From Acidovorax sp. RAC01 (lineage in GTDB: Bacteria; Pseudomonadota; Gammaproteobacteria; Burkholderiales; Burkholderiaceae_C), in contig NZ_CP016447.1 of assembly GCF_001714725.1 (NCBI RefSeq), positions 1,813,001 to 1,877,000 of the forward strand: a stretch of DNA of 64,000 nt. The letters are read 5' to 3'. Each line of letters starts with the position of its first letter. Within the stretch, counting starts at the first letter, position 1. This document shows, piece by piece, positions 1 through 64,000 of the stretch. Made by a program: the position numbers and the translations under genes. Under the pieces are notes generated by a model that worked only from the letters and a program-made list of their open reading frames with translations, was not told where the DNA came from and did no database searches.

Positions 1-209
1 GCCTGGGGCTCCAGCGCGCGGGCGGCCGCGGTGGGGCGGGGCTCGCGCCCGCTGCGGTCAAACAGCTGTACTGCCAGCTCGGCCTCCAGGTGGGCAATGG
101 TCATGCTCACGGCCGATGGCACGCGCGACAGGGCCCGCGCCGCGCCCGAAAACGAGCCGTGGTCGAGCGCCGCCAGGAAGACCTGCACGCTGTCGGATGA
201 AAAAGCCAA
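1..209 (-). CDS. LysR-family transcriptional regulator, N-terminal part (cut by window edge)
   Basis: The reverse strand reads a LysR winged-helix N-terminus: VQVFLAALDHGSFSGAARAL, then a recognition helix SAVSMTIAHLE and LFDRSGREPRPT. This is the classic layout of the first 65 residues of the family. An in-frame stop lies about five codons upstream of the first usable start. The start is therefore TTG at 209 or GTG at 188; I chose TTG because it leaves the usual 6-8 residues before the first helix. The effector domain is off the window. The gene is divergent from the PACE-type efflux gene, the arrangement in which LysR proteins typically control such pumps, so regulation of that pump by an inducing biocide or polyamine is inferred. 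Confidence 0.85.
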   Translation of the reverse strand, partial: MAFSSDSVQVFLAALDHGSFSGAARALSRVPSAVSMTIAHLEAELAVQLFDRSGREPRPTAAARALEPQ

Positions 210-282
210 GGCAATGTCCTGTCAGTAAAACTGAAACAAGCTGACTTTATATATCAGCAAGTCGCACATAAAGTGCGGCCCC

Positions 283-756
283 ATGTCTGCTTCCTCCTTT
301 GCCGAACCGTTGTTTCTGAGCCTGCAGGGCCCTTGGCGCCGCGTGATCTACGTCACGCTGTACGAGCTGATCGCCATCGCGGCCGCTACGCTGGGCCTGG
401 CGGCGCTCACAGGGCAGGGCGCCGGGCATTCCGGCGTGGTGGCGGTGGCGGCATCGGCCATCGCCGTGGTGTGGAACCTGCTGTTCAACTGGGCCTTCGA
501 GCGCTGGGAGGCCCGCCAGGTGGTGCGCGGGCGCAGCGTGCGCCGCCGTGTCGCCCACGCCATCGGGTTCGAGGGTGGTCTGGTGTTCACGCTGGTGCCG
601 CTGTTTGCGTGGTGGTTCAACGTGAGCCTGTGGCAGGCTTTTGTGATGGACCTGGCGCTCATCGTGTTCTTCCTTTGCTACACGTTTGTCTTCAACTGGG
701 GGTTCGACCGGGTCTTCGGGCTTCCTGCGTCGGCCATGCAGGCGACGGCTGCCTGA
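283..756 (+). CDS. PACE-family (AceI-like) multidrug/biocide efflux transporter
   Basis: The 157-residue inner-membrane protein has four predicted helices built as two copies of the bacterial transmembrane pair (BTP) unit. Each copy ends in a matching motif: WNLLFNWAFERWE near residue 67 and YTFVFNWGFDRVF near residue 133. The conserved RRVAHAIGFEGG lies between them. PACE proteins export chlorhexidine, acriflavine and related cations, probably short-chain diamines natively, using proton exchange. Length and motif order fit the family exactly. It is divergent from the LysR gene at 1-209, and the intergenic space of about 73 bases must hold both promoters. The substrate is unknown. Confidence 0.85.
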   Translation: MSASSFAEPLFLSLQGPWRRVIYVTLYELIAIAAATLGLAALTGQGAGHSGVVAVAASAIAVVWNLLFNWAFERWEARQVVRGRSVRRRVAHAIGFEGGLVFTLVPLFAWWFNVSLWQAFVMDLALIVFFLCYTFVFNWGFDRVFGLPASAMQATAA

Positions 757-787
757 GCGGCCCTGCGGCCACCGCTTAAAATCCCGG

Positions 788-883
788 CTGGCCCAAGGAG
801 CGTTGCAGCGGCAGACCCCACCCAGGACGGTGGTGCGTCCCCGTCAGGCTTGGGCTGGCACACACCCTCACAACGACGCTCAC
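788..883 (+). ncRNA. S-adenosylhomocysteine (SAH) riboswitch upstream of metH
   Basis: The sequence carries the SAH-riboswitch signatures in order. CCCAAGGAGCGTTGCAGC (from 792) begins the P1 strand and conserved core. A hairpin CCACC/GGTGG follows around 819-832, then CAGGCTTGGG (845-854), which closes P1 (CCCAAG with CTTGGG). The downstream CAACGACGCTCAC (871-883) can form the pseudoknot with GAGCGTTG. This class senses SAH and raises expression of the SAH-recycling genes (ahcY, metH, metF). The metH start codon is 45 bases further on. The conserved blocks are read directly; ligand response is inferred from the class. Confidence 0.88.
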
Positions 884-927
884 CTGTTTTTCTGCTGTTC
901 CTTGTACAGGTGAGTGAAGTGAGCCCT

Positions 928-3660
<2,733 letters not shown>

Positions 3661-3964
3661 TGCCTTTGGATTCAGTCGCCAATGGTGGTTGATTGACAAG
3701 CGCAATCAACGGATTTCAACGGATTCCTCGGTACGCCTTTGCCGCGTTAGAAGCCCCCGCATGCGGGGGCTTTTGCATTGGCGTGCTGCATTCATAGCGA
3801 GTTTTTCACCGCGTGGGTACCCCACTTGGGTCGGGGTGTTTTCCGCCGACACCTCGCATGTAATCGCCTGCGACTGGACCAGCCCCCTGCGGCCTGGACG
3901 AAGCATCTGGCGCTGTCGGTGTCCGCCGCCAGGCATCCAGCGACCACGAGGGAGAGCGATTGTC
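3661..3964. other. Intergenic region between metH and the surface-protein gene
   Basis: It holds a short direct repeat (TCAACGGATT twice near 3706-3725) and the strong rho-independent terminator at 3753-3774. The remainder presumably contains the promoter of the Ig-like protein, but no convincing -35/-10 pair was recognised. Confidence 0.6.
3753..3774 (+). terminator. Rho-independent terminator of metH
   Basis: A perfect 8-bp inverted repeat (GCCCCCGC and GCGGGGGC around AT) is followed by TTTT, 93 bases after the metH stop. It separates metH from the next gene. Confidence 0.85.
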
Positions 3965-6900
3965 ATGCGGCACACATTGGGACTTTTGAGACAACGTCTC
4001 GGTGGCGCAGTCGTGCGCCTGGGCGCCGGGGCCGTGTTGGCACTGGCGGTGTGCGCGCCCATGCAGGCCCAGGCCCAGCACACCTCGGGCGAATGTCCGG
4101 CCCAGACGGCTACGGTCACGGCCGGTGGCACGGTCACGATCAACATCAGCGACTGCGAGGTGCCGGGCTTCGGCGGGATTGGTCGGATCGATGGCGGAAA
4201 TTCCCCTCCCGCCAACATGGAAGACCATGGCGTCGCCACCACGCGGCGCGATGTCAATGGCGTGTGGTTTCTGGACTACAGCCACAACGGTTCCACCGGC
4301 ATCGGTTCGACCGATGTCTTTGAGCTGAGCGACGGGTCCATGAGCGGCATCGGTGACATCCAGTTCACCATCACCATCAACGCGTCGGCGTCGCCCATCA
4401 CGGTGTTGCCGGGCGTGCTGCCTGCGCTCACGGCGGGTGCGCCGTTTTCCCAGACGCTGACGTCCACGGGCGGGCTGGCGCCGTACACCTATGCTCTGCA
4501 AAGCGGCGTGCTGCCGCCCGGCCTGAGCCTGACCAGCGGCGGCGTCCTCAGTGGCACGCCAACCGAGCGCGGCGCCTACAGCTTCAGCGTGCGCTCGACC
4601 GATGCCACCACCCCCACGGCCCAGTTTGCGGACAAGGGCTACACCGGCACTGCGGCGAACCCTAGCCTGACCCTGGACACACCCAGCGGTACTGCGATCC
4701 AGAGCGTGGCGTTTTCGCAGACGCTGTCGACCAGCGGGGGCGTGGCGCCCTACGTGTACCAGCTCGAAACAGGGACCTTCCCTGCGGGCATCTCCATATC
4801 CAGTGCAGGCGTGATCAGCGGCACCACCTCGGCGGCAACCGGCAACTACCCGGTCACCCTCCGCGTGACGGACTCCAGCACAGGGCCGGGCCAATACTTC
4901 GAGGCCGAGACCTACACCCTTACCGTGAGTCCGCCTCCCAGCGTGACCATCTCCGTCTCCCCGGCCAGCGTGAGCGAAGACGGTGCCACCAACTTCACCT
5001 ACACCGTTACCCGCAGCCTCAACCTGTCGTCACCGACCACGGTCAATATCTCCACCACGGGCACCGCCACACCCGGCAGCGACTACACCGGCGGTGTCGC
5101 CACCGTGGTCATCCCGGCCGGCGCCACCACCGCCACGATCACCATCGATCCCGCCGTCGATGGCACCGTCGAGGCCGACGAAACCGTCGTCCTCTCCGTT
5201 GCGGCTGGCACCGGCTATACGGTGGGCGCGCCTTCCAGTGCCACGGGCACCATCCTGAATGACGACGTGCCCAGCGTGTCGATCTCGGTGTCTCCGGCTT
5301 TGGTCGCCGAGGACGGCGCCCCCAACCTGGTCTACACCCTCACGCTGAACCAGACGTCCTTGTCGAACCTCTCGGTCAACTACACGATCGGCGGCACCGC
5401 GACCAACGGCACCGACTACGCGACCATCGCTTCTCCGATGGTCATTCCGGCCGGCAGCACCTCGGGCACGGTCACCGTCAACCCGACGGCCGACGCGACC
5501 ATCGAAAGCAACGAGACCGTGGTGCTCACGCTGAGCGCGGGCGCAGGCTATACCGTGGGTGTGCCATCCAGCGCCACGGGCACGATCCTCAACGATGACC
5601 TGCCGAACCTCACGATCAACGACGTCACGGCCAATGAGGGGAACGCCGGCATCACCAACTTCACCTTCACGGTGAGCCTGAGCGCACCTGCGGGGCCGGG
5701 GGGCGTCACGTTCGACATCGCCACGGCCAACGGTTCTGCCACGGCGGGCGTCGACTACGTTGCCAGCAGTCTCACCAGCCAGACCATCCCTGCAGGCAGC
5801 AGCACTTACACCTTTACCGTGCTGGGCAATGGCGACACGCTCAACGAGCCCAGCGAAACCTTCTTCGTCAATGTCACCAATGTCACGAACGCGGTGGTGG
5901 TGGATGGCCAGGGCGTGGGCACCATCACGAACGATGACCCGCTGCCCAGCCTGTCCATCAACGATGTGACCGTGGTCGAAGGCAATTCAGGCACCGTCAA
6001 CGCCGTGTTCACCGTGACCCTGAGCGCCGCCAGCGGCCAGACCGTGGCCGTGAACTACGCCACCGCCGACGGCACCGCCACCCAGCCGGCGGACTACACC
6101 AGCACCAGTGGCACCCTGACCTTCACGCCGGGCCAGACCACCCGCACCATCACCGTCCCGGTGATCGGCGAGACCGCGCCCGAGGCGAACGAAACCTTCT
6201 TCGTGAACCTCAGCGGCGCGACCAACGCCACCATCGCCGACAACCAGGGCGTGGGCACCATCAGCAACGATGATGTACCGGTGACGGTCAGCCCGGGCAC
6301 GCTTCCTGCCAGTGCCGTGGCTGCCGCCTACAGCCAGACGCTGACGGCCAGCGGCGGTACCGGCCCCTACAGCTTCGCCATCACGGCAGGCGCTGTCCCG
6401 GCAGGGCTGTCGCTGTCGCCGGCAGGCGTGCTCTCGGGCACGCCCACCGCCTCGGGCAGCTTCAATTTCACGGTGACGGCCACGGACAGCAGCGGCGCAC
6501 CCGGGCCGTTTGCGGGGTCGCAAAGCTACACCCTGGTGTCAGCAGTCCCCACGCTGTCGCTGGCACCCGCCACCTTGCCGGGCGGCACGCGCACGGTGGC
6601 CTACCCGACCACCAGCCTCACGGCATCCGGCGGCACCGCGCCGTACACCTACGCCGTCACCGCAGGCGCACTGCCGGGCGGGCTGACACTGACCAGCGCT
6701 GGTGTGCTGTCGGGCACGCCCACCGCCACGGGCTCCTTCAACTTCACCGTGACGGCGACTGACAGCACCACCGGCACAGGCCCTTCCACCGTGGCACGCG
6801 CCTACACCGTCACCGTGGCAAATGCGGCGCCCGTGGCCAACAACGTCTCCCAGACGGTGGCCTACGGATCTTCCTCGAACACGGTGGTGCTGAACATCAG

Positions 6901-8185
6901 TGGCGGCGCAGCCACCTCGGTGGCGATCGCCACGGCCGCGAGCCATGGCACGGCCAGTGCCACCGGGACCACCATCCAGTACACGCCCACGGCCGGCTAT
7001 GCGGGCCCCGACAGCTTTACCTACACGGCGACCAACGGCTCGGGTACCTCGGCGCCCGCCACGGTGACGATCACCGTGAGCCCGCCCACCATTGCGGCCA
7101 ACCCGGCCGGGCCCCTGGGTGCCACGGTGGGCAGTGCGTATTCGCAGACGTTCACCTGGGGCGGCGGTGCCGCACCGTACACGGGCATCCAGGTGCTGAA
7201 CCTTCCCGCAGGCCTGTCGGTCACCGCGACCACGGCCACCACGGCAACGGTGTCGGGCACGCCCACTGCAGCAGGCACCTTCAGCCTCAGCCTGTCGGCC
7301 ACCGACAGCAGCACCGGCACCGGCCCGTTCAGCGGTGGGGGCACGGTGGTACTGACCGTGGCCGCACCCACCATTGCCGTGGCCCCGGCCACGCTACCCA
7401 ACGCGCAGGCCTATTCCGCATACAGCCAGGCGCTGACGGCCTCGGGCGGCATTGCGCCGCATACCTTCGCCGTCACGGCAGGTGCATTGCCGCCGGGGCT
7501 TGCGCTGAGCAGCGCAGGCGTGCTCAGTGGCACTGCGGGCGCCACGGGCACGTACACCTTCACGGTCACGGCCAGCGACAGCAGCGCCACGCCGTACACC
7601 GGCAGCCGGGCCTACACCCTCACGGTAGCCCAGAGCAGTAGCTACACGGGCCCGTCGCCCACGGGCAGCGGCAACATCACCGCCAGCTTCACGGGTGGCG
7701 GTGCCGGGTGCGTGTTCGCAAGCGCGCAGTTCATTCCACTCACGGGCAATGCGGCCAGCCCGCCGCCCAATTCGGCCCCCCAGGGTGTGCAGTTCCCGCA
7801 CGGCCTGTTTGACTTTGCCACCACCGGTTGCACGCCTGGCAGCACGCTGCAGTTCACCATCAACTACCCCTCGGCGCTGCCCGGCAACACCCAGTACTGG
7901 AAGTACGGCCCCACGCCCTCCAACGCCACGCCGAACTGGTACACGCTGGCTGCCAGCATTGCCGGTGCCACCGTCACGTTCTCCATCACCGACGGCGCGC
8001 TGGGGGACGACAACCTGGCCGCAGACGGCCAGGTGATTGATGCGGGTGGGCCGGGCGCAGGCCCCGGCGCGCTGATGGCCGTGCCGTTGGGGGATGGCCT
8101 GCCGTGGCTGATCGCACTGGCAATGGCGGCTGTCGTCGCCTGGCGCCGGTACCGCACCGGGGTGCCATTGGCTGGGGGCTGGTAA
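3965..8185 (+). CDS. Large exported Ig-like/Calx-beta repeat protein with choice-of-anchor U domain
   Basis: This 1406-residue predicted surface protein begins with an export signal (cleavage near AQAQA, residues 34-38) and a unique N-terminal section to about 140. Then come two putative-Ig (He_PIG) repeats (about 145-322), four Calx-beta repeats (329-769, each ending in a V/GTI.NDD motif), two He_PIG (773-950), a cadherin/VCBS-like Ig (956-1039) and two more He_PIG (1041-1221). A domain resembling choice-of-anchor U follows (QYWKYGPTP, SITDGALGDDNL; 1232-1360). A single hydrophobic helix with trailing arginines (AWRRYR) ends the chain, like CTERM sorting tails but without a clear IPTL motif. 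The start ATG follows GAGGGAGAG. Adhesive or calcium-dependent surface roles are inferred; the true function is unknown. Confidence 0.85.
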   Translation: MRHTLGLLRQRLGGAVVRLGAGAVLALAVCAPMQAQAQHTSGECPAQTATVTAGGTVTINISDCEVPGFGGIGRIDGGNSPPANMEDHGVATTRRDVNGVWFLDYSHNGSTGIGSTDVFELSDGSMSGIGDIQFTITINASASPITVLPGVLPALTAGAPFSQTLTSTGGLAPYTYALQSGVLPPGLSLTSGGVLSGTPTERGAYSFSVRSTDATTPTAQFADKGYTGTAANPSLTLDTPSGTAIQSVAFSQTLSTSGGVAPYVYQLETGTFPAGISISSAGVISGTTSAATGNYPVTLRVTDSSTGPGQYFEAETYTLTVSPPPSVTISVSPASVSEDGATNFTYTVTRSLNLSSPTTVNISTTGTATPGSDYTGGVATVVIPAGATTATITIDPAVDGTVEADETVVLSVAAGTGYTVGAPSSATGTILNDDVPSVSISVSPALVAEDGAPNLVYTLTLNQTSLSNLSVNYTIGGTATNGTDYATIASPMVIPAGSTSGTVTVNPTADATIESNETVVLTLSAGAGYTVGVPSSATGTILNDDLPNLTINDVTANEGNAGITNFTFTVSLSAPAGPGGVTFDIATANGSATAGVDYVASSLTSQTIPAGSSTYTFTVLGNGDTLNEPSETFFVNVTNVTNAVVVDGQGVGTITNDDPLPSLSINDVTVVEGNSGTVNAVFTVTLSAASGQTVAVNYATADGTATQPADYTSTSGTLTFTPGQTTRTITVPVIGETAPEANETFFVNLSGATNATIADNQGVGTISNDDVPVTVSPGTLPASAVAAAYSQTLTASGGTGPYSFAITAGAVPAGLSLSPAGVLSGTPTASGSFNFTVTATDSSGAPGPFAGSQSYTLVSAVPTLSLAPATLPGGTRTVAYPTTSLTASGGTAPYTYAVTAGALPGGLTLTSAGVLSGTPTATGSFNFTVTATDSTTGTGPSTVARAYTVTVANAAPVANNVSQTVAYGSSSNTVVLNISGGAATSVAIATAASHGTASATGTTIQYTPTAGYAGPDSFTYTATNGSGTSAPATVTITVSPPTIAANPAGPLGATVGSAYSQTFTWGGGAAPYTGIQVLNLPAGLSVTATTATTATVSGTPTAAGTFSLSLSATDSSTGTGPFSGGGTVVLTVAAPTIAVAPATLPNAQAYSAYSQALTASGGIAPHTFAVTAGALPPGLALSSAGVLSGTAGATGTYTFTVTASDSSATPYTGSRAYTLTVAQSSSYTGPSPTGSGNITASFTGGGAGCVFASAQFIPLTGNAASPPPNSAPQGVQFPHGLFDFATTGCTPGSTLQFTINYPSALPGNTQYWKYGPTPSNATPNWYTLAASIAGATVTFSITDGALGDDNLAADGQVIDAGGPGAGPGALMAVPLGDGLPWLIALAMAAVVAWRRYRTGVPLAGGW

Positions 8186-8189
8186 GTTT

Positions 8190-8247
8190 AAAAAACATAG
8201 CAACAAAACCATACGCAGCAAGCGATGGAGGCATTTTTGATTCCATA
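8190..8247 (+). repeat. Dispersed repeat family B, copy 1 (degenerate)
   Basis: It begins five bases after the surface-protein stop. The pattern is ATAGC, 17 bases, CAAGC, 6 bases, GG, 4 bases, TTT, with the same spacing as the better copy at 37743-37807. Confidence 0.55.
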
Positions 8248-8374
8248 AAGGCACCGGTGTGTGACCTGTCGGCTTTGGGGCCGGGTGCGCAACAGCAAGT
8301 AATTGCCTTTGCAGGCCGGACCACGGGGGCTCACTTCGCGCTAGTCTGCGGCCTGTGCCCTACTTCCTCACCCC

Positions 8375-9592
8375 ATGCCGCCCGTGGCGCGCGAGCGCCC
8401 CATGACCGCCGTGCAGGTCGGCAGCGAAACGAGCGACCTCATCGACGCCTGTTCGCAGGCCTCGCTGCAGCTGCTCGAGCGCAACCTCACCCCGCACGGC
8501 ATCCTGGCCGCCAGCCGCACGCCCGCTGCGGTGGCGCGCCGCTACACGCGCATCTTCGGGCGCGATGCCGCCATCTGCGTGATGGCCATGTGCGGCAGCG
8601 GCGTGGCAGCGCTGGAAGAGGGCGCGGTGGCCAGCCTGGATGCGCTGGCGGCGCAGCAGGCTGACAACGGGCAGATCCCGAAGTACGTGGACCCCGAGGG
8701 GCGCGATGCCGACTTCTGGTACCTGGGCTGCATCGACGCCACGCTGTGGTGGCTGATCGGCGTGGACCATGTGCGGCGGCACGGCGCCGTGGCGGCCGGC
8801 CGCTGGGCCGACGGCATGGCGCGTGCGCTGAACTGGCTGCTGGCGCAGGAGCACCAGCACTTTCGGCTGCTGCAGCAAAACGAGGCCAGCGACTGGGCCG
8901 ACATCATGCCGCGCTCGGGCTATGTGCTGTACACCAACGCGCTGTGGTTTGACGTGAAGCGGCGCTTTGGCCTGTGCCATGCCGAGGACACCTGCCACCA
9001 CTTCAACCACCTGTTCAACCCCTTTCAGAGCGACCTGCCCGAATACCACCGCGCGCGCCTGCTGCAGCACTACGCGCGGCGCGGCCGCAGCGAGCTTCAG
9101 CTGTACCTGAGCTTCGTGAACCTGGCGGTGGTGGGCGACGAAGGCGACGTGTTGGGCAACCTGCTGGCCATCCAGTGCGGTCTGGCCGACGAGGCCATGG
9201 CGCACGGCATCACCCACGCCATTGCGGCGGCGCGCGCCAGCGACCCGTACCCCCTGCGTGTGGTGCTGCACCCGCTGTCCGACAAGCACCCACAGTGGCG
9301 CGCTTACATGGGCCGGCACCAGCAGAACCTGGAGCACCAGTACCACAACGGCGGCATCTGGCCCTTTGTGGGCGGGTTCTGGGTGATGGCGCTGGCGCGG
9401 GTGGGGCTGCGGCGCCAGGGCTGGGCAGAGTTGGCCAAGCTGGCCCGTACCAACGCCATGGACGACTGGCGCTTTACCGAGTGGTTCCATGGCCGCACGC
9501 TGGCGCCCATGGGGATGGCGGGGCAAAGCTGGAATGCCGCCACCTTTTTGCTGGCGCTGCGGGCCCTGCGGGGCGAAGCCAGCGCCTGGTAG
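8375..9592 (+). CDS. Glycosidase-like (alpha/alpha)6-barrel protein (amylo-alpha-1,6-glucosidase / GH100-like)
   Basis: The 405-residue protein is probably cytoplasmic, with no signal peptide. It has motifs of the debranching-enzyme/neutral-invertase superfamily: RIFGRDAAICVMAM near residue 62, FWYLGCIDATLWWLIGVDH near 113, NALWFDVKRRFG near 188, HNGGIWPFVGGFWVMAL near 325, and WRFTEWFHG with QSWNAATFL at the end. Superfamily members hydrolyse alpha-glucosidic bonds or sucrose using acidic residues on helical-barrel loops; the substrate cannot be read here. ATG at 8402 is an equally possible start, and neither has a good ribosome-binding site. It is convergent with aroK, with 8 bases between the stops. 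Confidence 0.65.
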   Translation: MPPVARERPMTAVQVGSETSDLIDACSQASLQLLERNLTPHGILAASRTPAAVARRYTRIFGRDAAICVMAMCGSGVAALEEGAVASLDALAAQQADNGQIPKYVDPEGRDADFWYLGCIDATLWWLIGVDHVRRHGAVAAGRWADGMARALNWLLAQEHQHFRLLQQNEASDWADIMPRSGYVLYTNALWFDVKRRFGLCHAEDTCHHFNHLFNPFQSDLPEYHRARLLQHYARRGRSELQLYLSFVNLAVVGDEGDVLGNLLAIQCGLADEAMAHGITHAIAAARASDPYPLRVVLHPLSDKHPQWRAYMGRHQQNLEHQYHNGGIWPFVGGFWVMALARVGLRRQGWAELAKLARTNAMDDWRFTEWFHGRTLAPMGMAGQSWNAATFLLALRALRGEASAW

Positions 9593-9600
9593 CGCGCGCC

Positions 9601-10218
9601 TCAGCGCGGGTCTTGCGGCGCGCCTGCGAGGGCGGTTTCGGGCCCAGCTACCGGCACTGCTGCCGGGGCCTCGGCAGCGGCTGCGGCAGGGCCCCCACCC
9701 GCGGCCGCCATCTCCAGCTGCATCATGATCATGTTGACCAGCGTGCTCACCGTGGGGCGGCCGGTCTCGATCACATAGTGGGCGGTTTCGCGGTACAGCG
9801 GGTCGCGCACGGCGTACAGCTCGCGCAGCTTTTCCATGGGGTTGCCCACCTGCAGCAGCGGGCGGCTGCGGTCGTGCCGCACGCGCTTGTAGATTTCTTC
9901 AGGGGCAGCGCGCAGGTACAGCACGTTCCCGAACTGGCGCAGGGCCTCGCGGTTTTCGGGGCGAAGCACGGCGCCGCCGCCGGTGGACAAAACCATGCCT
10001 CCGGGTTGCCCGGCCAGCTCGGCCAGCACCTGCGCCTCGACATCGCGAAAACGCGCTTCGCCTTCGGTTTCAAAGAAGTGGCGGATGCTGGTGCCCAGGG
10101 TCTGTTCCAGCCGGTGGTCCAGATCGACGAATGAAACCCCCAGGCGGTGGGCCAGCTGGCGGCCGACGGTGGATTTGCCCGAGCCGGGCATGCCGACCAG
10201 TGCGCAGCGAATCTGCAT
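9601..10218 (-). CDS. aroK: Shikimate kinase
   Basis: The 205-residue enzyme phosphorylates shikimate at O3, the fifth step of the chorismate pathway. The Walker A loop is GMPGSGKST (residues 9-17). The shikimate-binding DLD is at 32-34, the STGGG substrate loop follows, and the LID region (RSRPLL) comes after it. The usual length is about 175; the extra 25-30 residues are a low-complexity Ala/Pro tail. The start is the ATG giving MQIRCALVG; longer in-frame extensions read only non-conserved sequence. In many proteobacteria aroK is followed by aroB, but here it is alone and convergent with a glycosidase-like gene. Confidence 0.93.
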   Translation of the reverse strand: MQIRCALVGMPGSGKSTVGRQLAHRLGVSFVDLDHRLEQTLGTSIRHFFETEGEARFRDVEAQVLAELAGQPGGMVLSTGGGAVLRPENREALRQFGNVLYLRAAPEEIYKRVRHDRSRPLLQVGNPMEKLRELYAVRDPLYRETAHYVIETGRPTVSTLVNMIMMQLEMAAAGGGPAAAAAEAPAAVPVAGPETALAGAPQDPR

Positions 10219-10365
10219 AGGTTCAAGAAATAGGTCTGGGGGATGGGCGTGCCAACGGTGCGTGAGGCCGCTGCATGCCGTAACTGGACGCTGAGTGTAA
10301 GCCTGGCTCCTTCGACGCCTGATGTATGGCGCAGCCTTTGCAACTGGCGCCACCTCAGCCAGGGA

Positions 10366-10460
10366 CGCCGAGCAAGGGCCGCCCCGCAGCGAGGGCGTCG
10401 TCCCCCTGCCCGCGCGTAGCGCGAGAGCGGGGGGAAGCGTCAAAGCCGCTCAGGGGGGTG
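10366..10460 (-). repeat. Dispersed GC-rich repeat family A, copy 1
   Basis: This palindrome-rich element contains GGGCCGCCCCGC, GGCGTCGTCCCCCTGCCC and a terminal GCTCAGGGGGG. It abuts the stop codon of the serine hydrolase (10463), and other copies abut stop codons in the same relative orientation. It lies in the 10219-10462 gap, where nothing else was seen. Confidence 0.75.
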
Positions 10461-10462
10461 TT

Positions 10463-11626
10463 CTATTGCAATGCCGCATACACCAGCGCCGGGTACAGCT
10501 CGCACAGGTAGCGCAACTGTCCTGGCGCCTGCGCCAGCACCATGGCAAACAGGTCTTCGGCCGGGTCCACAAAAAAGTACGTGCCACCCATGCCGCTCCA
10601 GCTGTAGTGCCCTGCCGTGCCGGGGCGCGTGGTCAGGCCCGTGGCGGTGCGCACCGCCACGCCCAGGCCAAAGCCGTAGCCCGTGGGCAGGATGTCGCCC
10701 GCGGTGGGGATGCTGCCCAGGTGGTCGGCGGTCATGAAGTCGATGGTGGCGCGGCTGGCCAGGCGCACCGGCCCGTCCGTGCCCGGCAGGCCGGTGGCGG
10801 TGCCGCGTCCCAGCATCAGCTGCAAGAAGCGCGCGTAGTCCGCCGCGGTCGACACCAGCCCGCCCCCGGCGGATTCAAACGCTGGCGGCGCCGACACATC
10901 GATCAGCGCCACGGCATCGCCCGTGAGCGGGTCTTTGGCAAACGGCTCGGCCAGCCGGTGCAGCTGGTCGGCCGGCACCTGAAAGCCCGAGTCGCGCATG
11001 CCCAGCGGCCCGAACACCCGGCGCTGCAGGATGGCGCCCAGCGGCTCGCCTTCAATCACCTCCAGCACGGCGCCCAGCACATCGGTGGCGCGGCTGTATT
11101 CCCAGCGGCTGCCAGGCTGGTGCACCAGCGGCAGCGGGCCCAGGTTGGCTGCCAGCTGCGCATTGGTGTGGCGGCGTGAGCCGACGCGTGCGGTGCGGTA
11201 CGCATCCGGAATGGTGCCGGCCTCCCACGCATAGCTCAGGCCCGCGGTGTGGCGCAGCAGGTCGTGCACGGTGGCCTCGCGCGCCACGGGCGCGGTCTGC
11301 CCCGTCGCTTCGTCGTACACGCGCTGGCCCGCGAACGCAGGCAGGTACTGCGCCACCGGGTTCCCCAGCAGCAGGCGGCCTTCCTCCATCAGCATCATCG
11401 CCACCAGCGAGGCGATGGGCTTGGTCATGGAGTAGATGCGAAAAATCGTGTCGGGTGCCATGGGCACGCCGGCCTGGCCGCTGGCAGCGGGGCGCTGCAG
11501 GCCCACTGCCTCGTGCAGCACGGTAGCGCCGCGGTGGTGCACCAGCGCCACCGCACCCGGCAGCAGGCCCTTCTCGACATCAGTGCGCAAAACCTGGACG
11601 AGACGGGCAAGGGAGGGAGCGTGCAT
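10463..11626 (-). CDS. Serine hydrolase of the class C beta-lactamase / esterase EstB family
   Basis: The 387-residue protein has the S-x-x-K nucleophile motif SMTK (Ser66, Lys69) and the second-site tyrosine in YSR (Tyr177). A late GHYSWSGMGGTYFFVDP segment takes the place of the KTG/HxG motif. YSR rather than YxN, and no obvious signal peptide, favour an esterase or transesterase of family VIII over a true beta-lactamase. The substrate is unknown. It is monocistronic, and its 3' end abuts repeat family A. Confidence 0.85.
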   Translation of the reverse strand: MHAPSLARLVQVLRTDVEKGLLPGAVALVHHRGATVLHEAVGLQRPAASGQAGVPMAPDTIFRIYSMTKPIASLVAMMLMEEGRLLLGNPVAQYLPAFAGQRVYDEATGQTAPVAREATVHDLLRHTAGLSYAWEAGTIPDAYRTARVGSRRHTNAQLAANLGPLPLVHQPGSRWEYSRATDVLGAVLEVIEGEPLGAILQRRVFGPLGMRDSGFQVPADQLHRLAEPFAKDPLTGDAVALIDVSAPPAFESAGGGLVSTAADYARFLQLMLGRGTATGLPGTDGPVRLASRATIDFMTADHLGSIPTAGDILPTGYGFGLGVAVRTATGLTTRPGTAGHYSWSGMGGTYFFVDPAEDLFAMVLAQAPGQLRYLCELYPALVYAALQ

Positions 11627-12140
11627 GGTGGTGTGCTGGTTGAAAAACGCGCGGGCCGTGCCATCGCGACGGTCTGCAAAAAGGCCACCCTGTGGCAGCC
11701 CGTGAACGCTGCATTTTGCCTATCTGGACGTGGTCTGCACGTCTCCAACGCGGCAACCGATGCGAGATGTACGAAGGCGTTTCGCCATGTGTCAGGGCCC
11801 AGTCGCGCACATGACTGGCACGCCCCTGAATCGGTGGGTGATTACCCTGAACTGTTCCGCACAGCGGAATTGAAGGTTGGGCACGGCTGCCGTCGTCATT
11901 AAGCTGAATTTGTCATTGGCACACAGCCGCCCGCAACGCAGCAGTGGGTGCCCCGTGCGCCGAGGGCACGGTTGACGGGGCATGCCTGCGCGCTGGCAGC
12001 CCCCTGTTGCAGATCCACCCGGACCACAGGAGAACCACGATGCTTTCAAGCCCCCGCGCGGACACCCGGCACCCCCGGCCGCCGACTTCACAGCAGCATG
12101 CGCCATGCAACGCAGCATGCCTTGGGCGGAGGGCGCACTG
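11627..12140. other. Regulatory gap upstream of the first Liv operon
   Basis: About 510 bases without a credible gene. It holds the IclR-type palindrome at 11855-11869 and must contain the promoter of the liv operon. Small ORFs here have no family features. Confidence 0.55.
11855..11869. promoter_or_regulatory. IclR-family operator candidate upstream of liv operon
   Basis: TTCCGCACAGCGGAA is a perfect 6-3-6 palindrome of the type bound by many IclR-family regulators. It lies 272 bases before the first permease gene. An IclR regulator is encoded at 21101-21922, at the far end of the facing catabolic block. Confidence 0.6.
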
Positions 12141-13004
12141 ATGGACCTGTTCCTGCAGCAAGTGCTCAACGGCCTCACGCTGGGCGGCATCTACAGCCTG
12201 GTGGCGCTGGGGCTGACGCTGGTGTACGGCATCCTGCACGTGCCCAACTTTGCCCACGGCGCGTTCTACATGGCCGGTGCCTTCGTGTCGTGGCACCTGA
12301 TGGCCGCGTGGGGCTTCAACTACTGGGTGGCCATGGCGGGCTCGGCGCTGGCGGTGGCCGTGATCGGCGTGCTGTCGGAGCGGCTGGTGTTCCACCCGCT
12401 GCGCAATGCCTCGGGCCTGCACCCGATGATCGCGGCCATCGGGGTGCTGCTGTTTCTGGAGGCCGGCGCGCAGGCCATCTGGGGAGCGGACTTCCACCGC
12501 ATGCAGACGCCCTACACCGGCATCATCGACCTGGCTGGCGTCACCGCGCCGGTGCAGCGTTTGCTCATCATCGCGGCGGCGTTTGTGCTGATGGTGGTGC
12601 TGCACCTGTTCCTCACGCGCACGGTGATGGGCTCCACCATCATCGCCATGGCGCAAAACCGCGATGGCGCTTCGCTGGTGGGCATTGATGCCAACCGCGT
12701 GGCCATGCTCACGTTTGCCATCTCGGGCATCCTCGCGGCCATTGCCGCCACGCTGTATGCGCCCATCAACCTCGTGTACCCGGCCATGGGGCACCTGGTG
12801 ATCACCAAGGCGTTCGTGATCATCATCCTGGGCGGCATGGGCAGTGTGCCGGGGGCCATCATCGGCGGGCTCATCATCGGTTTTGCCGAGAGCTTCGGGG
12901 CCTTCTACATCTCCACCGACTACAAGGACATCATCGCTTTCGCGCTGCTGGTGGCCATCCTGTCGGTGCGCCCGCAGGGCCTGTTCACCAAGGGAGCGCA
13001 CTGA
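12141..13004 (+). CDS. Branched-chain amino acid-type ABC transporter permease (LivH-like)
   Basis: The 287-residue inner-membrane permease has about eight helices. The N-terminal QQVLNGLTLGGIYSLVALGLTL and VPNFAHGAFYM are hallmarks of the LivH subfamily, and the cytoplasmic loop LVGIDANRVAMLTFAISG couples to the ATPase. The start ATG at 12141 follows GGCGGAGGG; the longer upstream reading has no conserved residues. It is the first of five genes in a Liv operon. Such systems import branched amino acids, amides or aromatic acids, and the facing CoA-ligase block suggests an organic acid, which is inference. Confidence 0.9.
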   Translation: MDLFLQQVLNGLTLGGIYSLVALGLTLVYGILHVPNFAHGAFYMAGAFVSWHLMAAWGFNYWVAMAGSALAVAVIGVLSERLVFHPLRNASGLHPMIAAIGVLLFLEAGAQAIWGADFHRMQTPYTGIIDLAGVTAPVQRLLIIAAAFVLMVVLHLFLTRTVMGSTIIAMAQNRDGASLVGIDANRVAMLTFAISGILAAIAATLYAPINLVYPAMGHLVITKAFVIIILGGMGSVPGAIIGGLIIGFAESFGAFYISTDYKDIIAFALLVAILSVRPQGLFTKGAH

Positions 13005-13006
13005 CC

Positions 13007-14050
13007 ATGGCACACCTTGAAGGCAAATGGGGCTGGGCGCTGCTGTTCGCGGCGGGCCTGGCGTTTCCCCTGCTGGCGCGCAACGACTATCACCTCACGG
13101 TGATGGGCACGGCGTACATCTTCGCCATCGCCACCATCGGGCTGAACCTCATCACCGGCTACACGGGCCAGTTCAACCTGGCGCACAGCGGCTTCATGGC
13201 CGTGGGGGCCTACACCGTGGGCATCCTCACGGTGGACCACCAGGTGCCTTTCTGGGTGGCATTCGCGCTGTCGGGCGTGGTCACCACGGTGCTGGGGTTC
13301 TTCATCGGCATCCTGTCGCTCAGGCTCAAGGGCCACTACTTCTCGATCTTCACGCTGTGCGTGGGCTACATCATGTTTCTGGTGATCGAGAAGTGGGAGA
13401 GCCTCACGCACGGCACCGTGGGCATCATCGGCATCCCGGCGCCGTCGCCCATTGGCGGCATCACGTTCGACACGCCGCTGGCGCTGTACTACCTGGCGTT
13501 CTTTTGGCTGGTGGTGGGCATGTGGGCCATGCGCCGCATCGTCAATTCACTGCTGGGCCGCACCTTCATGGCGATTCGCAACAGCGACGATCTGGCCGAA
13601 TCACTGGGCATCAACCTCATGCGCAACAAGGTGCTGGCGTTCATGCTGTCGGTGTTTTACGCCGGCCTGGCGGGCGGGCTGTATGCGGGCTATGTGCGCT
13701 TCATCGGGCCGGGCGTGGCGGGCGTGGAGCACACCTTCGACATGACCATGTACATGATCATCGGCGGGCTGGGCACGCTGCTGGGGCCGCTGCTGGGCGC
13801 GCTGGCCATGCCGTGGCTCACGCAGTATCTGCAGTTCCTGCAGGAGTACCGGTTCCTGGTGTTCGGGCCCATCCTGGTGTTGCTGGTCATCTTTGTGCCG
13901 CACGGCATCGTGGGCACCTACCTGGGCTGGCGCGCGAGGCGGGCTGCGCAGCAGGCCAGCCCGGCGGTGGCCGCACCGGCCACCCCACGCACCGGCGCGC
14001 GCAGCACCGCGGCAGCGGCGGCGGCGGCTTCAGGAGGTGACCATGCTTGA
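13007..14050 (+). CDS. Branched-chain amino acid-type ABC transporter permease (LivM-like)
   Basis: The 347-residue second permease subunit carries the family motif NLITGYTGQFNLAHSGFMAVGAY near residue 47 and the coupling loop IRNSDDLAESLGINLMRNKVLAF. It pairs with the LivH-like subunit to form the membrane channel. It begins two bases after the previous stop, so the two are probably translated together. The C-terminus after the last helix is an Ala/Pro-rich tail of about 30 residues. Its last eight bases overlap the start of the ATPase gene. Confidence 0.9.
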   Translation: MAHLEGKWGWALLFAAGLAFPLLARNDYHLTVMGTAYIFAIATIGLNLITGYTGQFNLAHSGFMAVGAYTVGILTVDHQVPFWVAFALSGVVTTVLGFFIGILSLRLKGHYFSIFTLCVGYIMFLVIEKWESLTHGTVGIIGIPAPSPIGGITFDTPLALYYLAFFWLVVGMWAMRRIVNSLLGRTFMAIRNSDDLAESLGINLMRNKVLAFMLSVFYAGLAGGLYAGYVRFIGPGVAGVEHTFDMTMYMIIGGLGTLLGPLLGALAMPWLTQYLQFLQEYRFLVFGPILVLLVIFVPHGIVGTYLGWRARRAAQQASPAVAAPATPRTGARSTAAAAAAASGGDHA

Positions 14051-14793
14051 GATCAGCCACCTCACCAAGCGCTTTGGCGGCCTGGCGGCGGTCAACGATG
14101 TGAGCACCACCATCGAGCCGGGCAAGATCAACGCGATCATCGGCCCCAACGGTGCGGGCAAGACGACGTTCTTCAACCTCATCAGCGGCACGCACCGGCC
14201 CACGTCGGGCACCATCACGCTCGACGGGCGCGACGTGACGGCGCTGCGCACCGACGAGGTGGCGCGCCTGGGCGTGGCGCGCACCTTCCAGACCACGGCG
14301 CTGTTTGACATGGCCAGCGTGCTCGACAACCTCATCGTCGGCCACCGGCTGCGCACCCGGTCGGGCCTGCTGGATGTGCTGCGCAACTCCAGCCTGCTGC
14401 GCGAGGAAGAGCGCATCTGCCGCGAGAAGGCGCGCGACGCGCTGAACTTTGTGGGCCTGTCGCACCTGGAAAACCGCATGGCGGGCGACATCTCGCAAGA
14501 GGAGCGCAAGCGCGTGGCCTTTGCGCTGGCGCTTGCCACCGGCCCGCGCCTGCTGCTGCTCGACGAACCCGCGGGCGGCGTGAACCCCGACGAAACCGAA
14601 GGCCTGGCCCACCTCATCCGCAAGATGGTGGGCAGCGGCCTCACCGTGTGCCTGATCGAACACAAGATGAACATGATCATGAGCCTGGCCGACAAGATCA
14701 TGGTGCTGAACTACGGCGAGAAGATCGCCGAGGGCACGCCCGCCGAGATCCGCGCCAACCCTGCCGTCATCGACGCCTACCTGGGGAGCGAGC

Positions 14794-14807
<14 letters not shown>
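14043..14807 (+). CDS. ABC transporter ATP-binding protein (LivG-like)
   Basis: The 254-residue cytoplasmic ATPase has Walker [10 protein letters not shown] near residue 34, the Q-loop in [10 protein letters not shown], and Walker [14 protein letters not shown] near 173. The signature loop reads ISQEERKRV, a departure from the canonical LSxGQ seen in most relatives, and the switch His is in CLIEHKM. LivG-type features (VARTFQ, a long helical insert after it) separate it from LivF. It overlaps the LivM-like gene by 8 bases and the LivF-like gene by 14. Confidence 0.9.
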
Positions 14808-15501
<694 letters not shown>

Positions 15502-15572
15502 CCCTTCCCCGCTCCCATCGCTCCCATCGCTCCCATTTGACCCCCGAGACCAACCCCCAAGGAGACATCCGC

Positions 15573-16751
15573 ATGATGACGAAACGCAAGACCCTTCTTC
15601 GACTCGGTGCCAGCGCCCTTGCCGTGGCTGCACTGCTGGGTGCCAGCGGCACCGCCTTTGCCCAGCAGGTCGTCAAGATCGGCTACTCGGGCCCCTTGAG
15701 CGGTGGCGCGGCGCTGTACGGCAAGAACGTGCTCAGCGGCATGGAGATGGCCGTGGCAGAAATCAACGCCAAGGGGCTTGAGGTGGGCGGCCAGAAGGTC
15801 AAGCTCGAGATCGTGGCGCTGGACGACAAGTACAACCCGTCCGAGACCGCCATCAACACCCAGCGCCTGGTGCAGGAGCACAAGGCGCCTGCCGTGCTGG
15901 TGCCGCACTCGGGCGGCAGCTTTGCGGTGATGGCCACCAACGAGGCGCAGAAGGTGCTGCTGCTGTCCTACACCAGCGTGCCGCAGATCACCGAGCGCAA
16001 CAACAAGCTCACGCTGCGCATCCCGCCCGAGTTCACCTCGTACATCAAGCCGTTTGTGAACCACGCGATGACCAAGTACGGCAAGAACGTGGCCATTGCC
16101 AACGCCGACCATGACTACGCCAAGGCCTGGACAGCCGCCTTCAAGCCTGCATGGGAAGCCGCAGGCGGCAAGGTGGTGGCCGAGAACCCCATGTCGTACA
16201 ACCGCGCGACCGACTTCTACAGCGGCGTGAGCCGCGTGCTGGCTTCCAAGCCCGACGTGCTGTTTGTGGGCGGCGCCTCCGAACCCACGGGCCTGGTGAT
16301 CAAGCAGGCGCGGGAGCTGGGCTTCAAGGGCGGCTTCGTCATCATCGACCAGGCCAAGATGGACGAGATCGGCAAGATCACCGGCGGCTATGGCCCGCTG
16401 GAAGGCTCCATCGGCGTGCTGCCGGTGGTGGAAGACAGCACGCCCGTGACCAAGGCGTTTGTCGAGCGCTTCCGCAAGGTCAACCCCGGGCGTGACCCGA
16501 GCAGCGAGGTGTCGCTGAACTACACCACCGTGCACGCCACGGCGCTGGCCATGAAGCTGGCCGGCAGCACCACCGACGCCACCGCCATCCGCGCGCAACT
16601 GGACAAGGCCTTCAAGAGCCTGCCTCCCGAACACAACCCGCACGAGATGAACGGCGTGGACGCACGCGGTGGCTCCACCGCCAACACGCGCGTGGCGATT
16701 GTCGAAGGCGGCAAGGTCAAGGAGATTCGCCTGGAAGCGCTGGCCAAGTAA
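15573..16751 (+). CDS. Periplasmic substrate-binding protein of Liv-type ABC system
   Basis: The 392-residue type-I periplasmic binding protein (Peripla_BP_6 fold) has a signal peptide cleaved after AFA (residue 30). Mature features are VVKIGYSGPLSGG, the AVLVPHSGGSFAVMA ligand-site region and a hinge near NADHDYAKAWTAAFKPAW. The start at 15573 follows a strong AAGGAGA; a second ATG follows at once. Being last in the operon, it may also be expressed from a local promoter. The ligand is unknown: the family binds amino acids, amides or aromatic carboxylates. Confidence 0.9.
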   Translation: MMTKRKTLLRLGASALAVAALLGASGTAFAQQVVKIGYSGPLSGGAALYGKNVLSGMEMAVAEINAKGLEVGGQKVKLEIVALDDKYNPSETAINTQRLVQEHKAPAVLVPHSGGSFAVMATNEAQKVLLLSYTSVPQITERNNKLTLRIPPEFTSYIKPFVNHAMTKYGKNVAIANADHDYAKAWTAAFKPAWEAAGGKVVAENPMSYNRATDFYSGVSRVLASKPDVLFVGGASEPTGLVIKQARELGFKGGFVIIDQAKMDEIGKITGGYGPLEGSIGVLPVVEDSTPVTKAFVERFRKVNPGRDPSSEVSLNYTTVHATALAMKLAGSTTDATAIRAQLDKAFKSLPPEHNPHEMNGVDARGGSTANTRVAIVEGGKVKEIRLEALAK

Positions 16752-16983
16752 GCCGCAACGGGGCGCGGGCGCGCAGGCGGCGTCCGTGTTGCCCAAGGCT
16801 GATCAGGGCCGACGCAGAACCCACCCAGGGCCTGGTCAGTGCAAACTTCAAGCGTTTTAGGCCGCCAGGGCAGGATGTGTAAGCCTTTGTTGCTATCAAT
16901 AAAGTAGCAATAAAAGCAAGGGCAGTGGCGGCGCGGTTTCCCGGCCGCCGGCCGCCCTTTGCGGCCCGTCCTTGGCCTTGCTG
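16752..16983. other. Intergenic region between convergent operons
   Basis: Contains a reverse-oriented copy of repeat family B (16846-16909). No terminator hairpin with a T-run was recognised. Confidence 0.5.
16846..16909 (-). repeat. Dispersed repeat family B, copy 2
   Basis: Read on the minus strand, it starts TTGCTACTTTATTGATAGCA and ends GGCGGCCTAAAACGCTTGAA, matching the head (TGCTA...TAGC) and tail (GGCC...TTGAA) of the other copies. Confidence 0.65.
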
Positions 16984-18687
16984 TCAGCCCGCAATGCCGG
17001 CCGCGGGCGCCGTTGCACCGCTGGCCGCGGCACGTTCCCGGTCCTGCAGCTCGCGCCACTGCACCTTGCCCGTGCCCGACTTGGGCAGGCTGCCCACAAA
17101 CTGCACAATGCGCGGGCTCTTGTACGCCGCCATGTGCTGGTGGCTCCAGTCGATCACGTCCTGTTCGGTGACCTGGCCCTGGTAGCCATCGCGCAGCACC
17201 ACCACGGCCTTCACGGTCTCGCCGCGTTTTTCATCCTGTGCGGCAATCACGCACACCTCGAGGATGGCGGGGTGGGCGTACATCATGGCCTCGACCTCTG
17301 CCGGCCAGACCTTGTAGCCCGACGCATTGATCATGCGTTTGAGCCGGTCCACCATGAAGAAGTAGCCGTCCTCGTCCACCTGCGCCAGGTCGCCTGTGCG
17401 CAGAAAGCGCTTGCCGTCGAGGGTGATGAAGCTGTCGGCCGTGGCCTGCGGGTTGTTCCAGTAGCCCTGCATCACCTGCGGGCCGTGCACCACGATCTCG
17501 CCGGTCTCGCCCGGGGGCAGCTCGGCCAACGTGACCGGGTCCACCACGCGCGCATCCACGTCAAACACGGGTATGCCCAGGCACTGCGGCTTGGGCCGGT
17601 GCGGCGGGTTGATGTGCGTGGCGGCCATGGTTTCCGACATGCCGTAGCCCTCCACGTACTCCAGCCCTGTCAGCTCGCGCAGGCGCTGCGCCACCGCCTT
17701 GGGCATGGCCGCGCCGCCGCCGCGCACGGCCTGCAGGCTGGAGATGTCGTACTCGCCCAGCCGCGGGTTGGCCAGAAAGTCGACCACCATGGTCGAGATG
17801 GCCTGCCAGATGCTGATGCGGTAGCGCTGCATGAGCTGCGCGGCGGCATCGCGGTCCCACCGGGGCAGCACCACCACGGTGGCGCCGATGAACAGCGGCC
17901 CGTTCATGCTGCCCGACAGGCCCGTGACGTGGAACAGCGGCAGCACCGCCAGATAAGTTGAATCCTGCGTGCGCGCAAACCACTGCGCCCCGCCCACCAG
18001 CGTGCTCATGGCGCTGCGGTGGGTGTGCATGCAGCCCTTGGGGTGGCCGGTGGTGCCCGAGGTGTAGGGCATCACGCACAGGTCGTCTGGCCCCGCCGTC
18101 AGCGGGCCGGGCACGCACTGGCGCGCCAGCATGTCCGTCCACAGCGTGACGCCCGGTGCGTCGATGGCCTGGCGCGGTGCCGATACAAAGGCCGGCACGG
18201 GCAGGTCGGTGGGCACCTGCAGGTAGTCGCTGTACGCGGCCACCACCACATGCTGCAGCCCGCCGGCTTCGCCCACCAGCGGCTGGGCGTGCGCGTGCAG
18301 GTCCTGCGCCACAAAGGCCACCGTGGCGCCGCTGTCGTGCACGTAGTGGCGCAGCTCGTCGGTCAGGTTCATGGGGTTCACCGGCACCACCACCGCGTTG
18401 GCGCGCAGGATGCCGTAGAACGCCAGGATCCACTGCGGGCTGTTCTGCATGTACAGCAGCACGCGGTCGCCGGCCTTCACGCCGCAGTGCTGCTGCAGGT
18501 AGCCCGCAATCTGCTCGGCCTGCTGCTCGAACTGCCGGAAGGTCACCTGCGTGTCGTAGAACACCAGGTAGGGCTTGTCGGGGTAGCGCGCGGCAGACAC
18601 CTGCGCGTTGTGGAACAGGTGGGTCTGCGGCAGCGTGAGGTGGCGTGGCAGGCCGGGCGGCCAGTGGGCTAGGTGGCGGTCAGACAT
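16984..18687 (-). CDS. AMP-forming acyl-CoA synthetase (fatty/aromatic acid:CoA ligase)
   Basis: The 567-residue ANL-superfamily enzyme has the AMP-binding loop YTSGTTGHPKG near residue 212, YGMSETMAATH (A5), the YFFMVDRLKRMINASGYKVWP hinge region (A7-A8) and the catalytic Lys in PKSGTGKVQW (A10) near the C-terminus. It activates a carboxylic acid to its CoA thioester in two steps via an acyl-adenylate. The substrate cannot be deduced; medium- to long-chain or alicyclic acids are typical. It is the last gene of a minus-strand block with an acyl-CoA dehydrogenase and an SDR, and an ABC importer operon faces it. Confidence 0.9.
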   Translation of the reverse strand: MSDRHLAHWPPGLPRHLTLPQTHLFHNAQVSAARYPDKPYLVFYDTQVTFRQFEQQAEQIAGYLQQHCGVKAGDRVLLYMQNSPQWILAFYGILRANAVVVPVNPMNLTDELRHYVHDSGATVAFVAQDLHAHAQPLVGEAGGLQHVVVAAYSDYLQVPTDLPVPAFVSAPRQAIDAPGVTLWTDMLARQCVPGPLTAGPDDLCVMPYTSGTTGHPKGCMHTHRSAMSTLVGGAQWFARTQDSTYLAVLPLFHVTGLSGSMNGPLFIGATVVVLPRWDRDAAAQLMQRYRISIWQAISTMVVDFLANPRLGEYDISSLQAVRGGGAAMPKAVAQRLRELTGLEYVEGYGMSETMAATHINPPHRPKPQCLGIPVFDVDARVVDPVTLAELPPGETGEIVVHGPQVMQGYWNNPQATADSFITLDGKRFLRTGDLAQVDEDGYFFMVDRLKRMINASGYKVWPAEVEAMMYAHPAILEVCVIAAQDEKRGETVKAVVVLRDGYQGQVTEQDVIDWSHQHMAAYKSPRIVQFVGSLPKSGTGKVQWRELQDRERAAASGATAPAAGIAG

Positions 18688-18728
18688 GCGGTGCGTCAGA
18701 ACCTGTTCTTAGGGGTGATGGCGGGCAC

Positions 18729-19955
18729 TCAGCCGCGCTGGAGGTGCCGGGCCAGTTCGTCCTTGGCGATGGCGTTGCGGTGCACTTCGTCGGGGCCGTC
18801 GGCAAAGCGCAGCGTGCGCGCCTGTGCATACGCTGCCGCCAGCGGGAAGTCGTCGCTCACGCCGCCGCCGCCGTGCACCTGCATCGCCCAGTCGATCACC
18901 TGGCAGGCCATGGCGGGCGCGGCCACCTTGATCATCGCGATCTCCTTGCGCGCCACCTTGTTGCCCACCGTGTCCATCATCTGCGCAGCGTTCAGCACCA
19001 GAAAGCGCGCCTGGTCGATCAGGATGCGCGCGTTGGCAATGCGCTCGCGCGTCACGCCCTGGTCCGCCACCTTGCGGCCAAACGCAGTGCGCGACAGGGC
19101 CCGCTGGCACATCAGCTCCAGCGCGCGCTCGGCCACGCCGATCAGGCGCATGCAGTGGTGGATGCGCCCGGGGCCCAGGCGCCCCTGGGCAATCTCGAAG
19201 CCGCGGCCCTCGCCCAGCAGGATGTTCTCGACCGGCACGCGCACGTTCTCAAAGCTCACCTCGCCATGGCCGTGCGGCGCATGGTCGTAGCCAAACACCG
19301 ACAGCGCGCGCTCCATCGTCACGCCGGGCGTGTCCATGGGCACGAGGATCATCGACTGTTGCTGGTGGCGGTTGATGTGGTCGGGGTCCGTCTTGCCCAT
19401 CACGATGAGGATCTGGCAGCGCGGGTCGGGCGCGCCCGATGTCCACCACTTGCGGCCGTTGATCACGTAGTGGTCGCCGTCGCGCGTGATGCGCGCCTCG
19501 ATGTTGGTGGCGTCCGACGAGGCCACGTCGGGCTCCGTCATGGCAAAGGCCGAGCGGATGGTGCCGTCGAGCAGCGGCAGCAGCCAGCGCTGCTGCTGCG
19601 CGGGCGTGGCGTAGCGGGCCAGCGTCTCCATGTTGCCGGTGTCTGGCGCAGCGCAATTGAAGGCCTCGGGGGCGATGTGCGAGCGGCCCATGATCTCGCA
19701 CAGCGGCGCGTATTCGAGATTGGTCAGCCCCGCACCCAGATCGGACTCGGGCAGGAACAGGTTCCACAGCCCTTGGGCGCGCGCAGCGGCCTTGAGCTTC
19801 TCCATCACCCGGGTGGGCTGCCAGGGGTTGCCCGCCTTGCGGTTCTCGGCCACCTCGTGGTGGTACACGGCCTCGGCCGGGTAGATGTGCTCCTCCATGA
19901 ACGCCGTCAGGCGCTGCTGCAGGTCGATGACCTTGGGTGAGTAGGTGAAGTCCAT
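18729..19955 (-). CDS. Acyl-CoA dehydrogenase (FadE/ACAD11-like)
   Basis: The 408-residue flavoprotein oxidises an acyl-CoA to its 2-enoyl-CoA. The FAD/acyl pocket segment [16 protein letters not shown] lies near residue 145, [18 protein letters not shown] follows, and the C-terminal helical domain holds [15 protein letters not shown] and [11 protein letters not shown]. The N-terminal [19 protein letters not shown] is typical of the ACAD10/11 clade. The start at 19955 has AAAGGA upstream, so the 17-residue in-frame extension was dropped. It lies 41 bases upstream of the CoA ligase and is presumably cotranscribed. Confidence 0.9.
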
Positions 19956-20075
19956 GGGGGAGTCCTTTGCGGGAAAAGCTTGCGGAATGGCTGCGCGGGC
20001 TGGCACAGCGCAGCGCGGGCCACTGCGGCCCTGAGAGGGCCCTGCGCGCCGGCGGCTGCAGGGCCGGTGTGGGTG

Positions 20076-20849
20076 TCAGATCAGGCTGGCACCGCCGTCC
20101 ACCACGATCGATTCACCGGTGATGTGGCGCGACGCATTGGACGCCAGGAACACCACCGCGCCCTTGAGGTCCTCTTCGCCGCCAATGCGGCGCAGCGGCG
20201 TGCGCTCCACCATCGCGGGGCCGAGCTTTTCGATCAGGCCGCTGGCCATCTTGCTGGGGAAAAAGCCCGGGCAGATCGCGTTGACGCGGATGCCGTAGTG
20301 CCCCCACTCAGAAGCCAGCGTGCGTGCAAAGTGGATGGCCGCGGCCTTGGAGGTGTTGTAGGCAATGGTGTTCATGCCGGGCGGCGTGCCCTTGAGGCCC
20401 GCCACCGACGCGGTGACGATGATGCTGCCCTTGCCGCGCGGGATCATGCAGCGCTTGCCCACTTCGCGCGACAGGAAGAACGGCGCGCTCACGTTCAGAT
20501 CCATTACCTTGTGCCAGGCAGCGTCCGGATAGTCCTCGGCCTTTGCGCCCCAGGTGGCACCGGCGTTGTTCACCAGGATGTCGATGGTGCCAAAGCGTTC
20601 GATGACCTGGTCCACCAGGCCGGGGATGCCTTCGGTCTTTTGCAGGTCGTTCACCACCGTGAGCACTTCGTAGCCCATGCCTTCCAGGTGCGCCTTGGCC
20701 TCAGCCAGCTCGTCGGCCTTGCGTGCACTGATGGCCAGTTTGGCGCCCATCTCGCCCAGGGCCTCGGCCATCTGCAGGCCCAGCCCGCGCGAGCCGCCGG
20801 TCACGAGGGCCACCTGGCCGGTCAGATCAAAAAGTTGTCGCACGCTCAT
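20076..20849 (-). CDS. Short-chain dehydrogenase/reductase
   Basis: The 257-residue Rossmann-fold oxidoreductase has the cofactor loop TGGSRGLG (near residue 18), NNAG, the catalytic Ser in TASVAG and YNTSK (Tyr and Lys), and IRVNAICPG. The Arg after the glycine loop favours NADP(H), but this is weak evidence. The start at 20849 follows AAGGAGA; the track extension upstream is non-conserved. In this block it would act on a 3-hydroxyacyl-CoA or a ketone produced after the dehydrogenase step. Confidence 0.88.
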   Translation of the reverse strand: MSVRQLFDLTGQVALVTGGSRGLGLQMAEALGEMGAKLAISARKADELAEAKAHLEGMGYEVLTVVNDLQKTEGIPGLVDQVIERFGTIDILVNNAGATWGAKAEDYPDAAWHKVMDLNVSAPFFLSREVGKRCMIPRGKGSIIVTASVAGLKGTPPGMNTIAYNTSKAAAIHFARTLASEWGHYGIRVNAICPGFFPSKMASGLIEKLGPAMVERTPLRRIGGEEDLKGAVVFLASNASRHITGESIVVDGGASLI

Positions 20850-21100
20850 GGGGTGTCTCCTTGCAGGAATGGGGTTGCCGAAGTGCTGGTGCAGGCGGCG
20901 CTGACGCATCGCGCGATGCGCCAGGCCGTGTGTTGATTGCCGGGGTCATGCTAGCGATGGCGCGCTGCGCTGGCTGTCACCTTGGACACTCGACGCCCGC
21001 GGCGCAAGGGCGCGCGCAGGGCACGCCTGACGCGGGTCATGCCAGGGAAGGCGCGGTGGAGCGGCACCGCAAACAAGCGGTGCCTGCGGTGCAGCTGTGC

Positions 21101-21922
21101 TCAGCGGTACAGCGCCGTCTCAATGCGCGCCACCACCTCGATCAGGCGGGGGCGCACCTCGTTGAGCAGCAGGTCCTGCGTGGTGCTGTTCGATGGGCCG
21201 CCGCAGCTGATCACCATGGCCGGCAGGCCGCCGCCGGGCTGGAAGCAACGGGCAATGGCGTTCACGTTTTTCTGCCACTGGCCGAACGACGTGGCCACGT
21301 TCAGGTGGCGGTAGTCGTGCAGCGCCTGGTCGATGTCGCGCTGTGCAGCAGGCCACGCGGCCTCGTCGCGCAGGCGTATCTGGCGCAGCAGTTCGGCGCG
21401 TTCGTCGGGTGGCGCGGCAGCCAGCCAGGCGCGGCCCATGGCCGATGTCGCCAGCGATATGCGCGAGCCCACGTCCAGGCTTTGCGTGTGCGGCGCGGGG
21501 TTGCGGCAGTTCTCGACATAGATCATCGAGAGCCGGTCGCGCGTGCCCATGGAGACTTCGGCGCGCGCGAAGTCGGCCAGCTCCTGCATCAGCGGGCGGG
21601 CCACCTGCCGCACGTCCATGCGCGCCAGCATCGAGCTGCCCAGCGACAGCGTGGCCGTGCCCAGCCGGTACTTGCCCTGCTCGGGCACATGGATCAGGTA
21701 ACCGAGCTGCGTGAGCGTGGCCGTCAGGCGCGACACGGTGGACTTGGGCAGCCGGCAGCGCTGGGCGATGTCCTGGTTGCCCAGCAGTTTGTCGCCTGCG
21801 CGAAAGCAGGCCAGCACATCCAGGCCGCGTGCCAGTGCGGTCACGAAATGGCGGTCCGCAGGGGCTGCGGTGGTGGCGGTGCAGGCGGCTTCCCGGGTGC
21901 ATGCAGGGTGGGGCGGCAGCAT
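21101..21922 (-). CDS. IclR-family transcriptional regulator
   Basis: The 273-residue regulator has an N-terminal winged helix (FVTALARGLDVLACF, then IAQRCRLPKSTVSRLTATL, residues about 25-75) and a C-terminal GAF-like effector domain (ARMDVRQVARPLMQEL, SLATSAMGRAWLAA, VNAIARCF). It is the distal gene of the catabolic block and the best candidate to bind the TTCCGC-type palindrome at 11855. The start could also be at 21943 (six residues longer); neither start has a clear ribosome-binding site. It is divergent from the YihY gene. Confidence 0.88.
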   Translation of the reverse strand: MLPPHPACTREAACTATTAAPADRHFVTALARGLDVLACFRAGDKLLGNQDIAQRCRLPKSTVSRLTATLTQLGYLIHVPEQGKYRLGTATLSLGSSMLARMDVRQVARPLMQELADFARAEVSMGTRDRLSMIYVENCRNPAPHTQSLDVGSRISLATSAMGRAWLAAAPPDERAELLRQIRLRDEAAWPAAQRDIDQALHDYRHLNVATSFGQWQKNVNAIARCFQPGGGLPAMVISCGGPSNSTTQDLLLNEVRPRLIEVVARIETALYR

Positions 21923-22080
21923 GCGGCCATTATGTTGGCGCATGTGTCGGGCAGGTGTCACCACAGGTACTGCCTGCGCCGCGCCTGGGTACGCCCTTGG
22001 CATGCCTGTCGGATGCCGCCTACCGCATCAAGGGCCAACGCAGGATGGCGCTGTCGCCGCGCAGCGCGTACGCTCCCACC

Positions 22081-23073
22081 ATGATCGCCCCCGTTCGCCC
22101 TGCTGTGGCCCCACCCCCGTCCGCGCCCGCGCCTGCCCTCCAAGGTGCCCTGCAACGCCTGGCCCACGCACTCGAGCCGGTGTGGAGGCCCTTGGTGCCG
22201 TTTGGCCGCGCAGCGCAGATGTGGCTGGATGCCGAGGGCCTGCGCATGAGCGCCGCCATGTCGTTCTACGGCATGCTCAGCCTGGCCCCGCTGCTGCTGT
22301 TGCTGGTGGGCGTGATGGGCTGGTGGATGGACCGCAGCTATCTGGAATCCAGCCTGATCGCGCAGGTGCAGTCCGTGATGGGCCAGCAGGTGGCCGACGT
22401 GATCCGGCAGGCGCTGGTCAGCGCGCAGGAGCCGGCCGAAGGGCGGCTTGCCTCCATCGTGGGCTTTGTGGTGCTGCTGTCAGGGGCCACCGGGGTGTTT
22501 GTGGAACTGCAGTCTGCGCTGTCGCAACTGTGGCGCGGTGATAGCCCCGCCGAGCAGGGCGCGGCATGGTGGCGCATGGCATCGCTGCGGCTGCGCGGGC
22601 TGGCGTACGTGATGGCGCTCGGCTTCCTGCTCATGGTGTCGCTGGCCATGTCCACGCTCATCAACCTGTTTGCGGGCTGGGCCGGGGCGCACCTGGCATT
22701 TGCGCCGCTGGCCCCTGCCATCCAGGTGCTCAACGAGGCCGTGGCGTTCGGCTTTGCGGTGGCGCTTTTTGTGGGGCTGATGCGCATCGGCGTGGGCACC
22801 AAACCCCCCATGCGCTGCCTGGTGGGCGGGGCGGTGGTGGGGGCCACGCTGTTCACCGTGGGCAAGCAGCTGCTGGCCTGGTACCTCAGCACGGCCGCTG
22901 TGGTGTCGGCCTATGGCGCGGCGGGCTCGCTGGTGGTGCTGCTGATGTGGATCTACTTCTCGTCGGCCGTGCTGCTGTTTTCGGCCAGCTGCGCGCGGGC
23001 TTTCCAGCAGGCGCGCGATGCGCAGGCGGCGCGGGAGGGCCAGTCTCCACCGCCCGCTGCAAGCCCCGGTTGA
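22081..23073 (+). CDS. YihY/BrkB-family inner-membrane protein
   Basis: The 330-residue protein has six predicted helices. It has the family hallmarks: SAAMSFYGMLSLAPLLLLL near residue 58, the ALVSAQ amphipathic region, GATGVFVELQSALSQLWR, and YGAAGSLVVLLMWIYFSSAVLLFSA near the end. The function of the family is unsettled; it was once mislabelled RNase BN. The cytoplasmic N-terminus is Pro-rich. An alternative start at 22045 adds 12 residues; neither has a strong Shine-Dalgarno sequence. Confidence 0.88.
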   Translation: MIAPVRPAVAPPPSAPAPALQGALQRLAHALEPVWRPLVPFGRAAQMWLDAEGLRMSAAMSFYGMLSLAPLLLLLVGVMGWWMDRSYLESSLIAQVQSVMGQQVADVIRQALVSAQEPAEGRLASIVGFVVLLSGATGVFVELQSALSQLWRGDSPAEQGAAWWRMASLRLRGLAYVMALGFLLMVSLAMSTLINLFAGWAGAHLAFAPLAPAIQVLNEAVAFGFAVALFVGLMRIGVGTKPPMRCLVGGAVVGATLFTVGKQLLAWYLSTAAVVSAYGAAGSLVVLLMWIYFSSAVLLFSASCARAFQQARDAQAAREGQSPPPAASPG

Positions 23074-23206
23074 GCCATTGCCGGCCCATGCAGGCTGGCA
23101 CAGCTGCTTACGTCCTTTACAGGCGCGAAGGGGCTGGCGCTGCGCCGGGCCGCTAACCTGCGCACCTGTCAGTCAGCCGGCCTGTCCGGCCTTTGGAGAA
23201 ACCGCC

Positions 23207-24061
23207 ATGTCGCTCACCGTTCCCCACGCCTCTTCACCCGCGGCCCATGGCCTGCCCGCCACCGCATCGTCCGCCCAGCCCGCGTACGGCCCGCCCCTGA
23301 AATGGATGTGGGCGGCCATTGGCGGGCTGGGCGTGAGCGTGGTGGCGTTGGGCGCCGCACTGGCGTGGCAGGCCCGCGCGCCAGGCGTGGACACCGCCGC
23401 AGCCCCGGCTGCCACGGCCACCCTGGCGCCCGCACAGCGCACGCCAGATTCTGAAATCATCACCGAGGGCCGAGCGGCAGCGCCTGCCGCAAGAGCCCCC
23501 GGCAACAGCCGCGCGGCGGCAGCCCCGGCCGGCTACGCGGCCCCATCCGGCGGGCCGTACAGCGCTGGCGCCCCGGGGCAGGCTGCACCTGCAATGCGCG
23601 ATGGCGGCGGCCAGCCCCTGCGCACCGCCGACAACCGCGCTGCTCCGCTGTGCGCCACCTGTGGCCGGGTCGAGTCGGTGCAGGCCGTACAGCAGGCAGC
23701 ACCTGCCACCGGCGTGGGTGCCGTGGCCGGTGGCGTGCTGGGTGCCGTGGTGGGCAACCAGATCGGCAAGGGATCGGGCCGCACGGCGGCCACGGTGCTG
23801 GGCGCGGTGGGTGGCGGCTATGCGGGCCACAAGATCGAGGAGCGCACGCGCACGCAGACAACGTACCAAGTTGCGATCCGCATGGAAGATGGCTCGGTGC
23901 GGCGCTTCCAGCGGGCGCAGCCGCCAGCCGTGGGCACGCCCGTGGTGCTGCAGGGCAACGGGTTCCGAGTGGCCGACGAGGGCTACGCCGCGCCGCAGCA
24001 ACCAGCCCCGGGCGGCTACGCCACGGCGGCGCAGCCGGGCTATGTGGCTACGCGCCAGTGA
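23207..24061 (+). CDS. Glycine-zipper 2TM-domain (SlyB/PcP-like) envelope protein
   Basis: The 284-residue protein has a cytoplasmic N-tail, one membrane helix (WMWAAIGGLGVSVVALGAALAW, residues about 34-55) and a long Ala/Pro/Gly-rich periplasmic stretch. A glycine-zipper pair follows (VGAVAGGVLGAVVGNQIG and AATVLGAVGGGYAG, about 175-215), then IEERTRTQTTYQVAIRMEDGSVRRF, the conserved tail of this family. These proteins associate with the outer envelope and stress responses. GGAGAAACC precedes the start. The bidirectional terminator at 24081 closes it. Confidence 0.85.
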   Translation: MSLTVPHASSPAAHGLPATASSAQPAYGPPLKWMWAAIGGLGVSVVALGAALAWQARAPGVDTAAAPAATATLAPAQRTPDSEIITEGRAAAPAARAPGNSRAAAAPAGYAAPSGGPYSAGAPGQAAPAMRDGGGQPLRTADNRAAPLCATCGRVESVQAVQQAAPATGVGAVAGGVLGAVVGNQIGKGSGRTAATVLGAVGGGYAGHKIEERTRTQTTYQVAIRMEDGSVRRFQRAQPPAVGTPVVLQGNGFRVADEGYAAPQQPAPGGYATAAQPGYVATRQ

Positions 24062-24079
24062 ACGCAGCAAGCAGACAGC

Positions 24080-24107
24080 AAAAAGGGAGCCGAGGCTCCC
24101 TTTTTTG
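24080..24107. terminator. Bidirectional rho-independent terminator
   Basis: AAAAGGGAGC, loop, GCTCCCTTTTTT is symmetrical with A- and T-tracts. It can end both the glycine-zipper gene (+) and the convergent ferredoxin reductase gene (-). Confidence 0.88.
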
Positions 24108-24127
24108 TGGCTTGGCAGATGAACCGC

Positions 24128-24901
24128 TTACTTTTCGACGAAGGCACGCTCCACCACGAAGTCGCCGGGCGTGCTGGTGTTGCCTTCTTCAAAGTCGCGC
24201 TTTTCCAGCATGACCTTCAGGTCGGCCAGCATGGCGGGGCTGCCGCACAGCATCACACGGTCGGTCAGCGGGTCCAGCGGCGGCAGGCCGATGTTGGCGG
24301 GGAAGGTGCCGTTGTTGATCAGGTCCGTGATGCGGCCCTGGTTGCGGAAAGGTTCGCGAGTCACGGTGGGGTAGTAGATCAGCTTGTCGCGCACGATCTC
24401 GCCCAGCAGTTCGTGGTTGGGCAGCTCTTTCTCGAACAGGTCCTGGTAGGCCAGCTCGTTCACCTCACGCACGCCGTGCACCACCACCACTTTTTCAAAG
24501 CGCTCATAGGTTTCGGGGTCACGCACGATCGACAGCCACGGCGCCAGGCCCGTGCCCGTGCCGATCAGGTACAGGTTCTTGCCGGGCAGCAGGTAGTCGA
24601 TGAGCAGCGTGCCGGTGGGCTTCTTGCCGACGATGATGGTGTCGCCCACCTGGATGTTCTGCAGGCGCGAGGTCAGCGGGCCGTCGGGCACCTTGATCGA
24701 CAGGAACTCCAGGTGCTCTTCCCAGTTGGGGCTGGCGATGGAGTACGCGCGCAGCAGCGGCTTGCCGTCCACCTTCAGGCCGATCATGGTGAAGTGGCCG
24801 TTCGAGAACCGCAGGGCGGGGTCGCGCGTGGTGGTGAAGCTGAACAGCCGGTCCGTCCAGTGGTGGACGGTCAGAACGCGTTCTTCGAGAAAGGCACTCA
24901 T
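24128..24901 (-). CDS. fpr: Ferredoxin/flavodoxin--NADP+ reductase
   Basis: The 257-residue FAD enzyme moves electrons between NADPH and ferredoxin or flavodoxin. It has the FAD-binding RAYSIASPNWEEHLEF (near residue 50), the GTGTGLAPWLSIVRD NADP pocket, a VVVHGVREVNELAY strand and LCGSPAMLADLK. The C-terminal VERAFVEK matches subclass I bacterial FPRs, which end without an aromatic side chain stacking as in plants. Length is standard. It is divergent from the second Liv operon. The start was chosen at the family N-terminus MSAFLEERVLTVHHW. Confidence 0.93.
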   Translation of the reverse strand: MSAFLEERVLTVHHWTDRLFSFTTTRDPALRFSNGHFTMIGLKVDGKPLLRAYSIASPNWEEHLEFLSIKVPDGPLTSRLQNIQVGDTIIVGKKPTGTLLIDYLLPGKNLYLIGTGTGLAPWLSIVRDPETYERFEKVVVVHGVREVNELAYQDLFEKELPNHELLGEIVRDKLIYYPTVTREPFRNQGRITDLINNGTFPANIGLPPLDPLTDRVMLCGSPAMLADLKVMLEKRDFEEGNTSTPGDFVVERAFVEK

Positions 24902-25041
24902 GGTTTCTTGAAAGGATGAAAATCGGAAAGCAGCTGCCCCGGCGGCACAACGCGCTGCGCTGGCGAGGGGTTTTGGCAACGGACTCGGGTGGAGCAGCCC
25001 CAAAGCCCAAAATGGCCCGTGACTGCTGGCAAAGCCCGCTA

Positions 25042-25071
25042 TTGTTAGTCAAAAGCGCGCGAGGGTACATT
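25042..25071 (+). promoter_or_regulatory. Candidate sigma-70 promoter of the second Liv operon
   Basis: TTGTTA (25042-25047) and TACATT (25066-25071) with an 18-base spacer, 40 bases before the start codon at 25111. The match is moderate and no other good candidate was seen. Confidence 0.4.
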
Positions 25072-25110
25072 GTCGATCCTCAACCCGCGGATTCATACGA
25101 AAGAAAAGTC

Positions 25111-26319
25111 ATGCCCTTATGCACTGCCTTGCTCCGAACCCTTTTGCCGCTGTGGGGCCTGGGGCTGATGGCGGGCTCTGCGCTGGCGCAGGCGCCCATT
25201 CGCATCGGTGAAATCAACAGCTACAAGGCGCAGCCGGCGTTTCTGGAGCCCTACCGCAAGGGCATGGAACTGGCGGTGGACGAGGTCAACGCCGCTGGCG
25301 GCATCGCCGGCCGCAAGATCGAACTCATCATCCGCGACGACAACGCCAGCCCCGGCGACGCCGTGCGCGCGGCCGACGAGCTGCTCGCCCGCGAGAAGGT
25401 CGATGTGCTGATGGGCAGCTTCCTCTCGCACATTGGCCTGGCGCTGACGGACTACGCCCGCCAGAAAAAGGTGTTCTTCCTGGCCGCCGAGCCGTTGACC
25501 GACAAGATCGTGTGGGAGAACGGCAACCGCTACACCTACCGCCTGCGCGCCTCCACCTACATGCAGGTGGCCATGCTGGTGCCCGAGGCCGCGGCGCTGA
25601 AGAAAAAGCGCTGGGCCATCGTCTACCCCAATTACGAATACGGCCAGTCTGCTGCCGCCACCTTCAAGCGGCTGCTCAAGCAGGCCCAGCCCGATGTGGA
25701 ATTTGTGGCCGAGCAGGCCCCGCCGCTGGGCAAGGTGGATGCCGGCAGCGTGGTGCAGGCGCTGGGCGATGCCAGGCCCGATGCCATCTTCAACGTGCTG
25801 TTTGCGGCCGATTTGTCGCGCTTTGTGCGCGAGGGCAACACGCGTGGCCTGTTCCAGGGGCGCGAGGTGGTGAGCCTGCTGACTGGCGAGCCCGAATACC
25901 TGGACCCGCTCAAGAACGAAGCTCCCAACGGCTGGACCGTGACGGGCTACCCCTGGTACGGCATCAACACGCCCGAGCACCAGGCGTTCCTCAAGGCCTA
26001 CCAGGCCAGGTTCAAGGACCACCCGCGCCTGGGCTCGGTGGTGGGCTATTCGGCCGTGCAGTCGCTGGCTGCCGGCATGCGCAAGGCGGGCGGGGCCGAT
26101 ACCGAAAAGCTCATCGCCGCCTTCAAGGGGCTGGAGCTGATGTCGCCCTTCGGCCCCATCCGCTACCGGCCAGAAGACAACCAGTCCACGATGGGTGCCT
26201 TTGTGGGCAAGACGCGCAACGATGGCGGCAAGGGCGTGATGGTGGACTTCCGCTATGCCGACGGCGCGCGCTTTCAGCCCAGTGCCGACGAGGTGCGCAA
26301 GCTGCGGCCTGCCGACTGA
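25111..26319 (+). CDS. Periplasmic substrate-binding protein of a second Liv-type ABC system
   Basis: The 402-residue type-I periplasmic binding protein has a signal peptide cleaved after SALA (residue 26). The mature part begins APIRIGEINSYKAQPAF and carries GMELAVDEVNAAGGIAGRKIELI, IVYPNYEYGQSAAATFKRL and a C-terminal lobe with RYRPEDNQSTMGAFVG. It resembles the amide/urea or aromatic-acid binding branch more than classical LivK, but the ligand is not readable. It is the first gene of an operon with a fused permease and two ATPases. The start ATG follows GAAAGAAAAG. Confidence 0.9.
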   Translation: MPLCTALLRTLLPLWGLGLMAGSALAQAPIRIGEINSYKAQPAFLEPYRKGMELAVDEVNAAGGIAGRKIELIIRDDNASPGDAVRAADELLAREKVDVLMGSFLSHIGLALTDYARQKKVFFLAAEPLTDKIVWENGNRYTYRLRASTYMQVAMLVPEAAALKKKRWAIVYPNYEYGQSAAATFKRLLKQAQPDVEFVAEQAPPLGKVDAGSVVQALGDARPDAIFNVLFAADLSRFVREGNTRGLFQGREVVSLLTGEPEYLDPLKNEAPNGWTVTGYPWYGINTPEHQAFLKAYQARFKDHPRLGSVVGYSAVQSLAAGMRKAGGADTEKLIAAFKGLELMSPFGPIRYRPEDNQSTMGAFVGKTRNDGGKGVMVDFRYADGARFQPSADEVRKLRPAD

Positions 26320-26358
26320 GGCCGCTGTCGAAGCTGGCACGCACCGAAACCCCTGCCT

Positions 26359-28269
26359 GTGAGTTTTTCCGGCCTCGTCGTTCAACTGCTCAACGGGCTG
26401 GCGTCCGCATCGTCGCTGTTCCTGGTGGCGGCGGGGCTGTCGCTCATTTTCGGCGTCATGCGCATCGTCAACTTTGCGCACGGCTCGTTCTTCATGCTGG
26501 GCATCTACCTGGCCTACACGCTGGTCGAGCGGCTGGCACCTGCGGTGGGTTTCTGGCCCGCGCTGCTGCTGGCGCCCGTGGCCACCGGCCTGCTGGGTGC
26601 GGTGGTCGAGGTGGTGCTGTTGCGCCGCATCTACCGCGCACCCGAGCTGTTTCAGCTGCTGGCCACGTTTGCGCTGGTGCTGGTCATCAAAGACGCCGTG
26701 CTGTGGGCCTGGGGGCCTGAAGAACTGTTTGGCCCGCGTGCGCCCGGGCTGGAGGGCGCGGTGCCCATCCTGGGCCGTCAGTTCCCGGTGTACGACATGT
26801 TCTTGATGGCCGTGGGCCCGGCGGTGCTGGGCCTGCTATGGCTGCTACTGCACCGCACGCGCTGGGGCACGCTGGTGCGCGCCGCCACGCAAGACCGCGA
26901 AATGGTGGGCGCCCTGGGCGTCAACCAGGCTTGGCTGTTCACTTCGGTGTTTGCGCTGGGCGCGCTGCTGGCCGGGCTGGCGGGCGCCCTGCAGCTGCCG
27001 CGCGAGCCCGCCCATTTAGAGATGGATTTGCTCACCATCGGCGCCGCGTTTGTCGTGGTGGTGGTGGGTGGAATGGGCTCCATCACAGGGGCATTTTTCG
27101 CGGCGCTGCTCATAGCCGAGCTCAAGGCCCTGTGCATCTGGATCGGGCTGGTCGAGGTGGCGGGCGTGAGCCTGTCGCTGTCCAAGATGACGCTGGTGGT
27201 GGAGTTTGTGGTGATGGCCGTGGTGCTGGTGTGGCGGCCCTGGGGCCTGCTGGGCCGCCCCCAGGCGGCGGTGCGCGCACTGGCCCATGCCGAGCCACCG
27301 CTGCGCCCCGCCAGCACCGGCGTGCGCCGCCTGGGCTGGGCTGTGCTGGCGCTGCTGGCCCTGGTGCCGCTGGTGGCAGGCGCGTTCCCGTACCTGCCCG
27401 TGCTGCTGGTCGATGTGCTGGTGGCGGCCCTGTTTGCCAGCAGCCTGCACTTCATCATGGGCCCGGGCGGGCTGCGTTCTTTTGGGCACGCGGCGTACTT
27501 TGGGCTGGGTGCGTACGCGGCGGCCCTGCTGGTGCGCAGCGCCGGTGTGCCGATGGAGCTGGTGCTGCTGCTGGCCCCGCTGGCCGCGGGCCTGGGCGCG
27601 CTGCTGTACGGCTGGCTGTGCGTGCGCCTGTCGGGCGTGTACCTCACCATGCTCACGCTGGCGTTTGCGCAGATCACCTGGGCGCTGTGCTACCAGTGGG
27701 ATGCCGTCACCGGCGGCAGCAACGGCATCACGGGCGTGTGGCCCGCTGCGTGGCTGGCCCACCCGCTGGCGTACTACGGCCTCACGCTGGCGGTGGTGGC
27801 AGCCGCCGTGCTGCTGCTGCGCCGCATGCTGCTGGCGCCCTTTGGCCTGGCGCTGCGCGCCGCGCGCGACTCGGCCCTGCGGGCCGATGCGCTGGGGGTG
27901 AACGTGCGCCGCCTGCAATGGGCCGCCTTTGTGGTGGCCGGGGCAATGGCGGGGCTGGCGGGGGCGCTGTATGTGTTTTCCAAAGGCAGCATTTCGCCTG
28001 AGGGGCTGTCTGTGGGCAAGTCGGTCGATGGGCTGGTGATGGTGCTGCTGGGCGGTGTGCAAACGCTGTCGGGCCCGCTGGTGGGCGCAGCCGTGTTCAC
28101 CTGGCTGCACGACACCGTGGCCCGCAACACCGACTACTGGCGCGCCGTGCTGGGCGGCACCATGCTGCTGCTGGTGCTGCTGTTTCCGCAGGGGCTGGCG
28201 GGGGCCGGGCAGCAACTGGTGCAGTGGTGGCAGGCCCGCCGCGCAGGGCAAGGGGGTACGCATGGCTGA
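26359..28269 (+). CDS. Fused LivH-LivM permease of Liv-type ABC transporter
   Basis: The 636-residue protein joins both permease subunits in one chain. Residues 1-300 are LivH-like (LVVQLLNGLASASSLFLVAAGLSL, VNFAHGSFFMLG). Residues about 320-636 are LivM-like (FIMGPGGLRSFGHAAYFGLGAYAAALL, LRAARDSALRADALGVNVRRLQW). A single GTG start at 26359 is used. Fusions of this pair are known in Burkholderiales; here the fused form sits beside an unfused system elsewhere in the window. About 15 helices are expected. The stop overlaps the next start by 8 bases. Confidence 0.9.
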   Translation: MSFSGLVVQLLNGLASASSLFLVAAGLSLIFGVMRIVNFAHGSFFMLGIYLAYTLVERLAPAVGFWPALLLAPVATGLLGAVVEVVLLRRIYRAPELFQLLATFALVLVIKDAVLWAWGPEELFGPRAPGLEGAVPILGRQFPVYDMFLMAVGPAVLGLLWLLLHRTRWGTLVRAATQDREMVGALGVNQAWLFTSVFALGALLAGLAGALQLPREPAHLEMDLLTIGAAFVVVVVGGMGSITGAFFAALLIAELKALCIWIGLVEVAGVSLSLSKMTLVVEFVVMAVVLVWRPWGLLGRPQAAVRALAHAEPPLRPASTGVRRLGWAVLALLALVPLVAGAFPYLPVLLVDVLVAALFASSLHFIMGPGGLRSFGHAAYFGLGAYAAALLVRSAGVPMELVLLLAPLAAGLGALLYGWLCVRLSGVYLTMLTLAFAQITWALCYQWDAVTGGSNGITGVWPAAWLAHPLAYYGLTLAVVAAAVLLLRRMLLAPFGLALRAARDSALRADALGVNVRRLQWAAFVVAGAMAGLAGALYVFSKGSISPEGLSVGKSVDGLVMVLLGGVQTLSGPLVGAAVFTWLHDTVARNTDYWRAVLGGTMLLLVLLFPQGLAGAGQQLVQWWQARRAGQGGTHG

Positions 28270-29041
28270 AGCGCTGCAACCACTGTTGCGTGTAGCGGGC
28301 CTGTGCCGCGCCTTTGGCGGCGTGCAGGCGGTCGACGATGTGGGCTTTGCGCTGGCCGCCGGCGAGATGCTCGCCCTCATCGGCCCCAACGGCGCGGGCA
28401 AGTCCACCACCTTCAACATGGTGGGCGGCCAGCTCAGGCCCGATGTCGGGCAGGTGCTGCTGGGCGGGGTGGACATTACTGGCCTGCCGCCACGCACCAT
28501 CTGGCGCCACGGCGTGGGCCGCACGTTTCAGATTGCCGAAACCTTTGCGTCGCTGACCGTGCTGGAAAACGTGCAGATGGCGCTGCTGTCGGCCGACCGC
28601 AGCATCTACCGCTTCTGGCGCCCTGCAGGCCAGCACCGCCGGGCCGATGCGCTGGCCTTGCTGGAGCAAGTTGGTATGGCCGCGCAGGCAGAGCGGCCCT
28701 GCAGCGCGCTGGCCTATGGCGACATCAAGCGCGTGGAGCTGGCCCTGGCGCTGGCCCACGCCCCGCGCCTGCTGCTGATGGACGAACCCACCGCCGGCAT
28801 GGCCCCGGCAGAGCGGCAGGCGCTGATGGCGCTCACGCGCCAGATTGCACGCGAGCGCCGCATGGGCGTGCTGTTTACCGAGCACAGCATGGACGTGGTG
28901 TTTGGCCATGCCGACCGCGTGCTGGTGCTGTTGCGCGGCCGCCTGCTGGCCGAGGGCACGCCCGAGCAGATCCAGGCCGATGCGCGCGTGCAGCAGGCCT
29001 ACCTGGGCACCGGGTTCGAGGCAGCCGAGGAGGCCCTGTGA
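28262..29041 (+). CDS. ABC transporter ATP-binding protein (LivG-like, second system)
   Basis: The 259-residue ATPase has Walker A GPNGAGKST near residue 40, Q-loop GRTFQIAETF and Walker B LLLMDEPTAGMAP near 176. The signature reads LAYGDIKRVE rather than LSxGQ, a variant common among LivG proteins. The switch His is in FTEHSMDVV. It overlaps the permease gene by 8 bases and shares one base with the next start (TGATG), so the four genes are tightly coupled. Confidence 0.9.
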   Translation: MAEALQPLLRVAGLCRAFGGVQAVDDVGFALAAGEMLALIGPNGAGKSTTFNMVGGQLRPDVGQVLLGGVDITGLPPRTIWRHGVGRTFQIAETFASLTVLENVQMALLSADRSIYRFWRPAGQHRRADALALLEQVGMAAQAERPCSALAYGDIKRVELALALAHAPRLLLMDEPTAGMAPAERQALMALTRQIARERRMGVLFTEHSMDVVFGHADRVLVLLRGRLLAEGTPEQIQADARVQQAYLGTGFEAAEEAL

Positions 29042-29820
29042 TGAGCGACACCGCCACCACCGCATCCACCACGCCCGCCCAGCCTGCTACGGCCGCTGCG
29101 CCCGTGCTGCAGGTGCAGTCGCTCAACGCCTGGTATGGCGCGGCGCAGATCCTGTTTGACGTATCGCTGCACGTAGGCCGCGGCGAGGTCGTGGCCCTGA
29201 TGGGGCGCAACGGCGCAGGCAAGTCCACCACGCTCAAGGCCATCATGGGCATGGTGGCGCGGCAGGGCGGCGTGCAGTTTCTGGGACACCCCATTGACCG
29301 CAGCGAGCCGCACCACATCGCCCGCCTGGGCCTGGGCTACGTGCCGGAAGACCGCCGCATTTTCACCGACCTGACGGTGCTGGAAAACCTGCAGGTAGGC
29401 CGCCAGAGCCCGCGCCGCTGGCCCGATGGCGCGCCCGCGCCGGAGTGGACGCCCGAGAAGCTGTTTGCGCTGTTCCCCAACCTGGGCGAAATGCCCCAGC
29501 GCCCCGGCGGCCGCATGAGCGGCGGCGAGCAGCAGATGCTGACTGTGGCCCGCACCCTCATGGGCCAGCCCCTTCTGGTGCTGCTGGATGAGCCATCGGA
29601 AGGCGTGGCCCCGCTCATCGTGCAGCAGATGGCCCGCACCATCCGCGCGCTCAAGGCGCAGGGCGTGAGCGTGCTGCTGAGCGAGCAGAACCTGCCCTTC
29701 GCCCAGGCCGTGGCCGACCGCGCCTACCTCATCGAACAAGGCCAGATCGCCCACCACGGCAGCATGGCCGAGGTGGTGGCCAGCGACGGGGTGCGCATGC
29801 CCTCCACCCGTTCGGCCTGA
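29041..29820 (+). CDS. ABC transporter ATP-binding protein (LivF-like, second system)
   Basis: The 259-residue ATPase has a 20-residue Thr/Ala-rich N-terminal tail before the core. Walker A is GRNGAGKST (near 55), followed by GYVPEDRRIF (the LivF hallmark), signature RMSGGEQQM and Walker B VLLDEPSEGVAP. The last codons (RSA, then stop) fall inside the first copy of an extragenic palindromic repeat (family D). The extreme C-terminus has therefore probably been set by repeat insertion. Confidence 0.9.
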   Translation: MSDTATTASTTPAQPATAAAPVLQVQSLNAWYGAAQILFDVSLHVGRGEVVALMGRNGAGKSTTLKAIMGMVARQGGVQFLGHPIDRSEPHHIARLGLGYVPEDRRIFTDLTVLENLQVGRQSPRRWPDGAPAPEWTPEKLFALFPNLGEMPQRPGGRMSGGEQQMLTVARTLMGQPLLVLLDEPSEGVAPLIVQQMARTIRALKAQGVSVLLSEQNLPFAQAVADRAYLIEQGQIAHHGSMAEVVASDGVRMPSTRSA

Positions 29821-30060
29821 GCCAGCCGAAGCCACGCGCGGAGTCCTCTTGCAACCGCACCTGCCCTTGGCCTGCCCCTACCCGTTCGGGCTGAGCCTGT
29901 CGAAGTCTCGCGCAGCGCCTTCAGGCAACCCCAACACGCTCGTCGTACGCCCCACCCCTTCAGGCTGGGCCAGCCGAAGCCACGCGCGGATTCCTCTTGC
30001 AACCGGACCTGCCCATGGCCTGCCCCCACCCGTTCGGGGTGAGCCTGTCGAAGCCGCTCG
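29806..30060. repeat. REP-like family D cluster with a duplicated unit of about 97 bases
   Basis: Two near-identical units (about 29809-29906 and 29955-30052) share GCCAGCCGAAGCCACGCGCGGA, CTCTTGCAACC and CCCGTTCGG. Each ends in an inverted REP-type core, CCCGTTCGGGCTGAGCCTGT and its variant. This accounts for the gap between the LivF-like gene and the EVE gene. Related cores recur at 37884-37959. Confidence 0.8.
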
Positions 30061-30107
30061 CGGCACTTGATCCGCCTTGGTGTGAGGAGTAACGGCGCCC
30101 GGCCCGC

Positions 30108-30536
30108 TCAGCCCAGCCCCAGCGCCACCAGCGATGCACCCATGGCCCCGGCAATCAGCCCCATGTCATGGTCGCTGACGGCAAAGAGCCCAAAGCGAAA
30201 CTTGCTCCCCCAGCGCTGGCGGTCGTCCACAAACTCAAAGGCGTCCAGCAGCGGCGCAATCGGCGCGTCGTGCACAGGCACATACGCCACATCCTTGCGA
30301 AACGGCACAAACCCGCCGCCCATGTCAAAGGCGTACGGCTCGCCCGGCAGCACCACGCCGATGGATACGAATGCTTGTAGCCGGTCGGCACCACCCATGG
30401 TCACCGTGGGCGCGTAGTAAGCCACGCGGTCGCCCGCCTGCACACGCCTGATCGGCGCAGCCTTGCCGTGGCACACCTGCATGTAGCCGGCGCCCTGCTG
30501 TGCGCAGCCCCGCCTCGCATGCTGCGCGCTGGCCAC
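30108..30536 (-). CDS. EVE-domain protein, possibly frameshifted near its start
   Basis: The readable 142 residues match the EVE (PUA-like) nucleic-acid-binding fold: [85 protein letters not shown] and a final IAGAM. EVE domains recognise modified bases or RNA; the role here is unknown. The open frame can only start at GTG 30536, inside the first strand. Removing one G from the run at 30543-30545 (CCC on the plus strand) would restore [11 protein letters not shown], the normal N-terminus. So a sequencing or real frameshift is likely. Confidence 0.7.
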
Positions 30537-30635
30537 CGCAATCCCAGTTGCGCGGGGCGCGCACAGACGCGGGCGCCGTGGTCCAAAGCGTGGCCTGGGC
30601 CAGTGCTGTGGCAGGCATGTCGTGCAGCCCCTGCA

Positions 30636-31013
30636 TCACGCCGCCGCGTGCAGGCCCACCCGGTTGCCATCCAGATCATGGATGTGCGCAAAGAACCCCA
30701 TGCCCGGCGGCAGCGCCTGCCGCGGCAGGGCCACGCTACCGCCGTGCGCCACGGCGCGCTCCAGCGCGGCATCCAGCGAAGGCGAGGCGTCCAGGTACAC
30801 CAGCGTGCCGCTGCCTGACACCTGCGGCGCGGTCGGGCCCATCATCAGCGCGCCGCCTGTGCCATCGGCTGCGGGGTCATACGCAAACACGGCCCCTTCG
30901 CTCGGCACCATGGCCTCGCGGCGCATGGGCTGGCCCAGCACGGCCTCGTAAAAGGCCTGGGCGCGGTCCAACTGGGTGGTGGGGATTTCAAACCAGGTGA
31001 TGGCGTTTTTCAT
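30636..31013 (-). CDS. VOC-family (glyoxalase/bleomycin-resistance fold) protein
   Basis: The 125-residue single-domain vicinal-oxygen-chelate protein has NAITWFEIPTTQLDRAQAFYEAVLG at the start, a central GTLVYLDA strand and GMGFFAHIHDLDGNRVGLHA at the end. That end carries metal-side residues typical of the fold. It is of the type annotated as glyoxalase-like or lyase with no assigned reaction. It lies just upstream of the EVE gene on the same strand and is probably cotranscribed with it. Confidence 0.82.
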   Translation of the reverse strand: MKNAITWFEIPTTQLDRAQAFYEAVLGQPMRREAMVPSEGAVFAYDPAADGTGGALMMGPTAPQVSGSGTLVYLDASPSLDAALERAVAHGGSVALPRQALPPGMGFFAHIHDLDGNRVGLHAAA

Positions 31014-31336
31014 GGGGCTCCTTGCGTGGGGAAGAAAGAAGCCGTCATGGTGCGAGGGGGCTGCTGACAGCGGCGTGTCAGGAGCGTGTATCGGCGCTGA
31101 CGTCTGGATGGCAGCAAGAGGCTGAGCGGTCGGTCGGGTTGGCCCTTCTCACTGTCTGCGTTTGCCGATGCCCGACATTGGGGCACGGGTGCGACGAGCG
31201 ATCGCGATTGGCCGAAAGCGGACATGCCAGATGGGCATTACTTTTACTTTGTTCGAGAGCTTGCCCCAGAGAAGAAAGTCGGCCGTGACCCGCGGCATCA
31301 AGACGCCCGTTATCGCCGCAAAAAATTCTTGTGGGG
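31014..31336. other. Intergenic region, degenerate sequence, no gene recognised
   Basis: Several overlapping short ORFs on both strands have no conserved residues. The translated fragments (such as RFRPIAIARRT) look like decayed intergenic repeats seen across many proteobacteria. Base composition drops relative to flanking genes. Confidence 0.5.
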
Positions 31337-33652
31337 TCATGCCGGCTCCGGCGATGGGAGTGGTGACGAATGGTTGCCAAGCCAACGAGTGGGGTCTAGG
31401 ACGTCGGCAATGGCATGCAACAGCTCTCTCACTCGCGCTGGATCTGATCGTGCAAGCGCTCTTTCGGCGTATGAGTGCGAATAGCCGTCTCGATACTTAT
31501 CGGCTTCTTCTCTGAGGTTCTCCGCTTCACGAAACATCTGCTCCGGATTTAAGTGCTTTGCCTGCAGGCGGGCAGTCTCGACCTTCGCTGCCATCGCCCT
31601 GGAGTCGCCCAATTCGCAACATAGCTGAATTGCAGCCGCCGCTAGCATTCCTCGCTCAAGACTTCCCCAGCCGTTTGCCTCCTGGCCGACCTCCATCGCC
31701 CAACGGATGATGATTGCCTGCGCACGCTCGCAAACTTCAGTTGCGTCGAAGCGTGCAGCGCCTTGGGCGATCCGGAAACACACGTCTCCGAAGCTATTCG
31801 ACTCTAAGCGGTGGGCTGCATTTTTGTCAGTCGGCGCCCATGAAAGCACGGACACCAGCCAAAGCGCGTGCTTTTCAAGTTCAGCCTTTCTCCTTGCGCT
31901 TGCACGGGATGCCGTCAGCAACAATGCCTGGGGGATCATCTCGATCCAGTGCAGTAGGTTGAAGGTGAGGCTAGAGCCCTTCGTGACAGCTGGTTCGAAA
32001 AGGGCTCTCGTGAAATCGGATTGCCTGTCAGCCCATTCGGCGATGTGACCGCATATTTGCTCCCTCCGCGTGTCGTCTTCAATGTCACCCAGCGCATTCG
32101 CCAGATTGACGAAGCTTTGAACAAAAGACCCGCTGTCTGTCGCTCCGAAGTAAGGCGCCAACCAGGCGCCGTGGCCGCTGGCGAAACGCTCATCAGGCGT
32201 CTGGAGCACTACAAGGGCTAGTGTTTGAATGGACCTTCGGCATTCCTCCAGCGCAAACCGCACATCGTTTCCTTGCCCCTTCAGGACAGCAAGCTCAATT
32301 GCCGCCAGCTGTTTCGCCGCGGTCATCGAGACGACTAAGTCTCTAGGGGCAGCAATGCACCCGACAAAAGAAACTGCGTTCGTTACCGTTGTGACTTCGG
32401 TTGGGGACTCTTCTGCCAGTGCGACGCCGATCTCCCCCAGCAATCGAGTGCCTTCCATGGAGACATCCGGGAAGCCGAGCCTCACGACATCTTGGACGGC
32501 GCCGACCAAGTATTGAGCAGCGAGCATCGCGTGGGTTTTCGATTGACTCTGCTTCTGGTATTCGATGCGTTCATACACACGGAAGAGCTGGGCAAACCCT
32601 CGAAGCGTAAGCTCCATCTGCCTCTCATCGCTCGCCGTCAGGGCAGTTTTCGCACGCTGGCGCAGGCTCTCTAAGCTGCGCGTGATCACTGAGTCATCAA
32701 CCAACGGGTTCTCGACCATCCAGGCATACGAGAAAAACGTCCGTCCTTTCGCCTGAACATAGAGGGCGTTGATGACTACGAGGGCATTGAGTGCCTGTTC
32801 GGCGACCTCGTAGTCGCCTTGCTCCCCATACCTGCGGCTGTACGCGATTGCGTGTTCGATTCCTTGTTTGACTTCTTGAGTCCAGGAAGAGTTGACGTTC
32901 AAAAAGAGAAGGCGTCGCTGATCTACGCCGGAATCGTCGCTACCGTCATCAGGCATCGCTTTTGTTGCTGCATCAGCGAGGGTCCGCCAGCGGCCGAGTG
33001 CCTTGTGAATTCGTTGGACAAGCCTTGACAGCTGCTGGATCGGGCTAACAAGAGCGATCGCACGTCTATAGGCCAGCATGTAAAGGCCGAACACCGCGAG
33101 CGTGAGCCAGGCTCCAGCGACCAGGACCACCGCCGACCATGTAACGTCCGGGACTAGCGAGAGGAGCGCGACCCCACATGCAGCTCCGAACGAAGTAACC
33201 GCGTATCCCAATAGGCGCCAATCGGCACTCAGGCGATTGAATAAGGCGTGTGGCATGCGTTCGACATTCACCTGCATTGCGAAGGTGATGATCGAAAAGG
33301 CGACTGCCGTCGCTCCAATCAGCGCCCCACCGGCTGCAATGAAGAGCTGCGAAAGGGTTTCCCAACGCTTGTCGACTTTGAAATAGCCGATGATTTCGCA
33401 GTTCGCCCACCAAGCAAGGCCCGAACTTGCAGCAAGCGCAACCAAAACCGCAACGGCCACAAGCGCTCCGCTACCTCGCGCCAGTCGATTCACCAACTGT
33501 TCCCGACGTCTCTCAGTTTCGAAGTGAAACCTCGCGAGACGCAACCTCACTCTGCCAATAATGGGTCGGCGCACGGTGGCACTACGGGCCGGATTTGCGG
33601 CCGCGGCAGGCGGCAGTGGTTCGGGGTTTGGGGCTTGGTGGTCATACGTCAT
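31337..33652 (-). CDS. Unknown large membrane protein with long helical C-terminal domain
   Basis: This 771-residue protein belongs to no family I recognise. An N-terminal Pro/Ala tail and basic segment (residues 1-60) precede four predicted helices: about 62-83, 101-125, 148-167 and 172-194. The second reads IAAGGALIGATAVAFSIITFAMQV, faintly like DUF2254 membrane proteins. The remaining 570 residues are soluble, mainly helical and free of nucleotide or metal motifs. One sampled line is about 57 percent GC, against the high sixties around it. Both flanks hold decayed non-coding sequence, which suggests a transferred patch. ATG at 33652 is preferred over GTG at 33709. Confidence 0.75.
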   Translation of the reverse strand: MTYDHQAPNPEPLPPAAAANPARSATVRRPIIGRVRLRLARFHFETERRREQLVNRLARGSGALVAVAVLVALAASSGLAWWANCEIIGYFKVDKRWETLSQLFIAAGGALIGATAVAFSIITFAMQVNVERMPHALFNRLSADWRLLGYAVTSFGAACGVALLSLVPDVTWSAVVLVAGAWLTLAVFGLYMLAYRRAIALVSPIQQLSRLVQRIHKALGRWRTLADAATKAMPDDGSDDSGVDQRRLLFLNVNSSWTQEVKQGIEHAIAYSRRYGEQGDYEVAEQALNALVVINALYVQAKGRTFFSYAWMVENPLVDDSVITRSLESLRQRAKTALTASDERQMELTLRGFAQLFRVYERIEYQKQSQSKTHAMLAAQYLVGAVQDVVRLGFPDVSMEGTRLLGEIGVALAEESPTEVTTVTNAVSFVGCIAAPRDLVVSMTAAKQLAAIELAVLKGQGNDVRFALEECRRSIQTLALVVLQTPDERFASGHGAWLAPYFGATDSGSFVQSFVNLANALGDIEDDTRREQICGHIAEWADRQSDFTRALFEPAVTKGSSLTFNLLHWIEMIPQALLLTASRASARRKAELEKHALWLVSVLSWAPTDKNAAHRLESNSFGDVCFRIAQGAARFDATEVCERAQAIIIRWAMEVGQEANGWGSLERGMLAAAAIQLCCELGDSRAMAAKVETARLQAKHLNPEQMFREAENLREEADKYRDGYSHSYAERALARSDPARVRELLHAIADVLDPTRWLGNHSSPLPSPEPA

Positions 33653-34010
33653 GAAGGCGAATCCGTCAAAGATGCGCCTATGATCACTGAAAGGTGCTAC
33701 GACGGCCACTCTCCGCTTGTTAGAGAGGCCTTGTGAGTCAAAGACTTAGGCCTGGCTGGTCGAATCTTGCCCTCTCCACCGAGCTGCCAAGGCCCGCTTT
33801 CGATCCACTGTCGTCCGTCCCTCTACAGGGCAGGGTTACCAACGACAGCATTCGAACAGGAACCGTGAACTTGACTCCCACCAGCTACCGACCGCAACCG
33901 CTGCAAAGTAGACGCTCAATAGAGCCAGGTTGCTTCGCGTACCAGGACCGCCGGTGCAAAATACGGAACAGCGCCCCCTAAGATCGCGGGGTGCGCAGTG
34001 AATCCAAAGC
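33653..34010. other. Intergenic region, no gene recognised
   Basis: About 360 bases of degenerate sequence. A plus-strand ORF at 33733-33981 has no family features and unusual composition, so I do not call it. It presumably contains the promoter of the unknown membrane protein. Confidence 0.45.
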
Positions 34011-34041
34011 ACAAACAAAAAGCCCGGCATCCGCCGGGCTT
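34011..34041 (-). terminator. Rho-independent terminator of the tannase-family gene
   Basis: On the minus strand AAGCCCGGC, four-base loop, GCCGGGCTT runs into TTTTTGTTTGT, 19 bases after the stop at 34060. It marks the end of the hydroxycinnamate block. Confidence 0.85.
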
Positions 34042-34059
34042 CCCACTTTCAATCCCCCC

Positions 34060-35796
34060 TCACTTGCAGCTAAAACTGCTCGCACTCTCCACATCCCCCG
34101 TCCCGTTGTAACGCGCCACCTTGGGGTACACGCACAGCGGCCGGGTGCGGCTGGCAGACCAGGTGGCTGGCAGCTCGGCGTTGACCACATTGGCCCCCGT
34201 GCCGCGTGCCCTGGCCGTCACGCTGTCGGGCGCCTTGCCTTGTTCCACCCAGGCCACCAGCGGGGCCAGCATGTCGAACTGGTCGGTGGCGGGGCCGCCG
34301 GAGCAGTGGTTCATGCCGGGGATGAAGAACAGGCGGGCAAACGCGTCGGCGTTGTTGCTGTTGCTGGCCTGCAGTTTGTCCATCCAGCTGGCGGTGTCGA
34401 TGGGCGAGAACACGCCGTCGGCCACGCCGTGGAAGACGATCATCTTGGCGCCGCGGTTCTTCAGCGTGTTCAGGTCGCTGGGGTTGGGCGGCGTCATGAA
34501 CGACCAGGGCGATTCGGTGTAGACCGAGGTGGTGGCAAAGATCTTCTGGTAGTCGGTTTCCATGTTGAAGTTCAGCGCGTACTGCAGGCCGGTGGTGGCG
34601 CCAAAGGCCGCCACGGTGCTGGGCGGTGACGTGAAGATGAAGGCCACCGCACCCGCGTCCCGCGTGGCGGGCGCGCCGAAGTGCCACGACGCAAAGTTGG
34701 CGCCCGCAATGCCGGGGTCAAACCAGGTGCCCTGGTACAGCGCTTCGCCCTTGCTGTTCTTGGGGCCGGCAAACACGCTGGCCAGCACGCTCTTTTGCTC
34801 GCTGGTAATGCACGAGCCATCGCGCGTGCCGGTGCAGGTGGGCACATCGTTTTGCAGGCTGAAGGCGGCCTGGCAGGCGGCCACGTCGTTCACCTGGCCG
34901 TCGGCAACGCCGTCGAGCGCGTCGCACCTGGCCACCATGCGGCTGCTGATGAGCTTGAACTCGGCGGGGGTCACGGCGGTGTTCAGGTCGGGCTGGCCGC
35001 TGGCGTCCTTGGTGGCTATTTTGGCGTATTGCTGGGCCTTCCACAGCTGGGTGGTGGCGGCCTTGGGCAGGCTGAAGCCGGGGTTGCCGGCCAGCACGCC
35101 GTCGTACTGCTCGGCATAGCGCGATGCGGCCACCATGGCGTGGCGCCCGCCGTTGGAGCAGCCCGCAATGTACGAGCGGTCGGGCGCCTTGCCGTAGGCG
35201 CTCTTGATGAGGTTCTTGGCCATGGGGGTGAGCGTGCCCACGGCCTGGTAGCCGTAGTCCAGCCGGGCCTGCGGGTCCACGCCAAAGAAGGGGGTGGGGG
35301 CGCCGTGGCCGGCGTCAGAGCTGAGGACGGCAAAGCCCTGCACCAGCCCGGGCGCCACGGGCGCTGCGCCGCTCACCGAGCCCAGCGCGATCACCACGCT
35401 GCCGTCCAGCCCGCCGTTGGCCTGGTGCAGGAAGCGGCCGTTCCAGTCCACGGGCAGGCGCATTTCAAAGCCGATGGCGTAGGCGGCGCCGTCCACCGTG
35501 CTGGTGCGCTCTTTCATCTTGCCCTTGACCAGGCAGTGCGCGGGCACCTGCGTGACCACGCCCTGCAGCGTGAGCGGGCCGGCGGCGATCTGCTCGGCCG
35601 AGGTGATGCGCGTGTCGGGCAGCGCGAGGCTGCTGGCCAGCGTGGCGCACGACTGCAGCGTGGCCGGTGTGGCGGCGCTGAGCTGGGGCAGGGCGGCGTC
35701 TGACGAGCCGCCACAGCCCATCAGCAGGGCAGCCGTGGCCACCGAGAGTGCCAGGGGCTGCGGGTTACCCAACAGGTTTCTTCGGATCAGGCGCAT
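34060..35796 (-). CDS. Tannase/feruloyl esterase-family lipoprotein
   Basis: This 578-residue secreted esterase is a lipoprotein (LLMGC, acylated Cys28). It has the alpha/beta-hydrolase nucleophile GCSNGGRHAM (Ser near 213), the calcium-site lid motif DALDGVADGQ (near 292) and FIPGMNHCSGG with the catalytic His near 496. The Cys residues next to Ser and His fit the CS-D-HC disulfide motif typical of this family. It would release ferulate or related hydroxycinnamates from plant esters. The start follows GGAGACAACACC. It is the last minus-strand gene of the hydroxycinnamate cluster. Confidence 0.9.
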   Translation of the reverse strand: MRLIRRNLLGNPQPLALSVATAALLMGCGGSSDAALPQLSAATPATLQSCATLASSLALPDTRITSAEQIAAGPLTLQGVVTQVPAHCLVKGKMKERTSTVDGAAYAIGFEMRLPVDWNGRFLHQANGGLDGSVVIALGSVSGAAPVAPGLVQGFAVLSSDAGHGAPTPFFGVDPQARLDYGYQAVGTLTPMAKNLIKSAYGKAPDRSYIAGCSNGGRHAMVAASRYAEQYDGVLAGNPGFSLPKAATTQLWKAQQYAKIATKDASGQPDLNTAVTPAEFKLISSRMVARCDALDGVADGQVNDVAACQAAFSLQNDVPTCTGTRDGSCITSEQKSVLASVFAGPKNSKGEALYQGTWFDPGIAGANFASWHFGAPATRDAGAVAFIFTSPPSTVAAFGATTGLQYALNFNMETDYQKIFATTSVYTESPWSFMTPPNPSDLNTLKNRGAKMIVFHGVADGVFSPIDTASWMDKLQASNSNNADAFARLFFIPGMNHCSGGPATDQFDMLAPLVAWVEQGKAPDSVTARARGTGANVVNAELPATWSASRTRPLCVYPKVARYNGTGDVESASSFSCK

Positions 35797-35886
35797 GGTG
35801 TTGTCTCCGGTAGTTTTTCGAGGCGCAGGGGGGCCCGCAGCATGGCCTCGGCACGCTGTGGGAATGAGATCAGTAGAAAAAGGGTG

Positions 35887-35950
35887 TGCTACAAAAGTTG
35901 CAGCTGTATGGGCTTATGGGTCATGCGCTAGAGGCCTCTTTGGGCTTGAA
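35887..35950 (+). repeat. Dispersed repeat family B, copy 3 (forms 3' end of an acyl-CoA dehydrogenase gene)
   Basis: TGCTACAAAAGTTGCAGCTG, GCGCTAGAGGCC and GGGCTTGAA match the family. The acyl-CoA dehydrogenase reading frame runs into it and takes its last ten or so codons (LEFKPKEASSA) and its stop from it. Confidence 0.75.
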
Positions 35951-37738
35951 TTCAAGCGCTTGGGCAATGCGCTGGCGCAGGACGGCGGCGCGCAGGTCAA
36001 ACTCGGGCAGCACCCACTGGGTAAAGGCCTGGGCGGGTGCCGTCCAGCGGTCTGCTTCGCCGGTGGGTGTGCGCCCGTGGGCGCGGCGGCTGGCGGTGCC
36101 AATCTGGCACCAGGCCCATTCCAGCAGCACCAGCGCCACGGCGCGCAGGTAGTCGTCGGCCACCCAGTAGGGCAGCTCGGGGTCAGAGTGCGCGGCAATG
36201 GCCAGCGTCTGCGTGATCTCGACCAGTGCATGCCTGCGCACACTGGTGGCGGCGCCGGGCGCCTTGCCGGGCAGTGCCGCCAGCAGCGCGGCCAGCCCCT
36301 GGCCGCCGTCTGCCAGCACTTTGCGCACCAGCAGGTCGATGGCCTGGATCTCGTTGGTGCCCTCGTAGATCATGGCCACGCGAGCGTCGCGCACGATCTG
36401 CTCGATGCCCCATTCACGCACGTAGCCGTGCCCGCCAAACACCTGCAGGCATGCGCTGGCGCCATGGAAACCCTGGTCGGTGAGGGCAGCCTTGAGCACG
36501 GGCGTGACCAGTGCGCCCCAGCGCTGGGCAGCGGCGCGCTCGCCCGCGTCGGTGCTGTGCTTGGCCACGTCGAGTTGCAGGGCCGTGTGGTAGGCCAGCA
36601 CGCGCCCGCCGTCGATCCAGGCGCGCTGGGTTTGCAGCGTGCGGCGGATGGCGGGGTGGTCTTGAATGAGGCTGGTGTCCTTGGCGCCTGGGGCGCGCAT
36701 CTGGCGGCGCTCGGCCGCGTAGGCGCTGGCCTTTTGCCACGCAGCTTCCAGCAGGCCGATGCCTTGCAGGCCTACGTGCAGGCGGGCGGCGTTCATCATC
36801 ACGAACATGGCGGCCAGGCCCTTGTGCGGCTCGCCCACCAGCCAGCCGGTGGCGTCGTCAAAGCGCATCACGCAGGTGGGGCTGCCGTGCAGGCCCATCT
36901 TTTCTTCGATGCGTTCGCAAACAACCGCATTGCGTACCGAGGCCCCCACGCTCCCCACTTCGTGTGGTTCGCTGCCCCCCGGGGGGGCTGGCCTTGCTTG
37001 GGGCGGCCCGGCGCGGCGGCCGTCGCCGTCTGGCAGCACCTTGGGCACCAGAAACAGCGACAGCCCCTTGGGCCCCGCAGGCGCATCGGGCAGGCGTGCC
37101 AGCACCAGGTGCACGATGTTGTCGGTCAGGTCGTGTTCGCCGCCCGAGATAAAAATCTTGCTGCCGTTCACGCGCACGCTGCCGTCGGGCTGCGGCACGC
37201 CGCGTGTGCGCACCAGGCCCAGGTCGCTGCCGGCGTGGGCTTCGGTCAGGCACATGGTGGCCAGCCATTCGCCGGTGGCCACTTTCTCCAGGTACTGCGC
37301 CTTCAGCGCATCGCTGGCGTGGTGCCTGATGCATTCATACGCGCCATGCAGCAGGCCGGGCGCCATGGTCCAGCCGTGGTTGGCACCGGCCAGCCATTCG
37401 TACAGCACGCATTCCAGCACCGCGGGCAGGCCCTGGCCGCCGTCCTCCGGCGCGCAGGCCAGGGCGGGCCAGCCGCCTTGCCAGAAGGCCTGGTACGCAT
37501 CGCGGAAACCTGGCGGTGTGGTCACTGTGCCAGCGCTGAACTGGCAGCCCACCTCGTCGCCCACGCGCTGCAGCGGGGCCACGGCGGTGTCTACAAACTT
37601 GGCGGCTTCGTCCAGCACCTGCGCAGCCAGGTCACTGTCGGTGTCGGCAAATGGCGCCAGCGCCTGCCACTGCGCCGGGGCGCGCAGCACCTCGGTCAGC
37701 AGAAACTGGATGTCGGCAAGGGACTGGCGTGCGGGCAT
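35921..37738 (-). CDS. Acyl-CoA dehydrogenase, large C-terminally extended type (DmdC-like), with in-frame repeat
   Basis: The 605-residue flavoprotein dehydrogenates an acyl-CoA. It has MCLTEAHAGSDLGLVRT (near 163), INGSKIFISGGEHDLTDNIVHLVLAR, KMGLHGSPTCVMRFDDATGWLVG and FGGHGYVREWGIEQIVRDARVAMIYEGTNEIQAIDLLVRK. It ends in the extra helical domain of the DmdC/ACAD clade. Residues about 239-267 (PPQARPAPPGGSEPHEVGSV) have no counterpart in relatives and are translated from a dispersed intergenic-type repeat. The C-terminus comes from repeat B, and another B copy lies just upstream of the start. A role on a side-chain acyl-CoA of the hydroxycinnamate route is inferred. Confidence 0.9.
   Translation of the reverse strand: MPARQSLADIQFLLTEVLRAPAQWQALAPFADTDSDLAAQVLDEAAKFVDTAVAPLQRVGDEVGCQFSAGTVTTPPGFRDAYQAFWQGGWPALACAPEDGGQGLPAVLECVLYEWLAGANHGWTMAPGLLHGAYECIRHHASDALKAQYLEKVATGEWLATMCLTEAHAGSDLGLVRTRGVPQPDGSVRVNGSKIFISGGEHDLTDNIVHLVLARLPDAPAGPKGLSLFLVPKVLPDGDGRRAGPPQARPAPPGGSEPHEVGSVGASVRNAVVCERIEEKMGLHGSPTCVMRFDDATGWLVGEPHKGLAAMFVMMNAARLHVGLQGIGLLEAAWQKASAYAAERRQMRAPGAKDTSLIQDHPAIRRTLQTQRAWIDGGRVLAYHTALQLDVAKHSTDAGERAAAQRWGALVTPVLKAALTDQGFHGASACLQVFGGHGYVREWGIEQIVRDARVAMIYEGTNEIQAIDLLVRKVLADGGQGLAALLAALPGKAPGAATSVRRHALVEITQTLAIAAHSDPELPYWVADDYLRAVALVLLEWAWCQIGTASRRAHGRTPTGEADRWTAPAQAFTQWVLPEFDLRAAVLRQRIAQALEFKPKEASSA
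36939..37020 (-). repeat. Dispersed repeat family C inserted in frame in acyl-CoA dehydrogenase
   Basis: The minus strand holds GCCCCCCCGGGGGGC-type palindromic sequence followed by AGCGAACCACACGAAGTGGG and GAGCGTGGGGGC. I recognise this as a common Comamonadaceae intergenic repeat from memory. It sits between FLVPKVLPDGDG and RNAVVCERIEEKMG. Confidence 0.75.
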
Positions 37739-37742
37739 GATT

Positions 37743-37807
37743 TGCTCTTATTTTGATAGCTGTTAGTGCTTATGAATCAAGCCCTAGGGGCCGATTTGGC
37801 TTGAAAA
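37743..37807 (+). repeat. Dispersed repeat family B, copy 4
   Basis: TGCTCTTATTTTGATAGCTG, CAAGCCCTAGGGGCC and TTTGGCTTGAAAA give one of the clearest copies. It starts five bases upstream of the acyl-CoA dehydrogenase start codon, so it supplies that gene's leader and ribosome-binding region. Confidence 0.8.
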
Positions 37808-37883
37808 TTGCCTTCTGGGCGTTCACAACGGACCTGATGGAGCCGCGCACGGTGGGCGGGCGAAGCACTGCACTGCGCTGCGC

Positions 37884-37959
37884 GAGGCTTCGACAAGCTC
37901 AGCCCGAACGGGGTGCCAGGCAGCATGCCCTGGCTTCGACAGGCTCAGCCCGAACGGCT
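37884..37959 (+). repeat. REP-like family D, two copies
   Basis: CTTCGACAAGCTCAGCCCGA and CTTCGACAGGCTCAGCCCGA, each followed by ACGG, about 45 bases apart. The same core occurs inverted at 29881 and 30031. Confidence 0.8.
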
Positions 37960-38029
37960 AGGCGCGAGGCGGACGACGCTCCACACCATTGCGCTTCCCT
38001 TCGCCCGTCGATACCGGCGCGCCCCAGGC

Positions 38030-38160
38030 GCAGGCCGCCGCGCAAAGGCCGCCAAACGGCGGAGGCGGCGCTTCGTTGCCGGGCGCTGGCGGCGTCCCCC
38101 CTCCCACGCGCCAGCGTGAGAGAGGGGGGCGAAGGCGCGAAGCGCCTCAGGGGGGGCTCT
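38030..38160 (-). repeat. Dispersed GC-rich repeat family A, copy 2
   Basis: Contains GGCGGCGTCCCCCCTCCC, then GGCGCGAAGCGCCTCAGGGG, ending exactly at the stop codon of the Bug-type gene (38161). Together with family D and B copies it fills the 37739-38160 gap. Confidence 0.8.
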
Positions 38161-39150
38161 CTAGGACTCTGCCGTGAACCCGATCTTCTTGATCAGCGGG
38201 CCCCAGCTGTCGAACTCGGCCTTCTGCCAGCGCGCCTGCTCTTCAGGCGTGGAGCCGTGGGGCAGCAGGCCCACGATGGCCAGGCTGTCGATGACCGACT
38301 TTTCCTTCAGCGCCGCGTTGATGGCGGCGTTGGCGGCTGCGATCACCGGCTTGGGCGTGGCGGCCGGGGCGTAGAAGCCAAACCATTCTTCGGTGGTCAG
38401 CTCGGGGAAGCCCTGTTCGGCAAACGTGGGCACATCGGGCACGTACTGCGAGCGCTTGGGGCCCGACGTGGCCAGGATGCGCAGCTTGCCGGCCTTGTAG
38501 TTGGCAATGAAGTCACCGTGCGGCGTGACCATGGCGGCCACCTGGCCACCCACCACATCGGTCACGCCGGGGATGGAGCCGCGGTAGGGCACGTGGCGCA
38601 GTTCCACCCCGCTGTTGATGCCCAGCAGCGCGCCCAGGAAGTGGGGCGTGGAGCCCGCACCGGGCGAGCCGTAGCTGGCGTCCTTGGGGTTGGCCTTGGC
38701 CCAGGCCAGGAAGTCCTTCACCGTCTTCACGCTGGCCGGCACCATGGGCCCCACGGCCAGGCCGTGGTGCATGATCGCGCCGATCGACACGGGCGCAAAG
38801 TCCTTGTCGCTGTAGTTCATCTTGCTGTAGATGTGCGGGTAGTTGGCCAGGGCCGACACCTGCGCCAGGGCCAGCACCGAGCCATCGGCGGGCGCACCCT
38901 TGAGCGTTTCCAGCGCAATGCGGCCGCCGGCGCCCGGCTTGTTTTCCACCACGCCCGCGTTCTTGGCATAGGCCGTCCCCCCGAATTTTTCGGCCACGCG
39001 GCGGGCTACGGTGTCGCCCGAGCTGCCGGCCGGAAAGCCGAACAGCACCTTGACCTGCTCGATCGGCTGGGCCGATGCGGACAGCGGGTAGAACGCGCCG
39101 AGCGCGGCGGCAGACCCGAAAGCTTGTACAAATTGGCGGCGTGTCGTCAT
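38161..39150 (-). CDS. Bug-family (TctC-like) periplasmic solute-binding protein
   Basis: The 329-residue protein has a twin-arginine-like leader (TTRRQFVQ, cleavage after SASA near residue 27). The family-typical VKVLFGFPAGSSGDTVARRVAEKF follows at the mature start, then VENKPGAGGRIALETLKG, VPYRGSIPGVTDVVGGQV and MVTPHG. Bug proteins capture carboxylates, often aromatic or dicarboxylic acids, with or without a dedicated TctAB transporter; none is present here. Inside this cluster a hydroxycinnamate or its product is the likely ligand. GGAGACAACC precedes the start. Confidence 0.92.
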   Translation of the reverse strand: MTTRRQFVQAFGSAAALGAFYPLSASAQPIEQVKVLFGFPAGSSGDTVARRVAEKFGGTAYAKNAGVVENKPGAGGRIALETLKGAPADGSVLALAQVSALANYPHIYSKMNYSDKDFAPVSIGAIMHHGLAVGPMVPASVKTVKDFLAWAKANPKDASYGSPGAGSTPHFLGALLGINSGVELRHVPYRGSIPGVTDVVGGQVAAMVTPHGDFIANYKAGKLRILATSGPKRSQYVPDVPTFAEQGFPELTTEEWFGFYAPAATPKPVIAAANAAINAALKEKSVIDSLAIVGLLPHGSTPEEQARWQKAEFDSWGPLIKKIGFTAES

Positions 39151-39269
39151 GGTTGTCTCCTGTGACTGGTTAAAAGTTCGAGTTCAGCATGGGGTGTCTT
39201 CACACCCTCTCGTTATGTCGGCGCTGCATGCTTTCCGCAGTCGGCCCGAGCTGGGCGCGGCCCAGGCCA

Positions 39270-39454
39270 GCGGCCGCCGCGCAAGGGCCGCCCCGCCGCG
39301 CTGGCGGCGTCCCCCTGCCCGCTGCGCGCAGCGCTGCGAGAGCGGGGGCTGAGCGCCGCGGCTCCGAGCCTGCCTGCGCAGGCTTGGACGGCAGTGAAGA
39401 GCGACCGCCTATGGCGGGCGCACCGAGGCGCGCAGCGCCTCAGGGGGGTGGTCC
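39270..39454 (-). repeat. Dispersed GC-rich repeat family A, copy 3 (long form)
   Basis: Begins GGCCGCCGCGCAAGGGCCGC and GGCGTCCCCCTGCCC, and ends GGCGCGCAGCGCCTCAGGGG next to the SDR stop codon. A middle segment holds further inverted repeats (GCCTGCCTGCGCAGGC) not present in the other copies. It accounts for most of 39151-39454. Confidence 0.8.
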
Positions 39455-40240
39455 TCATCTCGGTGCCATGCGCAGGGCACCGTCGAGGCGAATCACTTCG
39501 CCGTTGAGGTGCCCGTTGGTCACGATGTGGCAAGCCAGCTCGGCAAATTCCTCGGGCTTGCCCAGGCGCGGCGGAAAGGGAATGCTGGCCGCCAGCGACT
39601 GCTGCACGGCCTCGGGCAGCTCTTTCATCAGCGGCGTGGCAAACAGCCCGGGTGCCACGGTGCACACGCGAATGGCGTGTTGCGCCAAGTCGCGCGCCAT
39701 GGGCAGCGTCATGCCGGCCAGCCCGGCCTTGGATGCGCTGTAGGCCTGCTGGCCCACCTGGCCGTCAAAGGCCGCCACCGATGCGGTGAACATCATCACG
39801 CCGCGCTCGCCGTTGTCCAGCACGGGTAGCTTGGCGCAAGCAGCGGCAAACAGGCGGCTCACGTTGTAGGTGCCAATCAGGTTGATGTTGATCACGCGCA
39901 CAAAGTCGTCCAGCGGCGCTGCGCTGCCGTCGCGCTGCACCACGCGCTTGGCGCTGCCGATGCCCGCTACGTTCATCAAGATGCGCGCGGGGCCGTGGGC
40001 GGCTGCGGCCTGGTCGATAGCGGCGGTCACGCTGGCGGCATCGGTGATGTCGCAGGCGCAGGCCACGGCGCGGCCGCTGCCATGGGTGGCGTTGATGTCG
40101 GCGGCCACTTTTTCGGCCAGCTCGGCATTGCGGTCGAGCACTGCCACCCAGGCGCCCAGGCGCGCCAACTCGCGCGCGGTGGCCTCGCCCAGGCCCGATG
40201 CGCCGCCGGTGACGATGGCTGCTTGTCCTTGAATCTGCAT
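39455..40240 (-). CDS. 3-hydroxyacyl-CoA dehydrogenase-like SDR
   Basis: The 261-residue SDR of the HSD17B10-like branch has TGGASGLGEATARELARLG at the cofactor site and VAVLDRN, whose Asp favours NAD+. NVAGIG, FTASVAAFDGQ, YSASKAGL and VAPGLFATPLM follow. Here it would oxidise the beta-hydroxyacyl-CoA formed from feruloyl-CoA to the beta-keto ester. It lies 61 bases downstream of the feruloyl-CoA synthase gene. Start chosen by CCGGAGACCACACC. Confidence 0.9.
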   Translation of the reverse strand: MQIQGQAAIVTGGASGLGEATARELARLGAWVAVLDRNAELAEKVAADINATHGSGRAVACACDITDAASVTAAIDQAAAAHGPARILMNVAGIGSAKRVVQRDGSAAPLDDFVRVININLIGTYNVSRLFAAACAKLPVLDNGERGVMMFTASVAAFDGQVGQQAYSASKAGLAGMTLPMARDLAQHAIRVCTVAPGLFATPLMKELPEAVQQSLAASIPFPPRLGKPEEFAELACHIVTNGHLNGEVIRLDGALRMAPR

Positions 40241-40301
40241 GGTGTGGTCTCCGGTGAAATCGGGGTAACGCTTTGAACAGGCTTTCAGGCTCTCAGGCTC
40301 T

Positions 40302-42197
40302 TCAGGCGCCGGGCTTCAGGATGTGCGGCGCGGTGCCGTCGTGCAGGGCCTGCACCAGCGCATCGCGGTGCTTGAGCACGGCGCGCTGGTTGACCGAGCC
40401 CTTGTCGGTGATCTCGCCCTTGTCGATAGACGGCGGCTCGGCCATGAGCAACGCGCGGGCCACGCGGCTGGCGCTGCCGGTGGATTCGCGGGCGAGTTCG
40501 CCGAGCACGGCTTCGATGCGCTGGCGCACGGCCGGGTGGGCCACCACGTCGGCCAGCGGTGCGTCGGGGCCCAGGCCCGCGGCTTCGGCTACGGCGCGAC
40601 AGGCGGGCGAGGGGAACAGCAGGGCGCCCACTTCCTTCATGTTCAGGCCGGTCAGCACCACATCCTGGATGTAGGGCGCGCCCGCTACGATGATCTTGGC
40701 GCGCATGGGGCCCACGCTGACAAAGGTGCCGGTCGAGAGCTTGAAGTCTTCGGCGATGCGGCCGTCAAACGCCAGGCCGCGGTGGATGTTGTGCTCGTCA
40801 ATCCACTTCACCGCGTCGCCGGTGCACAGGTAGCCTTCGTCATCAAACGCGTCGCGCGTGGCGGCGTCGGAACGCCAGTAGCCGGGCGTGACGTTGGGGC
40901 CGCGGTAGCGCACCTCGGTCTTGCCGTCCACCTCCACCAGCTTGAGCACCATGCCGGGCACGGGCGCGCCGATGTGGCCGGAGCGCACGTCGGGGCTGTT
41001 GCAGAACATGGCCGAGGGGGCGGATTCGGTCATGCCCAGGCCCGTGCACATCACGATGCGCTCGCCAATGGCGGCCTCTTGCGTGGCGTGCAGGCTGTCC
41101 CACACGGGCTGGGCCAGGCCCGCGCCCGAGTAGAAGAACAGGCGCACGCGCGACAGCAGGTTGCTGCGCAGTTGCGCGTCGGCCTTCATGGCGTCGGCAA
41201 TCATCTCGAAGCCGGTGGGCACGTTGAAGTACACCGTGGGCGCAATCTCGCGCAGGTTGCGCAGGGTTTCGCCGATGAGTGCCGCAGTGGGCTTGCCGTC
41301 GTCGATGTACAGCGTGCCACCGTGCTGCAGCGTGAGACCGAAGTTGTGGTTGCTGCCAAAGGTGTGGTTCCAGGGCAGCCAGTCGACCAGCACGGGCGGC
41401 GCCTCGGCCAGCACGGGCAGCGACAGCGAGATCTGCTGCAGGTTGGCGCACCACATGCGCTGCGTGTTGATGACCGGCTTGGGCATCTTGGTGGAGCCGC
41501 TGGTGAACAGGAACTTCACGATGGTGCCGGGGCCGGTGGCGTGCATGGCGGCATCCACGGCGGGTGTGGCGGTGGTGCTGCGCAGGCTGTCAAACGTGTG
41601 GGTTGCGCGGCCTTCGATGGCGCCTTGGGCCAGCACCACTTCCACATCAGGTGCCACGGTGGCTGCAATGGCCTTGCCGTACCGTGCGCCATCGGCCGCA
41701 AACACCAGGCCAGGCGTGAGGGTGTCGATCACGTGGCGCAGCTTGTCGTAGTCCTGGCTCACGGTGGCGTATGCGGGCGACACGGGGCAATAGGGCACAC
41801 CGGCATAGATGCAACCCAGCGCGAGCAGCGCGTGTTCGAGGGTGTTCTCGCTCAGCACCACCACCGGGCGCTCGGCGCTCAGGCCACGGTCGAGCAACGC
41901 CTGGCCAATGCTGCGCGCGGCGTCCAGCGCCTGCGCATACGTCACGTGCTGCCAGTCACCGGTCTTGCCACCGCCGAGCTGTTCGCGGCGCGCCAGAAAG
42001 CTGTGGTCGGGCGTGGCCTCGGCCCAGTGCACCAGGTAGTCCGTCACGCGGCGGGCGTAGGCGCCCAGCGGCAGGTCGGCCTGCAGGTAGCGCACACCCG
42101 GCGCGCCCTCGCGCAGGCTCACGCGGGTGACGCCGAAGTTCACGGGGCGGTAGCGGGCGGTGGAGTGCGAGGGCAGTGTGTCGGGTAGGGCGCTCAT
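40302..42197 (-). CDS. fcs: Feruloyl-CoA synthase
   Basis: The 631-residue ANL ligase activates ferulate, p-coumarate or caffeate to CoA thioesters. Features in order are the phosphate-binding loop LFTSGSTKMPKP near residue 230, WLPWNHTFGSNHNFGLTLQHGG (a segment typical of Fcs), GLGMTESAPSAMF, YLCTGDAVKWIDE and GLAFDGRIAEDFKLSTGTFVS. The C-terminal PPSIDKGEITDKGSVNQRAVL carries the catalytic Lys region. The long form without the usual short C-terminal swing sequence is normal for feruloyl-CoA synthases. It lies 49 bases downstream of the hydratase gene. The start is at MSALPDTLPSH; an upstream extension is non-conserved. Confidence 0.92.
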   Translation of the reverse strand: MSALPDTLPSHSTARYRPVNFGVTRVSLREGAPGVRYLQADLPLGAYARRVTDYLVHWAEATPDHSFLARREQLGGGKTGDWQHVTYAQALDAARSIGQALLDRGLSAERPVVVLSENTLEHALLALGCIYAGVPYCPVSPAYATVSQDYDKLRHVIDTLTPGLVFAADGARYGKAIAATVAPDVEVVLAQGAIEGRATHTFDSLRSTTATPAVDAAMHATGPGTIVKFLFTSGSTKMPKPVINTQRMWCANLQQISLSLPVLAEAPPVLVDWLPWNHTFGSNHNFGLTLQHGGTLYIDDGKPTAALIGETLRNLREIAPTVYFNVPTGFEMIADAMKADAQLRSNLLSRVRLFFYSGAGLAQPVWDSLHATQEAAIGERIVMCTGLGMTESAPSAMFCNSPDVRSGHIGAPVPGMVLKLVEVDGKTEVRYRGPNVTPGYWRSDAATRDAFDDEGYLCTGDAVKWIDEHNIHRGLAFDGRIAEDFKLSTGTFVSVGPMRAKIIVAGAPYIQDVVLTGLNMKEVGALLFPSPACRAVAEAAGLGPDAPLADVVAHPAVRQRIEAVLGELARESTGSASRVARALLMAEPPSIDKGEITDKGSVNQRAVLKHRDALVQALHDGTAPHILKPGA

Positions 42198-42246
42198 GGG
42201 GAAATCCGGGATGGTGTGGGCGGTGTAAGGCGGGCTGCCTCGCCAT

Positions 42247-43032
42247 TCAGTCCTGCTTGCGGACCTTTGCAGCACGGCCTTCGAGGAAGTCCGCGAGGCG
42301 CGACTTGGCCTCCGGGGCGCTCTGGGCAATCGCGGCCATCATGGCTTCGGTGAAGAGGCCCTGGTCTGCCGGCTGCTCGGCAATGCGGGGCAGGGCGTGC
42401 ATGAGGGCGTAGTTGGTCAGCGGCGCGTTCTGCGCCACGCGCACGGCCAGCTCCAGTGCCTTGTCAAATGCCTGGCCTTCGGGCACCAGGTACTGGGCAA
42501 AGCCCACCCGCTCGCCGTCCTGCGCGTTGTAGACGCGGCCCGTGAGCATCATGTCGGCCATGCGGGCAGCGCCGATGAGCTTGGGGATGCGCACCGCACC
42601 GCCGCCGCCCACGAAGATGCCGCGCGAGCCCTCGGGCAGCGCGTAAAAGGTGGATTCATCGGCCACGCGGATATGGCAGGCGCTGGCCAGCTCCAGCCCG
42701 CCGCCCACCACGGCGCCATGCAGCGCGGCAATCACGGGCACCGGGCCAAACTGCACGCGCTCCAGCGCGGCGTGCCACATGCGCGAGTGGTGCAGGCCCT
42801 GGCCGGCGTCGCGCTCCTTCAGTTCAGAAAGGTCAAGGCCGGCGCAGAAGTGCGGGCCTTCGCCGTCGATCACGGCGGCGCGCACGCTGGCGGGCATGTT
42901 CTCGAACAGGTCGCGCAGCGCCAGGATCAGGCCGTCATTGAGGGCATTGCGCTTGGCACCGCGCACGAGGCGGATCACGGCCACTTCCTGTTGGTCGCCG
43001 CGCAGCTCGAAATGGATGTCTTGATTGGTCAT
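42247..43032 (-). CDS. Enoyl-CoA hydratase/isomerase-family protein (probable feruloyl-CoA hydratase)
   Basis: The 261-residue crotonase has the first oxyanion-hole strand in HFCAGLDLSEL (near residue 68), the second in AALHGAVVGGGLELASACHI (near 108) and catalytic-loop acids in ALPEGSRGIFVGGGG. It lacks the aromatic-rich signatures I associate with classical Ech/FerB hydratase-lyases, so a simple hydratase that keeps the side chain is more likely. That fits the SDR and amidohydrolase in the cluster. It is the first gene of the minus-strand block and shares a divergent promoter region with the amidohydrolase. Confidence 0.85.
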   Translation of the reverse strand: MTNQDIHFELRGDQQEVAVIRLVRGAKRNALNDGLILALRDLFENMPASVRAAVIDGEGPHFCAGLDLSELKERDAGQGLHHSRMWHAALERVQFGPVPVIAALHGAVVGGGLELASACHIRVADESTFYALPEGSRGIFVGGGGAVRIPKLIGAARMADMMLTGRVYNAQDGERVGFAQYLVPEGQAFDKALELAVRVAQNAPLTNYALMHALPRIAEQPADQGLFTEAMMAAIAQSAPEAKSRLADFLEGRAAKVRKQD

Positions 43033-43189
43033 GGTGGCTTTCTTGTTGAAGCGATTGTGGTTATAGTTAATAATCAATTCAAGCAAGGGAGGCCGGTTTT
43101 TTATCAGTACTTACCCTTGATCTGTGTCACGCCCCTGTTGCAATCCCGGGGCGTACACGGCACAACGACAACGCCTACCGGAGACCACC
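43033..43189. promoter_or_regulatory. Divergent control region of the hydroxycinnamate genes
   Basis: This is the only space for promoters of the hydratase and the amidohydrolase. It contains an AT-rich tract (TTATAGTTAATAATCAATTC, 43061-43080) and an imperfect long inverted pair, CTTGTTGAA (43042-43050) and TTCAAGCAAG (43078-43087). It is the natural target for the MarR-family regulator at 44087-44593. Confidence 0.5.
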
Positions 43190-44086
43190 ATGGACCACGA
43201 AAATTTGCTCGCCATCGACATCCACACCCACGCCGAAGTGAGCTGCTGGAACCCGTTTGACAACTATGGCGAGGAGTACGACCGCGCGGCCGACAAGTAC
43301 TTCAAGAACGGCCGGCGCCCCACCATTGCCGAAACGGTGGCGTACTACCGCGAGCAGAAGATCGGGCTGGTGATGTTCACTGTGGACGCGGAGTCCAAGA
43401 TGGGCCGGCGCCGTATCCCCAACGAGGAGATCGCAGCGGCGGCCAAGGCCAACAGCGACATGATGATTGCGTTTGCCAGCATCGACCCGCACAAAGGAAA
43501 GATGGGCGCCCGCGAGGCGCGCCGCCTGATCGAGGAGGAGGGTGTGCGGGGCTTCAAGTTCCACCCCACGGTGCAGGCCTACCACCCCTACGACAAGATG
43601 GCCTGGCCCATCTACGAGGTGATTGCCGAATACGGCATGCCTGCCATCTTCCACACCGGGCACAGCGGCATTGGCAGCGGCATGCGCTGCGGCGGCGGCC
43701 TGCGGCTGGAATACAGCAACCCCATGCACCTGGACGATGTGGCCATCGACTTCCCCGACATGCAGATCGTGATGGCGCACCCGAGCTTCCCGTGGCAGGA
43801 CGAGGCCTTGAGCGTGGCCACGCACAAGCCCAACGTGTGGATCGACCTGTCAGGCTGGAGCCCCAAGTATTTTCCGAAGCAGCTGGTGCAGTACGCCAAC
43901 ACGCTGCTCAAGGACCGCGTGCTGTTCGGCAGCGACTACCCGCTGATCACGCCCGAGCGCTGGATGAAGGACTTCCAGGAAGCGGGCTTCAAGCCCGAGG
44001 TGATGCCCGGCATCCTCAAGGGCAATGCGGTGCGGCTGCTGGGGCTGGACAAGCCGAAGCCCGCCCCTGTGGCTGTCGCGGGCTGA
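43190..44086 (+). CDS. Amidohydrolase-2 family protein (candidate beta-keto acyl cleavage enzyme)
   Basis: The 298-residue TIM-barrel metal hydrolase related to ACMSD and resorcylate decarboxylases has an N-terminal DIHTHAE metal site (residues 10-16), RGFKFHPTVQAY, IFHTGHSGIG, MQIVMAHPSFPWQDEAL and FGSDYPLITPERW, whose Asp is the last metal/catalytic residue. In the Agrobacterium hydroxycinnamate pathway, as I recall, an amidohydrolase-like protein cleaves the beta-keto-CoA intermediate; this gene has the same neighbours. The start is at 43190, after CCGGAGACCACC. Its stop abuts the stop of the convergent MarR gene. Confidence 0.82.
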   Translation: MDHENLLAIDIHTHAEVSCWNPFDNYGEEYDRAADKYFKNGRRPTIAETVAYYREQKIGLVMFTVDAESKMGRRRIPNEEIAAAAKANSDMMIAFASIDPHKGKMGAREARRLIEEEGVRGFKFHPTVQAYHPYDKMAWPIYEVIAEYGMPAIFHTGHSGIGSGMRCGGGLRLEYSNPMHLDDVAIDFPDMQIVMAHPSFPWQDEALSVATHKPNVWIDLSGWSPKYFPKQLVQYANTLLKDRVLFGSDYPLITPERWMKDFQEAGFKPEVMPGILKGNAVRLLGLDKPKPAPVAVAG

Positions 44087-44593
44087 TCAGTCGTAGACCT
44101 TCTGCAGCAGCCGGATCAGCGTCTTGCGCTCGGCGGCGGTCAGGCGCGCGGTGGCGTCCTGCTCCAGCTGCGCGGCGGTCTGCTCGGCCTGCGCGGTCAG
44201 ATCAACGCCCGCGGGCGTGAGGTGCACCCCCATCGCGCGCCCATCGCTGGGGTGCGGGCGCCGTTCGATCAGGCCGCGCCGTTCCAGCGCAGCGATCAGG
44301 CCCACCAGGTTGGGGGGCAGCACGTTGAGCGTGGCGCACAGCTGGCGCGAGGTGATGCCGGGGTTGTGCGCCACCAGCGACAGCACCGAAAAATCCACCA
44401 CCTTCAGGTCGTACACGGCCATGCGTTCCATGAAAACGCCAATGATGGACAGCGCAGCACGCCGCGTGTTGTAGCCCACCAGGGTGCGCAGAAAGCGCGT
44501 GTCCACCGCCTCCACCGAGGGCTCGCAGCCACTGTCGGGCACGGCCGGGGCCATGGGCGAGGGGTCGGGCAGGGTGCGGGTGCGGCGGGCCAT
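44087..44593 (-). CDS. MarR-family regulator (HcaR-like)
   Basis: The 168-residue winged-helix repressor type has VDFSVLSLVAHNPGITSRQLCATLNVLPPNLVGLIAALERRGLIERRPHPSDGR, which contains the complete recognition helix and wing. A dimerisation helix follows (ARLTAAERKTLIRLLQKVYD). MarR regulators of hydroxycinnamate operons are relieved by the CoA thioester of the substrate, which is likely here but inferred. The start at 44593 gives MARRTRTLPD; M14 (MAPAVPDSG) is possible. A near-perfect 34-base palindrome lies 76-109 bases upstream. Confidence 0.88.
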   Translation of the reverse strand: MARRTRTLPDPSPMAPAVPDSGCEPSVEAVDTRFLRTLVGYNTRRAALSIIGVFMERMAVYDLKVVDFSVLSLVAHNPGITSRQLCATLNVLPPNLVGLIAALERRGLIERRPHPSDGRAMGVHLTPAGVDLTAQAEQTAAQLEQDATARLTAAERKTLIRLLQKVYD

Positions 44594-44668
44594 GGCAGAT
44601 GGAAAATGGGTCGGTGCTGAGCGGGGGTGGTTTGGCCACTCGCCGCCCCTGGGGCAGTGCAGAAGGTT

Positions 44669-44702
44669 GGCCTTGCAATGCCTTGCAAGGCAATGCAAGG
44701 CC
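44669..44702. promoter_or_regulatory. Near-perfect 34-base palindrome upstream of the MarR gene
   Basis: Two arms, GGCCTTGCAATGCCTTG and CAAGGCAATGCAAGGCC, are inverted copies with a single mismatched position. It lies between the end of the ComM/YifB gene and the MarR start. No T-run follows on either strand, so an operator or processing hairpin is more likely than a terminator. Confidence 0.6.
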
Positions 44703-44760
44703 CGGCGATTCTATGAAACGGCGCCGGTGTGGCGCCGCTCCCCGGGCTGCTCGCCGGGCA

Positions 44761-46305
44761 TCATGCCGGTGCGCGCAGCACCCGGCGGTACTGCACGGCC
44801 TCGGCCACATGGCTGACTTCGGTGGTTTCGCTGCCGGCCAGGTCGGCCACCGTGCGCGCCACCTTCAGCGCCCGGTGCGTGCTGCGGGCAGACCACCCGA
44901 GGCGTGCAGCGGCCGTGCTGAGGAACGCGGCGGCCGTATCGGCCAGCAGCACATGCGCATCGATCTCCTGGCCCTGCAGCGCCTGGTTGGGTTTGCCCTG
45001 GCGGGCCACCGCGCGACTGCGGGCTGCCTCCACCCGCGCCCGGATGCTGGCCGAGCCCTCGCCCGCCGGGGCCTTGACCAGCTGTTCGGCCGGCAGCGCG
45101 GGCACCTCAAAGTGCAGGTCGATGCGGTCCAGCAGCGGCCCGCTCAGCTTGGCCTGGTAGCGGCTGACCTGATCAGGCGTGCAGCGGCAGGCCCGCAGGG
45201 GCGAGCCCTGAAAGCCGCAGGGGCACGGATTCATGGCCGCAATCAGCTGAAAGCGCGCCGGGTAGTCGGCCCGCTGCGCCGCCCGGGCGATGGTGATATG
45301 GCCGGTCTCCAGCGGCTCGCGCAGGGCTTCGAGCGCGGCGCGCGGGAACTCGGGCAGTTCGTCGAGAAACAGCACGCCGTTGTGGGCCAGCGAGATCTCG
45401 CCCGGCCGGGGTGGCGAGCCACCGCCCACCAGGGCCACGGCGCTGGCCGTGTGGTGCGGCGAGCCCGTGGGGCGCTGGCCCCAGGCACCGGGGTCAAACC
45501 GCCCCGCCAGGCTGGCAATGGCTGCGCTTTCCAGCGCCTCCTGCACCGTCATGGCGGGCAGCAGGCCGGCAAAGCGGTGGGCCAGCATCGACTTGCCCGA
45601 GCCGGGCGGGCCCGCCATCAGCACGCTGTGGCCGCCTGCGGCGGCGATCTCCAGTGCGCGCTTGGCCGACGCCTGGCCTTTGACATCTGCCATGTCGGGC
45701 CCGCCGTGGTGCGCCGCCATGGGCGTTGCGCGCAGCGGGGTCCAGCCGTCGTTGGGCACGTCTGCGTCGCCACCCTGCGCGCTGCCGGGCGGTAAAAACG
45801 CGCGCACCACGTCCAGCAGGTGCGTGGCGCGCACTACCCGGGCGTCGGGCACCAGCGCGGCTTCTTCGGCACTGCCCGGGGGCAGCACCAGGCACGACGT
45901 GACCTGCTGCGTCTGCAGCGCCAGACTGGTGGCCAGCGCGCCGCGCACGGGCCGCAGCTCGCCCGACAGCGAGAGCTCGCCCGCAAATTCAAACCCGGCC
46001 AGGCGCGCTGCGTCCACCTGCCCGCTGGCCGCCAGGATGCCCATGGCGATCGGCAGGTCGAACCGGCCCGAGTCCTTGGGCAGGTCTGCCGGGGCCAGGT
46101 TCACCGTGATGCGCTTGTTGTGCGGGAACTCCAGCCCCGCGTTCTGCAGGGCCGAGCGCACGCGTTCGCGCGCCTCCTTCACTTCGACCTCGGCCAGGCC
46201 CACCAGCGTGAAGCTGGGCAGGCCATTGGCCAGGTGCACCTCCACGGTGACGGCGGGCGCCTGCAGCCCCAGAAGGGCGCGGCTTTGCACCAATGCAAGA
46301 CTCAT
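44761..46305 (-). CDS. comM: YifB/ComM-family magnesium-chelatase-like AAA+ ATPase
   Basis: The 514-residue protein has a Lon-like N-terminal fold (HLANGLPSFTLVGLAEVEVKEARERVRSAL) and the AAA+ core with Walker A GPPGSGKSML near 222, Walker B FLDELPEF near 315, and CPCGFQGSPLRACRCTPDQVSRY (zinc-like Cys cluster). It ends with a C-terminal helical domain. ComM homologues are hexameric helicases that promote branch migration during natural transformation. One sub-stretch between Walker A and B is Pro/Gly-rich. The start at 46305 has GGGAGAAACC; the upstream extension overlaps the nitrogen promoter region and is rejected. Confidence 0.92.
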   Translation of the reverse strand: MSLALVQSRALLGLQAPAVTVEVHLANGLPSFTLVGLAEVEVKEARERVRSALQNAGLEFPHNKRITVNLAPADLPKDSGRFDLPIAMGILAASGQVDAARLAGFEFAGELSLSGELRPVRGALATSLALQTQQVTSCLVLPPGSAEEAALVPDARVVRATHLLDVVRAFLPPGSAQGGDADVPNDGWTPLRATPMAAHHGGPDMADVKGQASAKRALEIAAAGGHSVLMAGPPGSGKSMLAHRFAGLLPAMTVQEALESAAIASLAGRFDPGAWGQRPTGSPHHTASAVALVGGGSPPRPGEISLAHNGVLFLDELPEFPRAALEALREPLETGHITIARAAQRADYPARFQLIAAMNPCPCGFQGSPLRACRCTPDQVSRYQAKLSGPLLDRIDLHFEVPALPAEQLVKAPAGEGSASIRARVEAARSRAVARQGKPNQALQGQEIDAHVLLADTAAAFLSTAAARLGWSARSTHRALKVARTVADLAGSETTEVSHVAEAVQYRRVLRAPA

Positions 46306-46366
46306 GAAACGGTTTCTCCCCAGTTGGGTGCGCGAGGCGCTTGTTCTTGTGTGTTGGGCAGGCCAT

Positions 46367-46383
46367 TGCACCAATAGCGTGCA
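46367..46383. promoter_or_regulatory. NtrC-binding-site candidate
   Basis: TGCACCAATAGCGTGCA matches the 17-base NtrC dyad (TGCACC, five bases, GGTGCA) with one mismatch. It sits about 98 bases upstream of the sigma-54 promoter, a usual enhancer distance. Confidence 0.65.
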
Positions 46384-46464
46384 GCGGGCCCCAAAGCTGC
46401 GCCTGACTGTAAGCGCCCCGGCTGTAACGCAACGCAACCGTACCGCACCGTAAGCCCCTTGGCG

Positions 46465-46480
46465 TGGCACGGTCTGTGCT
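46465..46480 (+). promoter_or_regulatory. Sigma-54 (-24/-12) promoter of torF-glnK-amtB
   Basis: TGGCACGGTCTGTGCT carries GG and GC separated by exactly ten bases and matches TGGCACG-N4-TTGCT with one change. It lies 41 bases before the first start codon of a nitrogen operon, so nitrogen-limited control by RpoN/NtrC is expected. Confidence 0.8.
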
Positions 46481-46520
46481 TGGAAGGGTTTGTCCCTACT
46501 TTGTCCCACCGGAGAAACCC

Positions 46521-47616
<1,096 letters not shown>

Positions 47617-47648
47617 GGGCCGGCCGCATCAGACACAAGAGAAACGCC

Positions 47649-49202
47649 ATGAAAAAACTGTTTGCTTCCCTCATCCTGGGGCTCGGTCTGCTGACGATGG
47701 GCAACCTCGCGCTGGCCCAGGCGCCTGCCACGGCTGAAGCGTCGGCCACCGCGCCCGCTGCCGCAGCACCTGCTGCCGACGCCGCAGCGCCTGCCCCTGC
47801 CGCCGCTGCCGCACCAGCCGCTGCAGCAGCAGCTGCCCCGGCCGCCGCCGCCGAGGCACCTGCCCCCGTGCCCAACAAGGGCGACACCGCCTGGATGATG
47901 ACCTCCACCCTCCTGGTGATCCTGATGGTGCTGCCCGGCCTGGCGCTGTTCTACGGCGGCCTGGTGCGCAGCAAGAACATGCTGTCCGTGCTGATGCAGG
48001 TGATGGTCACGTTCTCGCTGATCGTCGTGTTGTGGTTCATCTATGGCTACAGCCTGGCCTTCACCGAAGGCAGTGCCTTCATCGGCGGGTTCGACCGGCT
48101 GTTCATGAAGGGCATCTGGGACAACGCGGCAGGCACGTTTGCCAATGCGGCCACGTTCAGCAAGGGTGTCGTGATTCCGGAAGTGGTGTTTGCCGCCTTC
48201 CAGGCCACGTTCGCCGGCATCACCTGCGCCCTGATCGTCGGTGCGTTCGCAGAGCGCATCAAGTTCAGCGCCGTTTTGATGTTCATGGTGCTCTGGTTCA
48301 CCTTCAGCTACCTGCCGATCGCCCACATGGTGTGGTTCTGGATGGGCCCTGACGCCTACACGTCCAAGGAAGTGGTTGACGCCATGACCAGCAAGGCCGG
48401 CCAGATCTGGCAGTGGGGCGCGCTGGACTTCGCTGGCGGTACCGTGGTGCACATCAACGCCGCTGTGGCCGGGCTGGTCGGCGCCTTCATGGTGGGCAAG
48501 CGTATCGGTTACGGCCGCGAAGCCATGGCTCCGCACAGCCTGACGCTGACGATGGTGGGTGCCTCGCTGCTGTGGGTGGGCTGGTTCGGCTTCAACGCCG
48601 GCTCTGCCCTGGAAGCCAACGGTTTCGCCGCTCTGGCCTTCATCAACACGCTGGTGGCCACTGCCGCTGCCGTGCTGGCCTGGTGCATCGGTGAAGCGCT
48701 GATGCGCGGCAAGGCTTCGATGCTGGGTGCAGCGTCTGGCGCCGTGGCTGGCCTGGTGGCCGTCACGCCAGCAGCGGGCAACGTCGGCATCGGCGGCGCG
48801 CTGGTGATCGGTCTGGTGGCCAGCTTTGCCTGCCTTTGGGGTGTCAACGGCCTCAAGAAGATGCTGGGTGCCGACGACTCGCTCGACGTGTTCGGCGTGC
48901 ACGGTATCGGCGGCATCGTGGGTGCCCTGCTGACCGGTGTGTTCAATTCGCCGTCCCTGGGCGGCCCCGGCTACGTGGCTGACTGGGTCACCGCATCCAT
49001 GGTCACTGCTGCTGACTATTCCATCGCTGCCCAGGTGTGGACGCAGGCCAAGGCCGTGCTGCTCACCATCGTGTGGTCTGGCGTGGTCTCCTTCGTGGCC
49101 TACAAGATCGTGGACCTGACCATCGGTCTGCGGGTGACGGAAGAAGACGAACGCGAAGGCCTGGACATCACTTCGCACGGCGAGACGGCGTACAGCCGCT
49201 GA
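47649..49202 (+). CDS. amtB: Ammonium transporter, with long Ala-rich N-terminal extension
   Basis: The 517-residue protein has a cleavable signal (after ALA, residue 23), an Ala/Pro-rich linker (about residues 24-75) and then the 11-helix Amt core starting GDTAWMMTSTLLVILMVLPGLALFYGGLVRSKNMLS. The twin pore histidines are in VVHINAAVAGLVG and GVHGIGGIVGALLTGVF. Ammonium is recruited at the outer vestibule and conducted through the pore; GlnK gates it from inside. The linker would lie in the periplasm before helix 1 and is longer than in E. coli AmtB. GAAACGCC precedes the start. Confidence 0.95.
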   Translation: MKKLFASLILGLGLLTMGNLALAQAPATAEASATAPAAAAPAADAAAPAPAAAAAPAAAAAAAPAAAAEAPAPVPNKGDTAWMMTSTLLVILMVLPGLALFYGGLVRSKNMLSVLMQVMVTFSLIVVLWFIYGYSLAFTEGSAFIGGFDRLFMKGIWDNAAGTFANAATFSKGVVIPEVVFAAFQATFAGITCALIVGAFAERIKFSAVLMFMVLWFTFSYLPIAHMVWFWMGPDAYTSKEVVDAMTSKAGQIWQWGALDFAGGTVVHINAAVAGLVGAFMVGKRIGYGREAMAPHSLTLTMVGASLLWVGWFGFNAGSALEANGFAALAFINTLVATAAAVLAWCIGEALMRGKASMLGAASGAVAGLVAVTPAAGNVGIGGALVIGLVASFACLWGVNGLKKMLGADDSLDVFGVHGIGGIVGALLTGVFNSPSLGGPGYVADWVTASMVTAADYSIAAQVWTQAKAVLLTIVWSGVVSFVAYKIVDLTIGLRVTEEDEREGLDITSHGETAYSR

Positions 49203-49281
49203 CCGCCTGCCCCGACGCGCTGCGGTGTCTGGTGGCACCGCGGCGTGGCAACAAGAACAAAGCGAGTTACCTTGAGGTGAT

Positions 49282-49310
49282 GGGCCCGCCATATCGGCGG
49301 GCCCTTTTTT
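49282..49310 (+). terminator. Rho-independent terminator of the nitrogen operon
   Basis: A perfect 9-bp stem, GGGCCCGCC and GGCGGGCCC, with a five-base loop and six T residues, 79 bases after the amtB stop. Confidence 0.92.
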
Positions 49311-49437
49311 CTTGGGGACCACGGCACAGGGGGAAGACCACCGCACCCGCGTCCCGCGCCATTTGCACGCGTTTCGTTCAAAAAATTCACGGCGGCTGGT
49401 GCCCCTGCCGAAGGCACCAGCCGCTACGATTGGCCGC

Positions 49438-50556
49438 ATGGACCTTGCCCTTGCCCAGATCACCGACCGCGTGCGCGCCGCCGCCGCAGACCACACCCCC
49501 TTGCGGATCCGCGGCGGGGGCACCAAGGACTTTGTGGGCCGGGCGCGGGAAGGCGAGGTGCTCGACACCCGGACGCTGCACGGCATCGTGAGCTACGAGC
49601 CCAGCGAACTGGTGGTGACGGTCCGCGCCGGCACGCCGCTGGCCGAGCTGGAGGCCACGCTGGCCGCCCAGGGGCAGTACCTGCCCTTTGAGCCCCCGCA
49701 TTTCCCGCGGGCCGGGGCAGACGGCGCCACGGTGGGCGGCATGGTGGCCGCAGGCCTGTCTGGCCCGGCCCGCGCCAGCGTGGGGGCTGTTCGCGATTTC
49801 ATCCTGGGCACCCAGGTGCTCAACGGCCGGGCCGAGCTGCTGGTGTTTGGCGGCCAGGTGATGAAGAACGTGGCGGGCTATGACGTGTCGCGCCTCATGG
49901 CTGGCGCCTGGGGCACGCTGGGCCTGATCACCGAAGTGAGCCTGAAGGTGCTGCCCGTGGCCCCCGGCGAGGCCACGCTGCGCTTTGAATGCAACCAGGC
50001 CGACGCCATGCGCAAGCTGCACGCCTGGGGCGGCCAGCCGCTGCCGCTGAACGCCAGCTGCTGGGTGGAGGACTCCGGCGTGGGCACGCTGTACGTGCGC
50101 CTGCGGGGCGCCATGGCCGCGGTGGAGGCCGCCTGCAAGTCGATGGGCGGCGAGCGCATGGACAGCGCTGCGGTGCGCGCCGACTGGGCCGCCTGCCGCG
50201 AGCAGACGCTGCCCTGGTTTGCCGCCCGAGCGGCCGACCACGGCCTGTGGCGCCTGTCGGTACCCGCCACCGCCCCGGTGCTTGCCCTGCCTGCCGCAGC
50301 GCAGCCGCTGGTGGAATGGCACGGCGCGCTGCGCTGGGTGCAGGCGCCGCTCGCGGCCGGGGACGCGCTGCGCGCCGCGGCCCGTGCTGCAGGTGGTTCT
50401 GCTATGTTATTTGCAGCACCCAAGGCATATGAGGCAAGCCCTACCGGCCAGTTTGATCTGGAATCGAAGCCGCTGGAGCAAATCCACACCCGCGTCAAGC
50501 AGAGCTTTGACCCTGCGGGCATCTTCAACCGCGGGCGGCTGTCGCCGCACTGGTAG
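49438..50556 (+). CDS. glcE: Glycolate oxidase FAD-binding subunit
   Basis: The 372-residue subunit of the glycolate dehydrogenase complex (GlcDEF) oxidises glycolate to glyoxylate at the membrane. The FAD-binding type 4 (PCMH) fold shows RIRGGGTKDFVG, TVRAGTPLAELEATLAAQGQYLPFEPP and GGMVAAGLSGPARASVGAVRDFILGTQVLN. The GQVMKNVAGYDVSRLMAGAWGTLGLITEVSLKVLP block of GlcE follows. The C-terminus has the normal FDPAGIFNRGRL. A stretch just before it (SAMLFAAPKAYEASPTGQF) is encoded by a dispersed repeat (family B). glcD is not upstream; amtB is. Confidence 0.93.
   Translation: MDLALAQITDRVRAAAADHTPLRIRGGGTKDFVGRAREGEVLDTRTLHGIVSYEPSELVVTVRAGTPLAELEATLAAQGQYLPFEPPHFPRAGADGATVGGMVAAGLSGPARASVGAVRDFILGTQVLNGRAELLVFGGQVMKNVAGYDVSRLMAGAWGTLGLITEVSLKVLPVAPGEATLRFECNQADAMRKLHAWGGQPLPLNASCWVEDSGVGTLYVRLRGAMAAVEAACKSMGGERMDSAAVRADWAACREQTLPWFAARAADHGLWRLSVPATAPVLALPAAAQPLVEWHGALRWVQAPLAAGDALRAAARAAGGSAMLFAAPKAYEASPTGQFDLESKPLEQIHTRVKQSFDPAGIFNRGRLSPHW
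50400..50462 (+). repeat. Dispersed repeat family B, copy 5 (inside glcE)
   Basis: TGCTATGTTATTTGCAGCA, GGCAAGCCCTACCGGCC and TTTGATCTGGAA align with the copy at 37743. It is read through in frame within glcE. Confidence 0.7.
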
Positions 50557-50565
50557 GCACCGCCC

Positions 50566-51369
50566 ATGCGCAGCCTGCGCCACCTCACCGGTCACCACCG
50601 CACGGTGACGAGCAACCGCGTGCTGGGCCAGCTGCTGGCCTTCAATGCGGGGGCGGTGAATGCGGGGGGCTTTCTGGTGCTGCAGCTGTACACCTCGCAC
50701 ATGACGGGTTTCCTGTCGATGCTGGCCGACAGCCTGGTGCTGGGCAACATGGCCCTGGTGCTGGGCGCCCTGGGCGCCTTGCTGGCCTTTACCAGCGGCG
50801 CGGCCACCACGGCCATCATGGTCAACTGGGCGCGCCAGCGCCGGCTGCACAGCAGCTATGCGCTGCTGCTGGTGGCTGTGCTGATGCTGGTGTTCGGCCT
50901 GGTGGGTGCCGTCACGCTGGACTGGAGCACGCCCTTTGCTGTGCCCGCCACGGTGCTGCTGCTGTCTTTCATGATGGGCGTGCAGAACGCCACGGTGACC
51001 AAGATGTCGGCCTCGCAGATCCGCACCACCCACATGACCGGCGTGGTGACCGACCTGGGCATCGAGCTGGGCAAGATGCTGTACTGGAACCGCACCGGCA
51101 CGGCCCCCGATGCGCAGGTGCGGGCCAACCAGGTGCGACTGCGGCTGTTTGCCAGCCTGCTGGCGATGTTTCTGGTCGGTGGCATTGCCGGTGCAGCCGG
51201 GTTCAAGCATGTGGGCTTTGTCTTTGTGGTGCCGCTGGCGCTGCTGCTGCTGGTGCTGTCGCTGCCACCGCTGTGGGCCGACCGCGCGCGCCTGCGCCAC
51301 CCGCTGCGGCGCCAGGCGCCCCCCGGCGGGCCGCCTGGCACACCGCCTGATGCCACCGCCCACCGCTGA
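50566..51369 (+). CDS. DUF1275 (YoaK-family) membrane protein
   Basis: The 267-residue inner-membrane protein has about six helices. It has the family motifs LAFNAGAVNAGGFLVLQLYTSHMTGFLS (near 22) and SFMMGVQNATVTKMSASQIRTTHMTGVVTDLGIELGK (near 130). These are an inverted pair of MTG segments, consistent with an internal repeat. The function of the family is not established. It starts nine bases after glcE and precedes glcF, which hints at a transport function connected with glycolate metabolism, but this is only context. Confidence 0.88.
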   Translation: MRSLRHLTGHHRTVTSNRVLGQLLAFNAGAVNAGGFLVLQLYTSHMTGFLSMLADSLVLGNMALVLGALGALLAFTSGAATTAIMVNWARQRRLHSSYALLLVAVLMLVFGLVGAVTLDWSTPFAVPATVLLLSFMMGVQNATVTKMSASQIRTTHMTGVVTDLGIELGKMLYWNRTGTAPDAQVRANQVRLRLFASLLAMFLVGGIAGAAGFKHVGFVFVVPLALLLLVLSLPPLWADRARLRHPLRRQAPPGGPPGTPPDATAHR

Positions 51370-51431
51370 GCCCCGCTGCTGCGGCCCGCGCCCCTTTTCT
51401 TTGTCCTCCCCCTCCGTCCCAGGCATGCACG

Positions 51432-52679
51432 ATGCAAACCCAACTCTCTCCTGAATACGCAGACCGCGCCGATGGCCGCGAGGCCGAAGCCATCCTGCGC
51501 AAGTGCGTGCACTGCGGCTTTTGCACCGCCACCTGCCCCACCTACCAGCTGCTGGGCGACGAGCTCGATGGCCCGCGCGGCCGCATCTACCTCATCAAGC
51601 AGGTGCTGGAAGGCGAGGCGCCCACACGCGCCACGCAGATGCACCTGGACCGCTGCCTGACCTGCCGCAACTGCGAAACCACCTGCCCCAGCGGTGTGCA
51701 GTACGGCCACCTGGTGGACATCGGCCGCAAGATCGTGGACGAGAAGGTGCCGCGCCCCATGGGCGAAAAAGCCCTGCGCTGGGCGCTCAAGGAAGGCCTG
51801 CCCTCGCCCCTGTTCGCCCCCGCCATGAAGGCCGGGCAGATGGTGCGCGGCCTGCTGCCCGCTGCCCTCAAGGCCAAGGTGCCGGCACCGCAGGACGCGG
51901 GCGCCTGGCCCACGCGCGAGCATGCGCGCAAGGTGCTCATGCTGGCCGGCTGCGTGCAGCCCGCGATGATGCCCAACATCAACACCGCCACCGCCCGTGT
52001 GCTCGACGCGGTGGGCGTGCAGTCGGTCATTGCGCCCAAGGCCGGGTGCTGTGGCGCGGTCAAGTTCCACCTCAACGACCAGGAGGGCGGCAAGGCCGAG
52101 ATGCGCGCCAACATCGACGCCTGGTGGCCGCTGGTGGAGCGGGGCGGGGTCGAGGCCATCGTCATGAACGCATCCGGCTGCGGCGTCACCGTCAAGGAAT
52201 ACGGCCACATCCTGCAGCACGACCCGGAGTACGCGGCCAAGGCCGAGCGCATCAGCGCCCTCACGCGCGATCTGTCGGAGCTGCTGCCCGACATGCTGCC
52301 CGAGCTGGCGGCCAAGCTGCAGGGCCGGGTGAACCAGCCCGACACCCTGTACGCCTACCACCCGCCGTGCACGCTGCAGCACGGGCAAAAGCTGCGCGGC
52401 GGGGTGGAGGTGCACCTGAACCAGCTGGGCTTCAAGCTGCGCGCTGCGCGCAACGAGGCCCACCTGTGCTGCGGCTCGGCGGGCACCTACTCGGTGCTGC
52501 AGCCCGAGCTGTCGTACCAGCTTCGCGACCGCAAGCTGGGCGTACTGGCCGAGGCCTTTGGCGAACAGCCGCCAGACATGATCCTGTCGGCCAACATCGG
52601 CTGCATCACCCACCTGCAAAGCGGCACCGGCACACCGGTGCGCCACTGGGTGGAGGTGCTGGACGAGGCGCTGCGCTGA
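51432..52679 (+). CDS. glcF: Glycolate oxidase iron-sulfur subunit
   Basis: The 415-residue subunit passes electrons from the GlcDE flavin to the quinone pool. Two 4Fe-4S ferredoxin motifs lie at the N-terminus: CVHCGFCTATCPTY (near 20) and CLTCRNCETTCPSGVQYG (near 75). Two CCG domains follow, with GCVQPAMMPNINTATARVL, AGCCGAVKFHLND and CCGSAGTYSVLQPELS. The terminal region has NIGCITHLQSGTGTPVRHWVEVLDEAL. Length is standard. The intrinsic hairpin at 52692 follows. Confidence 0.93.
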   Translation: MQTQLSPEYADRADGREAEAILRKCVHCGFCTATCPTYQLLGDELDGPRGRIYLIKQVLEGEAPTRATQMHLDRCLTCRNCETTCPSGVQYGHLVDIGRKIVDEKVPRPMGEKALRWALKEGLPSPLFAPAMKAGQMVRGLLPAALKAKVPAPQDAGAWPTREHARKVLMLAGCVQPAMMPNINTATARVLDAVGVQSVIAPKAGCCGAVKFHLNDQEGGKAEMRANIDAWWPLVERGGVEAIVMNASGCGVTVKEYGHILQHDPEYAAKAERISALTRDLSELLPDMLPELAAKLQGRVNQPDTLYAYHPPCTLQHGQKLRGGVEVHLNQLGFKLRAARNEAHLCCGSAGTYSVLQPELSYQLRDRKLGVLAEAFGEQPPDMILSANIGCITHLQSGTGTPVRHWVEVLDEALR

Positions 52680-52691
52680 GGGTTTAGAGCG

Positions 52692-52721
52692 TGTTGACGA
52701 TCTCGATGGGCATCGTCAACA
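52692..52721. terminator. Hairpin between convergent glcF and c-di-GMP genes
   Basis: A perfect 10-bp inverted repeat, TGTTGACGAT and ATCGTCAACA, with a 10-base loop. There is no T-run on either strand, so termination ability is uncertain. Confidence 0.45.
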
Positions 52722-52726
52722 GCCGC

Positions 52727-55225
52727 TTAAAGCTGCGAGGCCCAGGCGCGCAGTTCGGCCTCGGGCAGCGGCCGCGCGAAGCGGTAGCCCTGGAACAGGT
52801 CGCAGCCTGACTGCAGCAGGCTGGCGTGCTGGGCGTCGGTTTCCACGCCCTCGGCCAGCACCTTCAGGTCCAGCTGGTGGGCCATGGCCACGATGGCATC
52901 AATCAGCACGGCCGGGCGCTTGCCCTGGCCGCTGTGTCCGGGCGCATCGATGTCCATCACGAAGGACCGGTCGATCTTGAGCACGTCAATGGGCAGCCGC
53001 TTGAGGTAGGCCAGGCTCGAATACCCGGTGCCGAAGTCGTCGAGCGCAAACCGCACCCCGTGGCGGCGCAGCTGGGCCATCTTCTCCAGCGTGGCCTCCA
53101 GGTCCTCGACCAGCACGCTTTCGGTCAGCTCCAGTTCCAGCGCAAAGGCATGGATGCCCACGCGGGCGATCAGGTCCTCGATGCGGCGGGTGAAGTCCGC
53201 CTCGCGGAACTGGCGCGCGCTCACGTTCACGGCCATGGTCAGCGGCCCGGCCCACGCGCTGCAGGCCGGGTCGCTTTGCCAGCGGTGCAGCGTGGTGGCC
53301 GCCTCCTGCAGTACCCAGTTGCCCAGCGGCACGATCAGGCCGCTGGCTTCGGCCTCGGGAATGAAGTGCACCGGCGATACCAGCCCGCGGCGCGGGTCCT
53401 GCCAGCGCACCAGCGCCTCCACGCCCGCCAGGCGGCCACCGCTGTCCATCTGCGGCTGGTAGTGCAGCACCAGGGGGCTGGGGTGGGTTTGCAGTGCGCG
53501 GCGCAGGTCGCTGCGCAGCGCCAGGCGCTCGCTGGCGGCTTCCTGCAGGGCGTGGGCAAAAAAGTGCACATGCTCGTCGCCCGCATCCTTGGCGCGGTGC
53601 ATGGCGGTCTCGGCTTCGCGCAGCAGCTCGGGCGCATCGTTGCTGTCGTTGGGGATCATCACCAGGCCTGCGCCGGCCGACAGGTGCAGCACCTGGCCTT
53701 GTACCTCCACCGGCTCGGCGATGGCGGCCAGCAGCATCTCGACGCTGCGGGCCGCGGCGGCGGATGCCGCGTCCAGGTCACCCTGCAGGTCTGGCAGTAG
53801 CAATGCAAACGTGTCGCCATCCACCCGCGCCAGGGTCTGGCCCTGCTGCTGCAGCGCGCTCAGCCGTCGCGACATGATGCGCAGCACCGTGTCGCCCACG
53901 GCCATGCCCATCGAGTCGTTGACCGACTGGAAGGCGTTGATGTTGAGGGTGGCCAGCGCGGCGCGGCGCGGCTGGGTGCCGGCTGCGGCCAGCTCCTGTG
54001 TCACCTGCTCCAGCAGGAAGCGGCGGTTGCTCAGCCCGGTCAGGGCATCGAAGTGCGCCAGCTGGCGGATCTCGGCCTCGGCCGCCAGGCGGGTGCGGAT
54101 GTCGCGCAGCGCGACCACGCGCACCTGGCGGTGGCCCAGCGGGCGCTTGCGCACACTGCACTCGCAGGGGATGACCTGCCCCTGCGTGTCGATCAGGTCG
54201 ACCTCCCAGACCCCTTCCGCGCCCTGGGCAATGCGCTGCACCGTGCTGTCCAGCAGCGAAGGCGCCACCCACGACAGGATCGGGGTGCCCACCAGCCCGC
54301 CCGGCGGTGTGCCCAACAGGCGGTCTGCGGCTGCGTTGGCGTCGGTCACGCGCCCGTTTTCGTGCAGCACGATGGCTTCAAACGCCGCGTCCGACAGCTG
54401 GCGGAACCGCGCCTCGCTTTCGGCCAGTGCCGTGCTGCGCGCCTGCAACTGTCCGGCCATGTGTTCCAGCGCGATGCCCAGGTCACGGAATTCGCCGCTG
54501 CCGCGCCACTGGGGCAGGTGCTGGAAGTCGCCAGCGCCAATGCGCTGCATGCCCGCCCGCAGCGCTGCCACCGGCCGCAGGATGCCCCGGCGTGCCAGCA
54601 ACAGCAGCCCCAGCACGGCCAGCAGCACGGCGGCCGCCAGCATCAGGCCCAGTTGCCTGAGCTGCGCCCAGGTCTGCGCTGCCACGGGGCGAAGGTCGTA
54701 GTCGATCCACAGCAGCCCCTGGCGCGTGGCGCGAATCTCGCCGGGCTGCAGGCCCATGGTGACGGGCGCCAGCGCCGTGAGCCGCAGCTGCGCCTGGTCC
54801 AGCTGCAAAAACTCGCGCTGTGCCTGGCGCACTTGTTGGACGGCTTCGTCGGTAAAGCCCGGAATGCTGGCGGTGGCGCTGTGGCCTCGCCATGCAAACC
54901 GGGTGGCGGCGATCACATTGCCATCGGGCCCGATAAGTGCCGCATGGGCGATGGCCGGGTCCAGGCCCAGCTGCGAGACCACGCTGTCGGTGCCGGTGCC
55001 GTCGCCGCGCCGCAGCACGGTTTCCAGTGCGCGCCGCGTCTCCAGCAGTTCGGCATGCGCCGTGGTGTCGGCGAACTGCTGCAGTTCGCGCTGGTAATGC
55101 TGCTGCTGGGCCACCAGCACGATCAGGAACATCACCCCGCTGGCCAGCACCAGCGACAGCGGCAGCCACAGCCGCAGGCTGAACACCCGCACGGGGCGCG
55201 TGTGGCGGGGCGGGGCTGTGGTCAC
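52727..55225 (-). CDS. Membrane PAS/degenerate-GGDEF/EAL cyclic-di-GMP phosphodiesterase
   Basis: This 832-residue sensor has helix 1 (about 15-40), a periplasmic section (41-185), helix 2 (about 192-212), HAMP (to about 265) and PAS (275-390). A GGDEF-fold domain follows whose active-site motif reads DGDTF instead of GGDEF (near 467), so cyclase activity is unlikely. The EAL domain is intact: VEALVRWQD (near 602), TESVLVED, DDFGTGYSSL (near 727), KIDRSFV and EGVET. It should hydrolyse c-di-GMP under control of the periplasmic input. Its start overlaps the stop of the upstream binding-protein gene (ATGA). Confidence 0.92.
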   Translation of the reverse strand: MTTAPPRHTRPVRVFSLRLWLPLSLVLASGVMFLIVLVAQQQHYQRELQQFADTTAHAELLETRRALETVLRRGDGTGTDSVVSQLGLDPAIAHAALIGPDGNVIAATRFAWRGHSATASIPGFTDEAVQQVRQAQREFLQLDQAQLRLTALAPVTMGLQPGEIRATRQGLLWIDYDLRPVAAQTWAQLRQLGLMLAAAVLLAVLGLLLLARRGILRPVAALRAGMQRIGAGDFQHLPQWRGSGEFRDLGIALEHMAGQLQARSTALAESEARFRQLSDAAFEAIVLHENGRVTDANAAADRLLGTPPGGLVGTPILSWVAPSLLDSTVQRIAQGAEGVWEVDLIDTQGQVIPCECSVRKRPLGHRQVRVVALRDIRTRLAAEAEIRQLAHFDALTGLSNRRFLLEQVTQELAAAGTQPRRAALATLNINAFQSVNDSMGMAVGDTVLRIMSRRLSALQQQGQTLARVDGDTFALLLPDLQGDLDAASAAAARSVEMLLAAIAEPVEVQGQVLHLSAGAGLVMIPNDSNDAPELLREAETAMHRAKDAGDEHVHFFAHALQEAASERLALRSDLRRALQTHPSPLVLHYQPQMDSGGRLAGVEALVRWQDPRRGLVSPVHFIPEAEASGLIVPLGNWVLQEAATTLHRWQSDPACSAWAGPLTMAVNVSARQFREADFTRRIEDLIARVGIHAFALELELTESVLVEDLEATLEKMAQLRRHGVRFALDDFGTGYSSLAYLKRLPIDVLKIDRSFVMDIDAPGHSGQGKRPAVLIDAIVAMAHQLDLKVLAEGVETDAQHASLLQSGCDLFQGYRFARPLPEAELRAWASQL

Positions 55226-56235
55226 GGCTTGCTGCCCCGCACAAAGCGGTCGTCAATGAGCGTTGCCACCCCTACGGGCCGCTGCAGAAGGCCCTGGTCG
55301 AACATGGTGTGGGCCATGCGCTGGGCCGATGTCGCCAGCCGGGCCTCGGGCCCGCTGAGCAGCGCGCGGTTGGCCGCGGCGTCAGGCAGGTCGATGCCAT
55401 TGAGCGCGGCGTCCATTTCGGTAGGCGTCAGGCCCAGGCGCGGGGCCATGCGCTGCAGTGCGTCGGCCCGCGCGGTGCGCAGGTGGTCCAGCGCGCGCTG
55501 GTGCGCGTCCAGCAGCTGCGCAATGCGCGGCGTGCAGCAGTCCAGAGCTTCCTGGCGGGCCACCAGCACGTCCACGATCTCGCCGGGGATGTCGCTGCTG
55601 TCGAACAGCACCTGGGCACCGCGGCCGCGCAGCCCCTGCAGCACGGGGTCGAAGGTCACCAGCGCATCGACTTCGCCTTCGCGCCAGGCGGCAAGGTGTT
55701 CGTCCAGCGGCAGCGGCACCACCGTGATGTCGCCCGACCGCAGCCCGGCCTTGCCGAGCGCGGCGTTGAGCATGTAGGCCCCCACCGCGGTCTGCTCCAC
55801 GCCCACCTTGCGCCCGCGCAGGTCGGCCAGGCCCGAGATGCCGGAGCCCGCCACCAGGGCGTCGGCGCCCTTGGAGATATCGACCACCCACACCACCTTG
55901 AGCGGCACGCCCTCCTGAACGAGGGTCAGCACTTCGTCGAGCGTGAGCCCCGCCATGGCGAGCCGGCCGGTGCGCAGGGCATCCATGCTTTGCGTGGTGG
56001 AACCCAGCTCCACCAGCCGCACGGGCAGGCCGTTGTGCAGGCCCAGGTCGCGCGCAAGGTACAGGGGCTCGTAGCCCGTCCAGGTGTTGGTGCCCACCGT
56101 GAGCGGCGCTTCGTGGCGGGGCCCGCAGGCCATCAGCAGGGCCGCGCACGCGGCCACGGCGAACACCGCGCAGGCGCGGCGCCACCGGGCGTTGTGTGCC
56201 GGGCGGTCCGCAGGGGAGGGCACAGAAGAGTGCAT
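55222..56235 (-). CDS. ABC-type (NMT1/SsuA-like) substrate-binding lipoprotein coupled to EAL sensor
   Basis: The 337-residue periplasmic binding lipoprotein has lipobox LLMAC with acylated Cys37. The ligand fold has VGTNTWTGYEPLYLARDLG, VRLVELGSTTQSMDALRTGRLAMAGLTLDEVL, LRGRKVGVEQTAVGAYMLNAAL and WREGEVDALVTFDPVLQGL, as in nitrate/taurine/thiamine-precursor binding proteins. No permease or ATPase is near. The 4-base overlap with the EAL-sensor gene indicates that it delivers a ligand signal to that sensor instead of feeding a transporter. GTG at 56253 is an alternative start. Confidence 0.87.
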   Translation of the reverse strand: MHSSVPSPADRPAHNARWRRACAVFAVAACAALLMACGPRHEAPLTVGTNTWTGYEPLYLARDLGLHNGLPVRLVELGSTTQSMDALRTGRLAMAGLTLDEVLTLVQEGVPLKVVWVVDISKGADALVAGSGISGLADLRGRKVGVEQTAVGAYMLNAALGKAGLRSGDITVVPLPLDEHLAAWREGEVDALVTFDPVLQGLRGRGAQVLFDSSDIPGEIVDVLVARQEALDCCTPRIAQLLDAHQRALDHLRTARADALQRMAPRLGLTPTEMDAALNGIDLPDAAANRALLSGPEARLATSAQRMAHTMFDQGLLQRPVGVATLIDDRFVRGSKP

Positions 56236-56385
56236 TTCCCCATGGTAAGCCACGCCTGTGAAAAACCGGACACCGAAATGACACCGGCCCCGCCACCGGG
56301 TGCCCCACCGCTGAAATCTGGGATGATCCGGGGTTGTTCTCTCTGCCCCCTGCTGCAGCGCGCCTGCCGCCCGATTGCCACGACC

Positions 56386-57234
56386 ATGTCAGCCGATTCC
56401 CCGACCCCTTCCCCCGTTTCCGCGCCCGCTCCCGCATCGTCCGATGCACCCGCTGCCGGCGCTGGCCGTTCGCGCCGGGGCGGCAGGCGCCAGGCGCCCC
56501 GTGATTCCTCGGGCCGTGCAGGCCCGGCAGGCAACGCTGCACCGGGTGCGGCCCCCGCTGCAGCCAAGGCGCCGCACCCGGTGCTGGAGCAGCTGGCGGG
56601 CCTGTACCCGCACCTGTTCGGCGCCGTGTTCCGCCCGCTCAAGCGCGGCATCTTCCAGGACATCCAGGCGGCCCACCCCGAGTTGTTCGAGCGCGAAGCG
56701 CTGAAGATTGCGCTGGGCATTCACACCCGCTCCACGCGCTACCTGCAAAGCGTGGCCGCTGGCGAGCGCCGGTTTGACCTGGCCGGCCAGCCCGTGGAAG
56801 ACATGGCGCCCGAGCACGTGCACCACGCGCTGCTGGAGGTGTACCGCCGCAAGAAGGCGCGATCCACCGAAGACCTGCTGCCCAAGCTGCGCAACCGCAT
56901 GATGGCCGCGTTCGAGGCATCGGGCCTCACGCGCGACGCCTACACCGAGCGGGTGCAAAGCCGCGACGAGGCCGCCAACGCCATCCTGCAGGAAGCCTTT
57001 GCCGAATGGTCGGCCCGCAACGCCAAGGACGAAGCCCTGCTGCGCGCCTTTGAGGCCAGCGGCCAGACGCTGGAGGCTTTTGCCGACATGTACGGCATGG
57101 TCGCCCGCACCGTCGGTCAGCAGCTCGAGCGCGCACGCCGCGTGGCCGCAGCAGCCGCAGTGGCTGCCGCCCGTGCACCCGCTGCTGCCACCGCGGAGCC
57201 CGCAGACACCGCCCCGGCTGCGCCAGCGACCTGA
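56386..57234 (+). CDS. ProQ/FinO-family RNA chaperone
   Basis: The 282-residue RNA-binding protein has a low-complexity N-tail with a basic patch (RSRRGGRRQAPRD, residues about 28-40). The FinO domain (about 65-175) follows, with LAGLYPHLFGAVFRPLKRGIFQDI, KIALGIHTRSTRYLQSVAAGERRFDLAGQPVE and VHHALLEVYRRKKA, then helices with repeated AFEASG segments and an Ala-rich end. ProQ proteins bind structured small RNAs and 3' ends. Compared with E. coli ProQ it has longer tails and no clear C-terminal Tudor-like domain. It is divergent from the binding-lipoprotein gene. Confidence 0.9.
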   Translation: MSADSPTPSPVSAPAPASSDAPAAGAGRSRRGGRRQAPRDSSGRAGPAGNAAPGAAPAAAKAPHPVLEQLAGLYPHLFGAVFRPLKRGIFQDIQAAHPELFEREALKIALGIHTRSTRYLQSVAAGERRFDLAGQPVEDMAPEHVHHALLEVYRRKKARSTEDLLPKLRNRMMAAFEASGLTRDAYTERVQSRDEAANAILQEAFAEWSARNAKDEALLRAFEASGQTLEAFADMYGMVARTVGQQLERARRVAAAAAVAAARAPAAATAEPADTAPAAPAT

Positions 57235-57281
57235 GGCCCCGGTCACCGCCTGTGCGCCCGCAGCGGCGCTACAGCCGGAAA

Positions 57282-57345
57282 ATGCAAGCCAAATTGGCTG
57301 CAAGGGCTTGTTTTCATTGACTATGCTGCTACTAATAATGTAGCA
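57282..57345 (-). repeat. Dispersed repeat family B, copy 6
   Basis: On the minus strand it begins TGCTACATTATTAGTAGCAG and ends CAATTTGGCTTGCA. It lies 48 bases after the ProQ-family gene, in the 57235-57516 gap, where nothing else was recognised. Confidence 0.7.
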
Positions 57346-57516
57346 AATCAGGTTGTGGGTGCATCCCCGGGGGCTGCGGGGCACCCGCCATCCCACCACA
57401 CCGGCCTGCCCGGCGCGATCCGCATCCCCCTGCCGGGGCCGCACACCCTGTTGACACAAGGTTGTCAGTAGCCTGGCGTCACCATGCGGCCTTCTTCCCT
57501 CACGAAAGGCCCTTTG

Positions 57517-58047
57517 ATGACTGCAGCGCCCACCCTGGAGCAGGTGGCTCCCTTCCATGTCGCCGGGCTGTCCGTGCGCACCTGCAACAGCGACGAGATG
57601 AACCCCGCCACCGCGCGCCTGGGTGACCTGTGGGGCCGGTTTTTCAACCAGAGCTGGGAGCGCAGCGTGCCCGGCCGCGGTGACGATGGGCGGGTGTTCG
57701 GGGTGTACAGCGCCTACGAGTTCAACCAGCACGGCGCGTTCGACGTGACGGCTGGCGTGGCCACATCGCCCGCCCGTGCTTTGGCGGCGGGCGTGGCGCA
57801 GGTCACCGTGCAGGGTGGCCCATACCTGGTGTTCCGGTGCGAGGGCACAATGCCGCAGATGGTCATCGACGGCTGGGTGCGCGTGTGGCAGCACTTTGCG
57901 GCGGCACCCGCGCACCGCCGCCGGTTCGGCACCGATTTCGAGCAGTACGAGGGCCTGGACCAGGTGGCAATCTACATCGGCGTGCTGCCCGCAAGCGAAG
58001 CCAGCGCAGATGCCACGGGCACTTCGGTCACTACCGCCGCAGCCTGA
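57517..58047 (+). CDS. GyrI-like/AraC effector-binding-domain protein
   Basis: The 176-residue stand-alone effector-binding (GyrI/BmrR C-terminal) fold has QVAPFHVAGLSVRTCNSDEMNPATARLGDLWGRFF, GVYSAYEFNQHGAFDVTAGV, GGPYLVFRCEGTMPQMVIDGWVRVWQHF and a terminal YEGLDQVAIYIGVL. There is no DNA-binding domain. Such proteins bind small amphipathic compounds; the best-known member inhibits gyrase. It starts at 57517, preceded by GAAAGG, and is followed by a GST gene after 28 bases, which suggests a stress-response pair. Confidence 0.85.
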   Translation: MTAAPTLEQVAPFHVAGLSVRTCNSDEMNPATARLGDLWGRFFNQSWERSVPGRGDDGRVFGVYSAYEFNQHGAFDVTAGVATSPARALAAGVAQVTVQGGPYLVFRCEGTMPQMVIDGWVRVWQHFAAAPAHRRRFGTDFEQYEGLDQVAIYIGVLPASEASADATGTSVTTAAA

Positions 58048-58075
58048 GCTGCCGCCCCCGCAAAGGAACACTCCC

Positions 58076-58735
58076 ATGTCCGACGCTTGTGCCCCGCTGA
58101 CCTTCTACACCCACCCCCAGTCCCGCGGCCGCACCGCGCGCTGGATGCTGGAGGAATGCGGCGCGCCTTACGACACCGTGGTGCTGGAGTACGGCACCAC
58201 CATGAAGGCGCCCGCGTACCTGGCCCTCCACCCCATGGGCAAGGTGCCCGCCCTGCAGCACGGCGACGTGGTCGTCACCGAGACCGCCGCCATCTGCACG
58301 TACCTGGCCGATGTGTTCCCCGAAAAAGGCCTGGCCCCGCCAGCCGGCTCGCCGCAGCGTGCGGCCTACTACCGCTGGCTGTTCTTCAGCGCAGGCCCGC
58401 TGGAAACCGCCGTCACCGCCAAGGCCCTGAACCTGCTGGCCCCGGCCGAACAGGCCGTGATGGTGGGCTACGGCAGCTACGCTAGCGTGATGGACACGCT
58501 GGAGCATGCCGTGCTGCAGGCCCGCCCTCACCTGTGCGGCGAGCCGTTCACTGCAGCCGACCTGTACGTGGGTTCCCACCTGCAGTGGGGCATGCAGTTC
58601 GGCACAATCGAACGCCGCCCCACGTTCGAGGCGTTTGTGCAGCCGCTGCTGCAGCGCCCGGCGTACCTGCGCGCGGCCGCGATCGACGATGCACTGGCAG
58701 CCGCCAGCCAGTCCCATGCCAACGCAAATGGCTGA
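58076..58735 (+). CDS. Glutathione S-transferase
   Basis: The 219-residue protein has an N-terminal thioredoxin fold (FYTHPQSRGRTARWMLEECGAPYDTVVLEYG; Ser16 as the likely thiolate-stabilising residue), the glutathione-binding MGKVPALQHGDVVVTETAAICTYLAD, and an all-helical C-domain with GEPFTAADLYVGSHLQWGMQFG. It conjugates or reduces electrophiles with glutathione; the substrate is unknown. AAAGGAACA precedes the start. It is probably cotranscribed with the GyrI-like gene and the WYL regulator. Confidence 0.9.
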   Translation: MSDACAPLTFYTHPQSRGRTARWMLEECGAPYDTVVLEYGTTMKAPAYLALHPMGKVPALQHGDVVVTETAAICTYLADVFPEKGLAPPAGSPQRAAYYRWLFFSAGPLETAVTAKALNLLAPAEQAVMVGYGSYASVMDTLEHAVLQARPHLCGEPFTAADLYVGSHLQWGMQFGTIERRPTFEAFVQPLLQRPAYLRAAAIDDALAAASQSHANANG

Positions 58736-58854
58736 TCTGGCTGATTCGGCTGATCTGACGGATCGGTCTGGCCGGTGCGCGCGGCTGCCTGCCCCCTGCG
58801 CAAGGACCTCAGTCCTCACAGCCGCCGCAACCCACACGTCTACCGCCGCCTCCC

Positions 58855-59592
58855 ATGCGCCGCGCTGACCGCCTGTTCCAGATCGTCCAGCTCATCCGCG
58901 GGCGGCGCCTGTCCACGGCCGCTTTCCTGGCCGAGCGGCTGGAGGTGTCCCCGCGCACCATCTACCGCGACGTGGCAGACCTGCAGCACCAGGGCGTGCC
59001 CATCGAGGGCGAGGCCGGTGTGGGCTACCGCCTGGGGGCGGGCTTCGAGCTCCCGCCGCTGATGTTCACGCAGGGCGAGGCCAACGCCCTGGTGGCCGCC
59101 GCCCGCCTGGCGCAGTCGTGGCTGGATGCCGGGCTGGCCCGCGAGGTGGAGGGCGCCCTGGGCAAGATCCTGTCGGTGCTACCCCCCGCCGCCCGCGTGG
59201 CCGCCGAGGCCCAGGCCCTGTACGCCCCACCCGTGGGCCTCGACGCCCGCGCCCAGGTCACGCTGCAGGTGCTGCGCGAGGCCGTGCACAGCTGCCACGT
59301 GGTCCAGATCGACTATGCCGACGTACATGGCCGCCCCAGCCTGCGCCGCCTGCGCCCGCTGGGCTGCTTTTACTGGGGCAAGGTCTGGACGCTGTCGGCC
59401 TGGTGCGAGCTGCGCAATGACTTCCGCGGCTTTCGCATCGACCGGATCGTGGCGGTTGCGGTGCTGGAGGAGCGCTTCAGGCAGGAGCCGGGGAAGACGC
59501 TGGCGGATTTGCTGCGCAAGGTGGAGGGGGAGCGGGAAAGGTGGGCTGCAGAGCGTGCGGAGGCACCAGGAGCAGGACACTCTGATGGGTGA
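58855..59592 (+). CDS. YafY-type HTH-WYL transcriptional regulator
   Basis: The 245-residue protein has an N-terminal DeoR-like winged helix (MRRADRLFQIVQLIRGRRLSTAAFLAERLEVSPRTIYRDVADLQHQG, residues 1-50) and a WYL ligand-sensing domain in which the eponymous motif reads VWTLSAWCELRNDFRGFRIDRI (near 175-197). WYL proteins sense small ligands or nucleic acids and can activate or repress. Its place after a GST and a GyrI-like gene suggests local control. The C-terminal 25 residues are charged and non-conserved. Confidence 0.9.
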   Translation: MRRADRLFQIVQLIRGRRLSTAAFLAERLEVSPRTIYRDVADLQHQGVPIEGEAGVGYRLGAGFELPPLMFTQGEANALVAAARLAQSWLDAGLAREVEGALGKILSVLPPAARVAAEAQALYAPPVGLDARAQVTLQVLREAVHSCHVVQIDYADVHGRPSLRRLRPLGCFYWGKVWTLSAWCELRNDFRGFRIDRIVAVAVLEERFRQEPGKTLADLLRKVEGERERWAAERAEAPGAGHSDG

Positions 59593-59646
59593 TGCATTGC
59601 CGAACAAGGGCTATAGGCTCCACGGAACCCTTGTCTTGTAAAATTT

Positions 59647-59712
59647 CGGCCGGGTGTCGCGCCGCGTTGGTGCGCCAGGTGTTGCGAAAGGTCGGGCCGC
59701 CTCGCGGCTTTT
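59647..59712 (+). ncRNA. Probable nhaA-I (Li+-I type) riboswitch with terminator expression platform
   Basis: The leader contains CCGGGTGTCGC, a hairpin CGCGCC/GGTGCG (59658-59674) and CAGGTGTTGCGAAAGGTCGG. These are blocks I associate with the nhaA-I motif. Helix P1 can form from CGGCC (59647) and GGCCG (59695). The same 3' strand can alternatively pair as GCCGC-CTC-GCGGC (59696-59708), which is followed by TTTT. The two folds exclude each other, which is classic riboswitch logic. The next gene, 15 bases on, is a Na+/H+ antiporter. Confidence 0.7.
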
Positions 59713-59726
59713 CATCGACCGCCTCC

Positions 59727-60983
59727 ATGTCTGACACCCACATCCAGTGGATGGCTGCTGCCATCTTCTCCATCGCCCTCGTACACACCTTTGCGGTCAA
59801 GCAGTTCGAGAAGCTGTCCCATCGTTTCCCCAGGCACGCTGGCCTCTTCCATCTGCTGGGAGAGGTGGAAGTGGTTTTCGGCTTCTGGGCCATCGTGCTG
59901 ATCGTCGGCCTTGCGCTGGGCACGGGTGGCGCGGATGCACTGGCGTACGCGGAGTCGCGGAACTACACCGAACCCCTGTTCGTCTTTGTCGTGATGGTGA
60001 TTGCCGCATCACGGCCGGTACTGCTGACCGTGATGAATCTCTCGAACGGCCTTGCGCAGAGGCTTCCCGCCAGCACGCCTGTGGCCACTGCCTGGCTGGG
60101 TCTGGCGGCCGTACCGCTGCTGGGCTCGCTGATCACCGAGCCGGCGGCGATGACGATTGCCGCACTCATGCTTGCTCCGCAGGTCTTTCGGCCCCTGGTG
60201 CCCGAGCGAGCCAAGTACTTCGCGCTCGGAGTCCTGTTCGTCAATGTGTCGATTGGAGGGACGCTGACGGCTTACGCCGCTCCTCCGGTGCTCATGGTGG
60301 CCGCCACCTGGCAGTGGGACAGCGCCTTCATGCTCGCAAATTTTGGGTGGAAGGCTGCCATTGCAGTCTGCATCAATGCCACTGCCGCTACTTTCGTGCT
60401 TCGCGACTCCCTGAATTCGGCACCGTCCGGCGTCAGCACGGCAGTAGCGCCCGTGCCGTGGTCGGTCGTCGCAGTGCACCTGGGTTTTCTGGCCGGGGTT
60501 GTGCTGCTGGCACACCATCCCGTGGCCTTCCTGGCCCTGTTCCTGATGTTTCTTAGCTTCACCCAGGCCTATGGCCGGCATCAGAGCCCCCTCATCCTCA
60601 AGGAGGCGCTGCTGGTGGGCTTTTTCCTTGCCGGATTGGTGGTGCTCGGCGGCATGCAGCAGTGGTGGCTGCAACCTATCGTGTCCTCACTCGCGCCGCT
60701 GCAACTGTTCTTTGGTGCGCTGGGTCTTACCGCGATCACCGACAACGCAGCGCTCACCTATCTGGGCTCGCTCATTGTGGGGATGTCCGACGAGTCCAAA
60801 TACATGCTGGTGGCCGGGGCCGTGGCGGGCGGTGGGCTCACCGTGATCGCAAACGCGCCCAATCCGGCAGGTGTCGCGTTGCTCAAGCGCGGTTTTGCCG
60901 ACGAGACGATCAGCGCTGGCGGCCTTCTCATGGGCGCCCTCGCTCCCACTTGTGTGGCAGCGGCCGCCTTCCTGCTGCTTTGA
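59727..60983 (+). CDS. Putative Na+/H+ antiporter (Na_H_antiport_3-like)
   Basis: The 418-residue inner-membrane protein has about 11 helices. It has HLLGEVEVVFGFWAIVLIV, LLGSLITEPAAMTIAALMLAP, FVNVSIGGTLTAYAAPPVLMVAATWQWDSAFMLANFGWKAA and TAITDNAALTYLGSLIVG with polar/acidic residues in mid-membrane, plus a late GGGLTVIANAPNPAGVALLK. This is the ion-transporter (IT) superfamily layout. The leader riboswitch candidate fits a cation-exporting role. It is convergent with the glutathione peroxidase gene, with 30 bases between stops. Confidence 0.85.
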   Translation: MSDTHIQWMAAAIFSIALVHTFAVKQFEKLSHRFPRHAGLFHLLGEVEVVFGFWAIVLIVGLALGTGGADALAYAESRNYTEPLFVFVVMVIAASRPVLLTVMNLSNGLAQRLPASTPVATAWLGLAAVPLLGSLITEPAAMTIAALMLAPQVFRPLVPERAKYFALGVLFVNVSIGGTLTAYAAPPVLMVAATWQWDSAFMLANFGWKAAIAVCINATAATFVLRDSLNSAPSGVSTAVAPVPWSVVAVHLGFLAGVVLLAHHPVAFLALFLMFLSFTQAYGRHQSPLILKEALLVGFFLAGLVVLGGMQQWWLQPIVSSLAPLQLFFGALGLTAITDNAALTYLGSLIVGMSDESKYMLVAGAVAGGGLTVIANAPNPAGVALLKRGFADETISAGGLLMGALAPTCVAAAAFLLL

Positions 60984-61013
60984 TGTCGAGCCGGCGCTTC
61001 GTCCGGCGCCCGC

Positions 61014-61502
61014 TCACCCCGCCAGCGCCGCCTCAATATCCCCCGCTAGCTTCTTCGGTGCGTCCTGCGGCGCGTAGCGGCGGATCACGCGGCCGTCCTT
61101 GCCGACCAGAAACTTGGTGAAGTTCCACTTGATGGCCTTGCTGCCCAGCAGGCCCGGGGCTTCGGCGGTGATCCACTGGTACAGCGGCGAGGCGTTGGCC
61201 CCGTTCACATCGATCTTGGCCATCATCGGAAAGCTCACGCCGTAGTTCAGCTGGCAAAAGCTCGCGATCTCGTCGTTGCTGCCCGGGTCCTGGCTGCCGA
61301 ACTGGTTGCACGGAAAGCCCAGCACCACCAGGCCCTTGTCGGCGTACTGCTTGTGCAGCTCTTCCAGGCCGCCAAACTGGGGTGTGAAGCCGCAGGCGCT
61401 GGCGGTGTTGACGATGAGCAGGACCTTGCCCTGGTACTGTGACAGGGGCACGGTCTGCCCGTTCATCTGTTGGGCTTCAAACTCGTAGATGCTGCTGGCC
61501 AT
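61014..61502 (-). CDS. Glutathione/thioredoxin-dependent peroxidase
   Basis: The 162-residue GPx-fold enzyme has peroxidatic Cys37 in NTASACGFTPQ, Gln67 in GFPCNQFGSQDPG and Trp in KWNFTKFLVGKDGRV, which complete the catalytic triad. It uses cysteine, not selenocysteine. Cys83 (SFCQ) can act as the resolving residue, as in thioredoxin-dependent bacterial members. It is cytoplasmic with no signal. The start at 61502 gives the family N-terminus MASSIYEFEAQQMNGQ. Confidence 0.93.
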   Translation of the reverse strand: MASSIYEFEAQQMNGQTVPLSQYQGKVLLIVNTASACGFTPQFGGLEELHKQYADKGLVVLGFPCNQFGSQDPGSNDEIASFCQLNYGVSFPMMAKIDVNGANASPLYQWITAEAPGLLGSKAIKWNFTKFLVGKDGRVIRRYAPQDAPKKLAGDIEAALAG

Positions 61503-61569
61503 GCGCGGACTCCTGGGTTGGAATAACACGTGATGGTAGCCCCTGGGGCGTGGGGCTGCGCGCCAGCGG

Positions 61570-62466
61570 TCAATGCGCCGGTGTGCCGCCGCGGCGAGAG
61601 GGCAGGGCAGCCAGCAGCGATGCCAGCAGGATCAGCGCCCCGCCCAGCAGCGTTTGCGCGTTGAGCGTGGCGGCGCCCAGCAGGGCCGACGACACGCTGG
61701 CAAACAGCACCTCCGAAAGCATTACCAGCGCGGTGGTGCCGGCCGCCAGCCGCGCAGCGCCGTATTGCAGCGCCCAGTTGCCCAGCATCAGCAAGCCAGC
61801 CAGCACCAGCGCGGTGATGGCCCAGGTGCTGTCGATGGCCGGAAAGGGCTCGACCACACCCATGTGCAGCCCGATGCCTGCCGTGGCCAGCGCCATCAGC
61901 ATGCAGCCGCCGAACATGGTGGCCATGCGGGCCGGCCCGGGCACGGCATGCAGGCGGCGCAGCGTGACGTTGGTCAGCGCAAACATGAAGCCGCCCAGCA
62001 GCGCCAGGCCATCGGCCAGGCTCAGGTTGTGCAATAACCGGGCTGCGGAGGTGCCCTGCGGCAGCAGCACCAGCACCACGCCCGCAAAGGCCAGCGCCAG
62101 GCGCATCAGCGCGGCGGGCGTAGGCCGCTCGCCCAGAATGCGCCAGGCCAGCAGCACGGCCCACGCGGGCATCAGATAGAACAGCAGGATCACACGCACC
62201 ACGTCGCCAATGGTCACGGCCCAGTTGAAGGCCACGTTGTTCAGGCCCGATGCCACCGCCAGCAGCCACAGCCCGGGGTGGTCGCGCAACTGGCGCACGA
62301 TGCCGGGGCGCCAGGCCAGCAGCGCCAGCAGCACCACCGCATACATGCAGGCCGTGGCCCACAGCGGGTGCAGCCCCGCCTGGTGCATGCGCTGAAACGG
62401 CCACCAGGCCAGGCCCCAGACAAAGGCGTTGAACAGCAGGGCGGCAAAGGGCAGGGGAGAATGCAT
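61570..62466 (-). CDS. EamA-family (DMT) transporter
   Basis: The 298-residue inner-membrane protein has ten helices in two EamA halves. It has ALLFNAFVWGLAWWPFQRMHQAG at the start, VASGLNNVAFNWAVTIGDVVRVILLFYLMPAWAVLLAW and, in the second half, LMLGNWALQYGAARLAAGTTALVMLSEVLFASVSSALLG. It exports metabolites or amino acids; the substrate is unknown. An IS5-family element sits only 18 bases upstream of the start codon and has replaced its native leader, so expression is probably altered. Confidence 0.88.
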   Translation of the reverse strand: MHSPLPFAALLFNAFVWGLAWWPFQRMHQAGLHPLWATACMYAVVLLALLAWRPGIVRQLRDHPGLWLLAVASGLNNVAFNWAVTIGDVVRVILLFYLMPAWAVLLAWRILGERPTPAALMRLALAFAGVVLVLLPQGTSAARLLHNLSLADGLALLGGFMFALTNVTLRRLHAVPGPARMATMFGGCMLMALATAGIGLHMGVVEPFPAIDSTWAITALVLAGLLMLGNWALQYGAARLAAGTTALVMLSEVLFASVSSALLGAATLNAQTLLGGALILLASLLAALPSRRGGTPAH

Positions 62467-62487
62467 TGAGAATAAAACCGGCTCTAG

Positions 62488-63793
62488 GGTCCCTCTGCAC
62501 AAATCCCTGCGCTGTGTGCCTGGACATGGCTGAAGCCCAGACAATAAGGCCATGAAGCAAAGCAGCCTGGGACTGAGCAACACCACCAAGCGCACGCGCA
62601 AGCGTGAATTCCTTGACTCCATGGAACTGGTGGTGCCCTGGGCTGAACTGGTCTCGCTGATAGAGCCCTACGCACCCGAGTGCGGACGCCGGGGCCAGCA
62701 GCCTTTTTCGGTGCAGATCCTGCTGCGCATCCATTTCATGCAGCAGTGGTTCAAGCTCAGCGACCCAGCCATGGAAGAAGCACTGCACGACGTGCCTGCC
62801 TTTCGGGACTTTGCCGGCCTGTCTCACTGGGATGAACACATCCCCAGTGAATCGAGCATCTTGCGTTTCAGGCATCTGCTGGAGCGCCACAAGCTGGCCG
62901 AACAAATACTCGCTACCGTCAATGCGCTGCTGCAGGCCAAAGGGCTGCAACTCAAAGCGGGCACGGTGGTGGATGCCACGCTCATTGCCGCACCCAGCTC
63001 CACCAAGAATCAAAAGGGCGAGCGCGACCCCGAGATGCACCAAAGCAAGAAGGGCAACCAGTGGTACTTCGGCATGAAGGCCCACATTGGCGTAGATGCG
63101 GACTCAGGCCTGGTGCACAGCGTTCGAGGCACCAGCGGCAATGTGAACGACGTGGTTGAAGCAAACAGTCTGCTGCATGGGCAAGAAACTGATGCCTTTG
63201 GTGACGCGGGCTACCAAGGGGTGGACAGGCGGCCCGATGCCAACAAGAACGTGCGATGGCATGTGGCCATGCGCCCTGGGTTGCGCCGGGCTCTGGACAA
63301 GGGCAACCCTGTGGGGGTGCTGATCGATCAACTTGAACGCACCAAGGCCAGCATCCGGGCCAGGGTGGAGCACCCGTTCCGAGTGATCAAGCAGCAGTTT
63401 GGATATGTGAAGGTGCGCTACCGTGGGCTCAAGAAGAACACGGCGCAGATCGTCACGCTATTTGCGCTGTCAAATCTGTGGATGGCAAGGCACAAACTGC
63501 TGGCCTGTCGGGGACAGGTGCGTCTGCAAGGGGCTTAATGCCCCGCGACGCCGGGCAATTGCCCTCGCGCAGCGCCTGCTGGGCGTGCCCAACTCTCGAA
63601 AGCAGGTGCTGTTTTAGTGCGGCCTCGCTATGGCACAGCCAGAACCGATTGGTGAAGAGGTTCCCTAGGGAGCCTCTGCCCAAATTAAGCGGCAAGTGTG
63701 CGCTGCGGATCGGGATGGGATGCAAGGCGCAAAACGCGGCAGACCGCCCGAGACAGCAGATGCACACGGCGCGCTGATTCGTGCAGAGGGCCC
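62488..63793 (+). mobile_element. IS5-family insertion sequence, 1306 bp, flanked by CTAG duplications
   Basis: Ends read GGTCCCTCTGCACAAATC (left, 62488) and the inverse of GGGCCCTCTGCACGAATC (right, to 63793). The 4-base CTAG occurs at 62484-62487 and 63794-63797, fitting the YTAR target of IS5 elements. One transposase gene is intact. The roughly 255 bases after the gene are non-coding and include an extra end-like sequence near 63666. The insertion lies within a repeat family B copy. Confidence 0.88.
62552..63538 (+). CDS. IS5-family DDE transposase
   Basis: The 328-residue transposase is very close in pattern to that of IS5 itself: RKREFLDSMELVVPWAELVSLIEPY, QPFSVQILLRIHFMQQWFKLSDPAMEEALHDV, then the DDE residues in VVDATLIAAPSSTKN, AFGDAGYQGVDRR and RARVEHPFRVIKQQFGYVK. 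KGNQWYFGMKAHIGVDADSGLVHS lies between the two Asp. Length equals the family norm, with no frameshift, so it appears functional. It is transcribed away from the EamA gene. Confidence 0.95.
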   Translation: MKQSSLGLSNTTKRTRKREFLDSMELVVPWAELVSLIEPYAPECGRRGQQPFSVQILLRIHFMQQWFKLSDPAMEEALHDVPAFRDFAGLSHWDEHIPSESSILRFRHLLERHKLAEQILATVNALLQAKGLQLKAGTVVDATLIAAPSSTKNQKGERDPEMHQSKKGNQWYFGMKAHIGVDADSGLVHSVRGTSGNVNDVVEANSLLHGQETDAFGDAGYQGVDRRPDANKNVRWHVAMRPGLRRALDKGNPVGVLIDQLERTKASIRARVEHPFRVIKQQFGYVKVRYRGLKKNTAQIVTLFALSNLWMARHKLLACRGQVRLQGA

Positions 63794-63839
63794 CTAGCGC
63801 TTGATGAATAAGCGCGAACAGCTATAAATTATGTAGCAA
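63792..63839 (-). repeat. Dispersed repeat family B, copy 7 (split by the IS element)
   Basis: Minus strand TTGCTACATAATTTATAGCT and CTTATTCATCAAGCGCTAG. The missing other end (ACCGGCTCTAG and TTGAG) lies left of the IS at about 62466-62487, so the IS inserted into the CTAG of this repeat. Confidence 0.7.
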
Positions 63840-63914
63840 TTGACCTTAGGGCGCAGCTCTCAAAACCGGCGAGGCCCACGCCAGTGCCACCGTGGAGCTG
63901 GCTCTGCCAGGCCA

Positions 63915-63962
63915 GGGGTGGCGTCCCCCTCAGGGGGAAGGCGCGCAGCGCCTCACGGGGAG
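63915..63962 (-). repeat. Dispersed GC-rich repeat family A, copy 4 (short form)
   Basis: GGCGTCCCCCTCAGGGGGAA and GGCGCGCAGCGCCTCACGGG end just before a minus-strand stop codon at 63963, as the other copies do. Confidence 0.7.
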
Positions 63963-64000
63963 TCAATGGTGCGTGTCGTGCCGCGCAATGTCCAGCAGGT
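63963..64000 (-). CDS. C-terminal end of a minus-strand gene (cut by window edge)
   Basis: The frame reads LLDIARHDTHH then stop. Only 11 residues are visible and no family is recognised. The call rests on the open frame and on a family A repeat abutting the stop exactly as it does after three other real genes in this window. Confidence 0.35.
   Translation of the reverse strand, partial: LLDIARHDTHH

What the first reader, a model, noticed from the sequence alone, without database searches (positions are those of the whole stretch)
59647..59712. Probable nhaA-I (Li+-I) riboswitch controlling a Na+/H+ antiporter of a different family from NhaA
Conserved-looking blocks (CCGGGTGTCGC, CAGGTGTTGCGAAAGG) precede an antiporter gene. 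P1 (CGGCC/GGCCG) and a terminator hairpin (GCCGC/GCGGC plus TTTT) share the same strand, giving a complete switch in 66 bases. The block assignment is from memory of the class; the mutually exclusive pairing is read directly.
Basis: partly seen in the sequence, partly recalled or inferred. Interest (0 to 1): 0.7.

Follow-up and report, generated by a model that had tools for sequence, protein, structure and literature searches.

The report
Lithium riboswitch before PF07399 antiporter
A known kind of RNA switch that senses lithium sits at the start of the message for a poorly studied sodium/proton antiporter, and in related bacteria that combination is common and may stand in for the usual antiporter NhaA.

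Summary
The aptamer call is right. Window 59652-59704 (+) matches Rfam nhaA-I (RF03057) at 41.3 bits, above the gathering score of 37, and is the genome's only match. nhaA-I is the published Li+-I riboswitch (PMC9646797). The gene, 59727-60983, is PF07399 (601.7 bits); its predicted fold is ion-transporter superfamily, nearest ArsB/INDY. So "different family from NhaA" holds, although the discovery paper already lists pfam07399 among "NhaA proteins". The switch anatomy needs correcting. The "terminator" has four T, is not called by the scan, and its T run is not conserved. A larger hairpin, 59690-59720, excludes aptamer P2 and lies just before the start codon, which favours translational ON control. 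Of 68 aptamer-bearing genomes among 299 sampled from the same family, 53 carry PF07399; this complete genome has no PF06965 NhaA match. New member of a known riboswitch class. Ligand and mechanism are inferred, not measured.

The parts
59639..59644 (+). predicted -10 box TAAAAT of the antiporter promoter
   Evidence: TAnnnT starting 12-15 nt before the aptamer's first G in 67 of 69 leaders (47 of 49 when one leader per genus is taken); shuffled mean 2.1, max 8; positional frequencies
59652..59652 (+). predicted transcription start, at or next to the first G of the aptamer (inferred from -10 spacing)
59652..59704 (+). nhaA-I (Li+-I) riboswitch aptamer
   Evidence: RF03057, 41.3 bits, gathering 37, model 1-55 of 55
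59656..59676 (+). aptamer stem P1: 59656-59663 with 59669-59676, 7 of 8 pairs (one U-C mismatch)
59684..59705 (+). aptamer stem P2 with conserved loop CGGGCC (59693-59698); two bulged A
   Evidence: alignment (59685-59704; outer pair 59684/59705 added by reading); core GGTCGGGCCGCC identical in 69 of 69 leaders found with the model
59690..59720 (+). alternative (ligand-free) hairpin: 59690-59694 with 59716-59720 and 59695-59700 with 59704-59709; excludes P2
   Evidence: 59690-59729 folds at -16.3 kcal/mol, z -2.22, 5 of 200 shuffles as stable; z -2.04 with only the part after the aptamer shuffled
59727..60983 (+). putative Na+/H+ antiporter, PF07399 (Na_H_antiport_3), 418 aa
   Evidence: 601.7 bits, profile 2-419 of 419; fold of ion-transporter superfamily

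Best explanation
A Li+-I riboswitch that begins at the 5' end of a short message and turns on a PF07399 cation/proton antiporter. Shown by sequence: nhaA-I aptamer, PF07399 gene, a -10 box at a near-fixed distance, and a possible alternative hairpin (59690-59720) that uses the aptamer's P2 strand and core. Inferred: without Li+ the core GGUCGGGCCGC pairs with GCGGCU and CGACC just before the AUG and keeps the translation initiation region closed; Li+ binding holds P2 together, the hairpin cannot form, ribosomes start, and the antiporter expels Li+ (and probably Na+).
For: Full-length Rfam match over the curated cut-off, single in the genome. Across 69 leaders from the same family (49 genera) the core GGTCGGGCCGCC is identical in 69 of 69 (partly circular, since the model found them); P1 pairing, one leader per genus, is 78.6% against 58.7% (max 64.8%) when 3' arms are shuffled among leaders; P2 shows compensatory changes (GCGA/TCGC, GCGC/GCGC, GCAAA/TTTGC). 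Full Watson-Crick complement of CCGC between aptamer end and ATG in 47 of 63 leaders (shuffled mean 7.7, max 15), of GGTCG in 21 of 63 (mean 2.2, max 7). The class is validated as a Li+ ON switch, its authors speculate RBS control for most members, and a Ralstonia eutropha aptamer was among those probed in vitro (PMC9646797).
Against: The window's score is low for the set (7 of 70 matches score lower); P1 has one mismatch and P2 two bulged A. Thermodynamic folding of the aptamer alone (z +0.86) or of 59652-59735 (z +0.64) is no better than shuffles, and the best fold of 59652-59735 contains neither P2 nor the 59690-59720 hairpin. No clear Shine-Dalgarno is visible before the ATG, so what exactly is masked is uncertain. 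The CGACC arm is an exact complement in only a third of leaders, and the energy gain is modest (mean z -0.67, 42 of 59 negative, folds that start at the core, so P2 could not compete).
Confidence: 0.8

Rival explanations
1. Same Li+-I aptamer, but the switch works by intrinsic transcription termination at GCCGC-CTC-GCGGC followed by TTTT.
For: A GC-rich 5-bp hairpin followed by TTTT is in the sequence. The related Na+-I and Na+-II riboswitches use a terminator that competes with the aptamer (PMC9337991 passages; PMC9646797).
Against: Terminator scan of 59500-59800 finds 0 (shuffles mean 0.4). Longest T run before the ATG is under 4 in 52 of 63 leaders, although a complement of CCGC is common there. 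The T tract is itself inside the longer hairpin. The paper reports terminator-bearing variants only in Deltaproteobacteria.
Confidence: 0.13
2. A nhaA-I-type aptamer whose real ligand is Na+ (Na+-II variant) or both ions.
For: The gene family is annotated Na+/H+ antiporter. Na+-II variants arose inside the nhaA-I collection (PMC9646797).
Against: Described Na+-II members are deltaproteobacterial, with terminators, before genes of unknown function; this one is before an antiporter, with the core identical in 69 of 69 relatives, 14 of them before PF06965 NhaA. The key C/U position could not be mapped because figures are not held.
Confidence: 0.12
3. A decaying or non-functional aptamer copy kept by chance.
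For: Low score in the set, a P1 mismatch, an extra bulged A.
Against: The conserved core letters, the -10 spacing and the possible competing hairpin are intact. The nearest listed public protein is 96% identical, but its leader was not examined.
Confidence: 0.05

Closest known systems
Li+-I riboswitch (nhaA-I motif, Rfam RF03057)
   Same: Covariance model match over the cut-off, core blocks, position directly before a cation antiporter, hairpin downstream that competes with P2.
   Different: Gene is PF07399 rather than PF06965 NhaA (the paper lists both as NhaA proteins); aptamer appears to start at the transcript's first base.
Na+-I riboswitch (DUF1646 motif)
   Same: Similar consensus by the papers' account; ON switch by competition between P2 and a downstream hairpin.
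   Different: No family of that name among the 4 matches up to E 10 in 59400-59900; that the library holds a model for it was not checked.
Na+-II riboswitch (variant nhaA-I, Desulfobulbus propionicus)
   Same: Same parent motif; hairpin after the aptamer.
   Different: Described only in Deltaproteobacteria with intrinsic terminators and genes of unknown function (PMC9646797).
PF07399 transporters of the ion-transporter superfamily (ArsB, NhaB, CitMHS, DASS kin)
   Different: The solved structures listed are 7-15% identical over the aligned part; no sequence match in PDB at E up to 1; substrate unproven.

Membership tests
Li+-I riboswitch (nhaA-I, RF03057) | match to the covariance model over the curated gathering score | tested here: met
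   41.3 bits vs 37, model 1-55/55
Li+-I riboswitch (nhaA-I, RF03057) | conserved core GGGUG, CAGGU, GGUCGGGCCGCC | tested here: met
   present in the window
Li+-I riboswitch (nhaA-I, RF03057) | P1 and P2 helices kept by compensatory change in relatives | tested here: met
   P1 78.6% paired vs 58.7% shuffled, one leader per genus; P2 arm pairs listed there. Window itself: 7 of 8 P1 pairs
Li+-I riboswitch (nhaA-I, RF03057) | located before a cation transporter gene | tested here: met
   PF07399 gene starts 22 nt after the aptamer match ends
Li+-I riboswitch (nhaA-I, RF03057) | selective Li+ binding and Li+-dependent activation | not testable with these tools
   needs in-line probing and reporter assays
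Na+-I riboswitch (DUF1646) | match to its Rfam model | tested here: inconclusive
   not among the 4 matches up to E 10 in 59400-59900; presence of its model in the library was not checked
Na+-II riboswitch | C at the position equivalent to D. propionicus 54 | not testable with these tools
   figure and supplement with the numbering not available
Na+-II riboswitch | intrinsic terminator as expression platform | tested here: not met
   0 terminator-like sites in 59500-59800; T run not conserved
NhaA (PF06965) | Pfam PF06965 match of the controlled protein | tested here: not met
   only PF07399 reported at E up to 0.001; no PF06965 match in the genome at E up to 0.001
PF07399 Na_H_antiport_3 | profile match over the cut-off, full length | tested here: met
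   601.7 bits vs 25, profile 2-419/419
ion-transporter (IT) superfamily fold | structural match to solved members | tested here: met

The most novel reading that the evidence does not exclude
PF07399 proteins are the Li+ exporters of many bacteria of this family: antiporters of the ion-transporter-superfamily fold that have taken over from the unrelated-fold NhaA under the same Li+ riboswitch. In the 6 genomes of the sample that hold aptamer, PF07399 and PF06965 NhaA together, the aptamer sits on PF07399 each time.
Probability: 0.4. Interest if true: 0.5.

Novelty: new member of a known kind. Interest (0 to 1): 0.3.

Why it matters
It places a validated ion-sensing RNA class in front of a transporter family whose substrate is, as far as I could find, unproven, which gives a direct prediction: PF07399 proteins export Li+. 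In the sampled family PF07399, not NhaA, is the usual partner (53 of 70 aptamer matches), so the published grouping of pfam07399 with NhaA hides a swap between unrelated folds. The near-fixed -10 spacing also predicts aptamers that start at the first base of the message.

Tried and rejected
Folding of 59647-59712 does pair 59647-59651, but with 59690-59694, together with the hairpin.

Intrinsic terminator: see rival 1.

Sigma-70 promoter scan of 59500-59800: 0 sites. No -35 pattern stood out to me in the positional table; only the -10 is supported. The -15..-12 range used was chosen.

PDB sequence search: no relatives at E up to 1. NhaA solved structures are not among the 50 rows shown; that alone proves nothing.

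Plasmid search: 6 records with relatives of the gene; not followed further. Order-level scan: 21 of 399 genomes have a match at E 0.001 or better; the loci outside the family were not analysed. PF03600 search of the own genome: 2 places over the cut-off, not followed.

Named PF07399 loci (the best 80 of 560 relatives found): 27 of 80 had a loose core match within about 220 nt upstream; I judge 5 of these false by eye (L128, L137, L149, L170, L179: no aptamer around the match), leaving 22 of 80. None of the Massilia, Duganella and Janthinobacterium loci among the 80 is in the 22. In the family sample 45 of the 98 PF07399 genomes have no aptamer over the cut-off. So PF07399 is often not under this riboswitch.

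Rows dropped: one search used 63 of 69 leaders (L047, L049, L051, L053, L055, L066 left out because I set no start codon for them; several have a visibly different leader after the aptamer). Start codons were the first in-frame ATG for 52 and picked by eye for 11. The stretch tested there starts at the last base of the Rfam match, so part of a CCGC complement can be P2's own arm. One search used 59 of those 63 (four with under 8 nt between aptamer and chosen ATG left out). The sub-cut-off match L070 was left out of the leader counts. Shuffles were mononucleotide, and none of the counts corrects for phylogeny beyond one-per-genus subsets.

Full report
What is there. The Rfam scan of the whole window gives two matches over gathering scores: a SAH riboswitch at 789-888 and nhaA-I (RF03057) at 59652-59704, plus strand, 41.3 bits against a cut-off of 37. 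The alignment covers the whole model, and the genome (one contig of 4.57 Mb, 100% complete by the tool's figure) holds no second match. The nearest listed public relative of the controlled protein outside the window's own cluster is from an Acidovorax strain, 96% identical; I infer a bacterium close to Acidovorax (Comamonadaceae).

What is known of the RNA. nhaA-I is the Li+-I riboswitch, an ON switch for Li+ (PMC9646797; parts 1-3 of 6 read, passages). The paper writes 'NhaA proteins (pfam06965, pfam07399 and COG3004)', so the association with PF07399 is already counted there. Its authors speculate that most members control ribosome access; terminator-bearing variants were found only in Deltaproteobacteria, and the one tested senses Na+ (the concluding remarks also mention a tandem environmental example with terminators, of unknown specificity).

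Comparative evidence. The same model was searched in 299 genomes of the family: 69 have a match at E 0.001 or better, 68 over the cut-off, 70 matches in all. I oriented and read the 70. The gene after the aptamer is PF07399 in 52 plus one cut by a contig end (L068), PF06965 NhaA in 14 and a CitMHS-type transporter in 1. L051 has no antiporter frame nearby, and L070, below the cut-off, has only a sub-cut-off fragment of PF07399. PF07399 itself is in 98 of 299 genomes and PF06965 in 62 of 299, over the cut-offs. They share 11 genomes where 20.3 would be expected (Fisher p 0.004, no correction for phylogeny); 53 of the 68 aptamer genomes carry PF07399 (Fisher p 1e-18), and 47 of those 53 have no PF06965. 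The other side: 45 of the 98 PF07399 genomes have no aptamer over the cut-off. The window's own genome has no PF06965 match. In the six genomes with aptamer, PF07399 and PF06965 together, the aptamer is on PF07399.

Where the message starts. In 69 leaders a TAnnnT hexamer begins 12-15 nt before the aptamer's first G in 67 (47 of 49 taking one per genus; shuffles mean 2.1, max 8), most often at exactly -13 (33 leaders). In the window it is TAAAAT 59639-59644. This is inference from spacing, not a mapped start.

How it probably switches. P2 (59684-59692/59699-59705) and a hairpin over 59690-59720 use the same strand. The hairpin pairs GGUCG with CGACC and GGCCGC with GCGGCU, and ends 6 nt before the AUG. 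Folded alone, 59690-59729 gives -16.3 kcal/mol, z -2.22. Complements of CCGC and GGTCG between aptamer end and start codon are found far more often than in shuffles (47 of 63 against 7.7; 21 of 63 against 2.2). In folds that start at the core, 42 of 59 leaders pair at least four of the five GGUCG bases downstream. A run of four or more T, in contrast, is in 11 of 63, and the scan finds no terminator. I therefore favour control of translation initiation. Against this: the region before the AUG has no evident Shine-Dalgarno; energies of the aptamer alone and of 59652-59735 are not better than shuffles, and the best fold of 59652-59735 shows neither P2 nor this hairpin; and the outer arm is exact in only a third of leaders.

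Verdict. It is a new member of a known riboswitch class. The part worth following is the transporter: PF07399 accompanies this riboswitch in most aptamer-bearing genomes of the sample, occurs with NhaA less often than expected, and has a substrate I could not find proven. A literature search for its accession found 2 papers, and the parts or passages I read of them report no transport test of a protein named as PF07399.

Noticed in passing
window 777-888: SAH riboswitch (RF01057, 50.6 bits) before a large frame that looks to me like the cobalamin-dependent methionine synthase module (no family search run); a TAAAAT at 777-782 stands 6 nt before this aptamer's first base (7 nt in the Li+ riboswitch), so it too may start at +1.
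   Followed up: partly
window 62481-63800: IS5-type insertion element (transposase frame 62552-63538, NCBIfam transpos_IS5_4; 39-nt inverted ends 62481-62519 and 63762-63800, 82% complementary). The minus-strand EamA transporter frame 61570-62622 starts inside it, so its listed N-terminus is probably IS sequence.
   Followed up: partly
L044, L045, L047, L049, L053, L055, L066: A second group of NhaA leaders has a longer linker before P2 (such as GTTCAGCGC) and a different sequence after the aptamer, in some with a separate hairpin (L044, L045); their switch may work differently.
   Followed up: no
L051 and L070: L051: aptamer with promoter-like box but no antiporter frame found behind it; L070: a sub-cut-off aptamer before a fragment of PF07399. 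They look like remnants of lost genes.
   Followed up: no
L022 (genome G005): The PF07399 gene behind the aptamer is matched in two pieces (profile 2-234 and 242-419), as if interrupted; the genome has another nearly full PF07399 copy about 7 kb away.
   Followed up: no
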